A stretch of 64,000 bases of DNA. Origin: Piscirickettsiaceae bacterium (lineage in GTDB: Bacteria; Pseudomonadota; Gammaproteobacteria; Nitrosococcales; Methylophagaceae). Below the pieces are notes generated by a model that was not told the origin of the DNA, made no database searches, and worked only from the letters and a program-made list of their open reading frames with translations. The position numbers and the translations under genes were made by a program. Within the stretch, counting starts at the first letter, position 1, and each line of letters opens with the position of its first letter. This document shows, piece after piece, positions 1 to 64,000 of the stretch. The DNA lies in the NCBI GenBank assembly GCA_024685975.1, contig JAIBDZ010000001.1:186001-250000 (forward strand). The letters run 5' to 3'.

Positions 1-147
1 TTTGATCCCATTTGGTATGCGGCGTTGACGCCGGATGTGTTGTTATTACCTTCTGTCTTTTTATTATTAATAGCCGCGGTTGCTGTTTTGTATCCTGCGA
101 TTAAAGTTGCGGTGATCTCTCCACTCGAAGCGATTCATCACCAATGA
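1..147 (+). CDS. ABC transporter permease, FtsX-like (3' end only)
   Basis: An open frame enters from the left edge and runs for 48 codons to a TGA at 145-147. It encodes one hydrophobic segment (residues about 16-32 of the visible part) followed by a short tail ending in SPLEAIHHQ. FtsX/MacB/LolC-type permeases normally end in this way: a last membrane helix and then a P-x-E-A-L/I motif. The next gene starts inside its stop codon (ATGA overlap), so the two permeases are probably translationally coupled partners of one transporter. The family call rests on the C-terminal motif and the neighbours only. Confidence 0.75.
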   Translation, partial: FDPIWYAALTPDVLLLPSVFLLLIAAVAVLYPAIKVAVISPLEAIHHQ

Positions 148-1382
148 GGCTGAATACGCTAGCTTGGCGAAATTTATGGCGACATAAAAGACGAACTTTG
201 ATTACGGCTTCGTCGATTGCCTTTGGTGTCTTGCTGGCGGTGACGTTTACGGGAGCGGGCGATTATTTCTATACTCGTATGATCGATGCTGGAGCGAAAA
301 TGGGCATGGGGCATGTTACGGTTGCAGCGCTTGATTATAATCGCGCTCCTAGTAGTCAAAAACGATTGCAAGAAACAGAAAAATTACAACAACAATTGCT
401 AGCATTGCCCAATGTTGACTCGGTGATTGCGCGTATTCAAGGGCAAGCCATGTTTGCCAGCGCAAGAAAAAGTGTAGGAGGCAGTTTTATTGCTATCGAT
501 CCTGCACAAGAAACGGCAAATAATAATTTATTTATTCAGGCGTTAACGGAAGGGAAAATGTTAACGGATGGTCATGGTAAAGGCATTGTCATGGGGCGTG
601 ATCTGGCTAAAAAATTACACGTCTCTATCGGGAAAAAAGTGGTCTACACCACAACGGATGCTAATGGTGATATTGTCAGTGCTATTGCTCGTGTTAGTGG
701 TTTATTTCAAACAGGTGTGGCCGAAGTCGATGGCCGGCTTGCGCTATTGCCGATTCATCGAATACAAGATGTATTGGATTATCAAGCGGATGAGGTGAGC
801 TTTTTAGCGGTTAACCTTGCCGACCAAAGGCTGAGTTTAGAGATTAAGGATGCAATACAACAACAGGCAGATTTCCACGGTGTTGAAGTCTTAAATTGGC
901 AACAAACGCAGCCTGATTTAGCTGGCATGATTGCGGTCGATACCAGTGCCAACCATATCAGTCAATTATTGATTGCTTTGCTGATTTCAGCGGGTATTCT
1001 GAATACGATGTTAATGAGTGTCTTAGAGCGAGTACGCGAGTTTGGTGTCATGATGGCGCTGGGAATGTCTCCTCGGCGGTTATTTTTTTTGGTGATGTTA
1101 GAATCTTTCTGGTTAGCCGTTATCGGGTTGATTATTGGGGTTTTAATTACCATTCCTTGGTATATCTATATGACTGAGGTTGGCATTGATTTAGCCTCGG
1201 CCTATGGTGATAACTTTAGTTTTGGTGGCGTTTTGTTAGATACTGTCTTTAAAATTCGCTTATTTAAAGAGAGCATTATTAGCATTCTAATTGGTTTATT
1301 TAGCCTTGCATTAATTGCCGGTGCTTATCCTGCATGGCGAGCAGGACGAATGCCACCCGTTGAGAGTTTAAAAGCCTTATGA
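144..1382 (+). CDS. ABC transporter permease, FtsX/LolC-E-like
   Basis: This 412-residue inner-membrane protein has the MacB/FtsX plan. One TM helix near residues 18-40 is followed by a large soluble periplasmic domain (about 45-265), then three TM helices (about 268-292, 308-335 and 372-395) and a cytoplasmic end with the P-x-E-S-L motif. The loop after the second helix carries VREFGVMMALGM, the usual ATPase-coupling segment. It overlaps the upstream permease and the downstream ATPase gene by ATGA, so all three are one transcript. Such transporters do not move solutes through the membrane; they drive periplasmic work such as lipoprotein release or export. The substrate is unknown, but the barrel and lipoprotein genes that follow are candidates. 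Confidence 0.85.
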   Translation: MRLNTLAWRNLWRHKRRTLITASSIAFGVLLAVTFTGAGDYFYTRMIDAGAKMGMGHVTVAALDYNRAPSSQKRLQETEKLQQQLLALPNVDSVIARIQGQAMFASARKSVGGSFIAIDPAQETANNNLFIQALTEGKMLTDGHGKGIVMGRDLAKKLHVSIGKKVVYTTTDANGDIVSAIARVSGLFQTGVAEVDGRLALLPIHRIQDVLDYQADEVSFLAVNLADQRLSLEIKDAIQQQADFHGVEVLNWQQTQPDLAGMIAVDTSANHISQLLIALLISAGILNTMLMSVLERVREFGVMMALGMSPRRLFFLVMLESFWLAVIGLIIGVLITIPWYIYMTEVGIDLASAYGDNFSFGGVLLDTVFKIRLFKESIISILIGLFSLALIAGAYPAWRAGRMPPVESLKAL

Positions 1383-2071
1383 GTTCTATTGTTACGCTAA
1401 ACCATTGTGATAAAAACTACCAGCAAGGCACGATGATTGTGAAGGCGGTGGATGATGTTTCATTGACGATAGAACGAGGTGATTTTGCTGCTTTATGTGG
1501 GCCTTCTGGTTCTGGTAAAACCAGTATTTTGAATATGATTGGTGGCTTGGATACCCCGAGTGGTGGAGACATTATTTTAGAAGGGGTTGATCTTAGTACG
1601 CTGGATAATGCGGCGTTAGCGACGGTCAGAAAAAATCGAATCGGATTTGTTTTTCAGTCTTATAATCTCATTCCCGTGATGACGGTGTATGAGAATGCGG
1701 CTTTTGTTTTAGATTTACAAAATATAGATGAAGTGACAAAACATGATCTCGTGATGACGACCTTGGATAATGTCGGCTTGAGTGGCATGGCATCCAGACG
1801 GCCTGATCAATTATCTGGTGGCCAACAACAACGGGTGGCGATAGCGCGTGCGATTGTGACACGTCCTGCTATTGTATTAGCTGATGAGCCAACGGCAAAT
1901 GTTGATTCTAAAACTGCCGAGTCATTATTAGATTTGATGGAAAAGCTCAATCAAGAGCAAGATATTACCTTTCTATTTTCAACTCATGATCAACATGTGA
2001 TGGATAGAGCTAAACGTATTATTCATATCCACGATGGTCGTGTCGCGTCAGATGAGCATCGGACGGGTTAA
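1379..2071 (+). CDS. ABC transporter ATP-binding protein, LolD/MacB class
   Basis: This is a 230-residue nucleotide-binding subunit. It has Walker A GPSGSGKTS (41-49), a Q-loop (Q93), the ABC signature LSGGQQQR (145-152), Walker B IVLADE (165-170) and the switch histidine (H203). Length and signature fit the LolD/MacB/FtsE branch that pairs with FtsX-type permeases. The start overlaps the permease stop by four bases. It should energise the heterodimeric permease encoded just upstream. No sequence feature identifies the cargo, so I do not assign a lol or mac symbol. Confidence 0.9.
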   Translation: MSSIVTLNHCDKNYQQGTMIVKAVDDVSLTIERGDFAALCGPSGSGKTSILNMIGGLDTPSGGDIILEGVDLSTLDNAALATVRKNRIGFVFQSYNLIPVMTVYENAAFVLDLQNIDEVTKHDLVMTTLDNVGLSGMASRRPDQLSGGQQQRVAIARAIVTRPAIVLADEPTANVDSKTAESLLDLMEKLNQEQDITFLFSTHDQHVMDRAKRIIHIHDGRVASDEHRTG

Positions 2072-3304
2072 GTGAATTTCCGGCCTGTTTTGCTTGGCAC
2101 GATAGTGTGTCTGTCTGCGTGGTTTTCCTCTTCGGCACAAGCATTTTACCAATGGCAACAAGATGATTTTCAAGGTGAAATACGCGGCTTTGTGCGTGCT
2201 GTTGGACTCGCAGCAAATAATCCCAATGACGTTGTGTTGTATCAGGATGATGAGATCTACGGGGCGGGTGTGTTTGGGCGGCTATTATTTGATATGCAAT
2301 ATCAAGCTTGGAGCGCCGAGCTTCATGTGGTGCAAAGTTATTTAGGCGATGATTTACGGACGGGTGGCAGTCGCTTTGCCGCATTATTGGACGTCGATCG
2401 AAGTGACAGCTTGCATTGGCGTTATGGTAATGACAAAGCAGAGTTTGTGATAGACAGACTCAATGTGCAATACGATACGGAAAATTTACGGTTAAAATTA
2501 GGGCGGCAACCCGTTAATTTGGCGACGACTTTTTATTTCACACCGAATGACTTTTTTGCTCCATTTGCAGCGCAAGCTTTTTTTCGAACCTATAAACCAG
2601 GTGTTGATGCCGCCAGATTAGATTGGCAATGGCAGAATAATACGCAGTTGTCGTTAATATCCGTATTAGATTATGAAGTGGATTTATCGCAAGCGACGGG
2701 ACGTAAGACTTCGCCAGACTGGTCTGATACGGCATATCTAGCAAGATTATCGACTTTAACCGACCATTTTGAGTTTGGTTTGATTCTGGCCAATGTCCAA
2801 GGTGATGATGTGATAGGGGCAGATTTTCAAGGAGAAATTGGAGATTGGTTTGGCCTACGAGGTGAAGGACATATTCGTTTTCCTGATGAAATGAATCAAG
2901 GACGTGACGCGACCTTCTCTATTGCAATTGATAAACGATTTGCTTCCACATTGACTTTACGATTAGAACATTTCTATCAGCACTCTGGGGCATCAGACCG
3001 TGATGATTATCAGCTGGTTGCCTTACCAGAGAGCCAACAATTTTATTTGGCAAAACGATATACTGCAGTTGGGGCAAATTATGAATTCACACCATTGTTG
3101 TTTGGAGATGCAGTGGTATTATTTAATCATCAAGATGCGTCGAAATTGATTGCATTATATTCGACTTATTCATTATCTGATGAGTCTGAATTGTCATTTG
3201 GCGTGAATATTCCAGTGGGCAAGCAACCTGAAGTAGGTACATTGAAAACGGAGTTTGGTGCGTTGCCACATTCTATTAATATGGAATACCGGGTTTACTT
3301 TTAA
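2072..3304 (+). CDS. Outer-membrane beta-barrel (porin-like) protein
   Basis: A GTG start follows the ATPase stop codon with no gap. The 410-residue product begins with a signal peptide (cleavage expected after SSSAQA, near residue 24). The rest is alternating polar/aromatic beta-strand sequence and ends in a terminal phenylalanine (EYRVYF), the usual outer-membrane insertion signature. A central stretch GRQPVNLATTFYFTPNDFF resembles porin-like proteins encoded in ABC-transporter operons. It is probably the outer-membrane part of the same pathway as the upstream transporter. The barrel call is firm in type; the function is unknown. Confidence 0.7.
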   Translation: MNFRPVLLGTIVCLSAWFSSSAQAFYQWQQDDFQGEIRGFVRAVGLAANNPNDVVLYQDDEIYGAGVFGRLLFDMQYQAWSAELHVVQSYLGDDLRTGGSRFAALLDVDRSDSLHWRYGNDKAEFVIDRLNVQYDTENLRLKLGRQPVNLATTFYFTPNDFFAPFAAQAFFRTYKPGVDAARLDWQWQNNTQLSLISVLDYEVDLSQATGRKTSPDWSDTAYLARLSTLTDHFEFGLILANVQGDDVIGADFQGEIGDWFGLRGEGHIRFPDEMNQGRDATFSIAIDKRFASTLTLRLEHFYQHSGASDRDDYQLVALPESQQFYLAKRYTAVGANYEFTPLLFGDAVVLFNHQDASKLIALYSTYSLSDESELSFGVNIPVGKQPEVGTLKTEFGALPHSINMEYRVYF

Positions 3305-3360
3305 TAGATGGAGAGAATTGGGGCGTGATGTTTACCTTTAAAAACAAAAGGAATCGTACA

Positions 3361-4800
3361 ATGAAATCACTGATGTTTATGGGCAGTATGTTGATGATGT
3401 TGTTTGTCTCAGCTTGTTCCGATGACCCTGCGACACCGGTCGATACGCGTTATCAAGCAGAACATGAAAGCCAAGTGATGAAAAGTGTGCAACAGTTTTT
3501 AGGCAAAGGCTATAAGGGGTATCAATATTACGCCAACCATGAAAGCTGTACTTTGCCTTTGTTTGATTTGTCAGATCTTGAGGTTGTTGAGATTCAAGAC
3601 GGTACCCATTATCAAGGTCGTTTTGCCAGCGGTAATGATAAATATGAATTTTATGATGCTTTTTCGGCCAAAGTGACAGCAGCAGGGACGTATGAAGGAT
3701 TCTCTGGCGAAATCATGGCAGCGTTTGATGAGAAAACGTTAAATAGCCGTGATAACAGTTTTGCTACGTCACATGCTTCTCATAGTTATTATCGGTTAAC
3801 AGTGTCAGATAAAGCACCATTATTGGACAATGTAGCGCAAGATTTAATGACGTTAGATCCGGTAGAGTTATTTGATCGTTATGGCACGCACTATCTACGC
3901 TCGATTTATATTGGTGGCCGAGTAACATTTAGCAGTTATATGAATCGCACTCAGGTGACGAAAGGCCTGCAAGTTGATGCTGCTGTGAAGGCATCTTATC
4001 TGCAATTAGTCGAAGGTTCTACATCCGCTTCGAGCGTGGCAGATTCTGATATCGCGCATATTGCCTTACATAAAAAGGTCGATGTTTTTGGTGGTGATAC
4101 TGCCTTAGCAAGCCAAATCATGAATGGAGTTGGTGAGCCTGCTGAAAGCTATGCTGCGTGGGCGGCAACGGTGCCAGATTATATGGCGATTGCTGATTTT
4201 GCTGATGATGGTTTAGTGGCCATTTATATGCTGGTCGAGGATGAAGCAAGGCGTAATGTGCTCAAAACAGCTTGGACAGCTTATATGGCTGACAAAACGT
4301 CAGATGTGTTAGATGGCGAACCAGAGCCTGTTGTGACGCGTAATGCCAAATTTACTTTACTTAGCGAAGAAGGCAGCTATTTTGGCAAGGCGCCATTTAA
4401 GAAAGGTTATGTCTATTATTATCCTAAAATGGCCAATGCTGGCCAGACATTGTTGTTTACTGGTAATGGCGATCCTTTATTATCTGGACATAATGTCAAA
4501 ATCAAAACGGCTGAAACCTTTAAGGATACTGTGACGCATAAATGGTCGAAGCGGGTTTATTTAGGTGCTTTTGGCAATAAAACAGATTTATATTATTGGA
4601 AACAAACTGATTTTTATAATGATAATTTGACTTGGATAATAGAAAAAGTTGATATGTCTATTGATAATGTCATTCGCTCCGGTGATAAAATTCGGATTAA
4701 GAATAAACATTTTGATAAGAAAACCTATTTAGCGCCATCTAAAGATGGGTTTACGACCACGATTAAAACGCCTCATACTTGGACGATAACACTGAAGTAA
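3361..4800 (+). CDS. MACPF (perforin-fold) domain lipoprotein
   Basis: From the ATG at 3361 the product has 479 residues and starts with a short lipoprotein signal, with lipobox LFVSAC and Cys19 as the lipidation site. An AAGGA about 8 bases upstream supports this start; an in-frame ATG at 3325 would add 12 residues. The central region carries YGTHYLRSIYIGGR, which matches the MACPF signature (Y-G-T-H-Y/F then GG). MACPF proteins oligomerise into membrane pores or act as adhesins. The C-terminal 150 residues look like an all-beta domain, possibly trefoil-like, that could bind a ligand. The gene follows the barrel gene after 56 bases. Bacterial MACPF proteins are sparsely described, and attack, defence or adhesion are all possible roles. 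Confidence 0.78.
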   Translation: MKSLMFMGSMLMMLFVSACSDDPATPVDTRYQAEHESQVMKSVQQFLGKGYKGYQYYANHESCTLPLFDLSDLEVVEIQDGTHYQGRFASGNDKYEFYDAFSAKVTAAGTYEGFSGEIMAAFDEKTLNSRDNSFATSHASHSYYRLTVSDKAPLLDNVAQDLMTLDPVELFDRYGTHYLRSIYIGGRVTFSSYMNRTQVTKGLQVDAAVKASYLQLVEGSTSASSVADSDIAHIALHKKVDVFGGDTALASQIMNGVGEPAESYAAWAATVPDYMAIADFADDGLVAIYMLVEDEARRNVLKTAWTAYMADKTSDVLDGEPEPVVTRNAKFTLLSEEGSYFGKAPFKKGYVYYYPKMANAGQTLLFTGNGDPLLSGHNVKIKTAETFKDTVTHKWSKRVYLGAFGNKTDLYYWKQTDFYNDNLTWIIEKVDMSIDNVIRSGDKIRIKNKHFDKKTYLAPSKDGFTTTIKTPHTWTITLK

Positions 4801-5420
4801 TGCAAACAATTCAATTCCAAGAGCAACGTTTAGCGCCTTCAAAAGTCGTTTGTATTGGGCGAAATTATTTAGCCCATATTCAGGAGTTGAACAATGCCGT
4901 GCCTGAGCAGGCGGTTTTTTTTATGAAACCGAATTCTGCGATTAGCGAACATTTGGCGATTACAACGCAAGAGGTTGTGAGTTATGAAGCTGAATTGTGT
5001 TTTATCATTCAGCAACAACGTATTGCAGGCGTTGGCATTGGCCTTGATCTAACAAAACGTCATATCCAGACTCAGTTAAAAGAACGTGGTTTACCTTGGG
5101 AAAGGGCAAAAGCCTTTGATGGTGCAGCTGTATTGTCGTCATTTGTCCCTTTTGCAGGGAAGAGTGAAGCGTTATCTTTTCGATTATTTATCAATGATAA
5201 ATTAGTGCAACAAGGCCATGTTTCAGAGATGATGCATTCGCCTGAAGCCATTGTTGGTGAGGCGCGTCGTTTTTTAAGTTTTGAAGACAATGACATCGTT
5301 ATGACAGGGACGCCAAAAGGCGTTGGGCAAGTTAATGTCGGTGATGAGTTTATGGGCCAAGTTTTTCATGGTGAGCAACTGCTTCTCAGCCAATCTTGGT
5401 ATGCTTCAGTACGATGTTAA
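4800..5420 (+). CDS. Fumarylacetoacetate hydrolase (FAH) family protein
   Basis: The product has 206 residues from the ATG at 4800, which shares one base with the upstream stop codon (TAATG). A TTG seven codons earlier (4779) is an alternative but lies inside the MACPF gene. Family marks are CIGRNYLAHIQEL near the N-terminus, the acidic metal-binding residues in SYEAELCFII, the FDGAAVL segment and TGTPKGVG near the end. FAH-fold enzymes cleave or decarboxylate small beta-diketo acids (for example oxaloacetate decarboxylase or acylpyruvase) with Mg2+. The length fits the YcgM/FAHD1 branch. The exact substrate cannot be told from sequence. The gene is tail-to-tail with ogt, sharing a TTAA. Confidence 0.85.
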   Translation: MQTIQFQEQRLAPSKVVCIGRNYLAHIQELNNAVPEQAVFFMKPNSAISEHLAITTQEVVSYEAELCFIIQQQRIAGVGIGLDLTKRHIQTQLKERGLPWERAKAFDGAAVLSSFVPFAGKSEALSFRLFINDKLVQQGHVSEMMHSPEAIVGEARRFLSFEDNDIVMTGTPKGVGQVNVGDEFMGQVFHGEQLLLSQSWYASVRC

Positions 5421-5926
5421 GCGCGTTGTTCTAACTGTATTAAGTGTTGTTTTGCTGTTAAGCCACCGGCATAACCTGTTAACTTCCCATTGCTGCCGAT
5501 GACGCGATGACAAGGAATGAGGATAGATAAGGCATTTGCGGCATTCGCATTGGCAACGGCACGAACTGCTTTGGGTTGACCTAACTGGTGAGCAAGCTCG
5601 GCATAACTGAGTGTTTGGCCATAAGGAATGGTGACGAGCTGTTGCCAAACTCGTTGTTGGAATGGGCTGCCTGCTAAGATAAGTGGGATATCAAACGTCG
5701 TGAGTTCTCCTTCAAAATAAGCATTCAATTGTGTGATGGTTTGGTCAATAACGGTTGTATTCGCTGTGATGGTCTGTTGAATATCGAGGTGCTTTTTTAG
5801 CCGTCGTTCTACACTGTCTTTATTCTTTTTCCCTGACCAATTACATAAGCAAAGTTTCCCCTTTATGCTGGCGAGATCGATGTCACCAACAGGAGATGAA
5901 TACGTTTGGGTATATAAAGTTGTCAT
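5417..5926 (-). CDS. ogt: Methylated-DNA--protein-cysteine methyltransferase
   Basis: The 169-residue protein has the suicide-repair signature PCHRVIGSNGKLTGYAGGL, with Cys139 as the methyl acceptor, and the upstream RVWQQLVTIPYGQTLSYAELA helix-turn-helix that binds DNA. It transfers alkyl groups from O6-alkylguanine (and O4-alkylthymine) to itself, reversing alkylation damage. It has only the Ogt-type architecture: no Ada methyl-phosphotriester or AraC domain. The gene starts 11 bases after the end of the large GGDEF/EAL gene on the same strand, so the two may be co-transcribed. Confidence 0.93.
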   Translation of the reverse strand: MTTLYTQTYSSPVGDIDLASIKGKLCLCNWSGKKNKDSVERRLKKHLDIQQTITANTTVIDQTITQLNAYFEGELTTFDIPLILAGSPFQQRVWQQLVTIPYGQTLSYAELAHQLGQPKAVRAVANANAANALSILIPCHRVIGSNGKLTGYAGGLTAKQHLIQLEQRA

Positions 5927-5937
5927 GGCTGATAAGT

Positions 5938-8900
5938 TTATCTGGTATTGGTGTAGCGGGCGAGGAGTGCGTCAGCAGGTAAAGGTTTATCGAAATAATA
6001 ACCTTGGCCAATATCACAGGCCATACTTTGTAGCGTGATCAGTTGTTCTTCATTTTCAATGCCTTCAGCGATGACGGTATATCCCAAACTATGGGACAAG
6101 GCTAAAATGGCTTTAGTGATTTGAAGATCATTATTGCTATGGGGAATGTCATCAATAAAAGATTTATCGATTTTGATAATATCTAATGGCAATGTTTTTA
6201 GGTAACTCATAGAGGAATAGCCTGTACCAAAATCATCGACTGAAATACGAAAACCAGTCTCTCTAAGTGATTGTAGAATATGTTTATTTTGTTCAGTATC
6301 AGCCATTAAATAGCGTTCGGTGATTTCGATTTCAATTTGGTTTGGGGAAATATCAAATTCAGCGATGATGTTTTTGAAGACCTCGTTGATATTAGGTTGA
6401 CTAAATTGTACGCTCGAGACATTAATCGCCATGCTATTGAGCTCAAACCCTTGTCGACGCCAGTCAGCAAGCTGTTGGCATGCTTCGCGAAAAACCCATT
6501 CTCCTATCTCGGTAATATGACCTGACTCTTCTGCGATAGGAATAAATTCCGCTGGTGAGACAAACCCCCATTGTGGGTGATGCCAACGGAGTAAAGCTTC
6601 AACACCAACAATATGTTGTGTTTCTAAATCAATTTGCGGTTGAAAATTAAGGCTGAGTTGCGCTTTGCTAATGGCTTTTGATAAAGCACGTTCAATGTTG
6701 ATACGTCGTTGGCTTTGTGCGGATAATTCTTTGGTGAAATAGCGATAGCGATCTTTATGTTGTTTAGCGGCATACATGGCACTATCGGCATGTTTTATTA
6801 GGGTTAAAGCGTCATCACTGTCGTCGGGATAAATAGCAATGCCAATACTAGCCGACAGTGTTTGGCTTTGTTCTTTAATGAGAATAGGCTGTTGAACTTC
6901 AGCGATGATCGACTGGGTAATGGCATCTACGGCGTCTAAATCTTGATTAATATCAAGAATCATTAAAAATTCATCGCCGCCTAAACGGGCAAGAATATCT
7001 GTAGCACGTAGACGGTTTTTTAATCTATCAGCAGTGAGTTTTAATACGTCATCCCCTGCGGCATGACCAAAGCTATCATTGATATGTTTAAAGCGATCTA
7101 AATCTAAAAATAAAATGGCTAATTTTTCTTGATGCTGATGTGCTTCATCAATTTTGCCTTGTAAGATCTCACTAATTCTTTTGCGGTTGGGTAATTCAGT
7201 CAAAAAGTCATGATCGGCATGGTGTTGTGCTTCTTCTTTCTGGGAGAGAAGTTGACGATTAATTTTAGCAAGCTCATTGTTTTTTAATGTTATTTCAGTT
7301 TTGTGCCTGACGACGCGGCGATGTCTGAAATAGAGCACGCTAAAGATTATTGTGAAGGCGATGCTGAGTTGCCATGCTAGCTTTTTATCAAATTTTTCTA
7401 CATATTTAATGGATGTCCAGCGCGTTAATATGTCACGTTTATCTGGCTCGCTAATACTTAAAACTGCTTGTTCAAAAATAGCGTGCAGAATGGGTTCATC
7501 ATTACGTGTTGCAACGCCTAACTGCCAATTAACACCTAGGTTGCCACCAATCTTCAAATCATCGTAATAATGCGTTTGAATGTCATGGCTTAAGGAATAG
7601 AGGTTATCAACCAGTCCGAACAAGTCTCCACGTTTGACTTTCTCTAGGCCAATATGACGTGTTGGTACCAGTTCAAAATTGATATTTGGGTTGGCATCTA
7701 TGATGGTGGCTGCAAGCGAGCAATTTTCTATCAGGCCAATTTTTTTATTGGCAATTTCAGTTAATTTAGAAACAAAAACGACATCTTGTTTAGTTGCTAA
7801 AACAACGGGTAAATCGAGATAAGGCGAAGTGTGGTTCATGAAAGACCGTTGAGGTTCTACGTTCATACTCATGATGAAAATATCACACTCTCTATTTTGG
7901 GCTGTCATTAGAGACTCATCCCAATTACGGGTGGGAACAACGGAAATAGGGATGGCAATTTTTTGCTGTAAAAGCGTGAGATAGTCTGCGCCAATACCAG
8001 TATATGAGCCTGATTGTAGATGTTCTATAGGTGCCCAGTCTGGATCAACACAGGCCTTAATCACTTTCTTTTGTTCTAAATATTGTGTTTGTTCTTTGGA
8101 TAAAGATAAAGCATGTTTATGTTGTTTTGCATTTGGCGTCATCCAACGTGTTGAAATAATGTGATGTTCATCAGTTGTGATGTGCTCGAGACCTTTTTGG
8201 ATGATATCTCTTAATATTGGCCAATCTTGGCGAGTGGCCATATACATTTTATTTAACCCCATATCGGAAGCAAAGGCTGGTTTTAGTCCCGTTATGTTTT
8301 GTTCTTTTTGTAGATAGCGAATCATGCCCGTATTTTCAAACATGGCATCAGCTTGTTTGGTAATAACGGCATCAATGGCTTCTAGTGGGGTGTTGACGAT
8401 TAATAGATGGATTTCAGGATACTGTGATTTGAGAAGATCAATGTGTGCATAATTCTTTGGGATTACTAATGTTTTATCATGAAGATCTGCCATATTATTG
8501 ATGGATTGGTTATCTTCATGTACAAAAATGTATTGTCTGATGACGAGATAGGGTTGGGTGTAATGTAAATAATGGCTACGATCTGCACTCCAAAAAATCA
8601 TGGGCAAAAGATCTATTTCTTTCTGTTGGATTTTAGTAATTAAGTCATGCCATTCGGTATCAATAACAATATTAAATTGAAGTCCAGTATGGTGCGATAA
8701 TAAATCTAAATAATCTTGGGAAAAACCAGTATGTTTACCGTCTTTGACAAAATCTAGTGGCGGCCAGTCTTGTTCACCACCCACTATGATGACGGGGTGC
8801 TGTTCAATAAATTCGCGCTCTTGATCTGTCCAGACGATGGTATTCGATGAAGGATCTGATGCAAAGACAAGTAGGCTTAAGCTGCTTAAAGCCACTAATA

Positions 8901-8952
8901 GACTGAATTTAAGGAATGTAAGCACATGAGAGGGTATTGCTATTCTTTGCAT
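5938..8952 (-). CDS. Sensor with two solute-binding domains, GGDEF and EAL
   Basis: This 1004-residue transmembrane c-di-GMP enzyme has a signal peptide (cleavage near residue 31), then two consecutive periplasmic solute-binding domains of the family 3 type (about 40-270 and 285-515). One TM helix follows (about 528-547), then a short coil, a GGDEF domain and an EAL domain. The cyclase site GGDEF is intact and has an RxxD inhibitory site five residues upstream. The EAL domain keeps its key residues (EALLRW, NVSSVQF, EITE, DDFGTGYS, KIDKSF, AEGIENEEQ), so both activities look possible. By analogy with BvgS-like sensors the two lobes should bind small ligands such as amino acids. The direction of the output cannot be predicted. 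Confidence 0.92.
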   Translation of the reverse strand: MQRIAIPSHVLTFLKFSLLVALSSLSLLVFASDPSSNTIVWTDQEREFIEQHPVIIVGGEQDWPPLDFVKDGKHTGFSQDYLDLLSHHTGLQFNIVIDTEWHDLITKIQQKEIDLLPMIFWSADRSHYLHYTQPYLVIRQYIFVHEDNQSINNMADLHDKTLVIPKNYAHIDLLKSQYPEIHLLIVNTPLEAIDAVITKQADAMFENTGMIRYLQKEQNITGLKPAFASDMGLNKMYMATRQDWPILRDIIQKGLEHITTDEHHIISTRWMTPNAKQHKHALSLSKEQTQYLEQKKVIKACVDPDWAPIEHLQSGSYTGIGADYLTLLQQKIAIPISVVPTRNWDESLMTAQNRECDIFIMSMNVEPQRSFMNHTSPYLDLPVVLATKQDVVFVSKLTEIANKKIGLIENCSLAATIIDANPNINFELVPTRHIGLEKVKRGDLFGLVDNLYSLSHDIQTHYYDDLKIGGNLGVNWQLGVATRNDEPILHAIFEQAVLSISEPDKRDILTRWTSIKYVEKFDKKLAWQLSIAFTIIFSVLYFRHRRVVRHKTEITLKNNELAKINRQLLSQKEEAQHHADHDFLTELPNRKRISEILQGKIDEAHQHQEKLAILFLDLDRFKHINDSFGHAAGDDVLKLTADRLKNRLRATDILARLGGDEFLMILDINQDLDAVDAITQSIIAEVQQPILIKEQSQTLSASIGIAIYPDDSDDALTLIKHADSAMYAAKQHKDRYRYFTKELSAQSQRRINIERALSKAISKAQLSLNFQPQIDLETQHIVGVEALLRWHHPQWGFVSPAEFIPIAEESGHITEIGEWVFREACQQLADWRRQGFELNSMAINVSSVQFSQPNINEVFKNIIAEFDISPNQIEIEITERYLMADTEQNKHILQSLRETGFRISVDDFGTGYSSMSYLKTLPLDIIKIDKSFIDDIPHSNNDLQITKAILALSHSLGYTVIAEGIENEEQLITLQSMACDIGQGYYFDKPLPADALLARYTNTR

Positions 8953-9077
8953 AGGGTAGAGGTCCGATACTGACTAGCAGTTTGACGTCTATTCTAGTCC
9001 TTTCTGTCTTAGTTTTTGACGTATTTACGGTATGATGTCACACTTTAACAGGTTACCTTCAAGGTTGAGGGGTAGGC

Positions 9078-9497
9078 GTGGATACAAAACAAGTTCCTTT
9101 TGCTGCACATAATAAGGTTCAGATCGATGCCAATGATGGCGTTTTTTTACCTGATGAAACACATTTGAAAAACCATTTGGCCGGTGTTCATGCTGGAGCA
9201 CAGTTTTTATTAGCGGAAAGTGCGAGTGGTTATTATCTGATGACGCAATTCCCACAGTTTTCTGGTCGTCTTGTGCCTTTATTGCGACAGGCTACAATTA
9301 AGTATTGTCAGCAAGCCGTGGGGGAACTGTCATCTCGGGTTATCGTTGATGACGAGAATGTTGAAAAATATATTTCGGCATTAACCTCGCGGGGAAGGGC
9401 CGTTATTGATGTAGACGTAGAGGTATTAGACGAGGCTGGAGACGTGACTTGTCACGCCTCATTTAGGTGGTTTGTGCAAATACAGCCTGCCAATTAA
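9078..9497 (+). CDS. Hotdog-fold protein, DUF4442/thioesterase-like
   Basis: The GTG start at 9078 is preceded by GAGGGG about 8 bases upstream. The 139-residue product reads as a single hotdog domain: an N-terminal segment with NHLAGVHAGAQFLLAE (the helix that packs in the hotdog) and then long strands ending in FRWFVQIQ. Proteins of this type (DUF4442, PaaI- and YiiD-like) are acyl-CoA thioesterases or acyl-binding proteins, but catalytic residues vary. I see no decisive acid/base pair, so substrate and activity stay open. The gene ends tail-to-tail with the last paralogue of the next array, sharing a TTAA. Confidence 0.65.
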   Translation: MDTKQVPFAAHNKVQIDANDGVFLPDETHLKNHLAGVHAGAQFLLAESASGYYLMTQFPQFSGRLVPLLRQATIKYCQQAVGELSSRVIVDDENVEKYISALTSRGRAVIDVDVEVLDEAGDVTCHASFRWFVQIQPAN

Positions 9498-9910
9498 TAG
9501 TTCATATGAGAAAGCTGGCGCTGATAACTAAAATGAGTTATTGCATAGTCACTCAGCCAAGTTAACTCCATGTCTTGGTTGTTTAATGCTTTGGCTTTGG
9601 CGTGATAATAAGCAAACATAAACATTTCATCTGCGTAATGTAGCCATCTTTCTGCTCTGGTTTCAACGATGAGGGCTTCTTTTTTGAACAGCTCTTTAAA
9701 TACAGCATCGATAATGCGCTCAAAGCTAGATTCATTGATGCGATGATTGATCGCAAACCCTCGGCAGATACCGACGATAGATCCCGTGATGACATGACTT
9801 TTTTGCATGGCAGCGGGCAAGTTGCCTAACTCGTCCTGAACGGCCTGAAAGCAATGTGTAAAAGCGCGGATTAAATACCGTTTGTGTCGACTATTTTTAA
9901 AACTGAGCAT
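9494..9910 (-). CDS. Tandem paralogue 4 of an unrecognised family
   Basis: This is the last gene of a four-gene array. From the ATG at 9910, 7 bases after the preceding stop, it encodes 138 residues: a basic MLSFKNSRHKR start, then F-x-x-C-F...ELGNLPAAMQ, then ITGSIVGICRGFA, a central I-x-D-A-V-F-K-E-L-F motif, W-L-x-x-A-D-E-x-F-M and a closing WLSDYAITHF. It has no signal peptide or membrane segment, so it is probably cytosolic and largely helical. It is the most diverged copy, and the ribosome-binding site is weak, so translation may be coupled to the upstream copy. I do not recognise the family. Confidence 0.7.
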   Translation of the reverse strand: MLSFKNSRHKRYLIRAFTHCFQAVQDELGNLPAAMQKSHVITGSIVGICRGFAINHRINESSFERIIDAVFKELFKKEALIVETRAERWLHYADEMFMFAYYHAKAKALNNQDMELTWLSDYAITHFSYQRQLSHMNY

Positions 9911-9917
9911 ACCCGTA

Positions 9918-10319
9918 TCATGTCGAATGGTGAACCTCAAAAGCCACGTCAAAATGGGTTTTAGCGTAGTCCTGTAACCAAGCTAAATCTATTTCGGGAG
10001 AGGCTTTCTCCTTTGCATGGTAATAGGATGCCATAAAGACTTCATCTGCTTCAGTTAACCACGTCTCAGTTTGAGTTTGAACCTTGATTGAGTTTTGACG
10101 AAAGACTTCTTCAAAAACAGCATCAACGATACTGGCAAAGGTTTTACTGCTGGTGTTCACTGCTTCAGCATAACCACGGCAAGTGCCTAATATTGCGCCG
10201 GTAATGTAGCGATCAGTTTGCATTGGAATGGGGACATTGCCTAAGACGCTTTTAAGCGGCTCGAAGCAGTCGGAGAAGGCTTTTTTTAGTTTGTTTTTAT
10301 ATTTTATGGATTTGAACAT
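9918..10319 (-). CDS. Tandem paralogue 3 of an unrecognised family
   Basis: The product has 133 residues from the ATG at 10319. The start was chosen because AAGGGGGA lies about 9 bases upstream and because all copies then begin with M-F/L plus a Lys-rich segment; an earlier in-frame start at 10403 overlaps the previous gene. Shared marks are A-x-x-D-C-F-E-P-L, LGNVPIPMQTD, ITGAILGTCRGYA, IVDAVFEEVFR, W-L-x-E-A-D-E-V-F-M and WLQDYAKTHF. Copies 1 and 3 share the exact LGNVPIPMQTD segment, which suggests stepwise duplication or gene conversion. It is a soluble protein of unknown function. Confidence 0.75.
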   Translation of the reverse strand: MFKSIKYKNKLKKAFSDCFEPLKSVLGNVPIPMQTDRYITGAILGTCRGYAEAVNTSSKTFASIVDAVFEEVFRQNSIKVQTQTETWLTEADEVFMASYYHAKEKASPEIDLAWLQDYAKTHFDVAFEVHHST

Positions 10320-10353
10320 GATGTTGTTCCCCCTTCTAGTTGTGTCCTTTATT

Positions 10354-10755
10354 CTACAATGGTTGTTGCAATGTGCTGGCTTTTTTGAAATGCATTTGAG
10401 CATATTGACTTAACCAGTCTAGTTTAAGGCTCTTTGTCGTTTTTTCTTTGCCTTGATAATAGGCATTCATAAAATCAGTCTGGGCTTCGTTGAGCCATTG
10501 TTCTGCTTTGGTTTGCATGCTTAATGATTGACTGCGAAAGACTTCTTCAAAAACATTATCGACAAGTGAGTTAAATAAGGTTTCTTTTAATCGGTATTGG
10601 TCAACGTAACCACGGCAAATTCCTAGGATAGCGCCTGAGATAAAAGGACTTTGTCTCATATCAGGATGAACATTGCCAAGGTCACTGCGTAAGGGTTCAA
10701 AACAATCCGACACCGCTTGGAGAAGAATGGCTTTATGTTTTGCTGCTTTAAACAT
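10354..10755 (-). CDS. Tandem paralogue 2 of an unrecognised family
   Basis: The product has 133 residues from the ATG at 10755, 7 bases after the stop of copy 1. The common plan is present: MFKAAKHK, A-V-S-D-C-F-E-P-L, DLGNVHPDM, ISGAILGICRGY, LVDNVFEEVFR, W-L-N-E-A-x-x-D-F-M and WLSQYAQMHF. Copies 2 and 3 are each 133 residues and lie 34 bases apart. The conserved Cys of DCFEPL/DCLLPL and the Cys of G-x-C-R/D-G-Y recur across the array and could be structural or metal-binding. There is no known domain I can name. Confidence 0.75.
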   Translation of the reverse strand: MFKAAKHKAILLQAVSDCFEPLRSDLGNVHPDMRQSPFISGAILGICRGYVDQYRLKETLFNSLVDNVFEEVFRSQSLSMQTKAEQWLNEAQTDFMNAYYQGKEKTTKSLKLDWLSQYAQMHFKKASTLQQPL

Positions 10756-10762
10756 GATGCGA

Positions 10763-11167
10763 TTACAACATTTTCCCTGTAGCAGGTTCAAAGTGCGCTT
10801 TAGCATAGTCCGTTAGCCAAGTGAGATCTAAGCCAGCCGTCGTCTGGTTGATGGCTTGTTGGTAAGCATCGATAAAAGCACTGTTTTTGTCATCTCGCCA
10901 GCTGTCGACGCGATTTTGTACATTAATAGATTCACTTCGATAAAGTTCTTCAAAAACGCCATCGGCAATTTTAGCTAATGCACTTGGTTTATTCACGCCT
11001 TGTAATGCGGCATAGCCGTCGCAGATACCTAATACAGCGCCGTTGATGGCAGGGTCTGTTTGCATGGGAATAGGGACATTGCCTAATTCATCTTTCAGCG
11101 GCAAGAGACAATCAGCCAACGCATATTCTAACTTTCGTTTGTGTTTTCCGACGCTAAGTCCAAACAT
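10763..11167 (-). CDS. Tandem paralogue 1 of an unrecognised family
   Basis: This is the first gene of the array. From the ATG at 11167 it encodes 134 residues; AGGA six bases upstream favours this start over the ATG at 11179. It carries the family plan MFGLSVGKHK, A-L-A-D-C-L-L-P-L, ELGNVPIPMQTD, INGAVLGICDGYA, IADGVFEELYR, W-x-D-D-K-N-S-A-F and WLTDYAKAHF. The 220-base region upstream separates it from the divergent AsmA-like gene and must hold the promoter for the array. The function is unknown; the four-fold duplication suggests a dosage or variation benefit. Confidence 0.75.
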   Translation of the reverse strand: MFGLSVGKHKRKLEYALADCLLPLKDELGNVPIPMQTDPAINGAVLGICDGYAALQGVNKPSALAKIADGVFEELYRSESINVQNRVDSWRDDKNSAFIDAYQQAINQTTAGLDLTWLTDYAKAHFEPATGKML

Positions 11168-11388
11168 ATTTTTCCTCATTTTTCAGATAGGGTTATGACG
11201 ACTGAATAATATGAAATATACACCAGCAGCGCGAGATAAGCAGTCTTTTTTATTTGTCTATGACATGATGTTGCTTGTTTTTGTTCGAGTATTTTTCTGG
11301 TGAAGAAATGAAGATAAGCTGACTTTTAACAAGTGTTTCATGTCTTTTGTTTATAATGAAGGCACACTCAACGATGAAGGTGAAAAGT

Positions 11389-13529
11389 ATGTTGACTCGC
11401 TTTGTACAAATTATATTAAGTATTGTTGTTGTCGCGGTGATCGCGGCATTTTATGCCGTACTTAACCTTGATCTGAATGATTATAAGAAACAAATCGAAT
11501 CGGCTGCATACGATGCAACAGGGCGGACCTTAATACTAGAAGGTGATGTGTCATTAACGTGGTCTCTCATTCCAACCCTGTCTATTAAGCAAGCTCGTTT
11601 TGCTAATGCAGGTTGGGGAATGCAAGACGATATGGTGTCATTTGGTGAGTTAGAATTGCGTTTAGCTTTGTATCCTTTATTCCAACGTGATATTGAAATT
11701 ACCAAAGTGAGTTTATCTCAGCCTGTGATTGTCATTGAAACCAATGAACAAGGTGTGGGGAACTGGGTATTAGAGCAACAAGATAAACCTGAAAGTACTG
11801 AACCTGAATCAGAAAATGAAGAGGCGGCGATTCAATCAGCGATTATTCATCATGTATCGATTGAAGATGCGACCATTATTTATAAAGATGGTGTAACAGA
11901 AGAAGTCAAGCGGGTTGAAGTTGATGAGTTGACGGTTGATATGGCTAATTTGGTATCGCCTTTTTCACTTGTTATTGAAGCTTTAGTTGATGACATGCCG
12001 GTGTCATTAGCTGGTGATATTGGCGGCTTGCAAGCCTTAATGGACAATAACACTGCGACAGTTGAATTGGAAGGTGAAGTGGCTGGTATCTCTTTGGCCA
12101 TCACAGGAGACATTGAACAACCTCATGCGGGTAAAGGGGTGTCATTGGCGTTAAAGATTAAGAGTGATGACAAAGCATTGGCGGCGCTGTCTGGCCAAAC
12201 ATTGCCTGAATTTGGTGATATCACATTAGAAGGGACGATCAGTAATGCTGTAGAAGGAGAGGCTGTACAAGCTAATTTGACGACGACATTGCCCGGCGCC
12301 ACGTTATGGGTACAAGGGCAAATTGATGCACCGCAACAAATGGAAGGCGTTAATCTTCAGCTTGATTTAAAAACGGATACGGACACGTTAGCTCGGTTGA
12401 GTGACGCCGATATCCCGCCATTAGGAAATGTCACGTTAACTGGGGCGGTCAGTGGTGATGCGAAAGTGATGAAGCTTAATCGGTTTGAATTAATTGCTGG
12501 TGAAAATGACCTTGCCGGTGATATCCAATTTACGGCTGGTGATGTGCCAACCATTGAAGCTGAATTGAACTCAAACCGACTAGATTTAACCATGTTAGAC
12601 AGTGGCGAGGATGAGGTTGAAGAAAAATCACCCCCTTCAGATAAAGTCTTCTCCGCTGATCCGTTGGTTTTGGAAGGGTTAAAACAAGTGAATGCTAGCG
12701 TGACATTGAAAGCAAAAACTTTACTGACAACGGCGGCACATCTTGAACATATGAATATAGGCATTGATTTACAGGATGGCCATTTAAAAGTCAGTCCTTT
12801 TACTGCTGGTTTTGCGGGGAGTCAATTAGTTGCTGAGCTTGATTTAGATGCCAAGTCGCCAGAAGCTATTTTGAAAAGTACATTACAAGTGAATGGCTTT
12901 AAGTTAACAGAGGTCGACGCGTTAAAAGATAGCATCGAAGGGGGCAATAGTGATGTTTATATTGAAGCGTCGGGTCAAGGGACTTCCGTTGCACAGTTGA
13001 TGGCGGGCTTGAATGGTAAAGCGATTATGAAAGTCGGTCAGAGTCAAATAGCTGATGGTACGTTAGATTTGTTAGGGGCTGACTTTTTGACAAAATTAGT
13101 TGATATGATTAACCCTTTTGCTAAACAAACTAAAGGCACTGAGCTCGGTTGCGCCGTTATTAATATGGCGATAAAAGATGGCGTAGCAACAGCGAAAAAA
13201 GGCATTGCCGTTCAAACTAAAAATCTCAATATTTTAGGTAACGGCACTATTAATTTGAAAAGCGAGCAGTTAAATATTGACTTCAAACCCAAAGCCAGAT
13301 CAGGGGTTGGTTTGAACCTTAGTCAATTAGCAGGCTTAGTGAAAGTCGGTGGCACCTTAGCAAAACCTTCGGCACAACTGGATACCGTTGCTGTATTAGA
13401 AACGGGCGTGACAGGTGCTGCAGCAGTGGCAACAGGAGGGTTATCGGTAGTGGCGCAAGGTTTGGTTGATAAGGCAACGGCAAAAAATCCTTGTGATGTC
13501 GCATTAGGGATTACAAAGTCAGAAGAGCC

Positions 13530-13533
<4 letters not shown>
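11389..13533 (+). CDS. AsmA family protein
   Basis: The product has 714 residues from the ATG at 11389, which has AAGGTGA six bases upstream; earlier in-frame ATGs at 11356 and 11374 and a TTG at 11347 lack this. An N-terminal membrane anchor (about 7-27) is followed by the AsmA mark near residues 40-75 (TGRTL, then TLSIKQARFANAGWG). Long periplasmic beta-strand repeats follow, and the C-terminal AsmA_2 portion is at about 560-690. AsmA-like proteins are inner-membrane bridge or chaperone proteins linked to phospholipid transport and outer-membrane homeostasis. The end overlaps aroE tail-to-tail through a shared TTAA. Confidence 0.88.
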
Positions 13534-15361
<1,828 letters not shown>

Positions 15362-15439
15362 TTACGTTGTTTGTGCCAAATTCTAGCAAATTTTGTTATA
15401 TTTCATAAAAACAATCATGCATTCTATGCTGGGAGTGAT

Positions 15440-16249
15440 ATGAAAAGCCGTATTGGAGTAGTACAAACGAATTCTTCAGATCGATTTGAGGACAATTTGG
15501 CTTTTGCAAAAATGCAAATTGATAAAGCGGAAGCGGAGGGGTTGGATTTAATCTGTTTTCCCGAAACATTTTTGTATATTGGTGAAAACCATATTGAAAA
15601 ACACCGCGTTGCCCAACCTTTAGATGGTGAGGTCGTGAGCACTTTCCGGAATATGGCTGAAAAAAAATCCTTGTCGATTTTAATGGGCAGTATTTACGAA
15701 AAAACAGCGGATGATGATGGCCGTTTATACAACACGTCGTTACTGATTAACAAAGAAGGTGAGTTGGCGGGGGTGTATCGCAAAATATATATGTGTGATG
15801 CGCCAACATTAGGTTATAACGAGTCTATTGGCATTAAGCCAGGCAGTATTCCTGTTGTCGTTGATCATGACATTGGTAAGGTGGGCATGACGATTTGTTA
15901 TGACTTACGTTTTCCAGAATTATTTCGTCAATTGACTGATAGAGGCGCGGAAGTGATTTTTGTGCCTTCTGCTTTTTTCTTATTTACTGGCAAAGATCAT
16001 TGGTTAGCCTTGTTAAAAGCGAGGGCGATTGAAAATCAAGTGTATATTGTCGCGCCTAATCAATGGGGAAAACATCATGCTGGCCGGACATCCTATGGCA
16101 GTAGTATGGTAATTGACCCTTGGGGCACTGTGACGAGTTGTGCGGCGGAACAACCTTGCCAAATCATTGGTGAAATAGACCTAAGCTATTTACGAGAAGT
16201 GAGAAATAGCATGCCAATTCAGCACCATAGAAGGCCAGAACTGTATTAA
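15440..16249 (+). CDS. Carbon-nitrogen hydrolase (Nit/omega-amidase branch)
   Basis: The product has 269 residues from the ATG at 15440, preceded by GGAGTGAT; longer in-frame starts run into hemB. The nitrilase-superfamily triad is visible: Glu in CFPETFLY, Lys in YRKIYMCD and Cys in ICYDLRFPE. Length and these motifs fit the Nit1/Nit2 branch, which hydrolyses deaminated glutathione or omega-amides, rather than true nitrilases. The gene stands alone between hemB and carA. Substrate assignment is inference. Confidence 0.85.
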   Translation: MKSRIGVVQTNSSDRFEDNLAFAKMQIDKAEAEGLDLICFPETFLYIGENHIEKHRVAQPLDGEVVSTFRNMAEKKSLSILMGSIYEKTADDDGRLYNTSLLINKEGELAGVYRKIYMCDAPTLGYNESIGIKPGSIPVVVDHDIGKVGMTICYDLRFPELFRQLTDRGAEVIFVPSAFFLFTGKDHWLALLKARAIENQVYIVAPNQWGKHHAGRTSYGSSMVIDPWGTVTSCAAEQPCQIIGEIDLSYLREVRNSMPIQHHRRPELY

Positions 16250-16305
16250 GCGCATTCAGATATTAGGGACGAATCGTTTTTAAGGCGACATTAGCGCAAT
16301 ATTCA

Positions 16306-16335
16306 TGGACTAAACTAGGCCGTTTTTGCTAAAAT
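16306..16335 (+). promoter_or_regulatory. Candidate sigma-70 promoter of carAB
   Basis: TAAAAT at 16330-16335 is preceded by TGC (16327-16329), giving an extended -10. A TGGACT at 16306-16311, 18 bases upstream, matches four of six -35 positions. It lies 67 bases ahead of the carA start in the only gap before the operon. I saw no clear ArgR box. Confidence 0.4.
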
Positions 16336-16401
16336 CAATGGAATTTTGTGTGGATGAAACAGTCGGTTTCATTCTAAGTTATTATCCGTTGGAGGTTTCC
16401 C

Positions 16402-17532
16402 TTGCGAACAAGTGCATTACTCGCTCTTGAAGATGGCTCGGTATTTCACGGCGAATCAATTGGTGCTATTGGGCAGTCGGTTGGTGAGGTCGTTTTCAAT
16501 ACATCGATGACAGGCTATCAGGAAATCCTGACTGATCCATCTTATTGCCGTCAAATTGTGACGTTAACATACCCGCATATCGGAAATGTGGGTGTCAATA
16601 AAGAGGATGAAGAATCCCAGCAAGTGTATGCCAGTGGATTAATCATTCGTGAACTCTCTCCTATCGTGAGCAGCTGGCGCAGTGAGCAAGCATTAGACGA
16701 TTATTTGGTTGCCAATAATATTGTCGGACTCGCTGAAATTGATACGCGTCGCTTAACACGTTTGTTACGTGAAAAAGGGGCGATGAAAGGCTGTATTATC
16801 GCTGGGGATGATATCGACGTTGATGCGGCGATAGCCTCTGCAAAAGCATTTGATGGTCTTAAAGGCATGGATTTGGCGAAGGTTGTGACGTGTTCAGAGC
16901 CTTATCAATGGGATCAAGCTTGTTGGCAATTATCTGGCGAATCACGAGCCGTTGATGAACGTTTTCATGTTGTGGCTTATGACTTTGGTGCCAAACATAA
17001 TATTTTAAGAATGCTCGTTGAGCGCGGTTGTCGATTGACTGTTGTGCCAGCGCAAACTTCTGCTGAAGACGTCTTAGCATTAAATCCTGATGGTGTCTTT
17101 TTGTCTAATGGTCCTGGCGATCCTGAACCTTGTGATTATGCGATCTCTGCGATTCAAACGTTATTAGCGACAGATTTACCCATTTTTGGTATTTGTTTAG
17201 GCCATCAATTATTGGCGTTAGCCTGTGGTGCTAAAACAGTCAAAATGAAGTTTGGCCATCATGGTGCGAATCATCCAGTACAAGAAGCTTTAGAAGGGTT
17301 GGTGATGATCACCAGCCAAAATCATGGCTTTGCAGTTGATGAAACGTCATTGCCAGAATCATTAGAAGCGACGCATATCTCTTTGTTTGATGGCACTTTG
17401 CAAGGTATTCACCATAAAACAAAGCCTGCTTTTAGTTTCCAAGGACACCCCGAGGCGAGCCCGGGACCTCAAGATGCGGCTCCTCTTTTTGATCACTTTA
17501 TTGATCTTTTAGCTTTAGCGACAGGTAAGTAA
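16402..17532 (+). CDS. carA: Carbamoyl-phosphate synthase, small (glutaminase) subunit
   Basis: This 376-residue subunit strips ammonia from glutamine and channels it to CarB, for arginine and pyrimidine synthesis. It starts at TTG 16402 with GGAGG seven bases upstream (16391-16395), and the N-terminus SALLALEDG-type sequence lines up with E. coli CarA, which also uses a UUG start. The class I amidotransferase site is intact: nucleophile Cys in [11 protein letters not shown], and His/Glu in [10 protein letters not shown]. carB follows after six bases. Confidence 0.96.
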
Positions 17533-17538
17533 TAAACG

Positions 17539-20500
17539 ATGGCAAAACGTACAGATATTCAAAGTATTTTGATTTTGGGCGCAGGTCCAATTGTCATTGG
17601 CCAAGCGTGTGAATTTGATTATTCCGGTGCGCAAGCCTGTAAAGCGCTACGCGAGGAAGGTTATCGTGTCATCTTAGTCAATTCGAATCCAGCTACGATT
17701 ATGACGGATCCGAATATGGCCGATGCCACTTATATCGAGCCGGTCACGTGGCAGGCGGTGAGCAAAGTGATCGAGGCTGAAAAACCTGATGCGATTTTGC
17801 CAACAATGGGTGGTCAAACCGCATTGAACTGTGCGCTTGATTTAGAGCGTCATGGGGTCTTGGCCGAGCACGGCGTTGAAATGATTGGTGCTGATAGCGA
17901 AGCGATTAATAAAGCAGAAGATCGTGATTTATTCCGTGCGGCGATGCAGAAAATCGGTTTAGATATGCCGCAATCAGCTATCGCACACACGATGGATGAA
18001 GCGTTAGAAGCACAAGCTAAGTTTGGTTATCCTACGATTATTCGTCCTTCTTTTACGATGGGCGGAAGTGGCGGCGGAATCGCTTATAACAAAGAAGATT
18101 TTGTCGATATTTGTCAGCGTGGTTTATATCTCAGCCCAACATCAGAATTATTGATTGAAGAATCGATAATTGGTTGGAAAGAATATGAAATGGAAGTGGT
18201 GCGAGATCGTAAAGATAACGCGATCATTATCTGTTCTATTGAAAACTTTGACCCGATGGGCGTGCATACAGGGGACTCTATCACTGTCGCACCGGCGCAA
18301 ACTTTGACCGATAAAGAATACCAAATTATGCGGAATGCCTCTTTGGCCGTTTTGCGTGAAATTGGCGTTGATACCGGTGGATCGAATGTGCAGTTTGCGG
18401 TGAATCCTGAATCAGGGCGTTTAATCATCATTGAGATGAATCCACGTGTTTCCCGCTCATCTGCTTTAGCGTCAAAGGCGACGGGTTTCCCTATTGCTAA
18501 GGTCGCTGCGAAATTGGCAGTGGGTTACACCTTAGATGAATTGCAAAATGAAATTACCGGCAATGCCACACCAGCGTCATTTGAACCATCAATTGATTAT
18601 GTCGTCACTAAAATTCCTCGTTTTACATTTGAGAAATTCCCACAGGCTGATAATCGATTAAGTACACAAATGAAGTCGGTCGGTGAAGTGATGGCGATTG
18701 GCCGTAATTTCCAAGAGTCGTTGCAAAAAGCGTTACGCGGATTAGAAATTGATCGTGATGGTCTAACGGAAGTATTAGATCTTGAAGCCGATGAAATAGC
18801 TGAAACGTTACGTCGTGAGCTACGATTACCGGGGTCAGATAGACTTTGGTATGTGGCCGATGCTTTCCGTTATGGCTTTAGTTACGATGAAATTCAATCT
18901 TTAACTCATATTGATCCTTGGTTCTTGATTCAAGTTCAAGAATTGATTGATATTGAAAACGACTTGCGCGGCCGTTCTTTAGCTGAATTAGATGAAAATG
19001 AAATGCGTCGTTTAAAACGTAAAGGATTTTCTGATTCTCGTTTAGCTAAATTGTTGCAAAAAACAGAAAAACAAGTCCGCGAGCATCGTCATAATTTAGC
19101 TATTCGGCCTGTCTATAAACGTGTTGATACCTGTGCGGCAGAGTTTGCTAGTGCCACGGCATATATGTATTCAACGTATGATGAGGAATGTGAAGCGGCC
19201 ACGACAGATCGTGAAAAAATCATGATTTTAGGCGGTGGCCCAAACCGAATTGGCCAAGGTATCGAGTTTGATTACTGTTGTGTTCATGCTGCGTTAGCGT
19301 TGCGTGAAGATGGTTATGAAACCATTATGGTGAACTGTAATCCGGAAACAGTTTCAACTGATTATGATACATCTGATCGATTGTATTTCGAGTCATTAAC
19401 GTTAGAAGATGTACTTGAAATCGTCGCTTTAGAGCAGCCTAAAGGCGTCATTGTGCAATATGGCGGTCAAACACCATTAAAATTAGCGCGTGCCTTAGAA
19501 GCGGCAGGTGTGCCGATTATTGGTACATCGCCAGATGCAATTGACCATGCTGAAGATCGTGAGCGTTTTCAGCAAATGGTTGAAAAATTAAACTTATTAC
19601 AACCACCAAACCGTTTGGCCTTTTCAGCTGATACCGCAGTGTCATTGGCAGCGGAAATCGGTTATCCATTAGTGGTACGTCCCTCTTATGTCTTAGGCGG
19701 TCGCGCGATGGAAATCGTCTATAACGAAGATGAATTAAACCGTTATATGAAGACTGCCATTATGGTGTCAAATGATTCACCAGTATTGTTAGATCGTTTC
19801 TTAGATGACGCCATCGAAGTCGATGTCGATGCTATTTGTGATGGCAAAGATGTCTTAATTGGCGGCATAATGGAGCATATCGAGCAAGCTGGCGTGCATT
19901 CTGGTGATTCAGCATGTGCATTACCAACTTATAGTCTGACGGATGAAATGAAAGATCGCATGCGTCAACAAGTCCGTCATATGGCGATGGAGCTTGGTGT
20001 TGTTGGTTTGATGAACACGCAATTTGCGATTCAAGGCGATAACTTATTTATTCTTGAAGTGAATCCACGCGCATCACGTACCGTACCTTATGTCTCGAAA
20101 GCGACAGGGGTAGCATTAGCTAAAGTGGCTGCGCGCTGTATGGCTGGTAAGAGTTTAGTAGAACAAGGGATAACCGAAGAAGTCATTCCTGATTATTATT
20201 CAGTTAAAGAAGCCGTATTCCCATTTATTAAATTCCAAGGCGTTGATCCTATTTTAGGCCCAGAAATGAAGTCGACGGGTGAAGTGATGGGTGTTGGCCG
20301 TACGTTTGGCGAGGCTTTTGCTAAATCACAATTGGCAGCAAGTGTGACCTTACCGACAGGTGGTAAAGCTTTTATCAGTGTTAGAGATGTTGATAAAAAA
20401 GCGGTCGTCGCTGTCGCCAAAGAGCTGGATGCGCTCGGGTTTTCATTGCTTGCAACACGGGGCACACAGGCTGTATTAGCCGAAGCTGGCGTTGCATGTG

Positions 20501-20754
20501 ATCAAGTGAATAAAGTGGCGGAAGGTCAACCTCATATTGTTGATATGATTAAAAATGATGAGATTAACTTGATTGTGAATACGACAGAAGGTCGTCAATC
20601 TGTTGCCGATTCGCGAGAAATTCGCCGCGCAGCATTACAACATCAAGTGAATTATACAACGACATTGGCGGCAGCACGCGCCATGTGTCAAGCATTAGAA
20701 AGCGAAGAGAATGACTCAGTGAATTGCTTGCAGTCATTACATGGAGAATTATAA
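17539..20754 (+). CDS. carB: Carbamoyl-phosphate synthase, large subunit
   Basis: The 1071-residue synthetase is of full family length. It has two homologous ATP-grasp halves (about 1-400 and 550-935), each opened by a glycine-rich loop ([19 protein letters not shown] and [19 protein letters not shown]). An oligomerisation domain lies between them and a C-terminal methylglyoxal-synthase-like allosteric domain (about 940-1071) follows. It phosphorylates bicarbonate, makes carbamate with CarA-derived ammonia, and phosphorylates that to carbamoyl phosphate. The greA ribosome-binding site (GGAGA) lies in its last codons. Confidence 0.97.
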
Positions 20755-20756
20755 AT

Positions 20757-21233
20757 ATGGCAGTGCCGATTACATTACGTGGTGCAGAAGCACTTAAAGC
20801 AGAGTTAAAACAGTTAAAGTCAGTTGCAAGACCACAAGTGGTTGAAGCCATAGCAGAAGCGCGCGCGCATGGTGATTTAAAAGAAAATGCTGAATACCAT
20901 GCTGCAAAAGAACAACAAAGCTTTATTGAAGGTCGCATTAATGAGTTAGAAGGAACCATATCAACGGCGAATATCATTGATGTGGCGACCTTGCCACAAG
21001 ATGGTCGTGTGGTGTTTGGTGTGACTGTTGAGCTGTTAAATATCGAGACAGATGAAACGGTTCATTACCAAATTGTTGGTGATTATGAAGCGGATATTAA
21101 GTTAAATCGTGTGTCGATAAGTTCACCGATTGCACGAGCATTGATTGGTAAAGAGATCGATGATATTGCTACGGTACAAGCACCGGGTGGTGCGATTGAG
21201 TACGAAATTGTTTCGATTGAATACGTGGCCTAA
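20757..21233 (+). CDS. greA: Transcription elongation factor GreA
   Basis: The product has 158 residues, exactly the usual GreA length, from the ATG at 20757, two bases after the carB stop. The N-terminal coiled coil (about 1-75) contains [15 protein letters not shown] and the acidic tip region around [15 protein letters not shown], which enters the RNA polymerase secondary channel to promote cleavage of backtracked transcripts. The C-terminal globular domain ends with [16 protein letters not shown]. Its position after carB is common in gammaproteobacteria. Confidence 0.97.
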
Positions 21234-21248
21234 GCAGGATTGTTTGTG

Positions 21249-21704
21249 ATGGTTGGTGCAATTGGCGAACGTATTTTATTGACGTTATGGATTGGGACTA
21301 TTTGGGCTATTGGCTATATTGCTGTGCCTGCTGCCTTTGTCCATTTCGATAATAATATTGTTGCTGGTGCGTATGCAGGTTACTTATTTACCTTAGTTAA
21401 CTATATTGGTTTGGCGTGTGGTTCAGTTTTATTGTTACGCTACTTTTTATCGCGCCATTTAAGATTAAATCATTGGCGGTTATGGTTAATTGTTGCCATG
21501 TTAAGTTTGGTTATCCTTTTGCAATTTTATTTTCAAGCTGAAATGGCTGAGATTAAGTTGTCGGACTGGCGACATGACCCGACTTTGTCAGCGCAGTTTG
21601 ATTGGTTACATCATGCCAGTACGGTCGTATACTTCGTGTTAAGTATTTTAGGGCTAGCTTTGATTGCGATAAAAGAGCAAGGTAATAGCCATGGCGAAAA
21701 GTAA
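21249..21704 (+). CDS. DUF4149 membrane protein
   Basis: The product has 151 residues from the ATG at 21249, with AGGA nine bases upstream; GTG 21246 and TTG 21240 are in-frame alternatives. Four hydrophobic helices are visible (about 5-25, 38-60, 72-92 and 122-144). The [19 protein letters not shown] opening is typical of DUF4149/TMEM205-like proteins. No function is established for the family. The 3' end overlaps rlmE by 14 bases, so it is co-transcribed with greA and rlmE. Confidence 0.8.
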
Positions 21705-22308
21705 ATCAAGTAATGACTGGTTAAGAGAGCATTTTGACGATCCCTATGTCAAAAAAGCGCAAAAGGCAGGTTATCGCTCTCGAGCAACGTTTAAATTAGA
21801 AGAGATTGATCAGAAGGATAAACTCATTCGACCAGACATGGCAGTAGTGGATTTAGGTTCTGCACCAGGTGGTTGGTCTGATTACGCTTTACGCAAAGTG
21901 GGGGATAAGGGGAATGTGGTAGCATTGGATATATTACCAATGACGCCATTGTCCGGTGTGCACTTCATTCAAGGGGATTTTCGCGAGGATGAACCCTTAG
22001 AAGAACTTAACACTATTTTAAATGGTCAACAAATTAACCTTGTATTATCGGATATGGCCCCCAATATTACAGGTGTGGATGCAATAGATCAGCCGAGTAG
22101 CATGTATTTAGTGGAACTGGCTTTGCAATTTGCAATAGAAAATTTAGCCAAAGAGGGGAGTTTTCTGGTAAAAGTGTTTCAAGGCGAGGGCTTTGAAAAT
22201 TTTTTAAAAGAGATGCGGTTGCATTTCAAAAAAGTGGTTACGAGAAAACCCAATGCATCACGAGCGAGAAGTCGAGAAGTCTATTTGTTAGGCCGGGGCT
22301 TGAAATGA
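21691..22308 (+). CDS. rlmE: 23S rRNA (uridine-2'-O-)-methyltransferase RlmE
   Basis: This 205-residue methyltransferase (FtsJ/RrmJ) modifies U2552 in the A-loop of 23S rRNA, a late step in 50S assembly. It has the SAM-binding [16 protein letters not shown], the acidic motif [12 protein letters not shown], the catalytic lysine in [11 protein letters not shown] and the R-P-x-A-S-R-x-x-S-R-E-V-Y end. The length is normal. It is followed by ftsH, the same pairing as in E. coli. Confidence 0.96.
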
Positions 22309-22338
22309 TGTATGAACAGAAATATGAGGTAACGAACG

Positions 22339-24255
22339 TTGAATGATATTATGAAAAACATCATTTTGTGGGTGGTCATTGCAGTTGTGTTGATGTCGGT
22401 CTTTAATAATTTTGGACCGAGACAAGTACAATCTGACGAAATTGATTACTCGACTTTCATTGCAAATGTCAAAAGTGGGGCAGTAACCTCCGTTGATATT
22501 CAAGACCGGACAATTACCGGTGTGCTTGCAGATAACAGTCAATTCACTACATATAGTCCGAGTTATGATCCGGGGTTGATGGGTGATTTATTGAATAACG
22601 GTGTCAAAGTTCAAGCAAAACCAGCTGAAGAAAGCAGTATGTTGATGCAAATCTTCATTTCATGGTTCCCAATGTTATTGTTGATTGTCGTTTGGGTGTT
22701 TTTTATGCGCCAAATGCAAGGCGGTGGCGGTGGTAAAAACCCGATGTCATTTGGTAAAAGCAAAGCCAAAATGCTGAATGAAGACCAAGTGAAAGTGACA
22801 TTTAAAGATGTTGCGGGTGTAGAAGAAGCCAAAGAGGAAGTGTCAGAATTAGTCGACTTCTTGCGTGAACCGAGTAAATTCCAGAAACTTGGCGGTAAAA
22901 TTCCGCGTGGTATTTTGATGTGTGGTTCACCTGGTACGGGTAAAACATTATTGGCGAAAGCCATAGCTGGCGAAGCAAAAGTACCTTTTTTCACGATTTC
23001 AGGTTCTGATTTCGTAGAGATGTTTGTCGGTGTTGGTGCGTCACGTGTGCGTGATATGTTTGAACAAGCTAAAAAACATGCGCCATGTATTATCTTTATC
23101 GATGAAATCGATGCCGTTGGTCGCCATCGTGGTGCCGGTGTTGGTGGTGGTAATGATGAGCGTGAGCAAACATTAAACCAATTATTGGTTGAAATGGATG
23201 GTTTCGAAGGTAATGAAGGCATTATCGTCATCGCGGCGACTAACCGTCCTGATGTATTGGATCCAGCGTTATTACGTCCAGGTCGTTTTGACCGTCAGGT
23301 TGTTGTGCCATTACCTGATATTCGTGGTCGTGAGCAGATCTTGAATGTTCACTTAAGTAAAGTACCTGCTGCAGAAGATGTGAAATCATCGATAATCGCT
23401 CGTGGTACGCCTGGTTTCTCTGGTGCTGATTTAGCTAACCTTGTTAATGAGGCGGCTTTATTTGCTGCTCGTGCGAATCAACGCCTTGTCACCATGAATG
23501 ATATGGAGAAAGCAAAAGATAAAATCATGATGGGCGCAGAACGTGCTTCTATGGTGATGAGTGATAAAGAGAAGGAATTAACAGCTTATCACGAAGCCGG
23601 TCATGCGATTGTTGGCCGAATTGTGCCAGGGCATGATCCTGTTTATAAGGTGAGTATTATTCCACGTGGTCGTGCTTTAGGTGTCACCATGTTCTTACCG
23701 ACAGAAGATAAATATAGTAATAGTAAGCAACAATTAGAAAGTCAGATTTCGACTTTATATGGTGGCCGTATTGCTGAAGAAATGATTTATGGTGCTGACG
23801 CAGTCACAACTGGTGCGTCTAATGATATTGAACGCGCCACCGAGATTGCACAAAGCATGGTCACTAAATGGGGTCTATCTGATCACATGGGTCCATTGGC
23901 TTATGGTGTTGAAGATGATGGTAACTTCTTAGGCCAAGGTGGTTCTAAGTCAAAAGCTGTGTCAGATGTGACAGCGAAACAAATTGATGAAGATGTCCGC
24001 GCTGTGATTAATCGTAATTATCAACGTGCACAGCAAGTTTTGACTGAACATAATGACAAACTACATATCATGGCTAAACTATTGATGAAATATGAAACCA
24101 TTGATAGTGACCAGATTGATGCCATTATGGAAGGGAGAGAACCAGGTGAACCAAAAGGCTGGAGTGATGATAATTCGTCAACACCTACACCACCGCCATC
24201 AGCTGATGCAACGGATCCTGAAGCAACTGGCAAACCAGCAGATTTGTTACATTAA
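22339..24255 (+). CDS. ftsH: ATP-dependent zinc metalloprotease FtsH
   Basis: This 638-residue membrane-bound AAA+ protease degrades misassembled membrane proteins and regulators. The TTG start at 22339 has GAGGT eight bases upstream, and the N-terminus aligns with E. coli FtsH, which also begins NDI/SDM-x-KN-x-ILW. Two TM helices (about 6-24 and 102-122) flank the periplasmic domain. Then come Walker A GSPGTGKT (usual form GPPGTGKT), Walker B IIFIDEID, the second region of homology with [15 protein letters not shown] and the zinc site HEAGH. The C-terminal tail is Pro/Thr-rich. Confidence 0.97.
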
Positions 24256-24270
24256 CGCGATATTGAGTTG

Positions 24271-25110
24271 ATGCAAATGGACTGCGGTGGAACATCGCTT
24301 GATCTGACTTATCCCCATATTATGGGGATTCTAAATGTGACCCCCGATTCGTTTTCCGATGGGGGTCATTTTTTTGCGACTCAAGCGGCAATCAAACAAG
24401 CAAATCAAATGGTATCGGATGGCGCGACCATCATTGATGTCGGTGGAGAATCGACTCGACCAGGTGCGGATGCTGTGTCTATTGAAGAAGAAATTAGACG
24501 TGTAGTACCTGTGATAAAAGCGATTCGCTCACAATCTGACGTCATTATTTCTATTGATACGAGCAAACCCGACGTGATGCGTGAGGCTGTCTCTGCTGGG
24601 GCAAATTTAATTAATGATGTACAAGCATTGCGTGTGGAAGGCGCTGTTGAAGCCGCCGCTGAATTAGCTGTGCCTGTCTGTCTTATGCATGCCCAAGGCT
24701 CTCCAAAAACAATGCAAGACAATCCACATTATCAAGATGTGGTCTCAGAAGTGGCGACTTTTTTATTGGAACGCGTTGCTGTCTGTGAGGCTGCCGGCAT
24801 TGCTCGCGATCAACTTATGATTGATCCTGGTTTCGGTTTTGGTAAACGTGCTCGCCATAATTTACGTCTAATGAAGCATTTATCTGTCTTATTAACTCTT
24901 GATTTACCGATTTTGATTGGTGTTTCACGGAAATCTATTATAGGAAAGTTGTTAAATGTGTCTGTTGAAGAACGCTTGGCAGGCAGTTTAGCATTAGCTT
25001 CTATAGCCGTTTGGCAAGGTGCAAAAATTATTCGAACGCATGATGTTCGTGAAACAGCTCAAGCAGTAAATTTATGCAATTATGTAATGCAGGTGGAAGA
25101 TAGTGACTGA
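24271..25110 (+). CDS. folP: Dihydropteroate synthase
   Basis: This 279-residue TIM-barrel enzyme condenses p-aminobenzoate with dihydropterin pyrophosphate in folate synthesis; it is the sulfonamide target. Signatures: [15 protein letters not shown] (pterin/pyrophosphate loop), [19 protein letters not shown], and the late G-V-S-R-K-S and T-H-D-V-R segments. A TTG directly before the ATG (24268) is another possible start. Its end overlaps the GTG start of glmM by eight bases, the usual folP-glmM coupling. Confidence 0.96.
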
Positions 25111-26470
25111 TCAAAAAAGACGATATTTTGGTACCGACGGAATCCGCGGACGTGTCGGTGATGGTGCCATTAGCCCTGACTTTGTGTTAAAGCTAGGCTG
25201 GGCTGTGGGACGTGTTTTAGCGAAAGAGTCGAATAGTAAAGTTTTGATTGGGAAAGACACTCGTATTTCGGGTTATATGTTTGAATCGGCTTTACAAGCA
25301 GGGTTATCTGCAGCAGGTGTTGACGTTTATCTTTTAGGTCCGATGCCAACGCCAGGCATTGCGTATCTCACGCGTACTTTCCATGCACAGGCTGGTATCG
25401 TCATTAGTGCGTCGCATAATCCTTATCATGATAATGGTATTAAATTCTTCTCGAATGAAGGTACTAAGCTACCTGATGCGGTTGAGCATGAAATTGAAGC
25501 CATGTTGGATCAAGAGTTAACTACTGTTGAGTCGATTAAACTAGGTAAAGCCCATCGTGTTGATGATGCGCGCGGTCGATATATTGAATTTTGTAAAAGT
25601 AGTGTTCCATTAAAAATGAACTTTGCTGGTATGAAAATCGTTTTAGACTGTGCGAATGGGGCAACCTATCATGTTGCGCCAGATGTATTTAAAGAGTTAG
25701 GGGCGGATGTCATTGTCATGGGTGCGAGCCCAGATGGTTTAAATATTAATCAAAATTGTGGCTCAACGGAGCCCCGTTTATTGCAAGCTGCGGTATTAGA
25801 ACATCAAGCTGATCTAGGTATTGCCTTAGACGGAGATGGTGACCGTTTGATTATGGTCGATCATACGGGCCAAATTGTAGATGGTGATGAATTATTATTT
25901 ATCATTGCACGTTCACAAAAATTAAGAGGCAAAGGGAGTCGGGCAATTGTCGGCACACAGATGTCTAATATTGGTCTTGAAATAGCCTTAGCCGCCCATG
26001 ATATGACACTACACCGATCGAAGGTTGGAGACCGTTATGTCATCGAGAAATTACAAGAGACAGGTGGTGTCGTTGGTGGTGAATCTTCGGGTCATATCAT
26101 TTGCCTAGATAAAACCACAACGGGTGATGGCATTATTGCAGCATTACAAGTGTTGTGTGAAATTTGTCGTACAGAAAGCAATCTACATGCATTACGTTCT
26201 CTTGTGACGAAATATCCTCAAACATTGATTAATGTTCGTATGACTAAAATGATTGATGTTTCTAATGATAATGCCGTGATTGAAGCGGTGAAAGCTGCTG
26301 AAATGATATTAGGAAAAGAAGGCCGTGTTTTATTACGACCTTCAGGTACAGAGCCTGTAATTCGCGTTATGGTTGAAGGGCAAGACCCTAATTTGACGAA
26401 ACAATTAGCGGAAGATATTGCGGCGGTGATTGAGTCGAGCATGAGTGAACAGAACGCGTCTATAGCATAA
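25103..26470 (+). CDS. glmM: Phosphoglucosamine mutase
   Basis: The 455-residue enzyme interconverts glucosamine-6- and -1-phosphate for peptidoglycan and LPS precursors. The GTG start at 25103 lies inside folP and gives the standard [14 protein letters not shown] opening. The phosphoserine loop [12 protein letters not shown], metal loop DGDGDR, sugar loop GESSGH and phosphate loop RPSGTEP are all present. It is about ten residues longer than E. coli GlmM, mainly in the C-terminal tail. Confidence 0.97.
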
Positions 26471-26545
26471 GTTATTTTTAAGGATTGATTTCAAACTTAA
26501 TAGCCGCTAGGCTGTTAGGTTGGATTCATTTTGAGTAGGTCGTTG

Positions 26546-27328
26546 ATGCGTAAACCTTTGATAGCAGGTAATTGGAAAATGAATGGCAATCGTGCCAGTC
26601 ATCAACAGTTATTGGAGCAGATTTTATTATCTGCTGATGAACTGTCTCATATAGATGTCGCTATTTTCCCGCCTGCAGTATATTTATATTTAGTGCAACA
26701 GGTATTAAAGAACTCTGGTATCGATTGGGGCACACAAAATATTTCTTCTTTTTTTGATGGTCCCTATACAGGTGAAGTGTCAGCAGCAATGTTGGCTGAC
26801 TTTGATGCGCGGTATACTTTAATTGGTCACTCTGAAAGACGGTGTCTTTATGATGAGTTAGATATTGATCAATTGGTGTTAGATAAACTGGTTGTTGAAA
26901 AGTGCGATAAGGCTATCTTGTCTGGCATCACACCTGTTATTTGTATTGGTGAAACGCCGCAAGAACATGATGAAGGTAAAACTGAAGAAGTGGTGTTGCG
27001 GCTATTAGATACACTCATTGAAAACCAAGGTGCGAAAACATTGTCGCAAACTGTGTTGGCGTATGAACCTGTTTGGGCAATTGGAACAGGGAAATCTGCG
27101 TCACCCGAATGGGCTCAAAACGTCCATGCCCTCATGCGTGAACGCATTGCACAGCATGATAAAGCGACAGCAGAAAAAATCAGAATACTTTACGGTGGCA
27201 GTGTTAAAGGTAATAATGCCGCCTCATTATTTTCTAAACCCGACATCGATGGTGGCCTAATAGGTGGGGCATCATTACAAGCAGATGAATTCATCGCGAT
27301 ATGTCGGGCAGCAGCGGAACAGGTTTAG
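26546..27328 (+). CDS. tpiA: Triosephosphate isomerase
   Basis: The product has 260 residues from the ATG at 26546 (a TTG at 26531 is less likely). The catalytic set is visible: Lys in GNWKMNG, His in IGHSERR and Glu in [11 protein letters not shown], plus the phosphate loop YGGSVKGNN. It interconverts dihydroxyacetone phosphate and glyceraldehyde-3-phosphate. It precedes secG by ten bases, a common gammaproteobacterial pairing with no known functional link. Confidence 0.97.
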
Positions 27329-27338
27329 GTTAGACATT

Positions 27339-27674
27339 ATGGATACAATTATTCTTGTTATACATATCGTTATCTCGGTCTTATTGGTTGGATTGATTTT
27401 GATTCAACACGGTAAGGGTGCAGATGCCGGTGCAGCAGCGCTTGGCGGCGGTGGTTCTTCTTCAAGTGTTTTTGGTAGTCAAGGATCAGCTTCATTTTTG
27501 TCAAGAAGTAGCGGTTTACTAGCGGTCCTATTTTTTGCCACCAGTTTATCTCTCGCTTATTTTGCGAATAAAGCAAACCGTGTTGAGAGCGTGACAGAGT
27601 TACCTGCAGCTCCAGCTGCTGTGGAACAAGTTGAAACACAACCGACTCCAGCAGATTTACCGGAATTACCTTAA
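27339..27674 (+). CDS. secG: Protein translocase subunit SecG
   Basis: The product has 111 residues from the ATG at 27339. Two hydrophobic helices (about 2-22 and 55-75) flank the conserved cytosolic loop [13 protein letters not shown]...[11 protein letters not shown]. The tail is Pro/Ala/Glu-rich. SecG assists SecYE during SecA-driven export. The tRNA-Leu gene follows after ten bases and may be processed from the same transcript. Confidence 0.95.
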
Positions 27675-27684
27675 ATAAAAATAA

Positions 27685-27770
27685 GCCGACGTGGTGAAAT
27701 TGGTAGACACGCCATCTTGAGGGGGTGGTGGACATAGTCCGTGGCGGTTCGACTCCGCCCGTCGGCACCA
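27685..27770 (+). tRNA. tRNA-Leu (anticodon GAG)
   Basis: An 86-base cloverleaf folds cleanly. The acceptor pairs GCCGACG with CGTCGGC, and the anticodon stem CCATC/GGTGG holds the loop TTGAGGG, giving anticodon GAG (codons CUC/CUU). The long class II variable arm is GGAC-ATA-GTCC, and the T-arm is GGCGG-TTCGACT-CCGCC. Discriminator A and CCA are encoded. A tRNA-Leu(GAG) after secG is the same arrangement as in many gammaproteobacteria. Confidence 0.97.
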
Positions 27771-27775
27771 AATAC

Positions 27776-27806
27776 AAGCTCATTCAAAATGAATGGGCTT
27801 TTTTAT
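27776..27806 (+). terminator. Rho-independent terminator after tRNA-Leu
   Basis: AGCTCATTC pairs with GAATGGGCT (one G-U) around a loop of five bases and is followed by a T-run (TTTTTTATT). It closes the tpiA-secG-tRNA unit ahead of nuoA. Confidence 0.85.
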
Positions 27807-27832
27807 TGCTTATAATTTATTGTTTTATATCA

Positions 27833-27868
27833 TTGATTTACCAACATGATTTGATATAAGGTTATAAT
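27833..27868 (+). promoter_or_regulatory. Candidate nuo operon promoter region
   Basis: Two possible -10 boxes lie close together: TATAAG at 27855-27860, with TTGATT 16 bases upstream (27833-27838), and TATAAT at 27863-27868, which has no good -35. They lie about 175 bases ahead of nuoA, after the terminator, in the only long gap before the operon. The remaining 170 bases to nuoA would be a long untranslated leader with no structure I can name. Confidence 0.35.
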
Positions 27869-28042
27869 ACCATTTGGTTGAATTACCCTGGTGATACTAC
27901 TTAGATTGCTTCTCATCATAGCGGTTTATGTGTAGTATTACGTCCCTACTTAAAGAGATGCGATCTGGCATTGTCTTGGCATGAAGCAGTGCCAATGGTT
28001 AGTCAGATTACGTGAAGATTAAATTAAAAGAAGAAATCGCGT

Positions 28043-28399
28043 ATGTTGGTGGACTATCTCCCCATTTTAATTTTTATCATTATTGGTGTTGGTTTCGGTA
28101 TCATGCCGATGCTGGCTGGTTTTGTATTAGGGCCGCGTCGTCCTGATGATGAAAAACGATCACCATATGAATGTGGGTTCGAACCTTTTGATGATGCACA
28201 AATGAAGTTTGATGTGCGTTTTTATTTGGTGGCGATTCTATTTATTATCTTTGACTTAGAAATTGCTTTCTTATTTCCATGGGCAGTCGTGCTTGATGAA
28301 ATTGGTGTATTTGGCTTATTAGCGATGTTTGTCTTTCTTGCCATCCTTGTTGTTGGTTTTGTCTATGAGTGGAAGAAAGGGGCTTTAGAATGGGAATAG
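28043..28399 (+). CDS. nuoA: NADH-quinone oxidoreductase subunit A
   Basis: This 118-residue membrane-arm subunit has three TM helices (about 5-28, 62-85 and 88-110). The family segment [18 protein letters not shown] lies in the first loop and [18 protein letters not shown] at the second helix, next to the quinone cavity. It is the first gene of a 14-gene complex I operon. It overlaps nuoB by ten bases. Confidence 0.96.
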
Positions 28400-28890
28400 A
28401 AGGTATTCTTGAGGAAGGTGTTGTCACGACATCTGCTGATAAATTAATCAACTGGGCTAGAACAGGGTCATTATGGCCAATGACGTTTGGTTTAGCATGT
28501 TGTGCTGTTGAAATGATGCAAGCGGGTGCTTCTCGTTATGATTTAGATCGTTTTGGCATTGTATTTAGACCCAGCCCTCGTCAATCTGATGTGATGATTG
28601 TAGCGGGTACGTTAGTGAATAAAATGGCCCCTGCATTACGAAAAGTCTATGACCAAATGTCTGAACCACGCTGGGTGATTTCAATGGGCTCCTGTGCTAA
28701 TGGTGGTGGTTATTATCATTATTCGTACTCTGTCGTTCGTGGTTGCGACCGTATTGTTCCGGTTGATGTGTATGTTCCCGGCTGTCCTCCTACTGCTGAA
28801 GCTTTGTTATACGGTATTATTCAATTACAGAAAAAAATCCGCCGTACTGAGACCATCGCTAAGCCAGCTAAAGTGACAATAGGCAGATAA
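28390..28890 (+). CDS. nuoB: NADH-quinone oxidoreductase subunit B
   Basis: The product has 166 residues from the ATG at 28390, with an AAAGGGG ribosome-binding site inside nuoA. It carries the four cysteine ligands of cluster N2 ([18 protein letters not shown] and [10 protein letters not shown]), the last iron-sulfur centre before quinone. The next gene starts immediately after its stop codon. Confidence 0.97.
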
Positions 28891-29547
28891 ATGAGTCAAG
28901 GATTACAGCAGCAATTACAGTCTGTTTTTACAGAACAAATATTAGATAGTGACGTTGTTCATGGCGAGTTGACTATTGAGATTGGCGTGACAGATGTCAT
29001 GGCCGTGTGTCAAACATTACGTGACGAGTTAGGTTTTGAGCAATTAATCGATCTCTGCGGTGTGGATTATTCCACTTATGGTGGCTCTGCTTGGCAAACA
29101 CAGGCAACTGATAAAGGATTTAGTCGTGCTGTTGATGTCGCCAGTTTTGTTGAACCTAATGATGAGGGCTATCGTTATGCGGTTGTCTATCATTTATTAT
29201 CAATAGAACATAACCAACGCCTGCGCCTAAAAGTTCGATTAGAAGCCGAACAGCCTATTATCGCTAGCGTGACATCCATTTGGGAAAGTGCAAACTGGTT
29301 TGAGCGTGAAGCGTTCGATATGTTTGGCATTTTATTTGATGGACATGATGATTTACGCCGTATTTTGACTGACTATGGTTTTATCGGTCATCCGTTTAGA
29401 AAAGATTTCCCTTTAATTGGCCATGTTGAAATGCGTTATGACCCTGAGAAAAAACGGGTCGTTTATGAGCCGGTTAGTATTGAAGAAAGAACTTTGGTGC
29501 CTCGCGTGATTCGTGATGATCACCGTTATGATAAGGATGCAGTGTAG
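28891..29547 (+). CDS. nuoC: NADH-quinone oxidoreductase subunit C
   Basis: This 218-residue peripheral-arm subunit (30 kDa type) carries the signature [10 protein letters not shown]...[10 protein letters not shown] near residues 135-175. It is separate from nuoD, unlike the fused nuoCD of E. coli. Its stop shares one base with the GTG of nuoD (TAGTG). Confidence 0.96.
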
Positions 29548-30800
29548 TGGCTGAAATTAAAAACTACACCTTAAACTTTGGACCACAACATCCCGCAGCA
29601 CATGGTGTCTTGCGTCTGATTTTAGAATTAGATGGCGAAGTCATTGAACGTGCGGATCCACATATTGGTTTATTGCATCGCGGTACAGAAAAATTAGCAG
29701 AGTCCAAGCCTTTTAACCAAAGTATTGGTTATATGGATCGCTTAGATTATGTGTCGATGCTATCAAATGAACACGCCTATGTGATGGCCATCGAGAAACT
29801 CCTTGGTGTACAAGTACCTGAGCGAGCTCAATATATTCGTGTGATGTTTGATGAAATTACCCGTGTTCTAAATCACTTAATGTGGCTGGGAACACATGGT
29901 CTTGATATCGGTGCCATGACGATGTTTTTATATTGTTTCCGTGAGCGTGAAGATCTGATGGATTGCTATGAAGCGGTGTCTGGTGCTCGAATGCATGCGA
30001 CGTATTATCGCCCAGGCGGAGTGTATCGTGACCTACCTGATTCGATGGCGAAATATGAAGCGTCAAAATGGCATAGCGCGAAAGAAGTTAAAGAGAAAAA
30101 TCAAAACCGTGAAGGCAGTTTATTAGATTTTATTGAGGACTTTACGCAACGCTTTCCAGGTTGTGTGGATGAATATGAAACGCTATTAACGGACAACCGA
30201 ATTTGGAAACAACGTACGGTCGGAATTGGTGTTGTCTCCCCTGAACGTGCATTGCAACTTGGTTTTACGGGGCCAATGTTACGTGGTTCTGGCATTGAGT
30301 GGGATTTGCGTAAAAAACAACCGTATGAAGTGTATGACAAATTAGACTTTGATATTCCTGTCGGTGTTGAAGGCGATTGCTATGACCGTTATTTGGTTCG
30401 TGTGGAAGAAATGCGCCAATCAAACCGGATCATCAAACAGTGTGTTGATTGGTTAAGAGCTAATCCTGGCCCTGTTATCACTGGCGATAGAAAAGTGGCA
30501 CCGCCTAAACGTGCAGATATGAAACAAGATATGGAATCATTGGTTCATCACTTTAAATTGTTCACAGAAGGATATTGTGTGCCTGAGGGTGAAGTGTATA
30601 CCGCGGTTGAGCATCCTAAAGGTGAGTTTGGTATTTATATGGTGTCTGACGGTGCAAATAAACCCTATCGCTTGAAAATCAGGGCGCCTGGTTTTGCCCA
30701 TTTGGCGGCGATGAATGAAATGGCAAAAGGCCATATGTTAGCGGATGTTGTTGCGATTATCGGAACAATGGATATTGTATTTGGTGAGATAGACCGATGA
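29547..30800 (+). CDS. nuoD: NADH-quinone oxidoreductase subunit D
   Basis: This 417-residue 49-kDa-type subunit forms the quinone pocket with NuoB. It has the N-terminal [15 protein letters not shown] and the conserved HRGTEKL and MDRLDYVSM segments, and it ends with the VFGEIDR typical of NuoD. The start is GTG at 29547, coupled to the nuoC stop. It overlaps nuoE by ATGA. Confidence 0.97.
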
Positions 30801-31306
30801 GTGAATTGCAATTAACCGGTGACAAAGACAGCTTGTTTACGGCGGATATTCGAGCCCAATTAGATATGTGGATTGCGAAATACCCAGAAGGGCAACAGCA
30901 GTCTGCCGTCATTCCTAGTTTACATATTTTGCAAGATGCGAATGCTGGCTGGCTGTCGAAAGATATTATGAAAGCCTTAGCTGTATATCTAGATATGGCT
31001 GAAATCAGTGTTTTTGAAGTGGCGACATTTTATGGCATGTATGAGTTGTCTCCTGTCGGTAAGCATAAGATTAATGTGTGTACCAATATTTCTTGTATGC
31101 TGCGTGGTTCAGAAGAGATTGTTGAGCATTTAACCGATAAATTAGGTATTGGTTTTGGCGAAACAACGAAAGATGGTTTAGTCACATTAAAAGAAGTCGA
31201 ATGTCTTGGTGCATGCTGCGGCGCGCCGATGTTACAGCTAAACCGTGATTATCATGAAAATTTAACGACTGAGAAAGTCGATGCATTGTTGGATGGGTTG
31301 TCATAA
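30797..31306 (+). CDS. nuoE: NADH-quinone oxidoreductase subunit E
   Basis: This 169-residue 24-kDa-type subunit has a thioredoxin-like fold. Four cysteines bind the 2Fe-2S cluster N1a: [12 protein letters not shown] and [11 protein letters not shown]. The stop and the nuoF start share a base (TAATG). It works with NuoF and NuoG in the NADH dehydrogenase module. Confidence 0.96.
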
Positions 31307-32601
31307 TGGCATTGAATCAAGTTTGTTTTAGAACCCTTGAGTTCGATGAGCCATGGACATTAGACAATTATCGTCGTGTTGGTGGCTATCAAGTTCTTGA
31401 GAAGATTCTTAAAGAAAAAACGGCTCCTGACGAGATTATTGAGGAAATCAAAACCTCTAATTTACGCGGTCGTGGCGGTGCGGGTTTCCCTACCGGATTG
31501 AAATGGAGCTTTATGCCTCGCAATGTTGAGGGTGATAAATATATCGTCTGCAACTCAGATGAAGGGGAGCCGGGCACCTGTAAAGATCGTGATATTATGC
31601 GATACAATCCACATCAATTGATTGAAGGCATGATCATTGCCGGCTATACCATTGGTGCAGAAACAGGCTATAACTATATTCGTGCTGAGTTTGCTGAACC
31701 GATTGATCGCTTTGAAGCGGCGTTAGTTGAAGCTCGTGAAGCCGGTTATTTAGGGCAGAATATTTTAGGGTCAGGCATCAATTTTGAGTTGCATACGCAA
31801 CCTGGTGCAGGCGCTTATATTTGTGGTGAAGAAACAGCCTTACTTGAATCCTTAGAAGGGAAGAAAGGGCAACCACGTTATAAACCTCCATTTCCAGCAG
31901 GGTTTGGTTTATATGGTAAACCGACGACGATTAACAATACTGAAACCTTGGCTTCAGTGCCGGTCATTTTGCAGCATGGCGGCCAATGGTTCAATGAAAT
32001 TGGTATTCCTAATAATGGCGGGACTAAGATCTTCAGTGTGTCTGGCCATGTTAATAAACCGGGCAATTACGAAGTGCCGATGGGCATGCCGTTTTCAGAG
32101 TTACTAGAACTTGCTGGTGGCATGCGTGACGGCCGTAAATTAAAAGCAGTGATTCCAGGCGGAAGCTCAACACCGATTGTGCCTGGAGAGCTCATGATGG
32201 ATGCAGAAATGAGCTATGACGGTTTGACCAAAGTCGGCTCAATGTTAGGGGCTGGCTCTGTTATCGTGATGGATGATACGACCTGCATGGTAAAAGCCTT
32301 AGAACGTGTAGCTGAATTTTATTATGAAGAATCTTGTGGGCAATGTACGCCGTGTCGAGAAGGAACGGGTTGGTTATACCGTGTCGTAAAACGAATTGAG
32401 CATGGCCAAGGAACACAAGAAGATTTAGATCGCTTATTGTCAGTCGCTAATAATATTAGTGGTAATACAATCTGTGCATTAGGTGATGCCGCAGCGGCTC
32501 CCGTATTGAGTTTTATAGAGCATTTTAGAGATGAGTTTCAATATCATATCGATCATCAATGTTGCATGGTGTGGTCAAGTCAATCGGCTAAGGATCATTA
32601 A
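31306..32601 (+). CDS. nuoF: NADH-quinone oxidoreductase subunit F
   Basis: This 431-residue subunit holds FMN and the NADH site. Visible marks are the glycine-rich loop [13 protein letters not shown], the [13 protein letters not shown] segment, and the 4Fe-4S (N3) ligands [13 protein letters not shown] with the distal TICALGD cysteine. The length is normal, and it is followed by nuoG after two bases. Confidence 0.97.
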
Positions 32602-32603
32602 AG

Positions 32604-34934
32604 ATGACGATTAAGATTGAAATTAACGGCATTGAATTAGCCGTCGACCCAGGAAAAATGATTATTCAAGCCGCAGATGATGCGGGTATTGAGATCCCTC
32701 GTTTTTGCTACCATAAAAAATTATCAGTCGCGGCTAATTGCCGGATGTGTCTAGTTGAAGTTGAAAAGGCAAATAAAGCATTACCTGCTTGTGCGACGCC
32801 TGTTGCTGACGGGATGAAAATTCATACCGCTTCGCCAGCTGCAAAAGCAGCCCAACGTAGTGTCATGGAATTTTTGCTAATTAATCACCCTTTGGATTGC
32901 CCTATTTGTGATCAGGGTGGTGAATGCGAGTTACAAGATTTATCCATGGGTTATGGTGAAGGTGTCGGTCGATTTAGTGAAAGTAAACGTGTTGTCAAAG
33001 ATAAAGACATTGGTGCTTTAGTTAAAACAGATATGACGCGTTGTATCTTGTGTACACGTTGTGTTCGTTTTGGACAAGAAATCGCTGGTATCAAGGAGTT
33101 AGGCGCAACGGGTCGCGGCGAACATACTGAAATCGGGACTTATATCGAACAGAGTTTATCGTCTGAACTGTCTGGCAATATTATTGATTTATGTCCAGTT
33201 GGAGCATTAACGTCAAAACCATTCCGTTATAAAGCACGTGCGTGGGAATTGCAATCGCATGCGTCTATAGCGCCACATGATGCGATTGGTTCAAACATTG
33301 AAGTTCATACCCGCCGTGGTGAAGTGATGCGAGTTGTGCCGCGTGAAAATGAGTCATTAAATGAAACGTGGTTATCTGACCGTGATCGTTTTAGTTATTT
33401 AGGCTTGAAGCATGACGAGCGTGCGACAACACCGATGATTAAGCGTGATGGACAATGGCAGCAAGTAGATTGGCAAACGGCTTTAGATGCAGCGATGTCT
33501 GGCATAAAGTCAGTTATTGCAAAAGATGGCGCAGCTCAAGTTGCAGGTCTAGCATCTCCAACAGTAAGTTTGGAAGAGGGCTATCTATACCAAAAAATGT
33601 TACGTGGCTTGGGCGTAGACAATATTGATCACCGCTTACGTCAACAAGATACCTCGTCTTATCAGGCGTGTCAGGATATTGCGTTAACGGATATTGCCGA
33701 GGCTGATTCGATTGTCTTGATTGGGAGTAGTATTCGCTCTGAACAACCGATTTTGTCACACCGAATCCGCCAAGCTGCATTAGCTGGGAGTAAAGTCCAT
33801 ACTTTAAACTTCAGTTGTGATGACTTATTAATGCCGGTTGCAAGCCATTTTGTTGCGAATAGTGACGCCTTACTTGAACAATTATCAGGCGTTGCTAAAG
33901 CTTTATTAAATGAAGACAATGTCGACGAACAATGGCAACAACGATTAGCGAATACTTCTGTATCTGCTGATGCAGCTCAATTAGCACAGCAGTTAAAAGA
34001 CAGTGAGAAAACGATCATTCTTGTGGGCGAATTAGTGAAATATCACCCTCAAGCGAGCACATTTATTGCTCTGGTTGATGTCATTGCTTCAATGACTGGT
34101 AGTCAATTTACCGTAGTGCAATCAGCCAATTCAAAAGCGCTTACACAGGTAAACGTCTTGCCATCAGGCGATGGGATGGATGCGCATCATAGTTTGCAGG
34201 CTAAATTGAAAGCTTATGTTTTATTAGGCATGGAGCCTGAATTAGATTGTGCCGATCCTCGTGCCGCTATGACAGCATTAACAGAAGCTGACTGTGTGGT
34301 AGCAATGTCATCTTATGTGACTGAGACAATGTTAGCTTATGCCGACGTGATTTTACCTATCGCGAGTTTTGTCGAAACATCCGGTACCTTCGTGAGTTTT
34401 GATGGACAATGGCAGCAATATAATGGTGTCGTTGCGCCTGTTGGAGAAAGCCGCCCTGCGTGGAAAGTATTGCGCGTATTAGGCAATTTGGCTGAACAAA
34501 GTGGTTTTGATTATGTGTCGTCACAAGATGTGCATGATGAAGCTCGTGATTATGTTACACAGCAAACATCTGATAAGTCGTTATCTGTTCCTAATGAAAT
34601 GACGTTGCCACATAGTGATTTAGATGTGATATCAATTGTGCCAATGTATCAAGTCGATAATGTGGTGAGACGAAGTGATGCTTTGGCAAATACCGTTGAA
34701 AGTCATGATGCTTTATCTGTGAAGATGCACCCAGAAACGGCAGCACAATATGCTGTCTTGGACGAAAGCCAAGTGGCCTTGCGTCATGATGACTTGGCGG
34801 TCACGTTGGATTTACAACTTGATGAAACGATAGCAAAAGGCTGTCTGTTTATGCCAATGTCTGTACCAGCTGTAGCAGACTTTGCACCAGCTTATAGTGA
34901 TGTCACTGTGGAAGCGGTTGGAGAGACATTATGA
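32604..34934 (+). CDS. nuoG: NADH-quinone oxidoreductase subunit G
   Basis: This 776-residue subunit has an N-terminal ferredoxin domain ([21 protein letters not shown], then PACATP), the His-Cys3 motif [18 protein letters not shown] and a Cys cluster [14 protein letters not shown] with DLCPVGAL. The long C-terminal half is of the molybdopterin-oxidoreductase fold but lacks the cofactor, as is usual for NuoG. That C-terminal part is the least conserved protein stretch in the operon. It overlaps nuoH by ATGA. Confidence 0.96.
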
Positions 34935-36019
34935 TGGCTTTTTTAATCGATACGTTATTGCCTATCGTGCTTAAAATCATGTTGATCGTGATGCCATTGA
35001 TGATTGCTGTGGCGTATTTGACTTATGCCGAACGCAAAATCATTGGTTATATTCAGCTTCGTATCGGTCCTAACCGTGTTGGTCCTCGAGGTTGGTTGCA
35101 GCCGATTGCGGATGCCATGAAGCTGATGTTTAAGGAAGTCATTTTACCCAGGAAATCTAACCTTTATTTATTTGTTGTTGCACCGGTTTTAGCCATAGGC
35201 CCTGCGTTAGCCGCTTGGGCGGTCATGCCGTTTGATGCTGGCCTTGTATTAGCCGATATTGATGCCGGTTTATTGTATATTCTCGCGATTACATCGATGG
35301 GTGTTTATGGTGTGATTGTGGCTGGTTGGGCATCGAATTCGCGTTATGCATTCTTAGGGGCTTTGCGTTCTGCGGCACAGGTGGTGTCATATGAAATTGC
35401 GATGGGTTTTGCTTTAGTTGGCGTGTTAGTTGCCGCCGGTAGTTTGAATTTAGGTGAGATCGTTTTAGCACAACAAGGTGGTTTTTGGCATTGGTATTGG
35501 TTGCCTTTATTACCTTTATTTGTGATTTATTTTATTTCTGGTGTGGCTGAAACAAACCGAGCGCCGTTTGATGTGGCGGAAGGTGAATCTGAAATTGTAG
35601 CGGGCTTCCATGTCGAATATTCAGGCATGGCATTTGCTATTTTCTTTTTGGCTGAATACGCCGATATGATTCTCATCTCGATGTTGGCCTCTGTCTTGTT
35701 TATGGGCGGTTGGTTGTCACCTTTCCAAGGAACCGTGTTAGAACCTGCATTTAGCTGGGTACCAGGGCTGATTTGGTTATTAATGAAAACATCGTTTTTC
35801 TTGTTTTTGTATTTGTGGTTTAGAGCCACATTTCCACGATATCGTTATGATCAAATTATGCGGTTGGGGTGGAAAGTCTTTATTCCTGTGACATTGGTAT
35901 GGTTGATTGTGGTAGCAACAGCGCAAGTATTTGATATTGGTCCTTGGTTTACTGAAGCCAATGATGTGGTTTCAGCTCTGCCAACAATGGCGGAAGCGGT
36001 TGTGACGGAGGGCAAATAA
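34931..36019 (+). CDS. nuoH: NADH-quinone oxidoreductase subunit H
   Basis: The 362-residue protein has eight or nine TM helices and links the quinone cavity to the proton-pumping arm. Signatures are [21 protein letters not shown] and [20 protein letters not shown]. Two adjacent ATGs (34931 and 34934) are possible starts. The stop is coupled to nuoI (TAATG). Confidence 0.97.
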
Positions 36020-36507
36020 TGCAAGCAGTACGTCACTTTTTTAAGAGTTTCTTGTTGTGGGAATTGTTGTTGGGTTTGAAGCTAACAGGTCGTTATCTGT
36101 TTGCAAAGAAAATCACAGTGCAATATCCAGAAGAAAACACACCACAATCACCACGATTTCGTGGTTTGCATGCCTTGCGTCGTTACCCTAATGGGGAAGA
36201 GCGTTGCATTGGATGTAAATTATGTGAAGCAGTGTGCCCGGCATTAGCGATTACGATTGAGACTGAGCCGCGTGATGATGGTACACGGCGTACTACGCGC
36301 TATGACATTGATTTATTCAAGTGTATTTTTTGTGGTTTTTGTGAAGAGTCATGCCCAGTGGATTCGATTGTAGAAACACGGGTATTTGATTATCACTTTG
36401 AAGAACGTGGCGAGAATATTATGACGAAAGATAAGTTACTCGCAGTGGGTGATAAATTTGAAGACCAAATTGCAGCTGATCGTGCTGCCGATGCGCCATA
36501 TAGGTAA
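36019..36507 (+). CDS. nuoI: NADH-quinone oxidoreductase subunit I
   Basis: This 162-residue subunit carries two 4Fe-4S clusters (N6a and N6b), with ligands [16 protein letters not shown] and [16 protein letters not shown]. The length and the closing [11 protein letters not shown] are typical of proteobacterial NuoI. It passes electrons from NuoG to NuoB. Confidence 0.97.
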
Positions 36508-36518
36508 GGCAAATTAAT

Positions 36519-37127
36519 ATGGAACAGATATTATTTTATTGTTTTGCTGCGGTGCTGGTGTTTGCTGCCACGATGGTGATAACCGTTAGAAACCCAGTGA
36601 GAGCAGCGTTATTTTTAGTATTGGCCTTTTTTACCAGTGCTGGTATTTGGCTAATGCTTGAAGCAGAGTTTTTAGCATTAACATTAGTGCTGGTGTATGT
36701 CGGCGCGGTGATGGTGCTGTTTTTGTTTGTGGTGATGATGTTAGATATTAATTTATCATCGATACAAGAAGGGTTTACCCGTTATTTGCCATTAGGCATT
36801 GTGGTTGCAGCATTGATAACTGTTGAAATGTTAGCTGTATTGGGCGCATCACAATTTGGCCTTGATATGGTGCCAGCACCTTCACCAAAACCTGATGATT
36901 ATAGTAATACAGCGGCGATAGGGTTATTGCTTTATACCACCTATGTGTACCCGTTTGAGTTGGCATCAGTGATCTTGACTGTGGCCATTATTGCGGCAAT
37001 TACACTGACTCTACGAGAAAACAAAAGTCGTAAAGCACAACAAGTGTCTGAACAAATTAAAGTGCAAGCCAAAGATAGGGTGCGTATTGTCAAAATGGCT
37101 TCATCAAAACGGGAGGATGACGCATGA
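36519..37127 (+). CDS. nuoJ: NADH-quinone oxidoreductase subunit J
   Basis: This 202-residue membrane subunit has five TM helices. The third helix region ([28 protein letters not shown]) holds the flexible pi-bulge segment thought to gate coupling. The basic cytosolic tail of about 40 residues is normal for the family. It overlaps nuoK by ATGA. Confidence 0.95.
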
Positions 37128-37429
37128 TTGCTTTATCAGATTTCCTGACCTTAGGCGCCATTTTATTTAGTTTGTCCGTTTTGGGTATTTTCATTAACCG
37201 TAAAAATATCATTATTTTATTAATGTGTATTGAGTTGATGTTATTAGCTGTGAACTTGAATTTTGTGGCTTTTTCTCACTTTAATGATGATATTGGCGGC
37301 CAGATTTTTGTCTTCTTTATTCTCACTGTAGCAGCAGCTGAAGCGGCGATTGGCTTGGCCATTTTAGTGGTGTTATTCCGTAACTTGAGCACGATTAATG
37401 TCAGTGATTTGGATAGGTTGAAAGGTTAA
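37124..37429 (+). CDS. nuoK: NADH-quinone oxidoreductase subunit K
   Basis: This 101-residue subunit has three TM helices, with the conserved proton-path glutamates in [15 protein letters not shown] and [13 protein letters not shown]. It is exactly the usual length. nuoL begins two bases after its stop codon. Confidence 0.96.
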
Positions 37430-37431
37430 AT

Positions 37432-39381
37432 ATGAACTTACTCAATGAAAATGTATTACTGACGTTGGTGCTTGCGCCATTGTTGGGTAGTGCCATTGCT
37501 GGTTTATTCGGTAAACGGATTGGTGAGACAGCTTCTCATACTGTGACGATTATCGGTGTCGCGATTGCTTTTGTCCTATCGAGCTATGTGTTTAAACAGG
37601 TTATTTTTGATGGCGCGAGTTATAACGATCGGGTTTATCAATGGATGCAAGCGGGCTCATTAAGCATTGAAGTTGGCTTTATGGTCGATTCATTGACGGC
37701 CATGATGTTGGTGGTCGTGACTTTTGTATCATTGATGGTGCATATCTATACCATTGGCTATATGAAAGGCGATGATGGCTATAGTCGCTTTTTTAGTTAT
37801 ATTTCGCTCTTTACCTTTTCGATGTTGATGTTGGTCATGGCGAATAACTTTATGCAGTTATTCTTTGGCTGGGAAGCGGTCGGTCTAGTTTCATATTTAC
37901 TGATTGGTTTTTGGTATAAAAAACCGACAGCGATTTATGCCAATTTGAAAGCATTTTTAGTCAACCGTGTGGGTGACTTTGGGTTTTTATTAGGTATTGC
38001 GGGCGTTTTAATGTACGCCGGAAGCTTGGATTATCTTGAGGTCTTTGCTGCTGCACCAACAATAGCGGGACAAACAATGTCTGTTTTTGCTGGGACAGAA
38101 TGGTCGGTGATGACGGCGATTTGTATTATGTTGTTTATCGGCGCGATGGGTAAGTCTGCTCAAGTGCCATTGCATGTTTGGTTGCCTGACTCGATGGAAG
38201 GGCCGACACCGATTTCAGCCTTGATCCACGCGGCAACGATGGTGACAGCCGGTATCTTTATGGTGGCTCGTATGTCGCCGTTGTTTGAGTTGTCTGAAAC
38301 AGCACTGTCTTTTGTGATGATTATCGGCGCGATTACCGCTTTGTTTATGGGCTTTTTAGGTTTGATTCAAAATGATATCAAACGGGTGATAGCTTATTCT
38401 ACGTTGTCGCAACTGGGTTATATGACGGTAGCACTAGGTGCCTCTGCTTATACAGCCGGTATTTTTCACTTGATGACGCATGCTTTCTTTAAAGCATTAT
38501 TGTTCTTGGGTGCGGGGTCTGTGATTATGGCGCTGCATCATGAACAAGATATTCGTAAAATGGGTGGTTTGAAGCGTTATATGCCGATTACGTATTGGAC
38601 GGGATTGATTGGTTCATTGGCTTTGATTGGTTTTCCAGGCTTTGCAGGTTTCTTTTCAAAAGACGCCATTATCGAAGCAGTCCATGCCTCAACGCTAGCA
38701 GGCAGTGGTTTCGCTTATTTTGCCGTGTTGGCAGGGGTCTTTATCACCGCCTTGTATAGCTTTAGATTATTTTTCATCGTTTTCCATGGCAAGCCTCGTT
38801 TTGAGACCCATGACGGGCATGAACCACATGAGTCTCCACGTGTTGTCACTGTGCCGTTAATTTTATTAGCGATCCCTTCTGTGTTAGCGGGTTATTTGAT
38901 TGGCCCTATGGTTTTTGGTGATTTCTTTAGTGATGCTATTTTTGTCTTAGAAGGGCATAACGTTTTAGCCGAGTTGAATTATCACGGTGTTGTTGGGTTC
39001 TTATTGCATGGCTTTATGGCGCCACCATTCTGGTTAGCAATGGCGGGTGTGGGTACGGCTTATTATTTCTATATGGTCAACCCAAGTGTGCCAGCTAAGT
39101 TATATCAATCGTTCCATTGGCTATATCGCATTATGGAAAATAAATACGGTTTTGACCGTTTTAATGAAATTGTCTTTGCTGGTGGCGCTCGTGCTATTGG
39201 TAAAGTGTTATGGAAAGCAGGCGACCAGACAGTGATTGATGGCGCAGTCGTTAATGGTGCTGCGAGAACTGTCGGGATGGTATCTAAAATGGCGCGACAA
39301 ATTCAGTCGGGTTATTTATACCATTATGCGTTTGCAATGATTTTGGGTGTTTGGCTCTTGCTCACCTATTTTGTGGCTTGA
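37432..39381 (+). CDS. nuoL: NADH-quinone oxidoreductase subunit L
   Basis: This 649-residue antiporter-like proton pump of the distal arm has about 16 TM helices. The conserved GWEAVGLVSYLLIGFW helix carries the key Glu, GKSAQVPLHVWLPDSMEGPTP the Lys, and LIHAATMVTAGIF the His. The C-terminal extension after about residue 500 is the lateral helix and anchor helix. Confidence 0.97.
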   Translation: MNLLNENVLLTLVLAPLLGSAIAGLFGKRIGETASHTVTIIGVAIAFVLSSYVFKQVIFDGASYNDRVYQWMQAGSLSIEVGFMVDSLTAMMLVVVTFVSLMVHIYTIGYMKGDDGYSRFFSYISLFTFSMLMLVMANNFMQLFFGWEAVGLVSYLLIGFWYKKPTAIYANLKAFLVNRVGDFGFLLGIAGVLMYAGSLDYLEVFAAAPTIAGQTMSVFAGTEWSVMTAICIMLFIGAMGKSAQVPLHVWLPDSMEGPTPISALIHAATMVTAGIFMVARMSPLFELSETALSFVMIIGAITALFMGFLGLIQNDIKRVIAYSTLSQLGYMTVALGASAYTAGIFHLMTHAFFKALLFLGAGSVIMALHHEQDIRKMGGLKRYMPITYWTGLIGSLALIGFPGFAGFFSKDAIIEAVHASTLAGSGFAYFAVLAGVFITALYSFRLFFIVFHGKPRFETHDGHEPHESPRVVTVPLILLAIPSVLAGYLIGPMVFGDFFSDAIFVLEGHNVLAELNYHGVVGFLLHGFMAPPFWLAMAGVGTAYYFYMVNPSVPAKLYQSFHWLYRIMENKYGFDRFNEIVFAGGARAIGKVLWKAGDQTVIDGAVVNGAARTVGMVSKMARQIQSGYLYHYAFAMILGVWLLLTYFVA

Positions 39382-39392
39382 GAGAGTAAATA

Positions 39393-40898
39393 ATGTTTGA
39401 TTTGCCGTTATTAAGTTTGGTGATTTGGCTCCCGATTTTAGGGGGAATAGCTGTTTTGTTAAATGGCGATAATGCCTTAACACGCCCATTATCATTAATT
39501 GTGTCGTTATTTACTTTATATGCATCAATTGGTTTGTATACCGGTTTTGATATGACGACGCATCAGATGCAGTTTGTTGAGCAGATGCCTTGGATTGCTG
39601 CATTTGATATTAATTATCATCTTGGCGTTGATGGTTTTTCGATGCCATTGATTATCTTGACGGCGTTTTCAACCGTGCTTGTCGTGATTGCGGGTTGGGA
39701 AGTAATTCAAGACCGCGTGAGTCAATATATGGCTGCCTTTTTAATTATGGCTGGGTTAATGATTGCCGTATTTGCAGCGTTAGATGCCATTTTGTTTTAT
39801 GTCTTCTTTGAAGCGATGTTGATTCCATTGTTTCTTGTGATCGGCATTTGGGGCGGTCCTAATCGTGTTTATGCCACGATTAAGTTTTTCCTTTACACCT
39901 TCTTTGGTTCTGTCTTTTTATTGATAGCTTTATTATATTTGCGTCATGTTTCTGATAGCTTTGCGATTCTAGATTTCCACTCAGTGACCTTATCAATGAC
40001 AGAGCAAATCTGGTTGTTCCTCGCCTTTTTGATTGCTTTTGCTGTAAAGGTGCCGATGTGGCCAGTACATACTTGGTTACCTGATGCCCATGTTGAAGCC
40101 CCGACAGGTGGTTCCGTTATTCTAGCTGCGATTACCTTGAAAATCGGTGGTTATGGTCTGTTGCGTTTTGCCTTGCCGATTACGCCTGATGCAGCCATGA
40201 CATTAGATTGGCTCGTGATTAGTTTGTCTTTGATCGCGGTGGTGTATATTGGGTTTGTTGCATTAGTGCAATCAGATTTGAAAAAGTTGATTGCCTATTC
40301 AAGTATTGCCCATATGGGATTTGTCACATTAGGGTTGTTTGTTATTTTTGGTATCTTTGCCAACTCGGCTACAGGAAGTGGGGCTGTTTTAGCGATTGAA
40401 GGTGCGATGGTGCAAATGGTGTCTCATGGTTTTATTGCCGCTGCGATGTTCTTATGCGTTGGGGTGTTATATGACCGTATGCATACACGTGAGATTGCCG
40501 CATACGGCGGTGTAATTAATACCATGCCAATCTTTGCTGGTTTTGCCGTGTTTTTTGCGATGGCCAACGCAGGCTTACCTGGTACGTCTGGTTTTGTCGG
40601 TGAATTTATGGTGATCTTGGCGGCATTTCAAGCTAATTTCTGGTATGCCTTTTTAGCGGCAACCACATTGATTTTAGGGGCTGCTTATAGTTTGTGGATG
40701 GTGAAACGAGTTGTCTTCGGCGATGTTGCTAATGAAGAAGTGGCAGCATTGAAAGACGTTAATCATCGTGAATTCTTTATGTTAGCTGTCTTAGCATTAA
40801 TTGTCTTAGGATTAGGTTTATGGCCTGCACCTTTGATTGATGTAATGCATTCTTCTGTTGAACATTTGCTGACGCAAGTGTTGCAGTCAAAATTGTAA
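39393..40898 (+). CDS. nuoM: NADH-quinone oxidoreductase subunit M
   Basis: This 501-residue antiporter-like subunit has about 14 TM helices. It keeps FFEAMLIPLFLVIGIWGG with the pump Glu, FAVKVPMWPVHTWLPDAHVEAPT with the central Lys, and KKLIAYSSIAHMGFV. It is the second of three pump modules and lies between nuoL and nuoN with gaps of 11 and 15 bases. Confidence 0.97.
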   Translation: MFDLPLLSLVIWLPILGGIAVLLNGDNALTRPLSLIVSLFTLYASIGLYTGFDMTTHQMQFVEQMPWIAAFDINYHLGVDGFSMPLIILTAFSTVLVVIAGWEVIQDRVSQYMAAFLIMAGLMIAVFAALDAILFYVFFEAMLIPLFLVIGIWGGPNRVYATIKFFLYTFFGSVFLLIALLYLRHVSDSFAILDFHSVTLSMTEQIWLFLAFLIAFAVKVPMWPVHTWLPDAHVEAPTGGSVILAAITLKIGGYGLLRFALPITPDAAMTLDWLVISLSLIAVVYIGFVALVQSDLKKLIAYSSIAHMGFVTLGLFVIFGIFANSATGSGAVLAIEGAMVQMVSHGFIAAAMFLCVGVLYDRMHTREIAAYGGVINTMPIFAGFAVFFAMANAGLPGTSGFVGEFMVILAAFQANFWYAFLAATTLILGAAYSLWMVKRVVFGDVANEEVAALKDVNHREFFMLAVLALIVLGLGLWPAPLIDVMHSSVEHLLTQVLQSKL

Positions 40899-40913
40899 GG
40901 GTGAGAGACAAAA

Positions 40914-42347
40914 ATGTTTGAAATCGTAAATATGTCTTTTGCTTTGCCGGAAATGTTTTTGCTAACAATGGCATGTGTTGTTTTGCTATTAGTTGGCTTT
41001 TTTAAACAGACAGGCGCAACATTATCTTATGGCTTTAGTCAGTTAACGTTGGTCGTTGCTGCATATCTTGTCTATAAAGATATGGGCGGATTAGAAGGGC
41101 TTGCGTTCAGCGACACCTATATTCGTGATGGACTGAGTAATGTGCTTAAAATTGCTATTTTTGTCATTAATATTGCGGTATTAATGTACTCCCGAGCTTA
41201 TCTTCAGGCGCGTGATCTTTACCAAGGTGAGTTTTATGTCATGGCCTTGTTTGCGACGCTGGGGATGTCTGTCATGGCGTCTGCACATCACTTCTTAACC
41301 CTTTATTTAGGGTTAGAGCTGATGTCATTGTGTTTGTATGCCATGGTAGCGATGCAGCGTGATTCTGTTTTTGCGACAGAAGCTGCGATGAAGTATTTTA
41401 TCTTGGGTGCTTTAGCATCCGGTATGTTGTTATACGGCATGTCGATTATTTACGGCGTGACGAATAGTTTGTCTATTTCTGCGGTTGCAGAAGCCGTTCA
41501 AACAGGAACGATTGATAATACGGTGTTGAGCTTTGGTCTAGTCTTTCTTGTGATTGGTGTTGCTTTTAAATTAGGAGCCGTGCCATTTCATATGTGGCTA
41601 CCTGATGTGTATCAAGGTGCACCGACAGCGATGACGTTGTTTATTGCCACAACACCAAAATTAGCTGCCTTTGCAATGATGATTCGTCTCTTGGTTGAAG
41701 GTTTAGGTGAAATACAAACTTACTGGCAAGATATGTTGATTATGCTAGCCGTTGCATCAATTGTCTTGGGTAATGTTGTTGCGATTGCACAAACTAATAT
41801 GAAGCGAATGTTGGCGTATTCGACGATTTCCCATGTTGGTTTTATTTTATTAGGTGTTATTTCGGGAACTGCTGGCGGTTATGCTGGGTCTTTATTCTAT
41901 GCATTGACCTATACAGTGATGACGCTCGCAGCTTTCGGTCTTATTATTGTGATGAGTCGCCGTGGATATGAAGCGGAAGAAATTGATGATTATAAAGGGC
42001 TAAGCCAACGTCACCCTTGGTATGCATTGATGATGTTGATTGTGATGTTCTCAATGGCAGGTATTCCGCCATTGGTTGGTTTCTATGCAAAACTAGCTGT
42101 TATTAATGCCATCGTTGATATTGAGTTGATATCGGTTGCTGTTATTGCCGTTGTCATGTCAGTTATCGGTGCGTTTTATTATTTACGCGTGATTAAAGTG
42201 ATGTATTTTGATAAAGCAGAAGTTGATACGCAGATTGATGCACCAATGGATATGCAAGTGGTTGTGAGTGCTAATGCTGTGACTGTGTTGGGGCTGGGTA
42301 TTTTCCCTGGCGCGTTGATGATGTTATGCGTTAATGTATTTTTATAA
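40914..42347 (+). CDS. nuoN: NADH-quinone oxidoreductase subunit N
   Basis: This 477-residue antiporter-like subunit has about 14 TM helices. Marks are YLGLELMSLCLYAMVA with its Glu, FKLGAVPFHMWLPDVYQGAPT with its Lys, and KRMLAYSTISHVGFILLG. It is the last core gene, so all 14 subunits A-N are present without a gap or fusion. Confidence 0.97.
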   Translation: MFEIVNMSFALPEMFLLTMACVVLLLVGFFKQTGATLSYGFSQLTLVVAAYLVYKDMGGLEGLAFSDTYIRDGLSNVLKIAIFVINIAVLMYSRAYLQARDLYQGEFYVMALFATLGMSVMASAHHFLTLYLGLELMSLCLYAMVAMQRDSVFATEAAMKYFILGALASGMLLYGMSIIYGVTNSLSISAVAEAVQTGTIDNTVLSFGLVFLVIGVAFKLGAVPFHMWLPDVYQGAPTAMTLFIATTPKLAAFAMMIRLLVEGLGEIQTYWQDMLIMLAVASIVLGNVVAIAQTNMKRMLAYSTISHVGFILLGVISGTAGGYAGSLFYALTYTVMTLAAFGLIIVMSRRGYEAEEIDDYKGLSQRHPWYALMMLIVMFSMAGIPPLVGFYAKLAVINAIVDIELISVAVIAVVMSVIGAFYYLRVIKVMYFDKAEVDTQIDAPMDMQVVVSANAVTVLGLGIFPGALMMLCVNVFL

Positions 42348-42362
42348 AGGTAATCGTAATTT

Positions 42363-42662
42363 ATGTCAGCTTTGATGCTCATTTTAATGGCGTTTGTGGT
42401 TGCAAACTTGCCGTGGCTTACAGAGCGATTATTTTTTGTCATCCCTTTAAGCCAAGGTAAACCTTTCTGGTTACGCTTAGTTGAGTTAATTGTTTTTTAT
42501 CTGGTTAGCCTATTGGTAGCTGTTTGGGCTGAAATGCAGTTTTCTGGTGATGTTCATCCGCAAGAATGGGAATTTTTTGTGACCACTTTTTGTGCTTATC
42601 TTGTCTTAGCTGTTCCGGGCGTCGTTTACCGATACCAATGGCTGGCTCTAAATACGAAATAA
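42363..42662 (+). CDS. DUF2818 membrane protein, end of nuo operon
   Basis: This 99-residue protein has three hydrophobic helices (about 3-25, 38-58 and 75-95). The opening LMAFVVANLPWLTERLFF and the FVTTFCAYLVLAVPG segment are typical of DUF2818, a family repeatedly found after nuoN in beta- and gammaproteobacteria. The 15-base gap to nuoN indicates co-transcription. An accessory or assembly role for complex I is inferred from context only. Confidence 0.8.
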   Translation: MSALMLILMAFVVANLPWLTERLFFVIPLSQGKPFWLRLVELIVFYLVSLLVAVWAEMQFSGDVHPQEWEFFVTTFCAYLVLAVPGVVYRYQWLALNTK

Positions 42663-42799
42663 TATTAAGTACGATTGTCTTGTTTTTCTTCTGGTAATGA
42701 CGCCAAGCTGAAGCCACTCTTTTTAGCGTATGTATTGATAAGGGGCATGATTTAGCTCTGTTTTCCCTAAAGTCGCCCGGCAGAGCCTAACTAACACCT

Positions 42800-44452
42800 C
42801 TAATGAGAGGGTGCGGTTGATTGCAGACACTTTGTCCTCTTTGCTTGTATAAGCCCCCAACCAAAATAGTTGTCATAAGCTGTTTTACCTAAATCTCGTG
42901 CATCAGCTTTCATCATATCGTAGATGTCTGTTCTAGATAAGGTCGGTTCTTTAGCAAGGTAAGTGGCTGCAAGAGCAACGGCATATGGAGAAGCGTAAGA
43001 CGTCCCTGAGCGGTACTTTCCTGCGCCTCTCTCGCTAATTGTCCATATATCAACGCCAGGTGCAGCAAAGTCGATATAACTGCCTTTATTGGCATGTTGA
43101 TAGAGTCTTTGTGCTGCATCAACGGCAGTGATGGCGAAGACATTGGGTAATGCTGCAGGGTATGAGTGCTGCTTTATCAAATTGTTATTGCCAACGGCAG
43201 CAAAAAAAAGCATCTTTTTTCGGTTGGCGAAAGCAAGCACTTTTTCTAAAATCACATTATTTTCTTTTCCTGCTAATGAGATATTGACTAACCTGACTTG
43301 TTTATCTAATAACCAATTAATAGAGCGCACTATATTAACGGCTGTTGCCAATGATTGTTGTTCTTCACGACGTAATGTAACGGCAGACAAAAGGTGTACA
43401 TTTTTTAATAATCTGTGGTCTTGTTGTGCTGTTTGTTGGCCGACCAATATGCCAGCGATGGCTGTTGCATGTTGCGTATCTGGAAGATTTTCTCCATTTA
43501 GGAAAGATTGAATTGTGATGTTCTGAGTGATGAGAGCAGGATGGTTGATATTAGGTAAGCCATCAATTAAGCCGATTGAGACAGAGTGATTTTCATTTTT
43601 TTCTGGGCATGAATGAGTTGGCCATTTGATCATTTCTTCTGCGTATTGTCGAGGTTGTGTCGCAGCATAGTAATGATGATTGAAATCGAAAATGACGTCT
43701 GAAAAAGAGGTTTTTAGATGCCTTATTGTCTCTGATATGTTTTCCTCATCGCTGTGAAAGACCAGTAAGTCATACTCTAAATGGTTGAGGGCATGGTTTT
43801 CTATCAATTTTAGGCTAAATTTAGTTGTTGCCTTTTGTATCACTTTTTGGGATTGCGAAACAGGGGAAAAGGCGAGAATCTGATTTTTTTCTCGCTGTAG
43901 AGTGAATTTTGCTTGTAAATTAGAGGAAGTCGGACATATTTGAAATTTAAGTAACTCTTCGTTATGTGTTTGTAATGGCCGAGGTGGAATGAGTTGAATT
44001 GTATAATGATGGCCGGCGGTGAAGACGTACTGCTCTGATAGTTTAAATGCAATTTGGTTTGAGCTGAGACTGATAGGTGTTATGGGTAAGGTTATATTAT
44101 CCGTCTGAATTTTAAATTGATGTGCTTGCAAGCTGTGTAGTTGTGTGCCGGTAAAGGTCACAATATTGCCAAGTTGGACACATCGTTGTTGTGGAGGGAA
44201 AAACTGCGCTTTTGGTTTTTTCTTTAAGCTAATGGGGGTGTCAAACGATCGTGTCGGTGTGGTTGTTCGTTGATTCGGTTGCTGTTGATTACTGTGGGTT
44301 GTCTCGTCGTTATTATGGTTGCTTTGATGTTGCTCCTTTTTTGTCAGTGTTGTGCTTTTTGACGAGGGATCTTGGGAGTAATTATTTGCATTGACATTAG
44401 TTGAAGCATAAACACATAAAGCCAGTAATATCACTATACGATAAATAGCCAT
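42800..44452 (-). CDS. Exported subtilisin-like (S8) serine protease
   Basis: The 550-residue protein has a signal peptide (about 1-22), a Gln/Asn/Thr-rich low-complexity linker (about 25-75), a beta domain resembling IPT/TIG (about 90-175), a possible prodomain-like segment (about 222-265) and a subtilase domain (about 288-540). The catalytic residues are all visible: Asp297 in GLIDG, His328 in QHATAIAG, Asn422 in AAVGN and Ser485 in GTSYASP. An active periplasmic or surface protease is therefore likely. It is the last gene of the sigma/anti-sigma unit and starts three bases after the anti-sigma stop. Cleavage of the anti-sigma factor or of the locus's secreted proteins is an inferred role. 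Confidence 0.88.
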   Translation of the reverse strand: MAIYRIVILLALCVYASTNVNANNYSQDPSSKSTTLTKKEQHQSNHNNDETTHSNQQQPNQRTTTPTRSFDTPISLKKKPKAQFFPPQQRCVQLGNIVTFTGTQLHSLQAHQFKIQTDNITLPITPISLSSNQIAFKLSEQYVFTAGHHYTIQLIPPRPLQTHNEELLKFQICPTSSNLQAKFTLQREKNQILAFSPVSQSQKVIQKATTKFSLKLIENHALNHLEYDLLVFHSDEENISETIRHLKTSFSDVIFDFNHHYYAATQPRQYAEEMIKWPTHSCPEKNENHSVSIGLIDGLPNINHPALITQNITIQSFLNGENLPDTQHATAIAGILVGQQTAQQDHRLLKNVHLLSAVTLRREEQQSLATAVNIVRSINWLLDKQVRLVNISLAGKENNVILEKVLAFANRKKMLFFAAVGNNNLIKQHSYPAALPNVFAITAVDAAQRLYQHANKGSYIDFAAPGVDIWTISERGAGKYRSGTSYASPYAVALAATYLAKEPTLSRTDIYDMMKADARDLGKTAYDNYFGWGLIQAKRTKCLQSTAPSH

Positions 44453-44455
44453 GGT

Positions 44456-45037
44456 TTAATCCATCTGAATTGATTCAAATATATCGGTTCTAGACTTTAT
44501 TTTTTCTAAGGTGGCTTTGGGTGCATGTGTAAGGCGAAGCTGATAAATCCCTAATGCTGAAGGCCCATTAATGATGCTAATACGATATTGGGTTAATACT
44601 TCTCGAAGCTGTTGTTCTGTAATGTCAGGAGAAAATGTGACAGAGAGTGTAAGACCTGCCGGTTGGTTTATGGTTTGATCGCCTGCAGCTTGGTAGTCCT
44701 CTGTAGGCATGAGTGTCGTGATAGATTGTACGACTAACAATAAACTGGCGGCGATAGCAGTAAATCTCCAGCCATTACTCATAGACTTTTGAGCGATGAC
44801 TTTGTTTTCTTTGTCTATACTGCGTTGTAGCCGTTTGAAGCCTATTTCACCTGGTGAAGTCGATACCGGTTGTTGTTTCGTTTTTTTTTGTATACCAGCG
44901 AGAAAATTCAGCTCTTGTTGTAGCTCTTCACTTTCTTGCAAAGCTTGTTCAACTAACATTATTTCATGCTGTTCTAATGTACCGTTTAGGTAAAAAGGTA
45001 ACAGCAGTTCTATGTCGTTGCGGTTGGTCGTATTCAT
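44456..45037 (-). CDS. Putative one-TM anti-sigma factor
   Basis: The 193-residue protein has a cytosolic N-terminal helical region whose LLLPFYLNGTLEQHE...VEQAL...EL pattern follows the anti-sigma (zf-HC2-like) fold without the zinc Cys/His. One TM helix follows (about 92-110), then a short periplasmic domain (about 125-193). That domain reads as strand-helix-strand-helix (QQLREVLTQYRISIINGPSA, then YQLRL) and resembles the inhibitor/prodomain fold that covers subtilases. The start overlaps the ECF sigma stop by ATGA and the S8 protease follows after three bases. Pairing with the sigma factor is strongly supported by context; the prodomain resemblance is my reading. Confidence 0.75.
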   Translation of the reverse strand: MNTTNRNDIELLLPFYLNGTLEQHEIMLVEQALQESEELQQELNFLAGIQKKTKQQPVSTSPGEIGFKRLQRSIDKENKVIAQKSMSNGWRFTAIAASLLLVVQSITTLMPTEDYQAAGDQTINQPAGLTLSVTFSPDITEQQLREVLTQYRISIINGPSALGIYQLRLTHAPKATLEKIKSRTDIFESIQMD

Positions 45038-45612
45038 GAGCCAGCCAGTTTAAATAGGCGAGTTAGACAGCGTTTCATGGCTTGTTTAGCATGAAACATA
45101 CGTGTTTTAACGGTATTTTCTGGACAGTCAACAACAATAGCAATGTCTTTATAGGACATTTCTTCAAAAAAAGTTAGCTCCATCACGCTGCGGTGTGCTG
45201 GTTTTAATGTTTCTAGACAATAGTGAATGTCTTTATTATTTTGTGCGTCAATTAAGTGTGAAATACTGTCTGGGCTAGTGTCAGTCACGTGATTGAGTTT
45301 ATCATCACTTATTTGCTCGGGTCGTTTTTTTCTTAGTTTATCAATGGTTTTATAGTGAGCGATACTAAATAACCAGGTTGATACCTTCGATTGCCCTTTA
45401 TACCTGTCAGCTTGTTTCCACACATCAAGAAATACTTCGTTGAGAATGTCTGCGGCTTCAAATGGATCGGGTAGTTTTGTTTGAATAAACCGATATAATC
45501 GCGACTCGAAACGATGATAAAACTGCTCGAAAGCCGTTTCATCTTGTGAGGCGATACTGTTGAGTAGCGCCTTCAACTCAGTTTCATTGTCATGATTGAT
45601 CGAGGTTGTCAT
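45034..45612 (-). CDS. ECF-type RNA polymerase sigma factor
   Basis: This 192-residue sigma-70 family protein has only regions 2 and 4. Region 2 (about 25-95) contains FEQFYHRFESRLYRFIQ, DILNEVFLDVWKQA and STWLFSIAHYKTIDKLR. Region 4 (about 125-180) contains LKPAHRSVMELTFFEEMSYKDIA and the recognition helix ENTVKTRMFHAKQAMKR. It is translationally coupled on both sides (ATGA overlaps with the fibronectin-like gene upstream and the anti-sigma gene downstream). Three matching TGAACC-N16-CGACT sites in this locus are its probable targets, including one about 1.3 kb upstream that would drive its own gene. Confidence 0.93.
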   Translation of the reverse strand: MTTSINHDNETELKALLNSIASQDETAFEQFYHRFESRLYRFIQTKLPDPFEAADILNEVFLDVWKQADRYKGQSKVSTWLFSIAHYKTIDKLRKKRPEQISDDKLNHVTDTSPDSISHLIDAQNNKDIHYCLETLKPAHRSVMELTFFEEMSYKDIAIVVDCPENTVKTRMFHAKQAMKRCLTRLFKLAGS

Positions 45613-46799
45613 TTAGGTACAGTAAGGTGGTGTATGGGTGAGTTTGCAATCAGGTTTCCTTGTTGGTCAAATGCACGTACCCGCCAGCTGTATTCATAAT
45701 TAGGCAGGAGCCAATCTCGGGAGAAGTCTGACAATGTAAGTTGTTGGTATTGCGCTGTGATGAGTTTGCCAGAAATAGGCACGGTGTCACCTTTATTAAA
45801 AATAGCGACTTGGTAGGCATGTGCATTTTCGACAGGCTTCCATGAGAATACGGTTGAGTTTGATAGCGGTGCTCTATTGGGTGGGCTCAGGGTTTCGATG
45901 GATGCCGTTTCACTGAGGCTATTTCTTGTTTTATCTAAAACAAAATAACGTAATATCGGTGTTTCAACGCCACCAATATCTTGTTGGACTGCAAAAGCTA
46001 ATAAGTAAAGCCCTGTTTGCTGGCTTGGGAGTGGGGGGCTAATAATCCGTGTACGACCTTCACCTGAGCTGACTAAGTTTTTTTGCACGACTTGTAGGAT
46101 ACGGCCACTTGATTGTCCTAAACTGGCTGAGGGATCAATTAAGCGCCATTCACCTTTCAGCACACCGCTACTGCGAAAAGATAAGTCGACAATGGCACGT
46201 AATGATTCTCCTTGATGAATAACATCAGTACGCGCTTGGTTGTCAAAGGATAAATCTATACGTCGAATAGTCAGGTTGAGGTTATTATTTTGACCTGATG
46301 CAACACGTATCTGGCTCGTGACGGGGGGCGTTTGTTGCTGGTCATCAAAAGCTCTAATGATTTGCACACTGCCAGAAGGACTATTGGCAATGCGTCTGCT
46401 GAGTGCCGCGCTGATCGTTAATGTTTCCCTAAATTGTAAAGTCTCTACGCCACTGACTGGGATATTTGATGAACGACTTAATTGATTGCCTAAGGTGGCA
46501 ACAGTTGTACCTTGTATTTGCAACAATGCGGTCGGAGATGAGGTGACGGCAGTACCTGCAGTAATGTTTGTACGAAATACTTGCCATGTAATATTTATAT
46601 TAGCGTTACCAATAGCGGGGACACTGACGGTGCTTGGTGTACCTGTCACATTCGTAATATTGGCGTAAGCCGCGGATGAATAAAGACCAACAGCAATAAT
46701 TAAGACAAGACTAATATTGACCAGAAAGTGGCACACTAATTCTGAAAATGGCAAAAATTTGGTAACTTGTTTCATTGTCTGTAAATGCGGTATTTCCAT
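45609..46799 (-). CDS. Secreted protein with fibronectin III-like C-terminal domain
   Basis: The 396-residue protein has an unusually long N-terminal export signal (cleavage expected near residue 46 after SSAAYA). The body is all-beta. The last 100 residues (SPPNRAPLSNSTVFSWKPVENAHAYQV... to YSWRVRAFDQQGN) have the Trp/Tyr pattern of a fibronectin III sandwich. GGAGA six bases ahead of 46799 supports the start, which makes the gene overlap the preceding barrel gene by 89 bases; ATG 46775 is an alternative. It is translationally coupled to the sigma gene. It may be a surface partner of the barrel or a ligand-binding sensor; no function is known. Confidence 0.75.
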   Translation of the reverse strand: MEIPHLQTMKQVTKFLPFSELVCHFLVNISLVLIIAVGLYSSAAYANITNVTGTPSTVSVPAIGNANINITWQVFRTNITAGTAVTSSPTALLQIQGTTVATLGNQLSRSSNIPVSGVETLQFRETLTISAALSRRIANSPSGSVQIIRAFDDQQQTPPVTSQIRVASGQNNNLNLTIRRIDLSFDNQARTDVIHQGESLRAIVDLSFRSSGVLKGEWRLIDPSASLGQSSGRILQVVQKNLVSSGEGRTRIISPPLPSQQTGLYLLAFAVQQDIGGVETPILRYFVLDKTRNSLSETASIETLSPPNRAPLSNSTVFSWKPVENAHAYQVAIFNKGDTVPISGKLITAQYQQLTLSDFSRDWLLPNYEYSWRVRAFDQQGNLIANSPIHHLTVPK

Positions 46800-48717
46800 T
46801 TGTCTTCTCCAAAGAGCCTCTGAGTGCTAGGCTAAATCCCGGTCTATTGTATGTTGCTTGGCTAAATGTCCAACCAACTTCAGTATTAATAATATGTCTA
46901 TCTGGTAAGTCGGTATCACCTGAAGATTGGTTCAAATTATAATTAATGTTTAGGTTTAATTTCTCTTGAATCACTTCTGAAATTAGGCCTATGCCGATTT
47001 GGGTATCGTAGCTGTTATCGCCAGTCCCTTTATTGTTGAAGGTGGCGTATTGTAAATTACCGTTTAACAATAAGTTATGACGAGCTTGCCAACCGAAACC
47101 TAAAGAGGTGAGCTCATTTGACGTGTCATTGTTTGTATTTGCATCATCATTGAAGCTACCGTTGGTATATGAGAGCGTCCAATAGAGTGCTTCATAGTTT
47201 GACCCGCCGCTGACAGTATAGGAGCTAGAGCGACTATCAGTATCAGTGCCAATATAACCGTTGGGTGTTTTATCCCGTTCTAATAATGAAGTGAAACCTG
47301 AGAAGTTGATATAAGGAGAGCCTAACCAAGTATTTGGGCCTTGGGATAAAGTGAATATGTAACTGCTATTCCATAAAAATTGTTGTAATTTATCAGTGGG
47401 TAAGCCAATTAAGTCTTCGACGTTGTTTGTTTCTCGACTGAGTTGCAAGTCGACCGTTAAATTGTCCCAATAAAGGTTGCTATATAATGTGGCAGCATCT
47501 CTATCGCTGGCTAAGCCTTGATTGGCTAAGCTTTGGAAAAAAGTATCAATTCGTTCGTATTTGCTGCCTACGGTCAGATTGAAATTTTTATCGAGAAGGA
47601 TTTGGTTAAACGGGGTCGCTTCTAACAGTATAGAGAAAGCATTACTTTCATCATCGGGTGCCAGACCTTCATGGCCGTCAAGGTCAAATCGTGAGCGGGC
47701 ATAATGGCTTTGGAATTTTAATTGATTATTTAACCATTGTTTTTCGGCTGTCACTCCCCAACCTGATCCGGTTGCTGTTTCGTCGGAAGTACTCACGCCA
47801 ATCCCTTCCCGTGTTCTTTCGCCATCATAATACATCGTCATTAATTTCAAGGCATCTTGGTCTGATGAAAATGGTTTGATGGATGTTGAAAAGCCGTTAA
47901 TTCGGTTATTTTGATCGCTGATACCTGAAACATTGTCAGTGCCGAGCGTATTTTCAGTATTAAAGGCAAAGGCGCTGGCAGCAACACGATCTTGCTTACT
48001 TGCAATATGGGCTGATAGCCCTCGGCGGTAAAACTGGGAAATCAATAAAGAGTCTAATCCCGTGTCATGATGTCCTGCGGTAAACCGAGTGTTGATTAGC
48101 TCTCCGTAATGGTTCGCCGATAGGGTATATTCTCCGATGTCAAAAGGCGCACTTGTTTGCCTCAATGACTTTTCGCTTTGTAATAAATAATTGCCTTGGG
48201 CATCAATAACCCAGTTTTCCCCTTGAGCTTGACCATAAACCTGCCCCCCACCTGATGCAATGGAATGGTGTGGTGCATTTGAACCGATGTGTCGACTTTT
48301 TAGGCGGTTACTGAATTCGGTGAGTGTTTCTGCTGTGAATGAGGCGGAGGTTAACCATGCTTCTGCTTTTGCAGTTTGGTTCTTTTCCCCTTGAGTTATA
48401 AAAGACCAACTGGCTTTTTCAATGCTGTTACCTAGGTTATCGAGGGCAATGAGCCTTAACGTATGCTGTCCTGCTGCGAGGGCTTCAATAGGGCGGTAAT
48501 TAAGTCTGTTATTGTGTGTTATGACTAAATCTGTGATATCGATATTATCGAGTTCAAGTGCAAAATGTTCGACGACACCTTCTGGCAAGATGATAACCAG
48601 ATTATCTTGGTTTGTAGAGGGTGGATAAAACTGTGGGTTCCACTCGGCTAGCGCCGAATGGAACGGAAAAATAAAGGTAAAAATAACGGCTAAATAACGG
48701 AAATTATTGTCATTCAT
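46711..48717 (-). CDS. Outer-membrane beta-barrel with N-terminal Ig-like domain
   Basis: The product has 668 residues from the ATG at 48717 (AGG seven bases upstream). A signal peptide (MNDNNFRYLAVIFTFIFPFHSALA) is followed by an Ig-like segment (about 30-120, with GQHTLRLIALDNLGN). Some 480 residues of alternating strands and Asn/Asp/Gly-rich turns follow, closing in IFAIFRISVPLSGQY. Strand count and the aromatic last strand suggest a large outer-membrane barrel; no TonB box or plug is evident. It may anchor or export the locus's secreted proteins. The family is not recognised. Confidence 0.7.
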   Translation of the reverse strand: MNDNNFRYLAVIFTFIFPFHSALAEWNPQFYPPSTNQDNLVIILPEGVVEHFALELDNIDITDLVITHNNRLNYRPIEALAAGQHTLRLIALDNLGNSIEKASWSFITQGEKNQTAKAEAWLTSASFTAETLTEFSNRLKSRHIGSNAPHHSIASGGGQVYGQAQGENWVIDAQGNYLLQSEKSLRQTSAPFDIGEYTLSANHYGELINTRFTAGHHDTGLDSLLISQFYRRGLSAHIASKQDRVAASAFAFNTENTLGTDNVSGISDQNNRINGFSTSIKPFSSDQDALKLMTMYYDGERTREGIGVSTSDETATGSGWGVTAEKQWLNNQLKFQSHYARSRFDLDGHEGLAPDDESNAFSILLEATPFNQILLDKNFNLTVGSKYERIDTFFQSLANQGLASDRDAATLYSNLYWDNLTVDLQLSRETNNVEDLIGLPTDKLQQFLWNSSYIFTLSQGPNTWLGSPYINFSGFTSLLERDKTPNGYIGTDTDSRSSSYTVSGGSNYEALYWTLSYTNGSFNDDANTNNDTSNELTSLGFGWQARHNLLLNGNLQYATFNNKGTGDNSYDTQIGIGLISEVIQEKLNLNINYNLNQSSGDTDLPDRHIINTEVGWTFSQATYNRPGFSLALRGSLEKTNGNTAFTDNETSYQIFAIFRISVPLSGQY
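46907..46934 (-). promoter_or_regulatory. Candidate ECF promoter P3 (sigma/anti-sigma/protease unit)
   Basis: Reading the minus strand, TGAACC (46934-46929), 16 bases, then CGACTT (46912-46907). It is identical in both elements and spacing to P2. It lies inside the 3' end of the barrel gene, about 108 bases ahead of the fibronectin-like gene whose transcript would carry the sigma gene. It could be a chance match within coding sequence, but the fixed spacing makes that unlikely. Confidence 0.55.
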
Positions 48718-48772
48718 AGCATGCCTGATGATGTTAATAAATAGGTTAGATAGAACATTATTTTTGTTGTGA

Positions 48773-50686
48773 TCATGGACCACTTGGGTTGGTGATAGAG
48801 TCGAGATCATCTTGTAACCTTTCTAGAGGGGCGACGCCCTGATCATGCATTGTGTCGTCATCAAAGCCTGGTTGGACTACTGAATCTGGCCCAACAGTAT
48901 TGGTTGGGGCTTGCCATAAAGGGGGCGCTGACTCTGTGTCATCATCTTCACTGACTCCTGGACCTGATCCACAACCATTTTGACCCGGTTGCGGTTCCAT
49001 TACTTGACCTCCTTGGCCATCTCCGCAGTCTGGTGGAGTTATACTTTCAGTTTCACGTTGTCCTGGTTGGGTTTTGCTATCAACATAATCTTTACCATCG
49101 GATCGATAACTACGAGTCGGATCAGTGCCCATTTCATGACCCGTTTGTCCTTCAGCAGCACTGTCATCAGTGTCTTCATCAGTCGTGCCTGTATCACTGT
49201 CACTGCTATCACTCGTGTCTTCATTGCTATCGTCACTATCATTTGAGTCATCAGAGCTATTTGAATCATCATCGTTATCATCATCAGAGTTATCGTTGTC
49301 ATTATTATTGTTAGAACTTTCTTTTGAGTCACTACTGTTGTTTGATGAGTTATCGTCATTATTATTGGAACCGGGAGAGGGCGTTTCGCTTCTGACAGTA
49401 CCATCAGCGTTAAAGACCGTTGTTTGTTGGCCTTTTCGTCCACCAGAGACATATGTGCCATCGGCATATAAAACACCACCTTTATCGTCTGGCGTCCCCA
49501 TACTGCCATCAGGTCCTCTTTGAGGTATTTGCTGACCATTAGGTAGTGTGAACGTAGATTCACCCGTGCTTGATGTTGAGGTCACTACTTTGCCATAAAA
49601 CCCACCAGCAGCTGAAGACTGTGTTTTCGGTGCGATATCAATGGCAGAAGGTGCAGCAGAGCCCGTTGTAACTGGCCCATTATTATTGGAACCGGGAGAA
49701 GGCGTTGTGCTTCTGACAGTACCATCAGCATTAAAGACCGTTGTTTGTTGGCCTTTTCGTCCGCCAGAGACATATGTACCATCGGCATATAAAACGCCAC
49801 CTTTATCATCTGGCGTCCCCATACTGCCATCAGGTCCTCTTTGAGGTATTTGCTGACCATTAGGTAGTGTGAACGTAGATTCACCCGTGCTTGATGTTGA
49901 GGTCACTACTTTGCCATAAAAACCACCAGCAGCTGAAGACTGTGTTTTTGGTGCGATACTCGGTTCTAATTTTGTAGTGGCAGTTCCATTAACACTATTG
50001 ATAGTGGGACCTGATTCTCCACCTTCTTTGCTAGGGTGAATAAAAACCGTACTGTCTTGGGTGACGGGGCCGCCGACACTATTGATAGTGGGACCAGATT
50101 CTCCACCTTCTTTGCTAGGGTGAATAAAAACCGTACTGTCTTGGGTGACGGGGCCGCCGACACTATTGATAGTGGGACCAGATTCTCCGCCTTCTTTGCT
50201 AGGGTGAATGAAGACCGTACTGTCTTGGGTGACGGGACCGCCGACACTATTGATAGTCGGTCCCGATCGAGAGGGTGATCCTGAGGTCGTTGGAGTGTGT
50301 GTTGTATTGCCTTTAGTAAAGCCGGCCTGTGGCGTGTTTGTATGAGAAGTTGGCTGTGTTGGTCTGCCTGGGCTAGAGATCGTTGGTGATTTAATTTGGG
50401 ATGCTGATTGGCTTGGTTTGATGAATTGCGGTGCATTCATCTGGGCAGGCTGTGTTTTTATCGGCTCGAGCTTTCGAGGGAGTAGTTGAGACTGTGATTT
50501 TAACTGGTTGCCTTTTGTAATAGCAGCTGGAGGGCTGAGATAGGGCTCTATTTCTTTACTTTTGATCTCTGCTTGTGATTTGAGCTTGGCATCTTGTTTT
50601 AATTGTAAGTTATCGGCTTGAAGGGGTGTGATAGGCAAGCTGACTAACGTTGTATAAACAAATGTGGCTAATAAGGTCTGTTTCAT
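48773..50686 (-). CDS. Secreted repeat protein with Asp/Ser/Asn-rich tract
   Basis: The product has 637 residues from the ATG at 50686 (AGGGAAAG upstream). In order: a signal peptide (cleavage near residue 24), a Gln/Pro/Ser/Lys-rich region, three tandem 28-residue units (GPTINSVGGPVTQDSTVFIH..., with a fourth partial), two near-identical copies of about 92 residues (FTLPNGQQIPQRGPDGSMG ... YADGTYVSGG ... VFNADGTVRS), and a long Asp/Ser/Asn tract. The C-terminal part has two cysteines and Gly/Pro-rich spacers. The acidic tract could bind calcium or act as a flexible stalk, as in adhesins. No homologous family is recognised. Confidence 0.72.
   Translation of the reverse strand: MKQTLLATFVYTTLVSLPITPLQADNLQLKQDAKLKSQAEIKSKEIEPYLSPPAAITKGNQLKSQSQLLPRKLEPIKTQPAQMNAPQFIKPSQSASQIKSPTISSPGRPTQPTSHTNTPQAGFTKGNTTHTPTTSGSPSRSGPTINSVGGPVTQDSTVFIHPSKEGGESGPTINSVGGPVTQDSTVFIHPSKEGGESGPTINSVGGPVTQDSTVFIHPSKEGGESGPTINSVNGTATTKLEPSIAPKTQSSAAGGFYGKVVTSTSSTGESTFTLPNGQQIPQRGPDGSMGTPDDKGGVLYADGTYVSGGRKGQQTTVFNADGTVRSTTPSPGSNNNGPVTTGSAAPSAIDIAPKTQSSAAGGFYGKVVTSTSSTGESTFTLPNGQQIPQRGPDGSMGTPDDKGGVLYADGTYVSGGRKGQQTTVFNADGTVRSETPSPGSNNNDDNSSNNSSDSKESSNNNNDNDNSDDDNDDDSNSSDDSNDSDDSNEDTSDSSDSDTGTTDEDTDDSAAEGQTGHEMGTDPTRSYRSDGKDYVDSKTQPGQRETESITPPDCGDGQGGQVMEPQPGQNGCGSGPGVSEDDDTESAPPLWQAPTNTVGPDSVVQPGFDDDTMHDQGVAPLERLQDDLDSITNPSGP
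49160..49360 (-). repeat. Low-complexity Asp/Ser/Asn coding tract
   Basis: About 65 codons read almost only Ser, Asn, Asp, Glu and Thr. On the plus strand this appears as runs of TCA/TCG/ATT/ATC trinucleotides. It is prone to slippage and gives spurious open frames on the other strand. Confidence 0.85.
49357..49637 (-). repeat. 281-bp direct repeat, copy 2 in gene direction
   Basis: This segment matches 49678-49958 at an offset of 321 bases with about ten differences in 281 (about 96 percent identical). Most differences are third-position changes. It encodes the 92-residue module of the repeat protein. Confidence 0.93.
49678..49958 (-). repeat. 281-bp direct repeat, copy 1 in gene direction
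   Basis: This is the partner of the repeat at 49357-49637. The near-identity at DNA level shows a recent duplication or continuing gene conversion, so copy number may vary between strains. Confidence 0.93.
49992..50256 (-). repeat. 84-bp tandem repeat, three units plus a partial
   Basis: ACACTATTGATAGT recurs at 49992, 50076, 50160 and 50244, an exact 84-base period, and encodes the 28-residue units beginning GPTINSVGG. The units are nearly identical in DNA. This is in-frame coding repeat, not a CRISPR: there are no unique spacers. Confidence 0.93.
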
Positions 50687-50703
50687 AATACTTTCCCTGA
50701 ACA

Positions 50704-50717
50704 ACGTTCTTGAACGT
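50704..50717. repeat. 14-bp palindrome ahead of the repeat-protein gene
   Basis: ACGTTC-TT-GAACGT lies 17 bases upstream of the ATG at 50686, just before the ribosome-binding site. The size and position fit a dimeric-repressor operator or a leader hairpin. No regulator can be named. Confidence 0.45.
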
Positions 50718-50769
50718 AATAGTTGTACTAAATTAATTGTTAACTAGACTAATACAGCTTGTTTTAATG

Positions 50770-52833
50770 CTAGTGTTTAAGCATTATTTCCCGTTGTTGT
50801 GCTGGCTTTATATGATTATTAGGCGCTGTCGTTGGCTTTTGTTGTATGTTTAGCTGCATGTTATCTTGGCAACGGCCGAGTACATTGTATTTCTTGACTA
50901 AGTGGTTATTATTTTTATTTGTTTCTGTAACACTTATATCAGTGTCAACATCTACACGCAAGGTATTCATGCCTGTTTTTAAGCCAACAACACGATAGTA
51001 ATTCTCTAACTCTCCTGACTTTAATACAACATTTTGATGTTGATTAATGAGTACTCTGTCTTGTGTCACTTGTATTTTGAATGGTGAACTGGTCGCTTGT
51101 CCTTTATTTTCGATGCTATAGCTGAAATCAAAAAGACACCTTCCATTCTCGAAGCGAATCGCATCCGTGGCATTGAGTGTCATCATGCTTGATTTATTGA
51201 AGCTATTACCTGCAATGTTAAGCGCTTTCACCGTAATGTCAGCTTTATTATTCGATTGTAAGTTCATGGTTGTGCTACTCGTGTGTGTTTTCTTCGCTGG
51301 CACCATTATTTTTGTTTTGGGCGAGGGAGTCATTTTTTGTGCATCGCTTATTGATAAGGATAAGTTTTGATCACTTTGATCGAGAACTTCGCATTGCAAC
51401 CGGACATGACGTTGTGCTGTGCTCACAGCTAAAGTGTATTCTTCTGTTGTCGGAGCGACTAGCCCGCCTGTTGTTGGTGTGTTTTTAGCAGGCAACGTTG
51501 AGACATTAAAGCTAAAACGAATATCTTTGAAACGTAATGCATTTCCACCTGTGTTGCCTTGGGCTATGTGACTCGCACCTTGTTGTGTATTTGTATTGAG
51601 ATCCCAATCAATCGTTCTATCAGCAATAAATTGTTGTTGGCTGTTCTCTGCTAAATCAAAGGTAAAAGCATTTGATAAATAGTGGTCACCGACAAAAATG
51701 GCTTTGCCTCGACGAGCACCATGCGTTTTTATTGTACCTACCAATCTAACTTTAACTGGGCAGGATTGATTACCTACTTGAACGCGCTCTTGTATCAGAT
51801 AATAGGCGCTAGCTTCTGGGCCGAGGTTAGTGGTTAGCTCGTTAGGGCTAGGCTTTGAACAGGCTAATTCATACAGCTTTTTCTTGGTGTGAAATTCTGG
51901 GCTGACACCGATTAACTGAAGTGTCCCGTGTTCGTCTTGGCCTTCTAAGTTTTGAATATCAAATTGATGCGAAAACATTGCTGTTTTTGAATGATCTGTT
52001 GTGACTTCATAGACTTGGCTGTCTTTAACAATGCCTGTGTGACCATCTTGATGGCGATATTTAAATTTAACTGGCACATTGGGCTTGAGGGTTTTAATCA
52101 CGCCAGATAGTGTGACATTACAAGCACCGCCCACTGTGCTTTGAGGTGATACTGTTAAACTTGAATCCGTCACAACATAAACGGTTTCTTCTGCTGCTAA
52201 GCCGACATTAGCATTATGTTGAGGGCCTTGCCATTTGTTACAGACGACGGTGACGAGGGGTGGTTGATATCCTTGGATAAAACTTTGGCCGAGATTAATA
52301 TTGGCGGTAAAGTCAACTTTGATCTCACCTTGGGCATAAAACTCGAGCACACGATCTTGGGAAAAGATTTGCTTATTAGTGTAGCCATTATTTTGTTTTA
52401 GCCTGTTCGCTAGACTATTACATTGCTGAATAAAAAAGGCACTATATGCGTCCTCAGGAATACTCATATCAGAAATTGTTTTATAGACGCTCTTTGGGCG
52501 GTTGAATGCTGAATAAGATTTAGTTTTACTGTGATCTTTAAACTCGATTTGAGCAAAAGAACTTTTGAGCTTTAGCCAGACTTCCCAACTTTTTACACGA
52601 GCCGTTGCACCACCATCAATATCTACTAAAACAGTAGGATGTAACGTTAATGCTAGTGGATGACCAGGGTTAACAATCGTGTATTGAGTACCATCACTTG
52701 CCACGTTATATGTTTGGGAATGTACTTGGGTGACTCTTGCTTGTGCACTTTCTTTCGCTGAACCATGTGAACTAACGACTAGCAATAAACATGAGAGGGT
52801 GGTCAACAACAAAAACTTAAAATGTTTAAACAT
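50770..52833 (-). CDS. Large secreted protein with C-terminal CARDB-like domain
   Basis: The product has 687 residues from the ATG at 52833, chosen because GAGGAA lies eight bases upstream and a signal peptide (MFKHFKFLLLTTLSCLLLVVSSHGSA) then starts the protein; the longer frame to 53049 would run through a promoter-like site. The body is beta-rich with eight scattered cysteines. The last 130 residues (FDFSYSIENKGQATSSPFKI ... GMNTLRVDVD ... ETNKNNNHLVKKY) follow the CARDB/APHP adhesion-module pattern. About eight residues after the signal peptide is VTQVHSQ, a motif shared with the next two upstream products. It is probably a surface or matrix protein. Confidence 0.75.
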   Translation of the reverse strand: MFKHFKFLLLTTLSCLLLVVSSHGSAKESAQARVTQVHSQTYNVASDGTQYTIVNPGHPLALTLHPTVLVDIDGGATARVKSWEVWLKLKSSFAQIEFKDHSKTKSYSAFNRPKSVYKTISDMSIPEDAYSAFFIQQCNSLANRLKQNNGYTNKQIFSQDRVLEFYAQGEIKVDFTANINLGQSFIQGYQPPLVTVVCNKWQGPQHNANVGLAAEETVYVVTDSSLTVSPQSTVGGACNVTLSGVIKTLKPNVPVKFKYRHQDGHTGIVKDSQVYEVTTDHSKTAMFSHQFDIQNLEGQDEHGTLQLIGVSPEFHTKKKLYELACSKPSPNELTTNLGPEASAYYLIQERVQVGNQSCPVKVRLVGTIKTHGARRGKAIFVGDHYLSNAFTFDLAENSQQQFIADRTIDWDLNTNTQQGASHIAQGNTGGNALRFKDIRFSFNVSTLPAKNTPTTGGLVAPTTEEYTLAVSTAQRHVRLQCEVLDQSDQNLSLSISDAQKMTPSPKTKIMVPAKKTHTSSTTMNLQSNNKADITVKALNIAGNSFNKSSMMTLNATDAIRFENGRCLFDFSYSIENKGQATSSPFKIQVTQDRVLINQHQNVVLKSGELENYYRVVGLKTGMNTLRVDVDTDISVTETNKNNNHLVKKYNVLGRCQDNMQLNIQQKPTTAPNNHIKPAQQREIMLKH

Positions 52834-52870
52834 GGTCAATTCCTCGTTTAATTTAACTGTGTTTCCAAGT

Positions 52871-52898
52871 AAGTCGTAGGTCACTTTCATTTGGTTCA
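52871..52898 (-). promoter_or_regulatory. Candidate ECF promoter P2 (CARDB-protein gene)
   Basis: On the minus strand, TGAACC (52898-52893), 16 bases, then CGACTT (52876-52871). It sits in the gap between the 146-residue gene and the ATG at 52833, leaving a leader of about 30 bases. The GAAC-containing -35 and CG-start -10 at 16-base spacing fit ECF promoters in general. Confidence 0.65.
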
Positions 52899-52969
52899 AT
52901 GTAAACTTATTGCGATGGCTTGAGATGCATTTACTGAGCTGTGAATATCTTGCAAACTCTAGCGTGATC

Positions 52970-53410
52970 TTAGCCCTCAGGAATGACCGTGTAATGGTAG
53001 TCACATTTGTACTGTACTCGGAATTTAACTTGTCCGCCATCAGGATCAATATTGGTTTTTTGAATTATCACTAACGGCTGTACAGTGGATGTCTTACCAT
53101 TAGGTTGACTTTGTTTGGGGCAAGTAATGGTCTGCGTGGTACAAACAAACTCATCAGTCCATTTCCCACTGTCTTTTGTGACAACTTTTTCTCCGGCCTT
53201 AGTAAACCCTTGAGCACAATTTGCATGAAAAGGAATTTGAAAAGTGGGTGTAAAATTAGGTTTGTGGCTTTGTGTTTGAACTTGGGTTGGGGTCACTTTT
53301 TGAGGTGCGTTCTCAGCGAAACTTGAACTGCTTATCATTAATGCCGCACTTATGAAAAATAAGCGAGGTAGTTTGAAATTGTTTTTTGAATTACGGGTAA
53401 ATAAGGACAT
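52970..53410 (-). CDS. Small secreted cysteine-containing protein
   Basis: The 146-residue protein starts at ATG 53410 with AGGAGA seven bases upstream. A signal peptide (about 1-32, ending SSSFA) is followed by TPTQVQTQ and a mature part with four cysteines (NCAQGF, FVCTTQ, TITCPKQ and YKCDYH), which could form two disulfides. It starts 36 bases after the end of the 126-residue gene, so the two are co-transcribed. The family is not recognised. Confidence 0.72.
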   Translation of the reverse strand: MSLFTRNSKNNFKLPRLFFISAALMISSSSFAENAPQKVTPTQVQTQSHKPNFTPTFQIPFHANCAQGFTKAGEKVVTKDSGKWTDEFVCTTQTITCPKQSQPNGKTSTVQPLVIIQKTNIDPDGGQVKFRVQYKCDYHYTVIPEG

Positions 53411-53446
53411 GATTGTTCTCCTACATATTGAATCGTGAAAAGGTAT

Positions 53447-53827
53447 TTATAATGTGCAAGAGCCTTCTGATGTGGCGCCTGTTTTGTGATCTCTAATACC
53501 ACTATGGAACGATCCCCCAACAGAAATACAATCTGAAATCATGTCGTTACATTCTGCTACAGTCCAACAATGTGCTGTTATATGACTGTCTTTAGGTTTG
53601 CCATTAGAGAAAGAATTGGATGCGCGGTGTGGGCTCGAGTTATTTTTAGTTTGATTCAATACACCTTGCAAGCTCGGTAGGTTTTTTTGAGAGTGGACTT
53701 GACTAGGGTTTATTTTCTTTAACATAGTATCGGCGAAAGTTGATGTGCTCATTATTAATGCTGTTGCCATCATTAATAGTGGAATGAGTTTGCTGATGTT
53801 TTTAGGGTGAACGGTTAGTAATGACAT
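53447..53827 (-). CDS. Small secreted cysteine-containing protein
   Basis: The 126-residue protein starts at ATG 53827, with AGGAAAA upstream. A signal peptide (about 1-32, ending STFA) is followed by NPSQVHSQ and a short mature region with four cysteines (HCWTVAEC, SDC and GSC). The leader and the post-cleavage motif resemble those of the next gene, suggesting a shared origin or shared processing, while the mature domains differ. It is the first gene of the locus, downstream of candidate ECF promoter P1. Confidence 0.72.
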   Translation of the reverse strand: MSLLTVHPKNISKLIPLLMMATALIMSTSTFADTMLKKINPSQVHSQKNLPSLQGVLNQTKNNSSPHRASNSFSNGKPKDSHITAHCWTVAECNDMISDCISVGGSFHSGIRDHKTGATSEGSCTL

Positions 53828-53873
53828 AGCAATTTTCCTAGTTATTATTAAATTTATGGGTGTTTCAGTTGTT

Positions 53874-53901
53874 GAGTCGAGATGAGTTCATTTTAGGTTC
53901 A
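53874..53901 (-). promoter_or_regulatory. Candidate ECF promoter P1 (start of secreted-protein locus)
   Basis: On the minus strand, TGAACC (53901-53896), 16 bases, then CGACTC (53879-53874). The leader to the ATG at 53827 would be about 40 bases. It matches P2 and P3 in both elements and spacing, differing only in the last base. Confidence 0.65.
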
Positions 53902-53953
53902 AAGTTTTTTAAGTTTTTATTTAAGAGCGGATGAGTGTTGAGCCTAAAATGAA
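53887..53953. repeat. Inverted repeat spanning the P1 -35 region
   Basis: TTCATTTTAGGTTCAA (53887-53902) is matched in inverse by TTGAGCCTAAAATGAA (53938-53953), 15 of 16 positions, with 35 bases between the arms. One arm covers the P1 -35 element, so it may be a regulator site or a duplicated sigma-recognition half. Confidence 0.6.
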
Positions 53954-54149
53954 ATTTTTTAGAGGTAGATATTCTTGTGCTCGAATAATTAACGGTTAGA
54001 TTAAGCGTTGTTAGGGGCTGTCTTTTGATATTGAAAAGTCAGCTCCAAAATATAGTTCTATATTAGAGTGCACTGCACTTTAAATTAGTGTAAAATCTGC
54101 TGGTTTATCTTCGTGTTAAAACACATTTATTACTTACAGAGACAGGAAA

Positions 54150-56243
54150 ATGGCTGCCGACTTATCCAAGTATAGAAACATAGGGATCTTTGCTCACGTA
54201 GATGCGGGTAAAACTACCACTACAGAACGTATCTTAAAATTGACTGGTAAAATTCATAAAACAGGTGAAGTTCACGAAGGTGAATCAACTATGGATTTCA
54301 TGGATCAGGAAGCTGAGCGCGGGATTACTATTCAATCAGCGGCGACAACGTGTGAGTGGAATGGTCACCGTTTAAATGTTATCGATACTCCAGGACACGT
54401 TGACTTCACTATTGAAGTTTATCGTTCATTAAAAGTCCTTGATGGTGGTGTGGGTGTTTTCTGTGGTAGTGGTGGTGTTGAACCACAATCAGAAACAAAC
54501 TGGCGTTATGCGAATGACTCTAAAGTCTCTCGTCTTATTTATGTTAATAAATTAGATAGAATGGGTGCTGATTTCTTCCGTGTTGTAAAACAAGTTGAAG
54601 ATGTTTTAGCCGCAACACCATTAGTAATGGTATTACCAATTGGTATCGAAGATGACTTTACGGGTGTGGTTGACTTATTGACGCGTAAGGCGTGGATCTG
54701 GCATGACGAAAAAGATCCAACGAACTACACAGTTGAAGAGCCACCTGCAGATATGGCTGATGCTGTTGAAGAATGGCGTGAAAAATTAATCGAAACTGCT
54801 GTTGAGCAAGACGATGATTTGATGGAAAAATATCTTGAAGGTGAAGAGCCATCAGTCGATGAAATCAAAAAATGTATCCGTAAAGGAACATTAGAGCTTG
54901 CTTTCTTCCCTACATATTGTGGTTCTTCGTTTAAAAACAAAGGTGTTCAATTAGTTTTAGATGCGGTTGTAGATTATTTACCAAACCCAACTGAAGTTAA
55001 CCCACAACCTGAAGTTGATCTTGAAGGTAATGAAACAGGCGGTAAAGCCATTGTGACTGTTGATGCGCCATTACGTGCATTAGCGTTTAAAATCATGGAT
55101 GACCGCTTTGGTGCATTAACCTTTATTCGTATCTACTCTGGCATGATGAACAAAGGTGATACTGTTCTTAATACTTTTACAGGTAAAACAGAGCGTATCG
55201 GCCGAATGGTGGAAATGCATGCGGATGACCGTAATGAATTAGATAGCGCTCAAGCGGGTGATATTGTTGCTGTTATCGGTATGAAAGATGTACAAACAGG
55301 TCACACATTATGTGATCCTAAAAACCCTGCGACATTAGAACCAATGGTCTTCCCAGATCCAGTTATCTCAATTGCGATTTCTCCGCAAGATAAAGGGGCT
55401 TCTGAGAAAATGGGTATCGCCTTGGGTAAAATGATTAAAGAAGATCCTTCTTTCCGTGTTGAAACGGATCAAGATAGTGGTGAAACTATCATGAGAGGAA
55501 TGGGTGAACTTCATTTAGATATCAAAGTTGATATTCTTAAGCGTACACATGGTGTTGACGTTAGTGTTGGTGAGCCTCAAGTTGCTTACCGTGAAACGAT
55601 TACACAACGTATTGACGATAGCTATACGCATAAGAAACAGTCTGGTGGTTCGGGTCAATTTGCGAAAATTGATTACATCATTGAACCAGGTGAAGCGGGT
55701 TCTGGTTTTGAGTTTGAATCAACGGTTACTGGTGGTACGGTTCCTCGTGAATTCTGGCCTGCAGTTGAAGCTGGCTTTAAGAAAATGATGGATCGTGGTG
55801 TGTTAGCGGGCTACCCATGTTTAGACTTTAAAGTCACTTTATATGATGGTAGTTTCCATGCTGTCGATTCATCAGCAGTCGCTTATGAATTAGCAGCAGC
55901 TGCAGCATATCGTCAATCTATGCCAAAAGCTGGCCCACAGTTGATGGAGCCTATCATGAAAGTAGATGTGTTCACGCCTGAAGATCACGTTGGTGATGTC
56001 ATTGGTGATTTGAACCGTCGTCGCGGCATGATTAAATCACAAGATGCTGGTCCGACTGGTGTTCGTATTAAAGGTGAAGTACCTTTAAGTGAAATGTTTG
56101 GTTATATTGGTACATTACGTACAATGACATCTGGCCGAGGTCAGTTCTCAATGGAGTTCTTACAATATAACGCTTGCCCACGTAATGTGGCCGAAGACGT
56201 GATTAAAGCGACAAAAGAACGCGAAGAAGCAAAATCAAAATAG
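54150..56243 (+). CDS. fusA: Elongation factor G, type 2 (stand-alone paralogue)
   Basis: The 697-residue GTPase has all five EF-G domains. G-motifs are visible: [12 protein letters not shown], the DTPGHVDF switch II and [11 protein letters not shown]. Several segments (for example [47 protein letters not shown]) match the second EF-G of Shewanella and Vibrio, sometimes called FusB, not the str-operon copy. It has its own promoter region and terminator and no ribosomal neighbours, unlike the main fusA. It should catalyse translocation and/or ribosome recycling; specialisation is inferred. The symbol is that of the family. Confidence 0.9.
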
Positions 56244-56266
56244 TTAAGTTACATTATTGACGAGTG

Positions 56267-56297
56267 AAAAGGGCTGATTTTATCAGCCCTTTTTTTT
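56267..56297 (+). terminator. Rho-independent terminator after EF-G gene
   Basis: AAAAGGGCTGAT and ATCAGCCCTTTT form a perfect 12-base stem with a three-base loop, continued by a T-run. It closes the single-gene EF-G transcript. Confidence 0.93.
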
Positions 56298-56387
56298 GCC
56301 TGTAATACGCTGATTGGGCGTGTTTCTTATTTTATGGTAGTCTTTTTGATGAGCGCAGTCTGATGAGCTAAGTCATAGGATGTTTAA

Positions 56388-57314
56388 ATGAGTCATACGT
56401 ATTCTTTTCTAGAGCACGTGCTTGATGCGATTACTGAACATATTGTTGTGATTGATGCGACAGGCCTAATTCAGTTTGTGAATCAAAGTTGGCTCAATTT
56501 TGGCGATGATAATGCCTGTACGATAGAGAATGATTGGCATGGTATTAATTACCTTGCTGAGTGTGATAAAGCGGCTGCAATGGGCGATGAGTTTGGTCTG
56601 GAGGCTTCGAAAGGAATTCGACAAGTCATTGAACAAGTGAAGGCCGAATTTTATTTTGAATACCCTTGCCATAGTCCCATTGAAAAACGATGGTTTATGA
56701 TGCGGGTGACACCATTCTATTTAGATGATGAACCACAGCCTTATTTTGTGATTTCACACCAAAATATAACAGAAAGAAAATTAGCTGAAGAGGCAGTCAT
56801 ACAGCTTGCACGCATTGATGGTTTGACGGATATTCCTAACCGGCGGCGGTTTGATGAGTTCATACATGAGCAATGGATGCGTTGTATGAGGTTACATCAA
56901 CCGATTTGTTTGGCGATGATAGATATTGATGATTTTAAATTACTCAATGATCATTATGGGCATCAAGTCGGGGATGACTGTTTGATCAAAGTGGGCGCTT
57001 TACTGAAACAATGGGCCAATAGGCCTGATGATTTATGTGCTCGCTACGGCGGCGAAGAGTTTGTATTAGTTTGGGCCAATACATCATTACGCGAAGCGAA
57101 GCGTTTTGCCGACGAATTGCTATCGGCAATCTATGCGTTACAGATACCCAATGAAACGTCGACGACAAATCCTATCATGACCGTCAGCATTGGCGTAGCT
57201 GAAATGATTCCAAGCAAAAAGTATGATGAATCTAAGCTCATTGAACGAGCAGATATGGCCATGTATGACGCTAAAAAAGCTGGTAAAAATCAAGTGCTCT
57301 GTGCTGAAAAGTGA
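56388..57314 (+). CDS. PAS-GGDEF diguanylate cyclase
   Basis: The 308-residue soluble protein has an N-terminal PAS domain (about 8-125, ending in the PAC-like YFVISHQNITERKLAEEA) and a GGDEF domain (about 135-305). The active site is GGEEF (221-225), and the product-inhibition site RxxD (R212-D215) lies five residues before it, so an active, feedback-controlled cyclase is expected. There is no TM helix. Its stop abuts the opgH stop on the other strand with no bases between. Confidence 0.93.
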   Translation: MSHTYSFLEHVLDAITEHIVVIDATGLIQFVNQSWLNFGDDNACTIENDWHGINYLAECDKAAAMGDEFGLEASKGIRQVIEQVKAEFYFEYPCHSPIEKRWFMMRVTPFYLDDEPQPYFVISHQNITERKLAEEAVIQLARIDGLTDIPNRRRFDEFIHEQWMRCMRLHQPICLAMIDIDDFKLLNDHYGHQVGDDCLIKVGALLKQWANRPDDLCARYGGEEFVLVWANTSLREAKRFADELLSAIYALQIPNETSTTNPIMTVSIGVAEMIPSKKYDESKLIERADMAMYDAKKAGKNQVLCAEK

Positions 57315-59414
57315 TTAAGCGAAACGTTGCGTTAAAGTGAGTAATAAGTGAGGGTTTGACAGTAGAGCCATTTTTTCATCGCGGCTTAACATGCCTTCTA
57401 AATGCTCGACATCATGCGCGTGCTGAACCTTCCATTCTGCTGTCACAGTAGCCGCATGAAATATCATGGGTCTTGTGTCATCTTCGTTGAGTTGTGCAAG
57501 GTGAAGTGTTAACAAATCTCCATGATGCAATAAGTCAGACAGCGATGTCAGTGTGGGACCTTTTTGTTGATTAAAGCTCTGTTCGAATTGCTTGATAATC
57601 GGTGCTTTATCAGCCTTTTCTTCAGGAGAACGAAGCATTTTTAAGGTATTAATAGTTCGGCTGAAACGTTGGCTGCCACTGAGTTTTGATAATGGAATGG
57701 ACAGCATAAGGCCAGCACTAATAGGCAGTAACCAATAAAAGAGATCAAGGTTAAGGCTTAATGAAATCAGTGCTAAAAGGATGCCGACGAAAGTGTGTAC
57801 TTTGTGCATTCTGAGGCTTTCTTTCCACGTAATGGAACCATCGTCGCGAGATTGAGGACTCCAACCACTGTCTTTTCCACGGAAAATATTATAGACAACG
57901 CCGAATTGTGAAACCATCAAAATGGGGGCGTATAAGGCGGAAAAGAGTACTTCCATAATGGTACTCAAAGTGAGTAAAATCGGGCCACCAAAGGACAGAC
58001 AACGGCGAAAATTCAAGAGCGCGATAAACCAACCGAATACTTTGGGTGCTAATACCAATGCCATAGAAACATAAAAGAGATCTAATGCGCGTTCGGCATC
58101 AAAGACAGGCCATGTGGGAAATAAGGATGGGTTAGAAAAATACTCTGGGCGTACAACGGTCGCCTGAATCGCAATCGCTAAGCCGATGAGAATCAAGGTT
58201 AACCAAAATACAGCACTTAAATACGACATGATGCCGGAAAAAATATGAAGCCGCGTGGGTAACGACATGCCTTGGCTGAATAGAAAGGCTTTATGTTGTA
58301 AATTACCCTGACACCAGCGACGATCACGCGTGATAACATCCATTAAAGAGGGCGGCGCTTCTTCGTAACTGGCTTTGAGGTCGGTATCAAATCGGATTCC
58401 CCATCCTGCGCGTCGCATTAAGGCGGCTTCTATAAAGTCATGGCTTAAGACATGACCCCCAAAAGGCGCTTTGCCCGGTAAGATAGGCAGACAAGCGCTT
58501 TGTGCGAAGGCTTGCGTTCGAATGATGGCATTATGTCCCCAAAAATTGGAGGATAAGCCATGCCAAGCAGCTAAACCACGGGCGTAAATAGGACCGTAAC
58601 AGTGATTAGCAAATTGTTGCAGACGGCCATATAAAGTATTGGCTCTGATAATCGTTGGTAGAGTTTGAATCAAACCGACTTTGGGGCTGCCGGCTAATCT
58701 CTTGCTGAGGGTAATTAAGCAATCAGCACTCATTAAACTGTCGGCATCAAGCACAATCATGGCTTCATAATCATGGCCCCAGTTTTGCACCCAATCTGCA
58801 ATATTACCCGCTTTTCTTTCGGCATTATCCGTACGTTTGCGATAATAAACGGGGCAAGCAGGATCAGCTGTTAATGTTGGGCTTAAAATGGCTTCTTCAT
58901 GAAGCCAAGCATCGGGCTGATTACTATCACTTAATATAAAAAAAGCGTATTGATTTGGTGCTTTTTCAAGCAAATCAGAACGCATGGCTTTGATTGCGGC
59001 ATAAATGCGGGTTGGATCTTCGTTATAAATCGGTAATAAAACGGCTGTTTTAAAATCGGGTTCAGCTTCTTTATGTTGGTTTAAGCTAGGTAATAAAGAC
59101 ACGATAAAACCAAGACAAGCTTGAGCGAAAGCGTAAGCAATCCAGATAAAATTGATACTGAAAAAAACTAAAAATAACCACTGCAATTGGGTAATACTGT
59201 TGGCGCTTAGGACACCATACATCTCAGTCAACCCATACAACGACAGCCCAAACGTTAGACAAAAAACAAATAGCCGCGACATAATGGTAGTGAAGGAGAA
59301 GAGTGTGCTCGACCGATGACGCAAAGGGATAGACGCTTCATGTAACTCGCGTCTTGGCATTGATAATGGTGCCTTCTTTGGCGTTGTTTCAGTGCTCTTA
59401 GGCATATTTATCAT
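57315..59414 (-). CDS. opgH: Glucans biosynthesis glucosyltransferase H
   Basis: This 699-residue inner-membrane GT2-family enzyme makes the backbone of osmoregulated periplasmic glucans from UDP-glucose. The catalytic core has LDADSLMSADCL (DxD), the acid in SHDFIEAALMRRAGW and the RDRRWCQGNLQH motif, flanked by about seven TM helices. It is about 150 residues shorter than E. coli OpgH, mainly at the ends. The start overlaps the opgG stop by ATGA (another start is at 59405), so synthesis is coupled. Confidence 0.93.
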   Translation of the reverse strand: MINMPKSTETTPKKAPLSMPRRELHEASIPLRHRSSTLFSFTTIMSRLFVFCLTFGLSLYGLTEMYGVLSANSITQLQWLFLVFFSINFIWIAYAFAQACLGFIVSLLPSLNQHKEAEPDFKTAVLLPIYNEDPTRIYAAIKAMRSDLLEKAPNQYAFFILSDSNQPDAWLHEEAILSPTLTADPACPVYYRKRTDNAERKAGNIADWVQNWGHDYEAMIVLDADSLMSADCLITLSKRLAGSPKVGLIQTLPTIIRANTLYGRLQQFANHCYGPIYARGLAAWHGLSSNFWGHNAIIRTQAFAQSACLPILPGKAPFGGHVLSHDFIEAALMRRAGWGIRFDTDLKASYEEAPPSLMDVITRDRRWCQGNLQHKAFLFSQGMSLPTRLHIFSGIMSYLSAVFWLTLILIGLAIAIQATVVRPEYFSNPSLFPTWPVFDAERALDLFYVSMALVLAPKVFGWFIALLNFRRCLSFGGPILLTLSTIMEVLFSALYAPILMVSQFGVVYNIFRGKDSGWSPQSRDDGSITWKESLRMHKVHTFVGILLALISLSLNLDLFYWLLPISAGLMLSIPLSKLSGSQRFSRTINTLKMLRSPEEKADKAPIIKQFEQSFNQQKGPTLTSLSDLLHHGDLLTLHLAQLNEDDTRPMIFHAATVTAEWKVQHAHDVEHLEGMLSRDEKMALLSNPHLLLTLTQRFA

Positions 59415-60937
59415 AAAGACCAGCTATCTTTGACCCAACGATATAAAAAGGTTTCTGCTAAAGGGGTGTCTTCTTGCATGAGTTGAATTCGAATTTCAAT
59501 TTGCTCTGCTTCTTCAGGATCAAAGGTCATAAAAAGACGGCCGCCGGCAATATTGGGATTATGCTGCAACCGTGTTTCGATGACTTTACCGTCGCTGACG
59601 GAGGCATGAATCGTTGCATTGGCAAGCTGGTCTTCCGTTAAGGTGCTTAGGTCGAGTACGACTTCTTTATGAGGTGAGAAAAGTTTATTGCCTAAGGCGC
59701 TTCGAACAATTCGTACTTTGTTTTTCATGGGAGAAATATCATTGGGCCAACTCAGGCGATAGTTGTAGGTATATTGTTCGCCTGGCGCTAGCGGTTTTTC
59801 AGGTTGCCAATAAGACACAATATTGTCATTGCCTTCGGAATCTGAAGGGATTTCCACGAGTTGAACTTGGCCGTCTCCCCAATTATTTAAAGGGGTTACC
59901 CAAACTGATGGGCGGCGATGGTAGTTGGCTTCGAGGTCTTGGTAGTCTTCAAACTGACGATGACGTTGGATAAGGCCAAAACCTTTTAATCCTGAGTCTT
60001 TAATGGCACTGATTTGTAATCGTTTCGGGTTCGTTAAAGGGCGCCATAAATGTTCGCCATTGCTTAATGTCACAGCCAATGCTTCCGCATCATGCACTGC
60101 TGGGCGGTAGTCTGTTTGCTGCGGTGGCGTCATGACATTGTGCATAAACATCGAGGTCAATGGTGCGATGCCTAAATGCGCGATTTCTTTCCGAGGAAAT
60201 AGTTCAACACTGACATCCATATGGCTAGGGTTGCCAGGGTAAATACCAAAGCGATATGCGCCTGTGACGCTGTCGCTGTCTAATAGGGCATGAACAACGA
60301 TATTGCCTTGTTTATTGGCAGGGCGTTCTACCCAAAACCGTTTGAATAAAGGAAACTCTTCACCTTTACTTTGAGCAATATTAATGGCTAAACCACGCGT
60401 TGAAGTGCCGTAGAGTTGTCCTTTGGAGACGACACGGAAATAGCTGGCGCCTTGGAATACCACGAATTCATCGGCATAACTTTTGTTATTGACAGGGAAA
60501 TGTAAGCGAAAGCCTGCATAACGAGAGAGTGCAGACAAAATCGTTGATATTTCTGGTCGTGGTGTTGTAAAAGCATCGGGTTTGACCGTGATAGGGAAGC
60601 TTTGACCTGATTCAACAATATCAATATGAATCAAATCTTTGTATAGATAACCGGGCGAAAATAATTCAATTGAAAAAGGCAGTTGGCTTTTTTTCCAGAT
60701 AGCCGATTCTTTTTTGAATTGAATTTGTCTGTAATCAGAATAATCAAGTTGTTGCAAGATCGGTGGGGCACTTTCTGGGGCTTGATAGGGTGACAGAGAT
60801 AACTGTTTTGCTAAATCGATAACAGTTTGATGTGAAAAAGGTTTGCCTTCAGCAGCAAAAGCAAGAGGGCCAAATAGCATGCTAAAACTAAGAAAAATAA
60901 ATAGCTTAGAAAGGTAAGAAGGTAAACTAGGTCGCAT
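59411..60937 (-). CDS. opgG: Glucans biosynthesis protein G
   Basis: This 508-residue periplasmic protein has a signal peptide ending at FGPLAFA (about residue 28) and the MdoG fold. Family segments include FSHQTVIDLAKQLS, AGFRLHFPVN, SSYFR-type strands, GLGLIQR-like KGFGLIQRHRQFEDYQDLEA and YHRRPSVWVTPLNNWGDG. OpgG is needed for branching or release of periplasmic glucans made by OpgH. It is first in the opgGH pair and about 200 bases downstream of the GH13 gene on the same strand. Confidence 0.94.
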   Translation of the reverse strand: MRPSLPSYLSKLFIFLSFSMLFGPLAFAAEGKPFSHQTVIDLAKQLSLSPYQAPESAPPILQQLDYSDYRQIQFKKESAIWKKSQLPFSIELFSPGYLYKDLIHIDIVESGQSFPITVKPDAFTTPRPEISTILSALSRYAGFRLHFPVNNKSYADEFVVFQGASYFRVVSKGQLYGTSTRGLAINIAQSKGEEFPLFKRFWVERPANKQGNIVVHALLDSDSVTGAYRFGIYPGNPSHMDVSVELFPRKEIAHLGIAPLTSMFMHNVMTPPQQTDYRPAVHDAEALAVTLSNGEHLWRPLTNPKRLQISAIKDSGLKGFGLIQRHRQFEDYQDLEANYHRRPSVWVTPLNNWGDGQVQLVEIPSDSEGNDNIVSYWQPEKPLAPGEQYTYNYRLSWPNDISPMKNKVRIVRSALGNKLFSPHKEVVLDLSTLTEDQLANATIHASVSDGKVIETRLQHNPNIAGGRLFMTFDPEEAEQIEIRIQLMQEDTPLAETFLYRWVKDSWSL

Positions 60938-61121
60938 GTGTTCTCCATTACGATCATTGTCACTTAAAATGAGTGAACAAGTGACCGCTTTTCTCGCATT
61001 ATAGATAAAAGAATTGTGTATTGTGAGTATTAAAAGTGAGATAAGTTCGCCGCCATTTTGTCAGTTATCGGCATTGTACCAGTGATGACGAGCGGCGTTT
61101 TACATAGTTGATGGACGATAG

Positions 61122-61150
61122 GCAGATAAGGCGAGATTTGCCTTATCTGC
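61122..61150 (-). repeat. Perfect 11-bp hairpin at the end of the GH13 gene
   Basis: GCAGATAAGGC and GCCTTATCTGC flank seven bases and include the stop codon of the GH13 gene. There is no T-run, so it is not a standard terminator; an mRNA-stabilising or Rho-linked hairpin is possible. Confidence 0.55.
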
Positions 61151-62903
61151 GAATGTTAGTGATCCATAACGTCTGGTAAGGCATTAAGGTACATTCTTGA
61201 TTATCTTCATTAAAGGTCTGGCCGGTGATGAGGTCATGCCAGTCATCGGTCACAATCAAATTTAATTCTGAGATACGAATGGTTTGCGGTTCGCTGCTGA
61301 TATTGTTAATGCAGAAAATACTTTGTTTTTTATCTAGGCTTTGACGCCAAAAACCAAAGATTTCTTCTCCCATATGTAAAGTGAATTGGGTGGCATTAGG
61401 GTGGAATGCGGCTTGTTTTTTTCGTAATGCAATGAGTGTTTTTAAACTGGTTGAAATGAGGTGGTGCTGACTATCTGGTTTAGCCAATTCAGCCTCAATA
61501 TCCTGAACATCCCACACATGACGGTTGATAGAGCGATTTTCTTCTGTGGCTTTGAGCTTGTCGTTATCATTGCCTGTTGCCAATAAGCTGTGAATATAAA
61601 TGCCGGGAATACCTTCTAATGCCAACATAATGGCATGGGCGCAGATAAAACGCTGAATATTCCAGCCATCTTTTCCGTCAATAGTGCCTTGTAAGGCATC
61701 GAATAATGAAATATTAATTTCATAAGGCTTTTTGATGCCGTTATCACCTGTACGCCAAGATATTTGACCACCAAATTGTTGCATGGTATTGATCAGGACT
61801 GATATTTCAGTTTCTGATAATAAACCTTCAGCAGGACGCAGTCCGATGCCATCGTGTGAAGCAACAAAGTTGAAATAGGCTGTGCCATTTTGTGCTGGTG
61901 GCATGCTCATCAACCATTGTTTTAGATAAAAACAATTGCCGGTGACAAGCGTGTTGACCAATAACGGAGGTAAGGAAAAGTTATAGATAGCATGCGCTTC
62001 GTTGGCATTACCAAAGTAGCTGAGGTTTTCTCGGTTAGGAATATTGGTTTCGGTGATTAATACGCTATCTGACTGAGCATGTTCGATTAGGCTTCGAATC
62101 AAACGAACGACTTCATGTGTTTCTGGTAGGTTAAGGCAGTTTGTGCCTAATTTTTTCCATAAAAAGGCAACAGCATCTAAGCGGAAAATGCGGACACCTT
62201 TGTCGAGGTAAAAACGAATAATCTTGATAAATTCTTTTAATACTTCCGTATTACGGAAATCGAAATCGACTTGGGTATGGCTAAAAGTACACCAAACATA
62301 TTGTGCGCCTTGGCTTGTTTCTGTTTCTCTCAATAAAGGTGATGTCCGCGGGCGAACGATGAGAGAGCTATCCATATCTGATGGTGCTGTGTAGAAAAAA
62401 TCCTTACCTTCACCTTCGCCTGCAATAAAGTGTTTGAACCATTCACTTTGACTAGAACAATGGTTAATTACTAAATCAGCCATTAAGCGATAATCTGATG
62501 CAATATGTTCGATGTCTTCCCAATCACCTAATGTGGGATTAACTGCATAATAATCCATCACAGCAAAGCCATCATCAGAGCAATAAGGAAAAAAAGGTAG
62601 GATGTGAACACTGTTGATGGTGTCTTTAAAGTGCTTATTTAAAAAATGATGGAGCGTTTTGAGTGGGGCTTCGCCCTCTTGTTTGATGCTGTTGCCATAG
62701 GTGATGGCAATGATATCTTGTTCATCCCAATTGTTTTGGTAGGGCTCTATCGCTTGATAGTCTTCATTCAAACGCATGAGGTCGACGATTTCTTTCGCTA
62801 ACTCTGTTAAAGGTTGCTCAGGAGGAACTTCGTTATAAATCGTCTCTAAGTGATAAAGAACGTTGTGATAGACCTGAGTAATGGGCGCGTTAGGAGCTGA
62901 CAT
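61143..62903 (-). CDS. GH13 sugar phosphorylase (glucosylglycerate/sucrose phosphorylase-like)
   Basis: The 586-residue enzyme belongs to the sucrose-phosphorylase subfamily of GH13. The nucleophile Asp243 (FRLDAVAF), acid/base Glu285 (ITETN) and the HDGIG loop (350-354) are visible. Length and motifs fit both sucrose phosphorylases and the glucosylglycerate phosphorylases described in the same subfamily (E. coli YcjM type). A GpgS-like glycosyltransferase five bases upstream favours glucosylglycerate as substrate. The ribosome-binding site AGGAAAA lies before ATG 62903. The substrate assignment is inference. Confidence 0.85.
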
Positions 62904-62908
62904 GGCGG

Positions 62909-64000
62909 CTATTTTCCTGAAAATTCTTGATAATCTTGTTCAACGGCATCATAAATGCGTTCAAAAATATCGGGAACTGCACTTTTTACGCGGTTCCAGC
63001 TTGGAATAAACGGAGTTTCCATTGGATTGTCTAAAAACATCTGGCCGGCATCGACGATATTTTTAGCAAACATTTCGACCGATTTTTCTTCTTTGTGAAT
63101 ATCGAATGATAAGCCATTCATTATGGCGTCATTTTTATAGGTTTCGACAAAGTCTAAGGCGATGCGTAAGTATGACGCTTTTAGTGTGCGGAAGGTATAA
63201 GGTGAAAACTCGGTGCCTTGGGTTGCCAGCTTTCTAAATAAAGATTTGGCAATATCGATCGACATCTTAGACAGGCCTTGTTGCACATCTTCAAGGGAAA
63301 GGTCTTGATGTTTATGATCATAGGTATGGGCAATATCAACTTGGCATAAGCGGCTATTGGCATGATTACGATGCATTTCGGATAATACGCCGATTTCTAA
63401 TCCCCAATCACTTGGAATCAAAATATCTGTTAATACATCGCGGTGGAATGAAAACTCACCTGCGAGAGGGTAACGATAGCTGTCCATATAATCGAGATAA
63501 CGATGGTTGTCATCTAACACCATTTTTAAGGCGCGGATGAGTGGCGTGATTAATAGACGACTGACGCGGCCGTTTAATTTGCCGCCAGCGACGCGGGCAT
63601 AATAGCCTTTGCAAAAGCGGTAGTTATACATGGGGTTCGCAACAGGATAGATAAGGCGTGCTAATAACTCACTGGTGTAGGTGAGAATGTCACAATCATG
63701 TAAGGCAATGGCTTTAGATTTGTTTGAGGCCAAGATATAGCCCATGCAATACCAAACATTGCGGCCTTTGCCCATTTCTTTAGGGGCTAAACCAAGCTCA
63801 GCTAGTTCAGCATCAATGGCTTTAAGTCTTGGGCCATCATTCCACAAAATACGATGATGTTGCGGCAGTGGTTCGAAAAATTCGAGTGCTTTTTTATACT
63901 GTGATTCATCGGCACGATCTAAGCCAATGACAATTTCAGAGAGATATGGCACGGTTTTGATGTGTTTGAGAATGTTCGGCATCGCATCGCCTTCTAACTC
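62909..64000 (-). CDS. GpgS-like glycosyltransferase (5' end beyond window)
   Basis: The frame is open to the right edge, through GELEGDA-type codons before the internal Met at 63982, so the true start lies outside. The visible 363 residues form a GT-A glycosyltransferase with [28 protein letters not shown] and the metal-binding HDCD motif (DxD). This resembles the glucosyl-3-phosphoglycerate synthase family (GT81-like). The product would be a glucosylglycerate-type compatible solute precursor, consistent with the coupled GH13 phosphorylase. No phosphatase gene is visible nearby; it may lie beyond the edge. Confidence 0.75.

Follow-up and report, generated by a model that had tools for sequence, protein, structure and literature searches.

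A conserved ECF sigma, anti-sigma and subtilase cassette with a promoter-like element common to secreted-protein genes and a propeptide-like anti-sigma domain

When genes for an ECF sigma factor, an anti-sigma factor and a subtilase lie next to a set of genes for secreted proteins, do they form one regulatory system, and what might such a system sense? We considered this question for a locus in a window of 64,000 nucleotides, the whole stretch of DNA analysed here. An earlier note had described nine closely spaced minus-strand genes, and the ORF list of the window bears this out. All nine ORFs lie between 42800 and 53827 on the minus strand, the ECF sigma ORF overlaps the fn3-like ORF by 4 bases, as the anti-sigma ORF does the ECF sigma ORF, and a 3-base gap separates anti-sigma from subtilase. 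The omp ORF shares 89 bases with the fn3 ORF. The genes and predicted promoters are:

53876..53902, minus strand, predicted ECF promoter P1, TTGAACC-N16-CGAC, 5' of the Cys protein A gene (exact match; common motif)
53447..53827, minus strand, small exported Cys-containing protein A (126 aa; ORF)
52970..53410, minus strand, small exported Cys-containing protein B (146 aa; ORF)
52873..52899, minus strand, predicted ECF promoter P2, 5' of the CARDB gene (exact match; common motif)
50770..52833, minus strand, exported CARDB protein with Cys-stapled domain (mechanical ORF from 53049, 50770-53049)
48773..50686, minus strand, exported repeat and acidic-tract protein (mechanical ORF from 50704)
46711..48717, minus strand, outer-membrane barrel (OMP) of 26 strands with N-terminal Ig-like domain (mechanical ORF from 48810)
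46909..46935, minus strand, possible internal ECF promoter P3 in the omp 3' end, 5' of fn3-sigma-anti-sigma-S8 (exact match)
45609..46799, minus strand, fn3-like exported protein, OMP partner (ORF, weak Pfam matches, synteny)
45034..45612, minus strand, ECF sigma factor (sigma-70 regions 2 and 4)
44456..45037, minus strand, anti-sigma factor with N-terminal anti-sigma domain, one TM and periplasmic propeptide-like C-terminal domain
42800..44452, minus strand, exported S8 subtilase, presumably with its own prodomain, and with an IPT/TIG-like domain at the N terminus (PF00082, alignment)

On inspection of the sequence, the ORFs set mechanically for the CARDB, repeat and OMP genes appear to start too early. 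Signal peptides, which we judged by reading the sequence, point to likely starts near 52833, 50686 and 48717, respectively. Scans of the locus for sigma-70-type promoters and terminators gave no excess over shuffles, so the operon limits are not defined by these scans. The end coordinate originally given for the locus, 53901, corresponds to the edge of the P1 promoter copy.

In a survey that included a scan of genome contigs with the OMP alignment, the order omp-fn3-sigma-anti-sigma-S8 is kept at 15 loci in Gammaproteobacteria and Alphaproteobacteria, including two loci cut by contig ends. Since five of the nine genes stand in identical order across two classes, the arrangement is more than chance. 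The carriers are some marine and sediment bacteria. The OMP-fn3 pair occurs without the sigma gene at 6 loci, the sigma half of the cassette is also found without the OMP, and a scan of viral contigs found no anti-sigma relatives. Of the nine genes whose co-occurrence was in question, these five do occur together, but the nine do not travel as one block: the CARDB, repeat and two Cys protein genes are lineage-specific, with other exported proteins in their place elsewhere.

Secreted-protein genes at the cassette loci are preceded by a promoter-like element, TTGAACC-N16-CGAC, which we infer is recognised by the cassette sigma factor. The window's own assembly (68% complete) contains three exact copies, all within this locus. 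At the P3 position an exact copy occupies the equivalent place in six of the seven close loci, the window included, and its TTG is a leucine codon of omp in all seven. Among unlinked copies in other genomes, 22 of the 35 sites that did not enter the derivation precede genes for exported proteins, compared with one of 25 tested sites in control genomes without the cassette. The genes behind unlinked copies include homologues of the window CARDB protein. Kiloniella laminariae has such a homologue (E 2.4e-42), as does the cassette genome G054 at an unlinked locus, where a relative of the repeat protein (E 5e-6) adjoins the CARDB relative. Several cassette carriers have no clear promoter copies, and four have a single copy each, off the cassette contig. 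An element common to many secreted-protein genes supports the view that this is a dedicated system tied to secreted proteins. The system is not self-contained in every carrier: in G042, G054 and Kiloniella the genes of the predicted regulon lie scattered.

The regulatory proteins and the protease are recognisable to different degrees. The 192-aa sigma factor matches PF04542 (region 2, E=2.8e-14) and PF08281 (region 4, E=1.2e-13). The subtilase matches PF00082 (E=1.2e-24) and has the catalytic triad; D297 and S485 are invariant among 16 sequences, and H328 is nearly so, with one sequence having undetermined residues there. At E<=1, S8 is found in 16/16 of the subtilase relatives and TIG in 5/16. 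In the anti-sigma family, zf-HC2 is matched at E<=1 in 14 of 15 members, at least six of which score above the Pfam cut-off. The window anti-sigma has no Pfam match, and NCBIfam anti-sigma models match it below cut-off.

The periplasmic domain of the anti-sigma factor, at about residues 126-193, has a beta-alpha-beta-beta-alpha-beta fold in the AlphaFold model. Its closest folds are subtilisin propeptides and the I9 inhibitor POIA1, with moderate statistics: each of the best 11 VIA rows is an S8 propeptide region or POIA1, at moderate fold Z, and the best Foldseek E is 0.008. The fervidolysin N-prodomain family PF22148 is matched at E<=1 in 6/15 anti-sigma family members (one above cut-off) and in 4/12 remoter members (none above cut-off), and a Pfam search of the window protein gives no PF22148 match at E<=1. 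Profile comparison of the anti-sigma with S8 prodomains was negative with fewer sequences (E 0.033, probability 1.5%) and, with remoter members added, still weak (E 0.0012, probability 20%). A PDB sequence search with the anti-sigma profile returned nothing below E 0.34. The inhibitory C-terminal tail, the part of a propeptide that reaches into the active site of its protease, seems to be absent from the window protein, which stops at the position matching POIA1 residue 70 of 76; the anti-sigma factors at L057 and L059 have longer C-terminal tails. We give about even odds to the idea that the anti-sigma uses a subtilisin-propeptide fold as a sensor, so that how much of a dedicated secreted protease there is, or how far it has matured, would be read through propeptide mimicry and would set the secreted surface-protein regulon.

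Our preferred reading, to which we assign a probability of roughly 0.58, is that an autoregulated ECF sigma system both produces and monitors a group of secreted surface proteins, with the subtilase docking on the propeptide-like domain of the anti-sigma. At rest, the membrane anti-sigma would hold the sigma factor. While still periplasmic, the subtilase would dock on the anti-sigma through this domain and make the first cut; both the docking and the cleavage are steps that we infer. The usual intramembrane and cytoplasmic proteases would then free the sigma factor, which would increase expression of its own operon and of the cargo proteins. Cargo and subtilase may be carried or anchored at the surface by the 26-strand barrel together with the fn3-like protein, so blocked or incomplete export would keep the subtilase in the periplasm and the system on. 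The least certain step is that the subtilase activates rather than protects the anti-sigma.

The sign could be the opposite one, although we think this unlikely: the mature subtilase would bind the propeptide-like domain and shield the anti-sigma, keeping the system off while the subtilase is periplasmic and turning it on once the subtilase has departed (a depletion mode of export sensing), and a different protease would serve as the site-1 cutter. Tight binding of a propeptide fold to its protease is usual, and a domain that stops short of the active-site tail fits docking without cleavage. In cell-surface signalling, a bound partner can reportedly protect an anti-sigma from proteolysis (PMC11637429), which also agrees with shielding. 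However, mere binding would not need a conserved active protease.

Equally doubtful is that the domain is a relic of its evolutionary past, or generically ferredoxin-like, and makes no contact with the subtilase, which would only mature the cargo while housekeeping proteases cut the anti-sigma. The moderate fold Z and weak sequence similarity would allow this, as would the remoter members, which lie beside a caspase-like protease at L100 and beside no recognised protease at L098, L099, L103 and L110. On the other hand, the anti-sigma gene directly precedes the subtilase gene at each of the 15 cassette loci, as it does at nine remoter ones, and subtilase propeptides head the fold lists. That unrelated envelope genes came by chance to lie beside a stress-type ECF pair in an ordinary operon is very improbable, since the poor conservation of the four upstream genes is outweighed by the five-gene synteny across two classes and by the element found before cargo genes, unlinked ones included, both of which contradict it.

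In the autoregulated system that we prefer, the parts resemble several known ones. In RpoE-RseA-DegS, as PMC8103513 describes it, a periplasmic serine protease is the site-1 cutter of the one-TM anti-sigma of an ECF sigma factor. Here an ECF sigma and a one-TM anti-sigma likewise occur with a proposed periplasmic cutter, but this cutter is an operon-encoded S8 subtilase instead of a DegS/PDZ protease, a propeptide-like domain forms part of the anti-sigma, and the predicted regulon consists of secreted proteins. FecA-FecR-FecI cell-surface signalling likewise has an OMP, an anti-sigma and an ECF sigma at a single locus; here the barrel of the OMP has 26 strands and is preceded by an Ig-like domain at the N terminus, and the locus further includes a subtilase and an fn3-like partner. 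No TonB-dependent receptor, signalling domain or FecR-type anti-sigma was found among the nine proteins (Pfam, NCBIfam, E<=1). The likeness to subtilisin propeptides and I9 inhibitors lies in the predicted fold and in mostly weak family matches, whereas here the domain is part of a membrane anti-sigma, lies in trans to the subtilase and, in the window protein, seems to be without the inhibitory tail. For ECF54, PMC8999054 places a subtilase in the sigma context and proposes control without an anti-sigma; a subtilase gene adjoins the sigma gene there, but an anti-sigma gene stands between the two at 15/15 cassette loci.

Among the matches listed in our literature search this combination is undescribed, and an ECF group listing such a neighbourhood may exist. 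What we consider new is the promoter element before secreted-protein genes and the propeptide-like fold of the anti-sigma periplasmic domain. The hypothesis of the earlier note that the system senses its own surface assembly becomes testable through this domain, and with it the wider issue of how exported products are sensed by envelope sigma systems. If true, our reading would tie protease secretion to transcription through a direct, encoded lock-and-key pair and point to a novel means by which a cell could monitor its own exports. The defined promoter element also singles out secreted proteins of unknown function.

The AlphaFold model of the OMP (mean pLDDT 87, pTM 0.71) has 26 barrel strands by manual count; the protein has nothing above the curated cut-offs in Pfam/NCBIfam, and a PDB sequence search with its profile gave no match. 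The 26-strand barrel fold is the feature that we compared with the MtrB-type porin; unlike MtrB, the OMP has no cytochrome recognised among the nine genes, and identity is 8%. The fn3-like protein matches fn3 (E 0.018) and the Rha78A Ig domain (E 0.0011), both below cut-off, and a PDB search with its profile returned only a titin stretch (E 0.016).

Among the cargo, the CARDB domain is matched in Pfam at E 8.6e-8. The Cys-stapled domain search recovered CARDB-type proteins plus one exported protein each of L006 and G054, which entered the set only at E 0.011 and 0.014. Another cargo family, FamA, was rejected as a general co-occurring marker since it occurs in only 3/369 genomes, strongly in G134 (beside the OMP) and weakly in G042 and in G179, the last of which matched neither the OMP profile nor the anti-sigma profile; a profile comparison of FamA with the window CARDB protein found no significant link. 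The repeat protein and Cys proteins A and B have nothing above the curated cut-offs in Pfam/NCBIfam. Among 59 genomes, protein B has matches in its own genome only. Proteins A and B are alike over the N-terminal 53 residues of A (E 3.6e-9), and a relative of protein B adjoins the cassette in Alphaproteobacteria bacterium OFTM68 (E 1.8e-7).

Using profiles built from four or five relatives, we found 13 distinct complete loci in which genes for an outer-membrane barrel (omp), a fibronectin-like exported protein (fn3), an ECF sigma factor, a one-TM anti-sigma factor and a subtilase (S8) occur in identical order. L057 and L059 are two strains of Kiloniella laminariae, and L054, L056, L061 and L065, which repeat L006, L007, L038 and L044, respectively, were left uncounted; in L037 and L044, the anti-sigma gene was read directly from the reading frames. 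L042 and L043 keep the order, with the subtilase truncated by the contig end.

Loci with the cassette or parts of it (L, compared locus)
Complete cassette: window, L006, L007, L008, L037, L038, L041, L044, L055, L057, L058, L059, L060
Cassette parts at contig ends: L017, L040, L049, L062, L064, L113
OMP located at a contig end or close by: L045-L047

Among the carriers with a name are a Sedimenticola MAG, Kiloniella laminariae (Alphaproteobacteria) and Methylophaga sp. OBS4; in the last of these, another subtilase of this type is encoded ~7 kb away from the cassette (L055:727-2286). The assembly that contains the window locus totals 1.62 Mb across 23 contigs and is 68% complete. The locus comprises nine minus-strand ORFs flanked by nuo genes and fusA, both recognised from translations; the ORF listing bears out their spacing as described in the earlier note, with the last four genes coupled by 4-base overlaps or a 3-base gap.

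The OMP-fn3 pair may be an independent unit, because neither sigma nor anti-sigma adjoins it in L063 (5449-10896), where it lies immediately upstream of S8 and both regulators are absent, or in L035, L036, L039, L066 and L067, although a weak sigma match (33 bits) lies ~6.5 kb away in L035. L009 has sigma, anti-sigma and S8 and lacks omp and fn3. At L048 and L050-L053, retrieved for weak OMP matches, we found no cassette.

The anti-sigma is present in 5/59 nearest genomes and, within the genus, in 3/29 (own genome counted). Among 369 class genomes, the OMP profile matches 22 at E <= 0.001, 15 of them below 1e-50, and the anti-sigma profile matches 57, many through the N-terminal domain alone. 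The cassette is therefore accessory and has probably spread horizontally.

A promoter-like element, TTGAACC-N16-CGAC, emerged from 44 selected upstream regions (those of cassette-adjacent genes plus the G054 locus; G, compared genome). TGAAC or GAACC combined with CGAC at a single fixed spacing occurs in 19 of the 44, and any such pattern reached at most 4 regions in each of 20 mononucleotide shuffles. The window's own assembly has three exact copies, every one on the locus strand:

53876-53902, minus strand, element copy P1
52873-52899, minus strand, element copy P2
46909-46935, minus strand, element copy P3, inside omp

All four exact copies of G014 lie within its locus; G008 also has four, two in the locus and two elsewhere within or across ORFs. 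Of the 59 genomes, the five carriers together contain 42 copies and 11 matches to the reversed pattern, versus 43 and 70 in the other 54 (Fisher p 5e-7), an excess that is partly built in because the motif was derived from the carriers' loci. G042, outside the derivation, has 18 copies against 6 reversed. With a pattern one base (T) longer, genomes of the class sample with at least three copies are G042 (10), G054 (7), G134 (5), G000 (3) and G117 (3); the first four have the cassette, G042 only its sigma half, and G117 has a weak OMP match only. A pattern one base shorter gives 4 copies against 6 reversed in G000, and all but one of the 4 fall within the locus. Single copies of the longer pattern occur in G075 (in the locus) and in G104, G187, G226 and G385 (off the cassette contig), and carriers G218, G236 and G298 have none, so the element is not uniform among carriers. 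Upstream of a relative of the window's Cys protein B in the Alphaproteobacteria bacterium OFTM68 (L058:6458-6570) there is a variant with CGTC for CGAC, and exact-pattern counts may therefore undercount real sites.

A crude export-signal check of ORFs within 200 bp downstream found exported ORFs at 38 of 53 carrier sites (from 67 known, omitting three in the own genome, one each in G054 and G408, and nine in the second Kiloniella, G409) versus 1 of 25 non-carrier sites (drawn from 43 by taking one in each genome; some of them are near-identical). For randomly placed positions in carrier loci the figure was 333/2000. By group, the counts are 9/18 in G042 (p 7e-4 alone), 9/12 in G054, 6/7 in Kiloniella DSM 19542 and 14/16 in the others; minus derivation sites and the internal omp site, 22/35 remain (p 1.6e-6). 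In Kiloniella laminariae, element copies precede homologues of the window's CARDB protein (E 2.4e-42) and of the 198-aa (1.1e-12) and 248-aa (1.6e-50) proteins of L006.

The genes preceding omp vary between loci, yet appear exported. FamA, a family of ~440 residues, lies near omp in L006, L041, L055, L057, L058 and L059. Across 59 genomes, matches to the window CARDB protein are confined to its own genome, G014 (restricted to the CARDB part) and G054, that is, to 3/5 carriers versus 0/54 others (hypergeometric p 3e-4); the G054 copy is on a different contig from the cassette and lies beside a protein related to the window's repeat protein. Cys protein B matches only its own genome among the 59, and its OFTM68 relative adjoins the cassette. 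L007:91-6410 is a tandem run of eight small exported-protein genes beside the cassette, several paralogous and some downstream of the element.

P3 lies 109 bases upstream of the fn3 start. All seven close loci (window, L006, L007, L055, L057, L058, L059) read TAT AAT TTG AAC C at its position, where TTG is a minority leucine codon (8/72 to 15/57 in those omp genes), and six of the seven have the -10 part exact. Among four remoter omp genes, L038 reads TTA there, and a residue search did not find the stretch in the other three. G134 has an exact copy in the omp 3' end. This conservation is only suggestive of a candidate internal promoter, because protein conservation accounts for part of it; if real, P3 would make fn3-sigma-anti-sigma-S8 autoregulated.

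The cassette, the element, the exported products downstream of it and the predicted propeptide-like periplasmic fold of the anti-sigma were all obtained by computation. In the mechanism we propose, the sigma factor would pair with the element and the subtilase would dock on the anti-sigma, which would presumably be cleaved, with an effect whose sign is likewise presumed; the OMP and fn3 protein would have putative roles in the same system.

At L100:7868-10478, the ECF sigma and propeptide-like anti-sigma are followed by a caspase-like protease, recognised from sequence, in place of the subtilase. L098, L099 and L103 (~7870-9517) have sigma/anti-sigma pairs with the propeptide-like domain and no recognised adjacent protease, and all three anti-sigma proteins end in a C-terminal tryptophan. 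The His/Cys zinc-ligand pattern present in L009, L041, L043 and L064 is missing from the anti-sigma domain at window 44900-45037 and from that of its close relatives.
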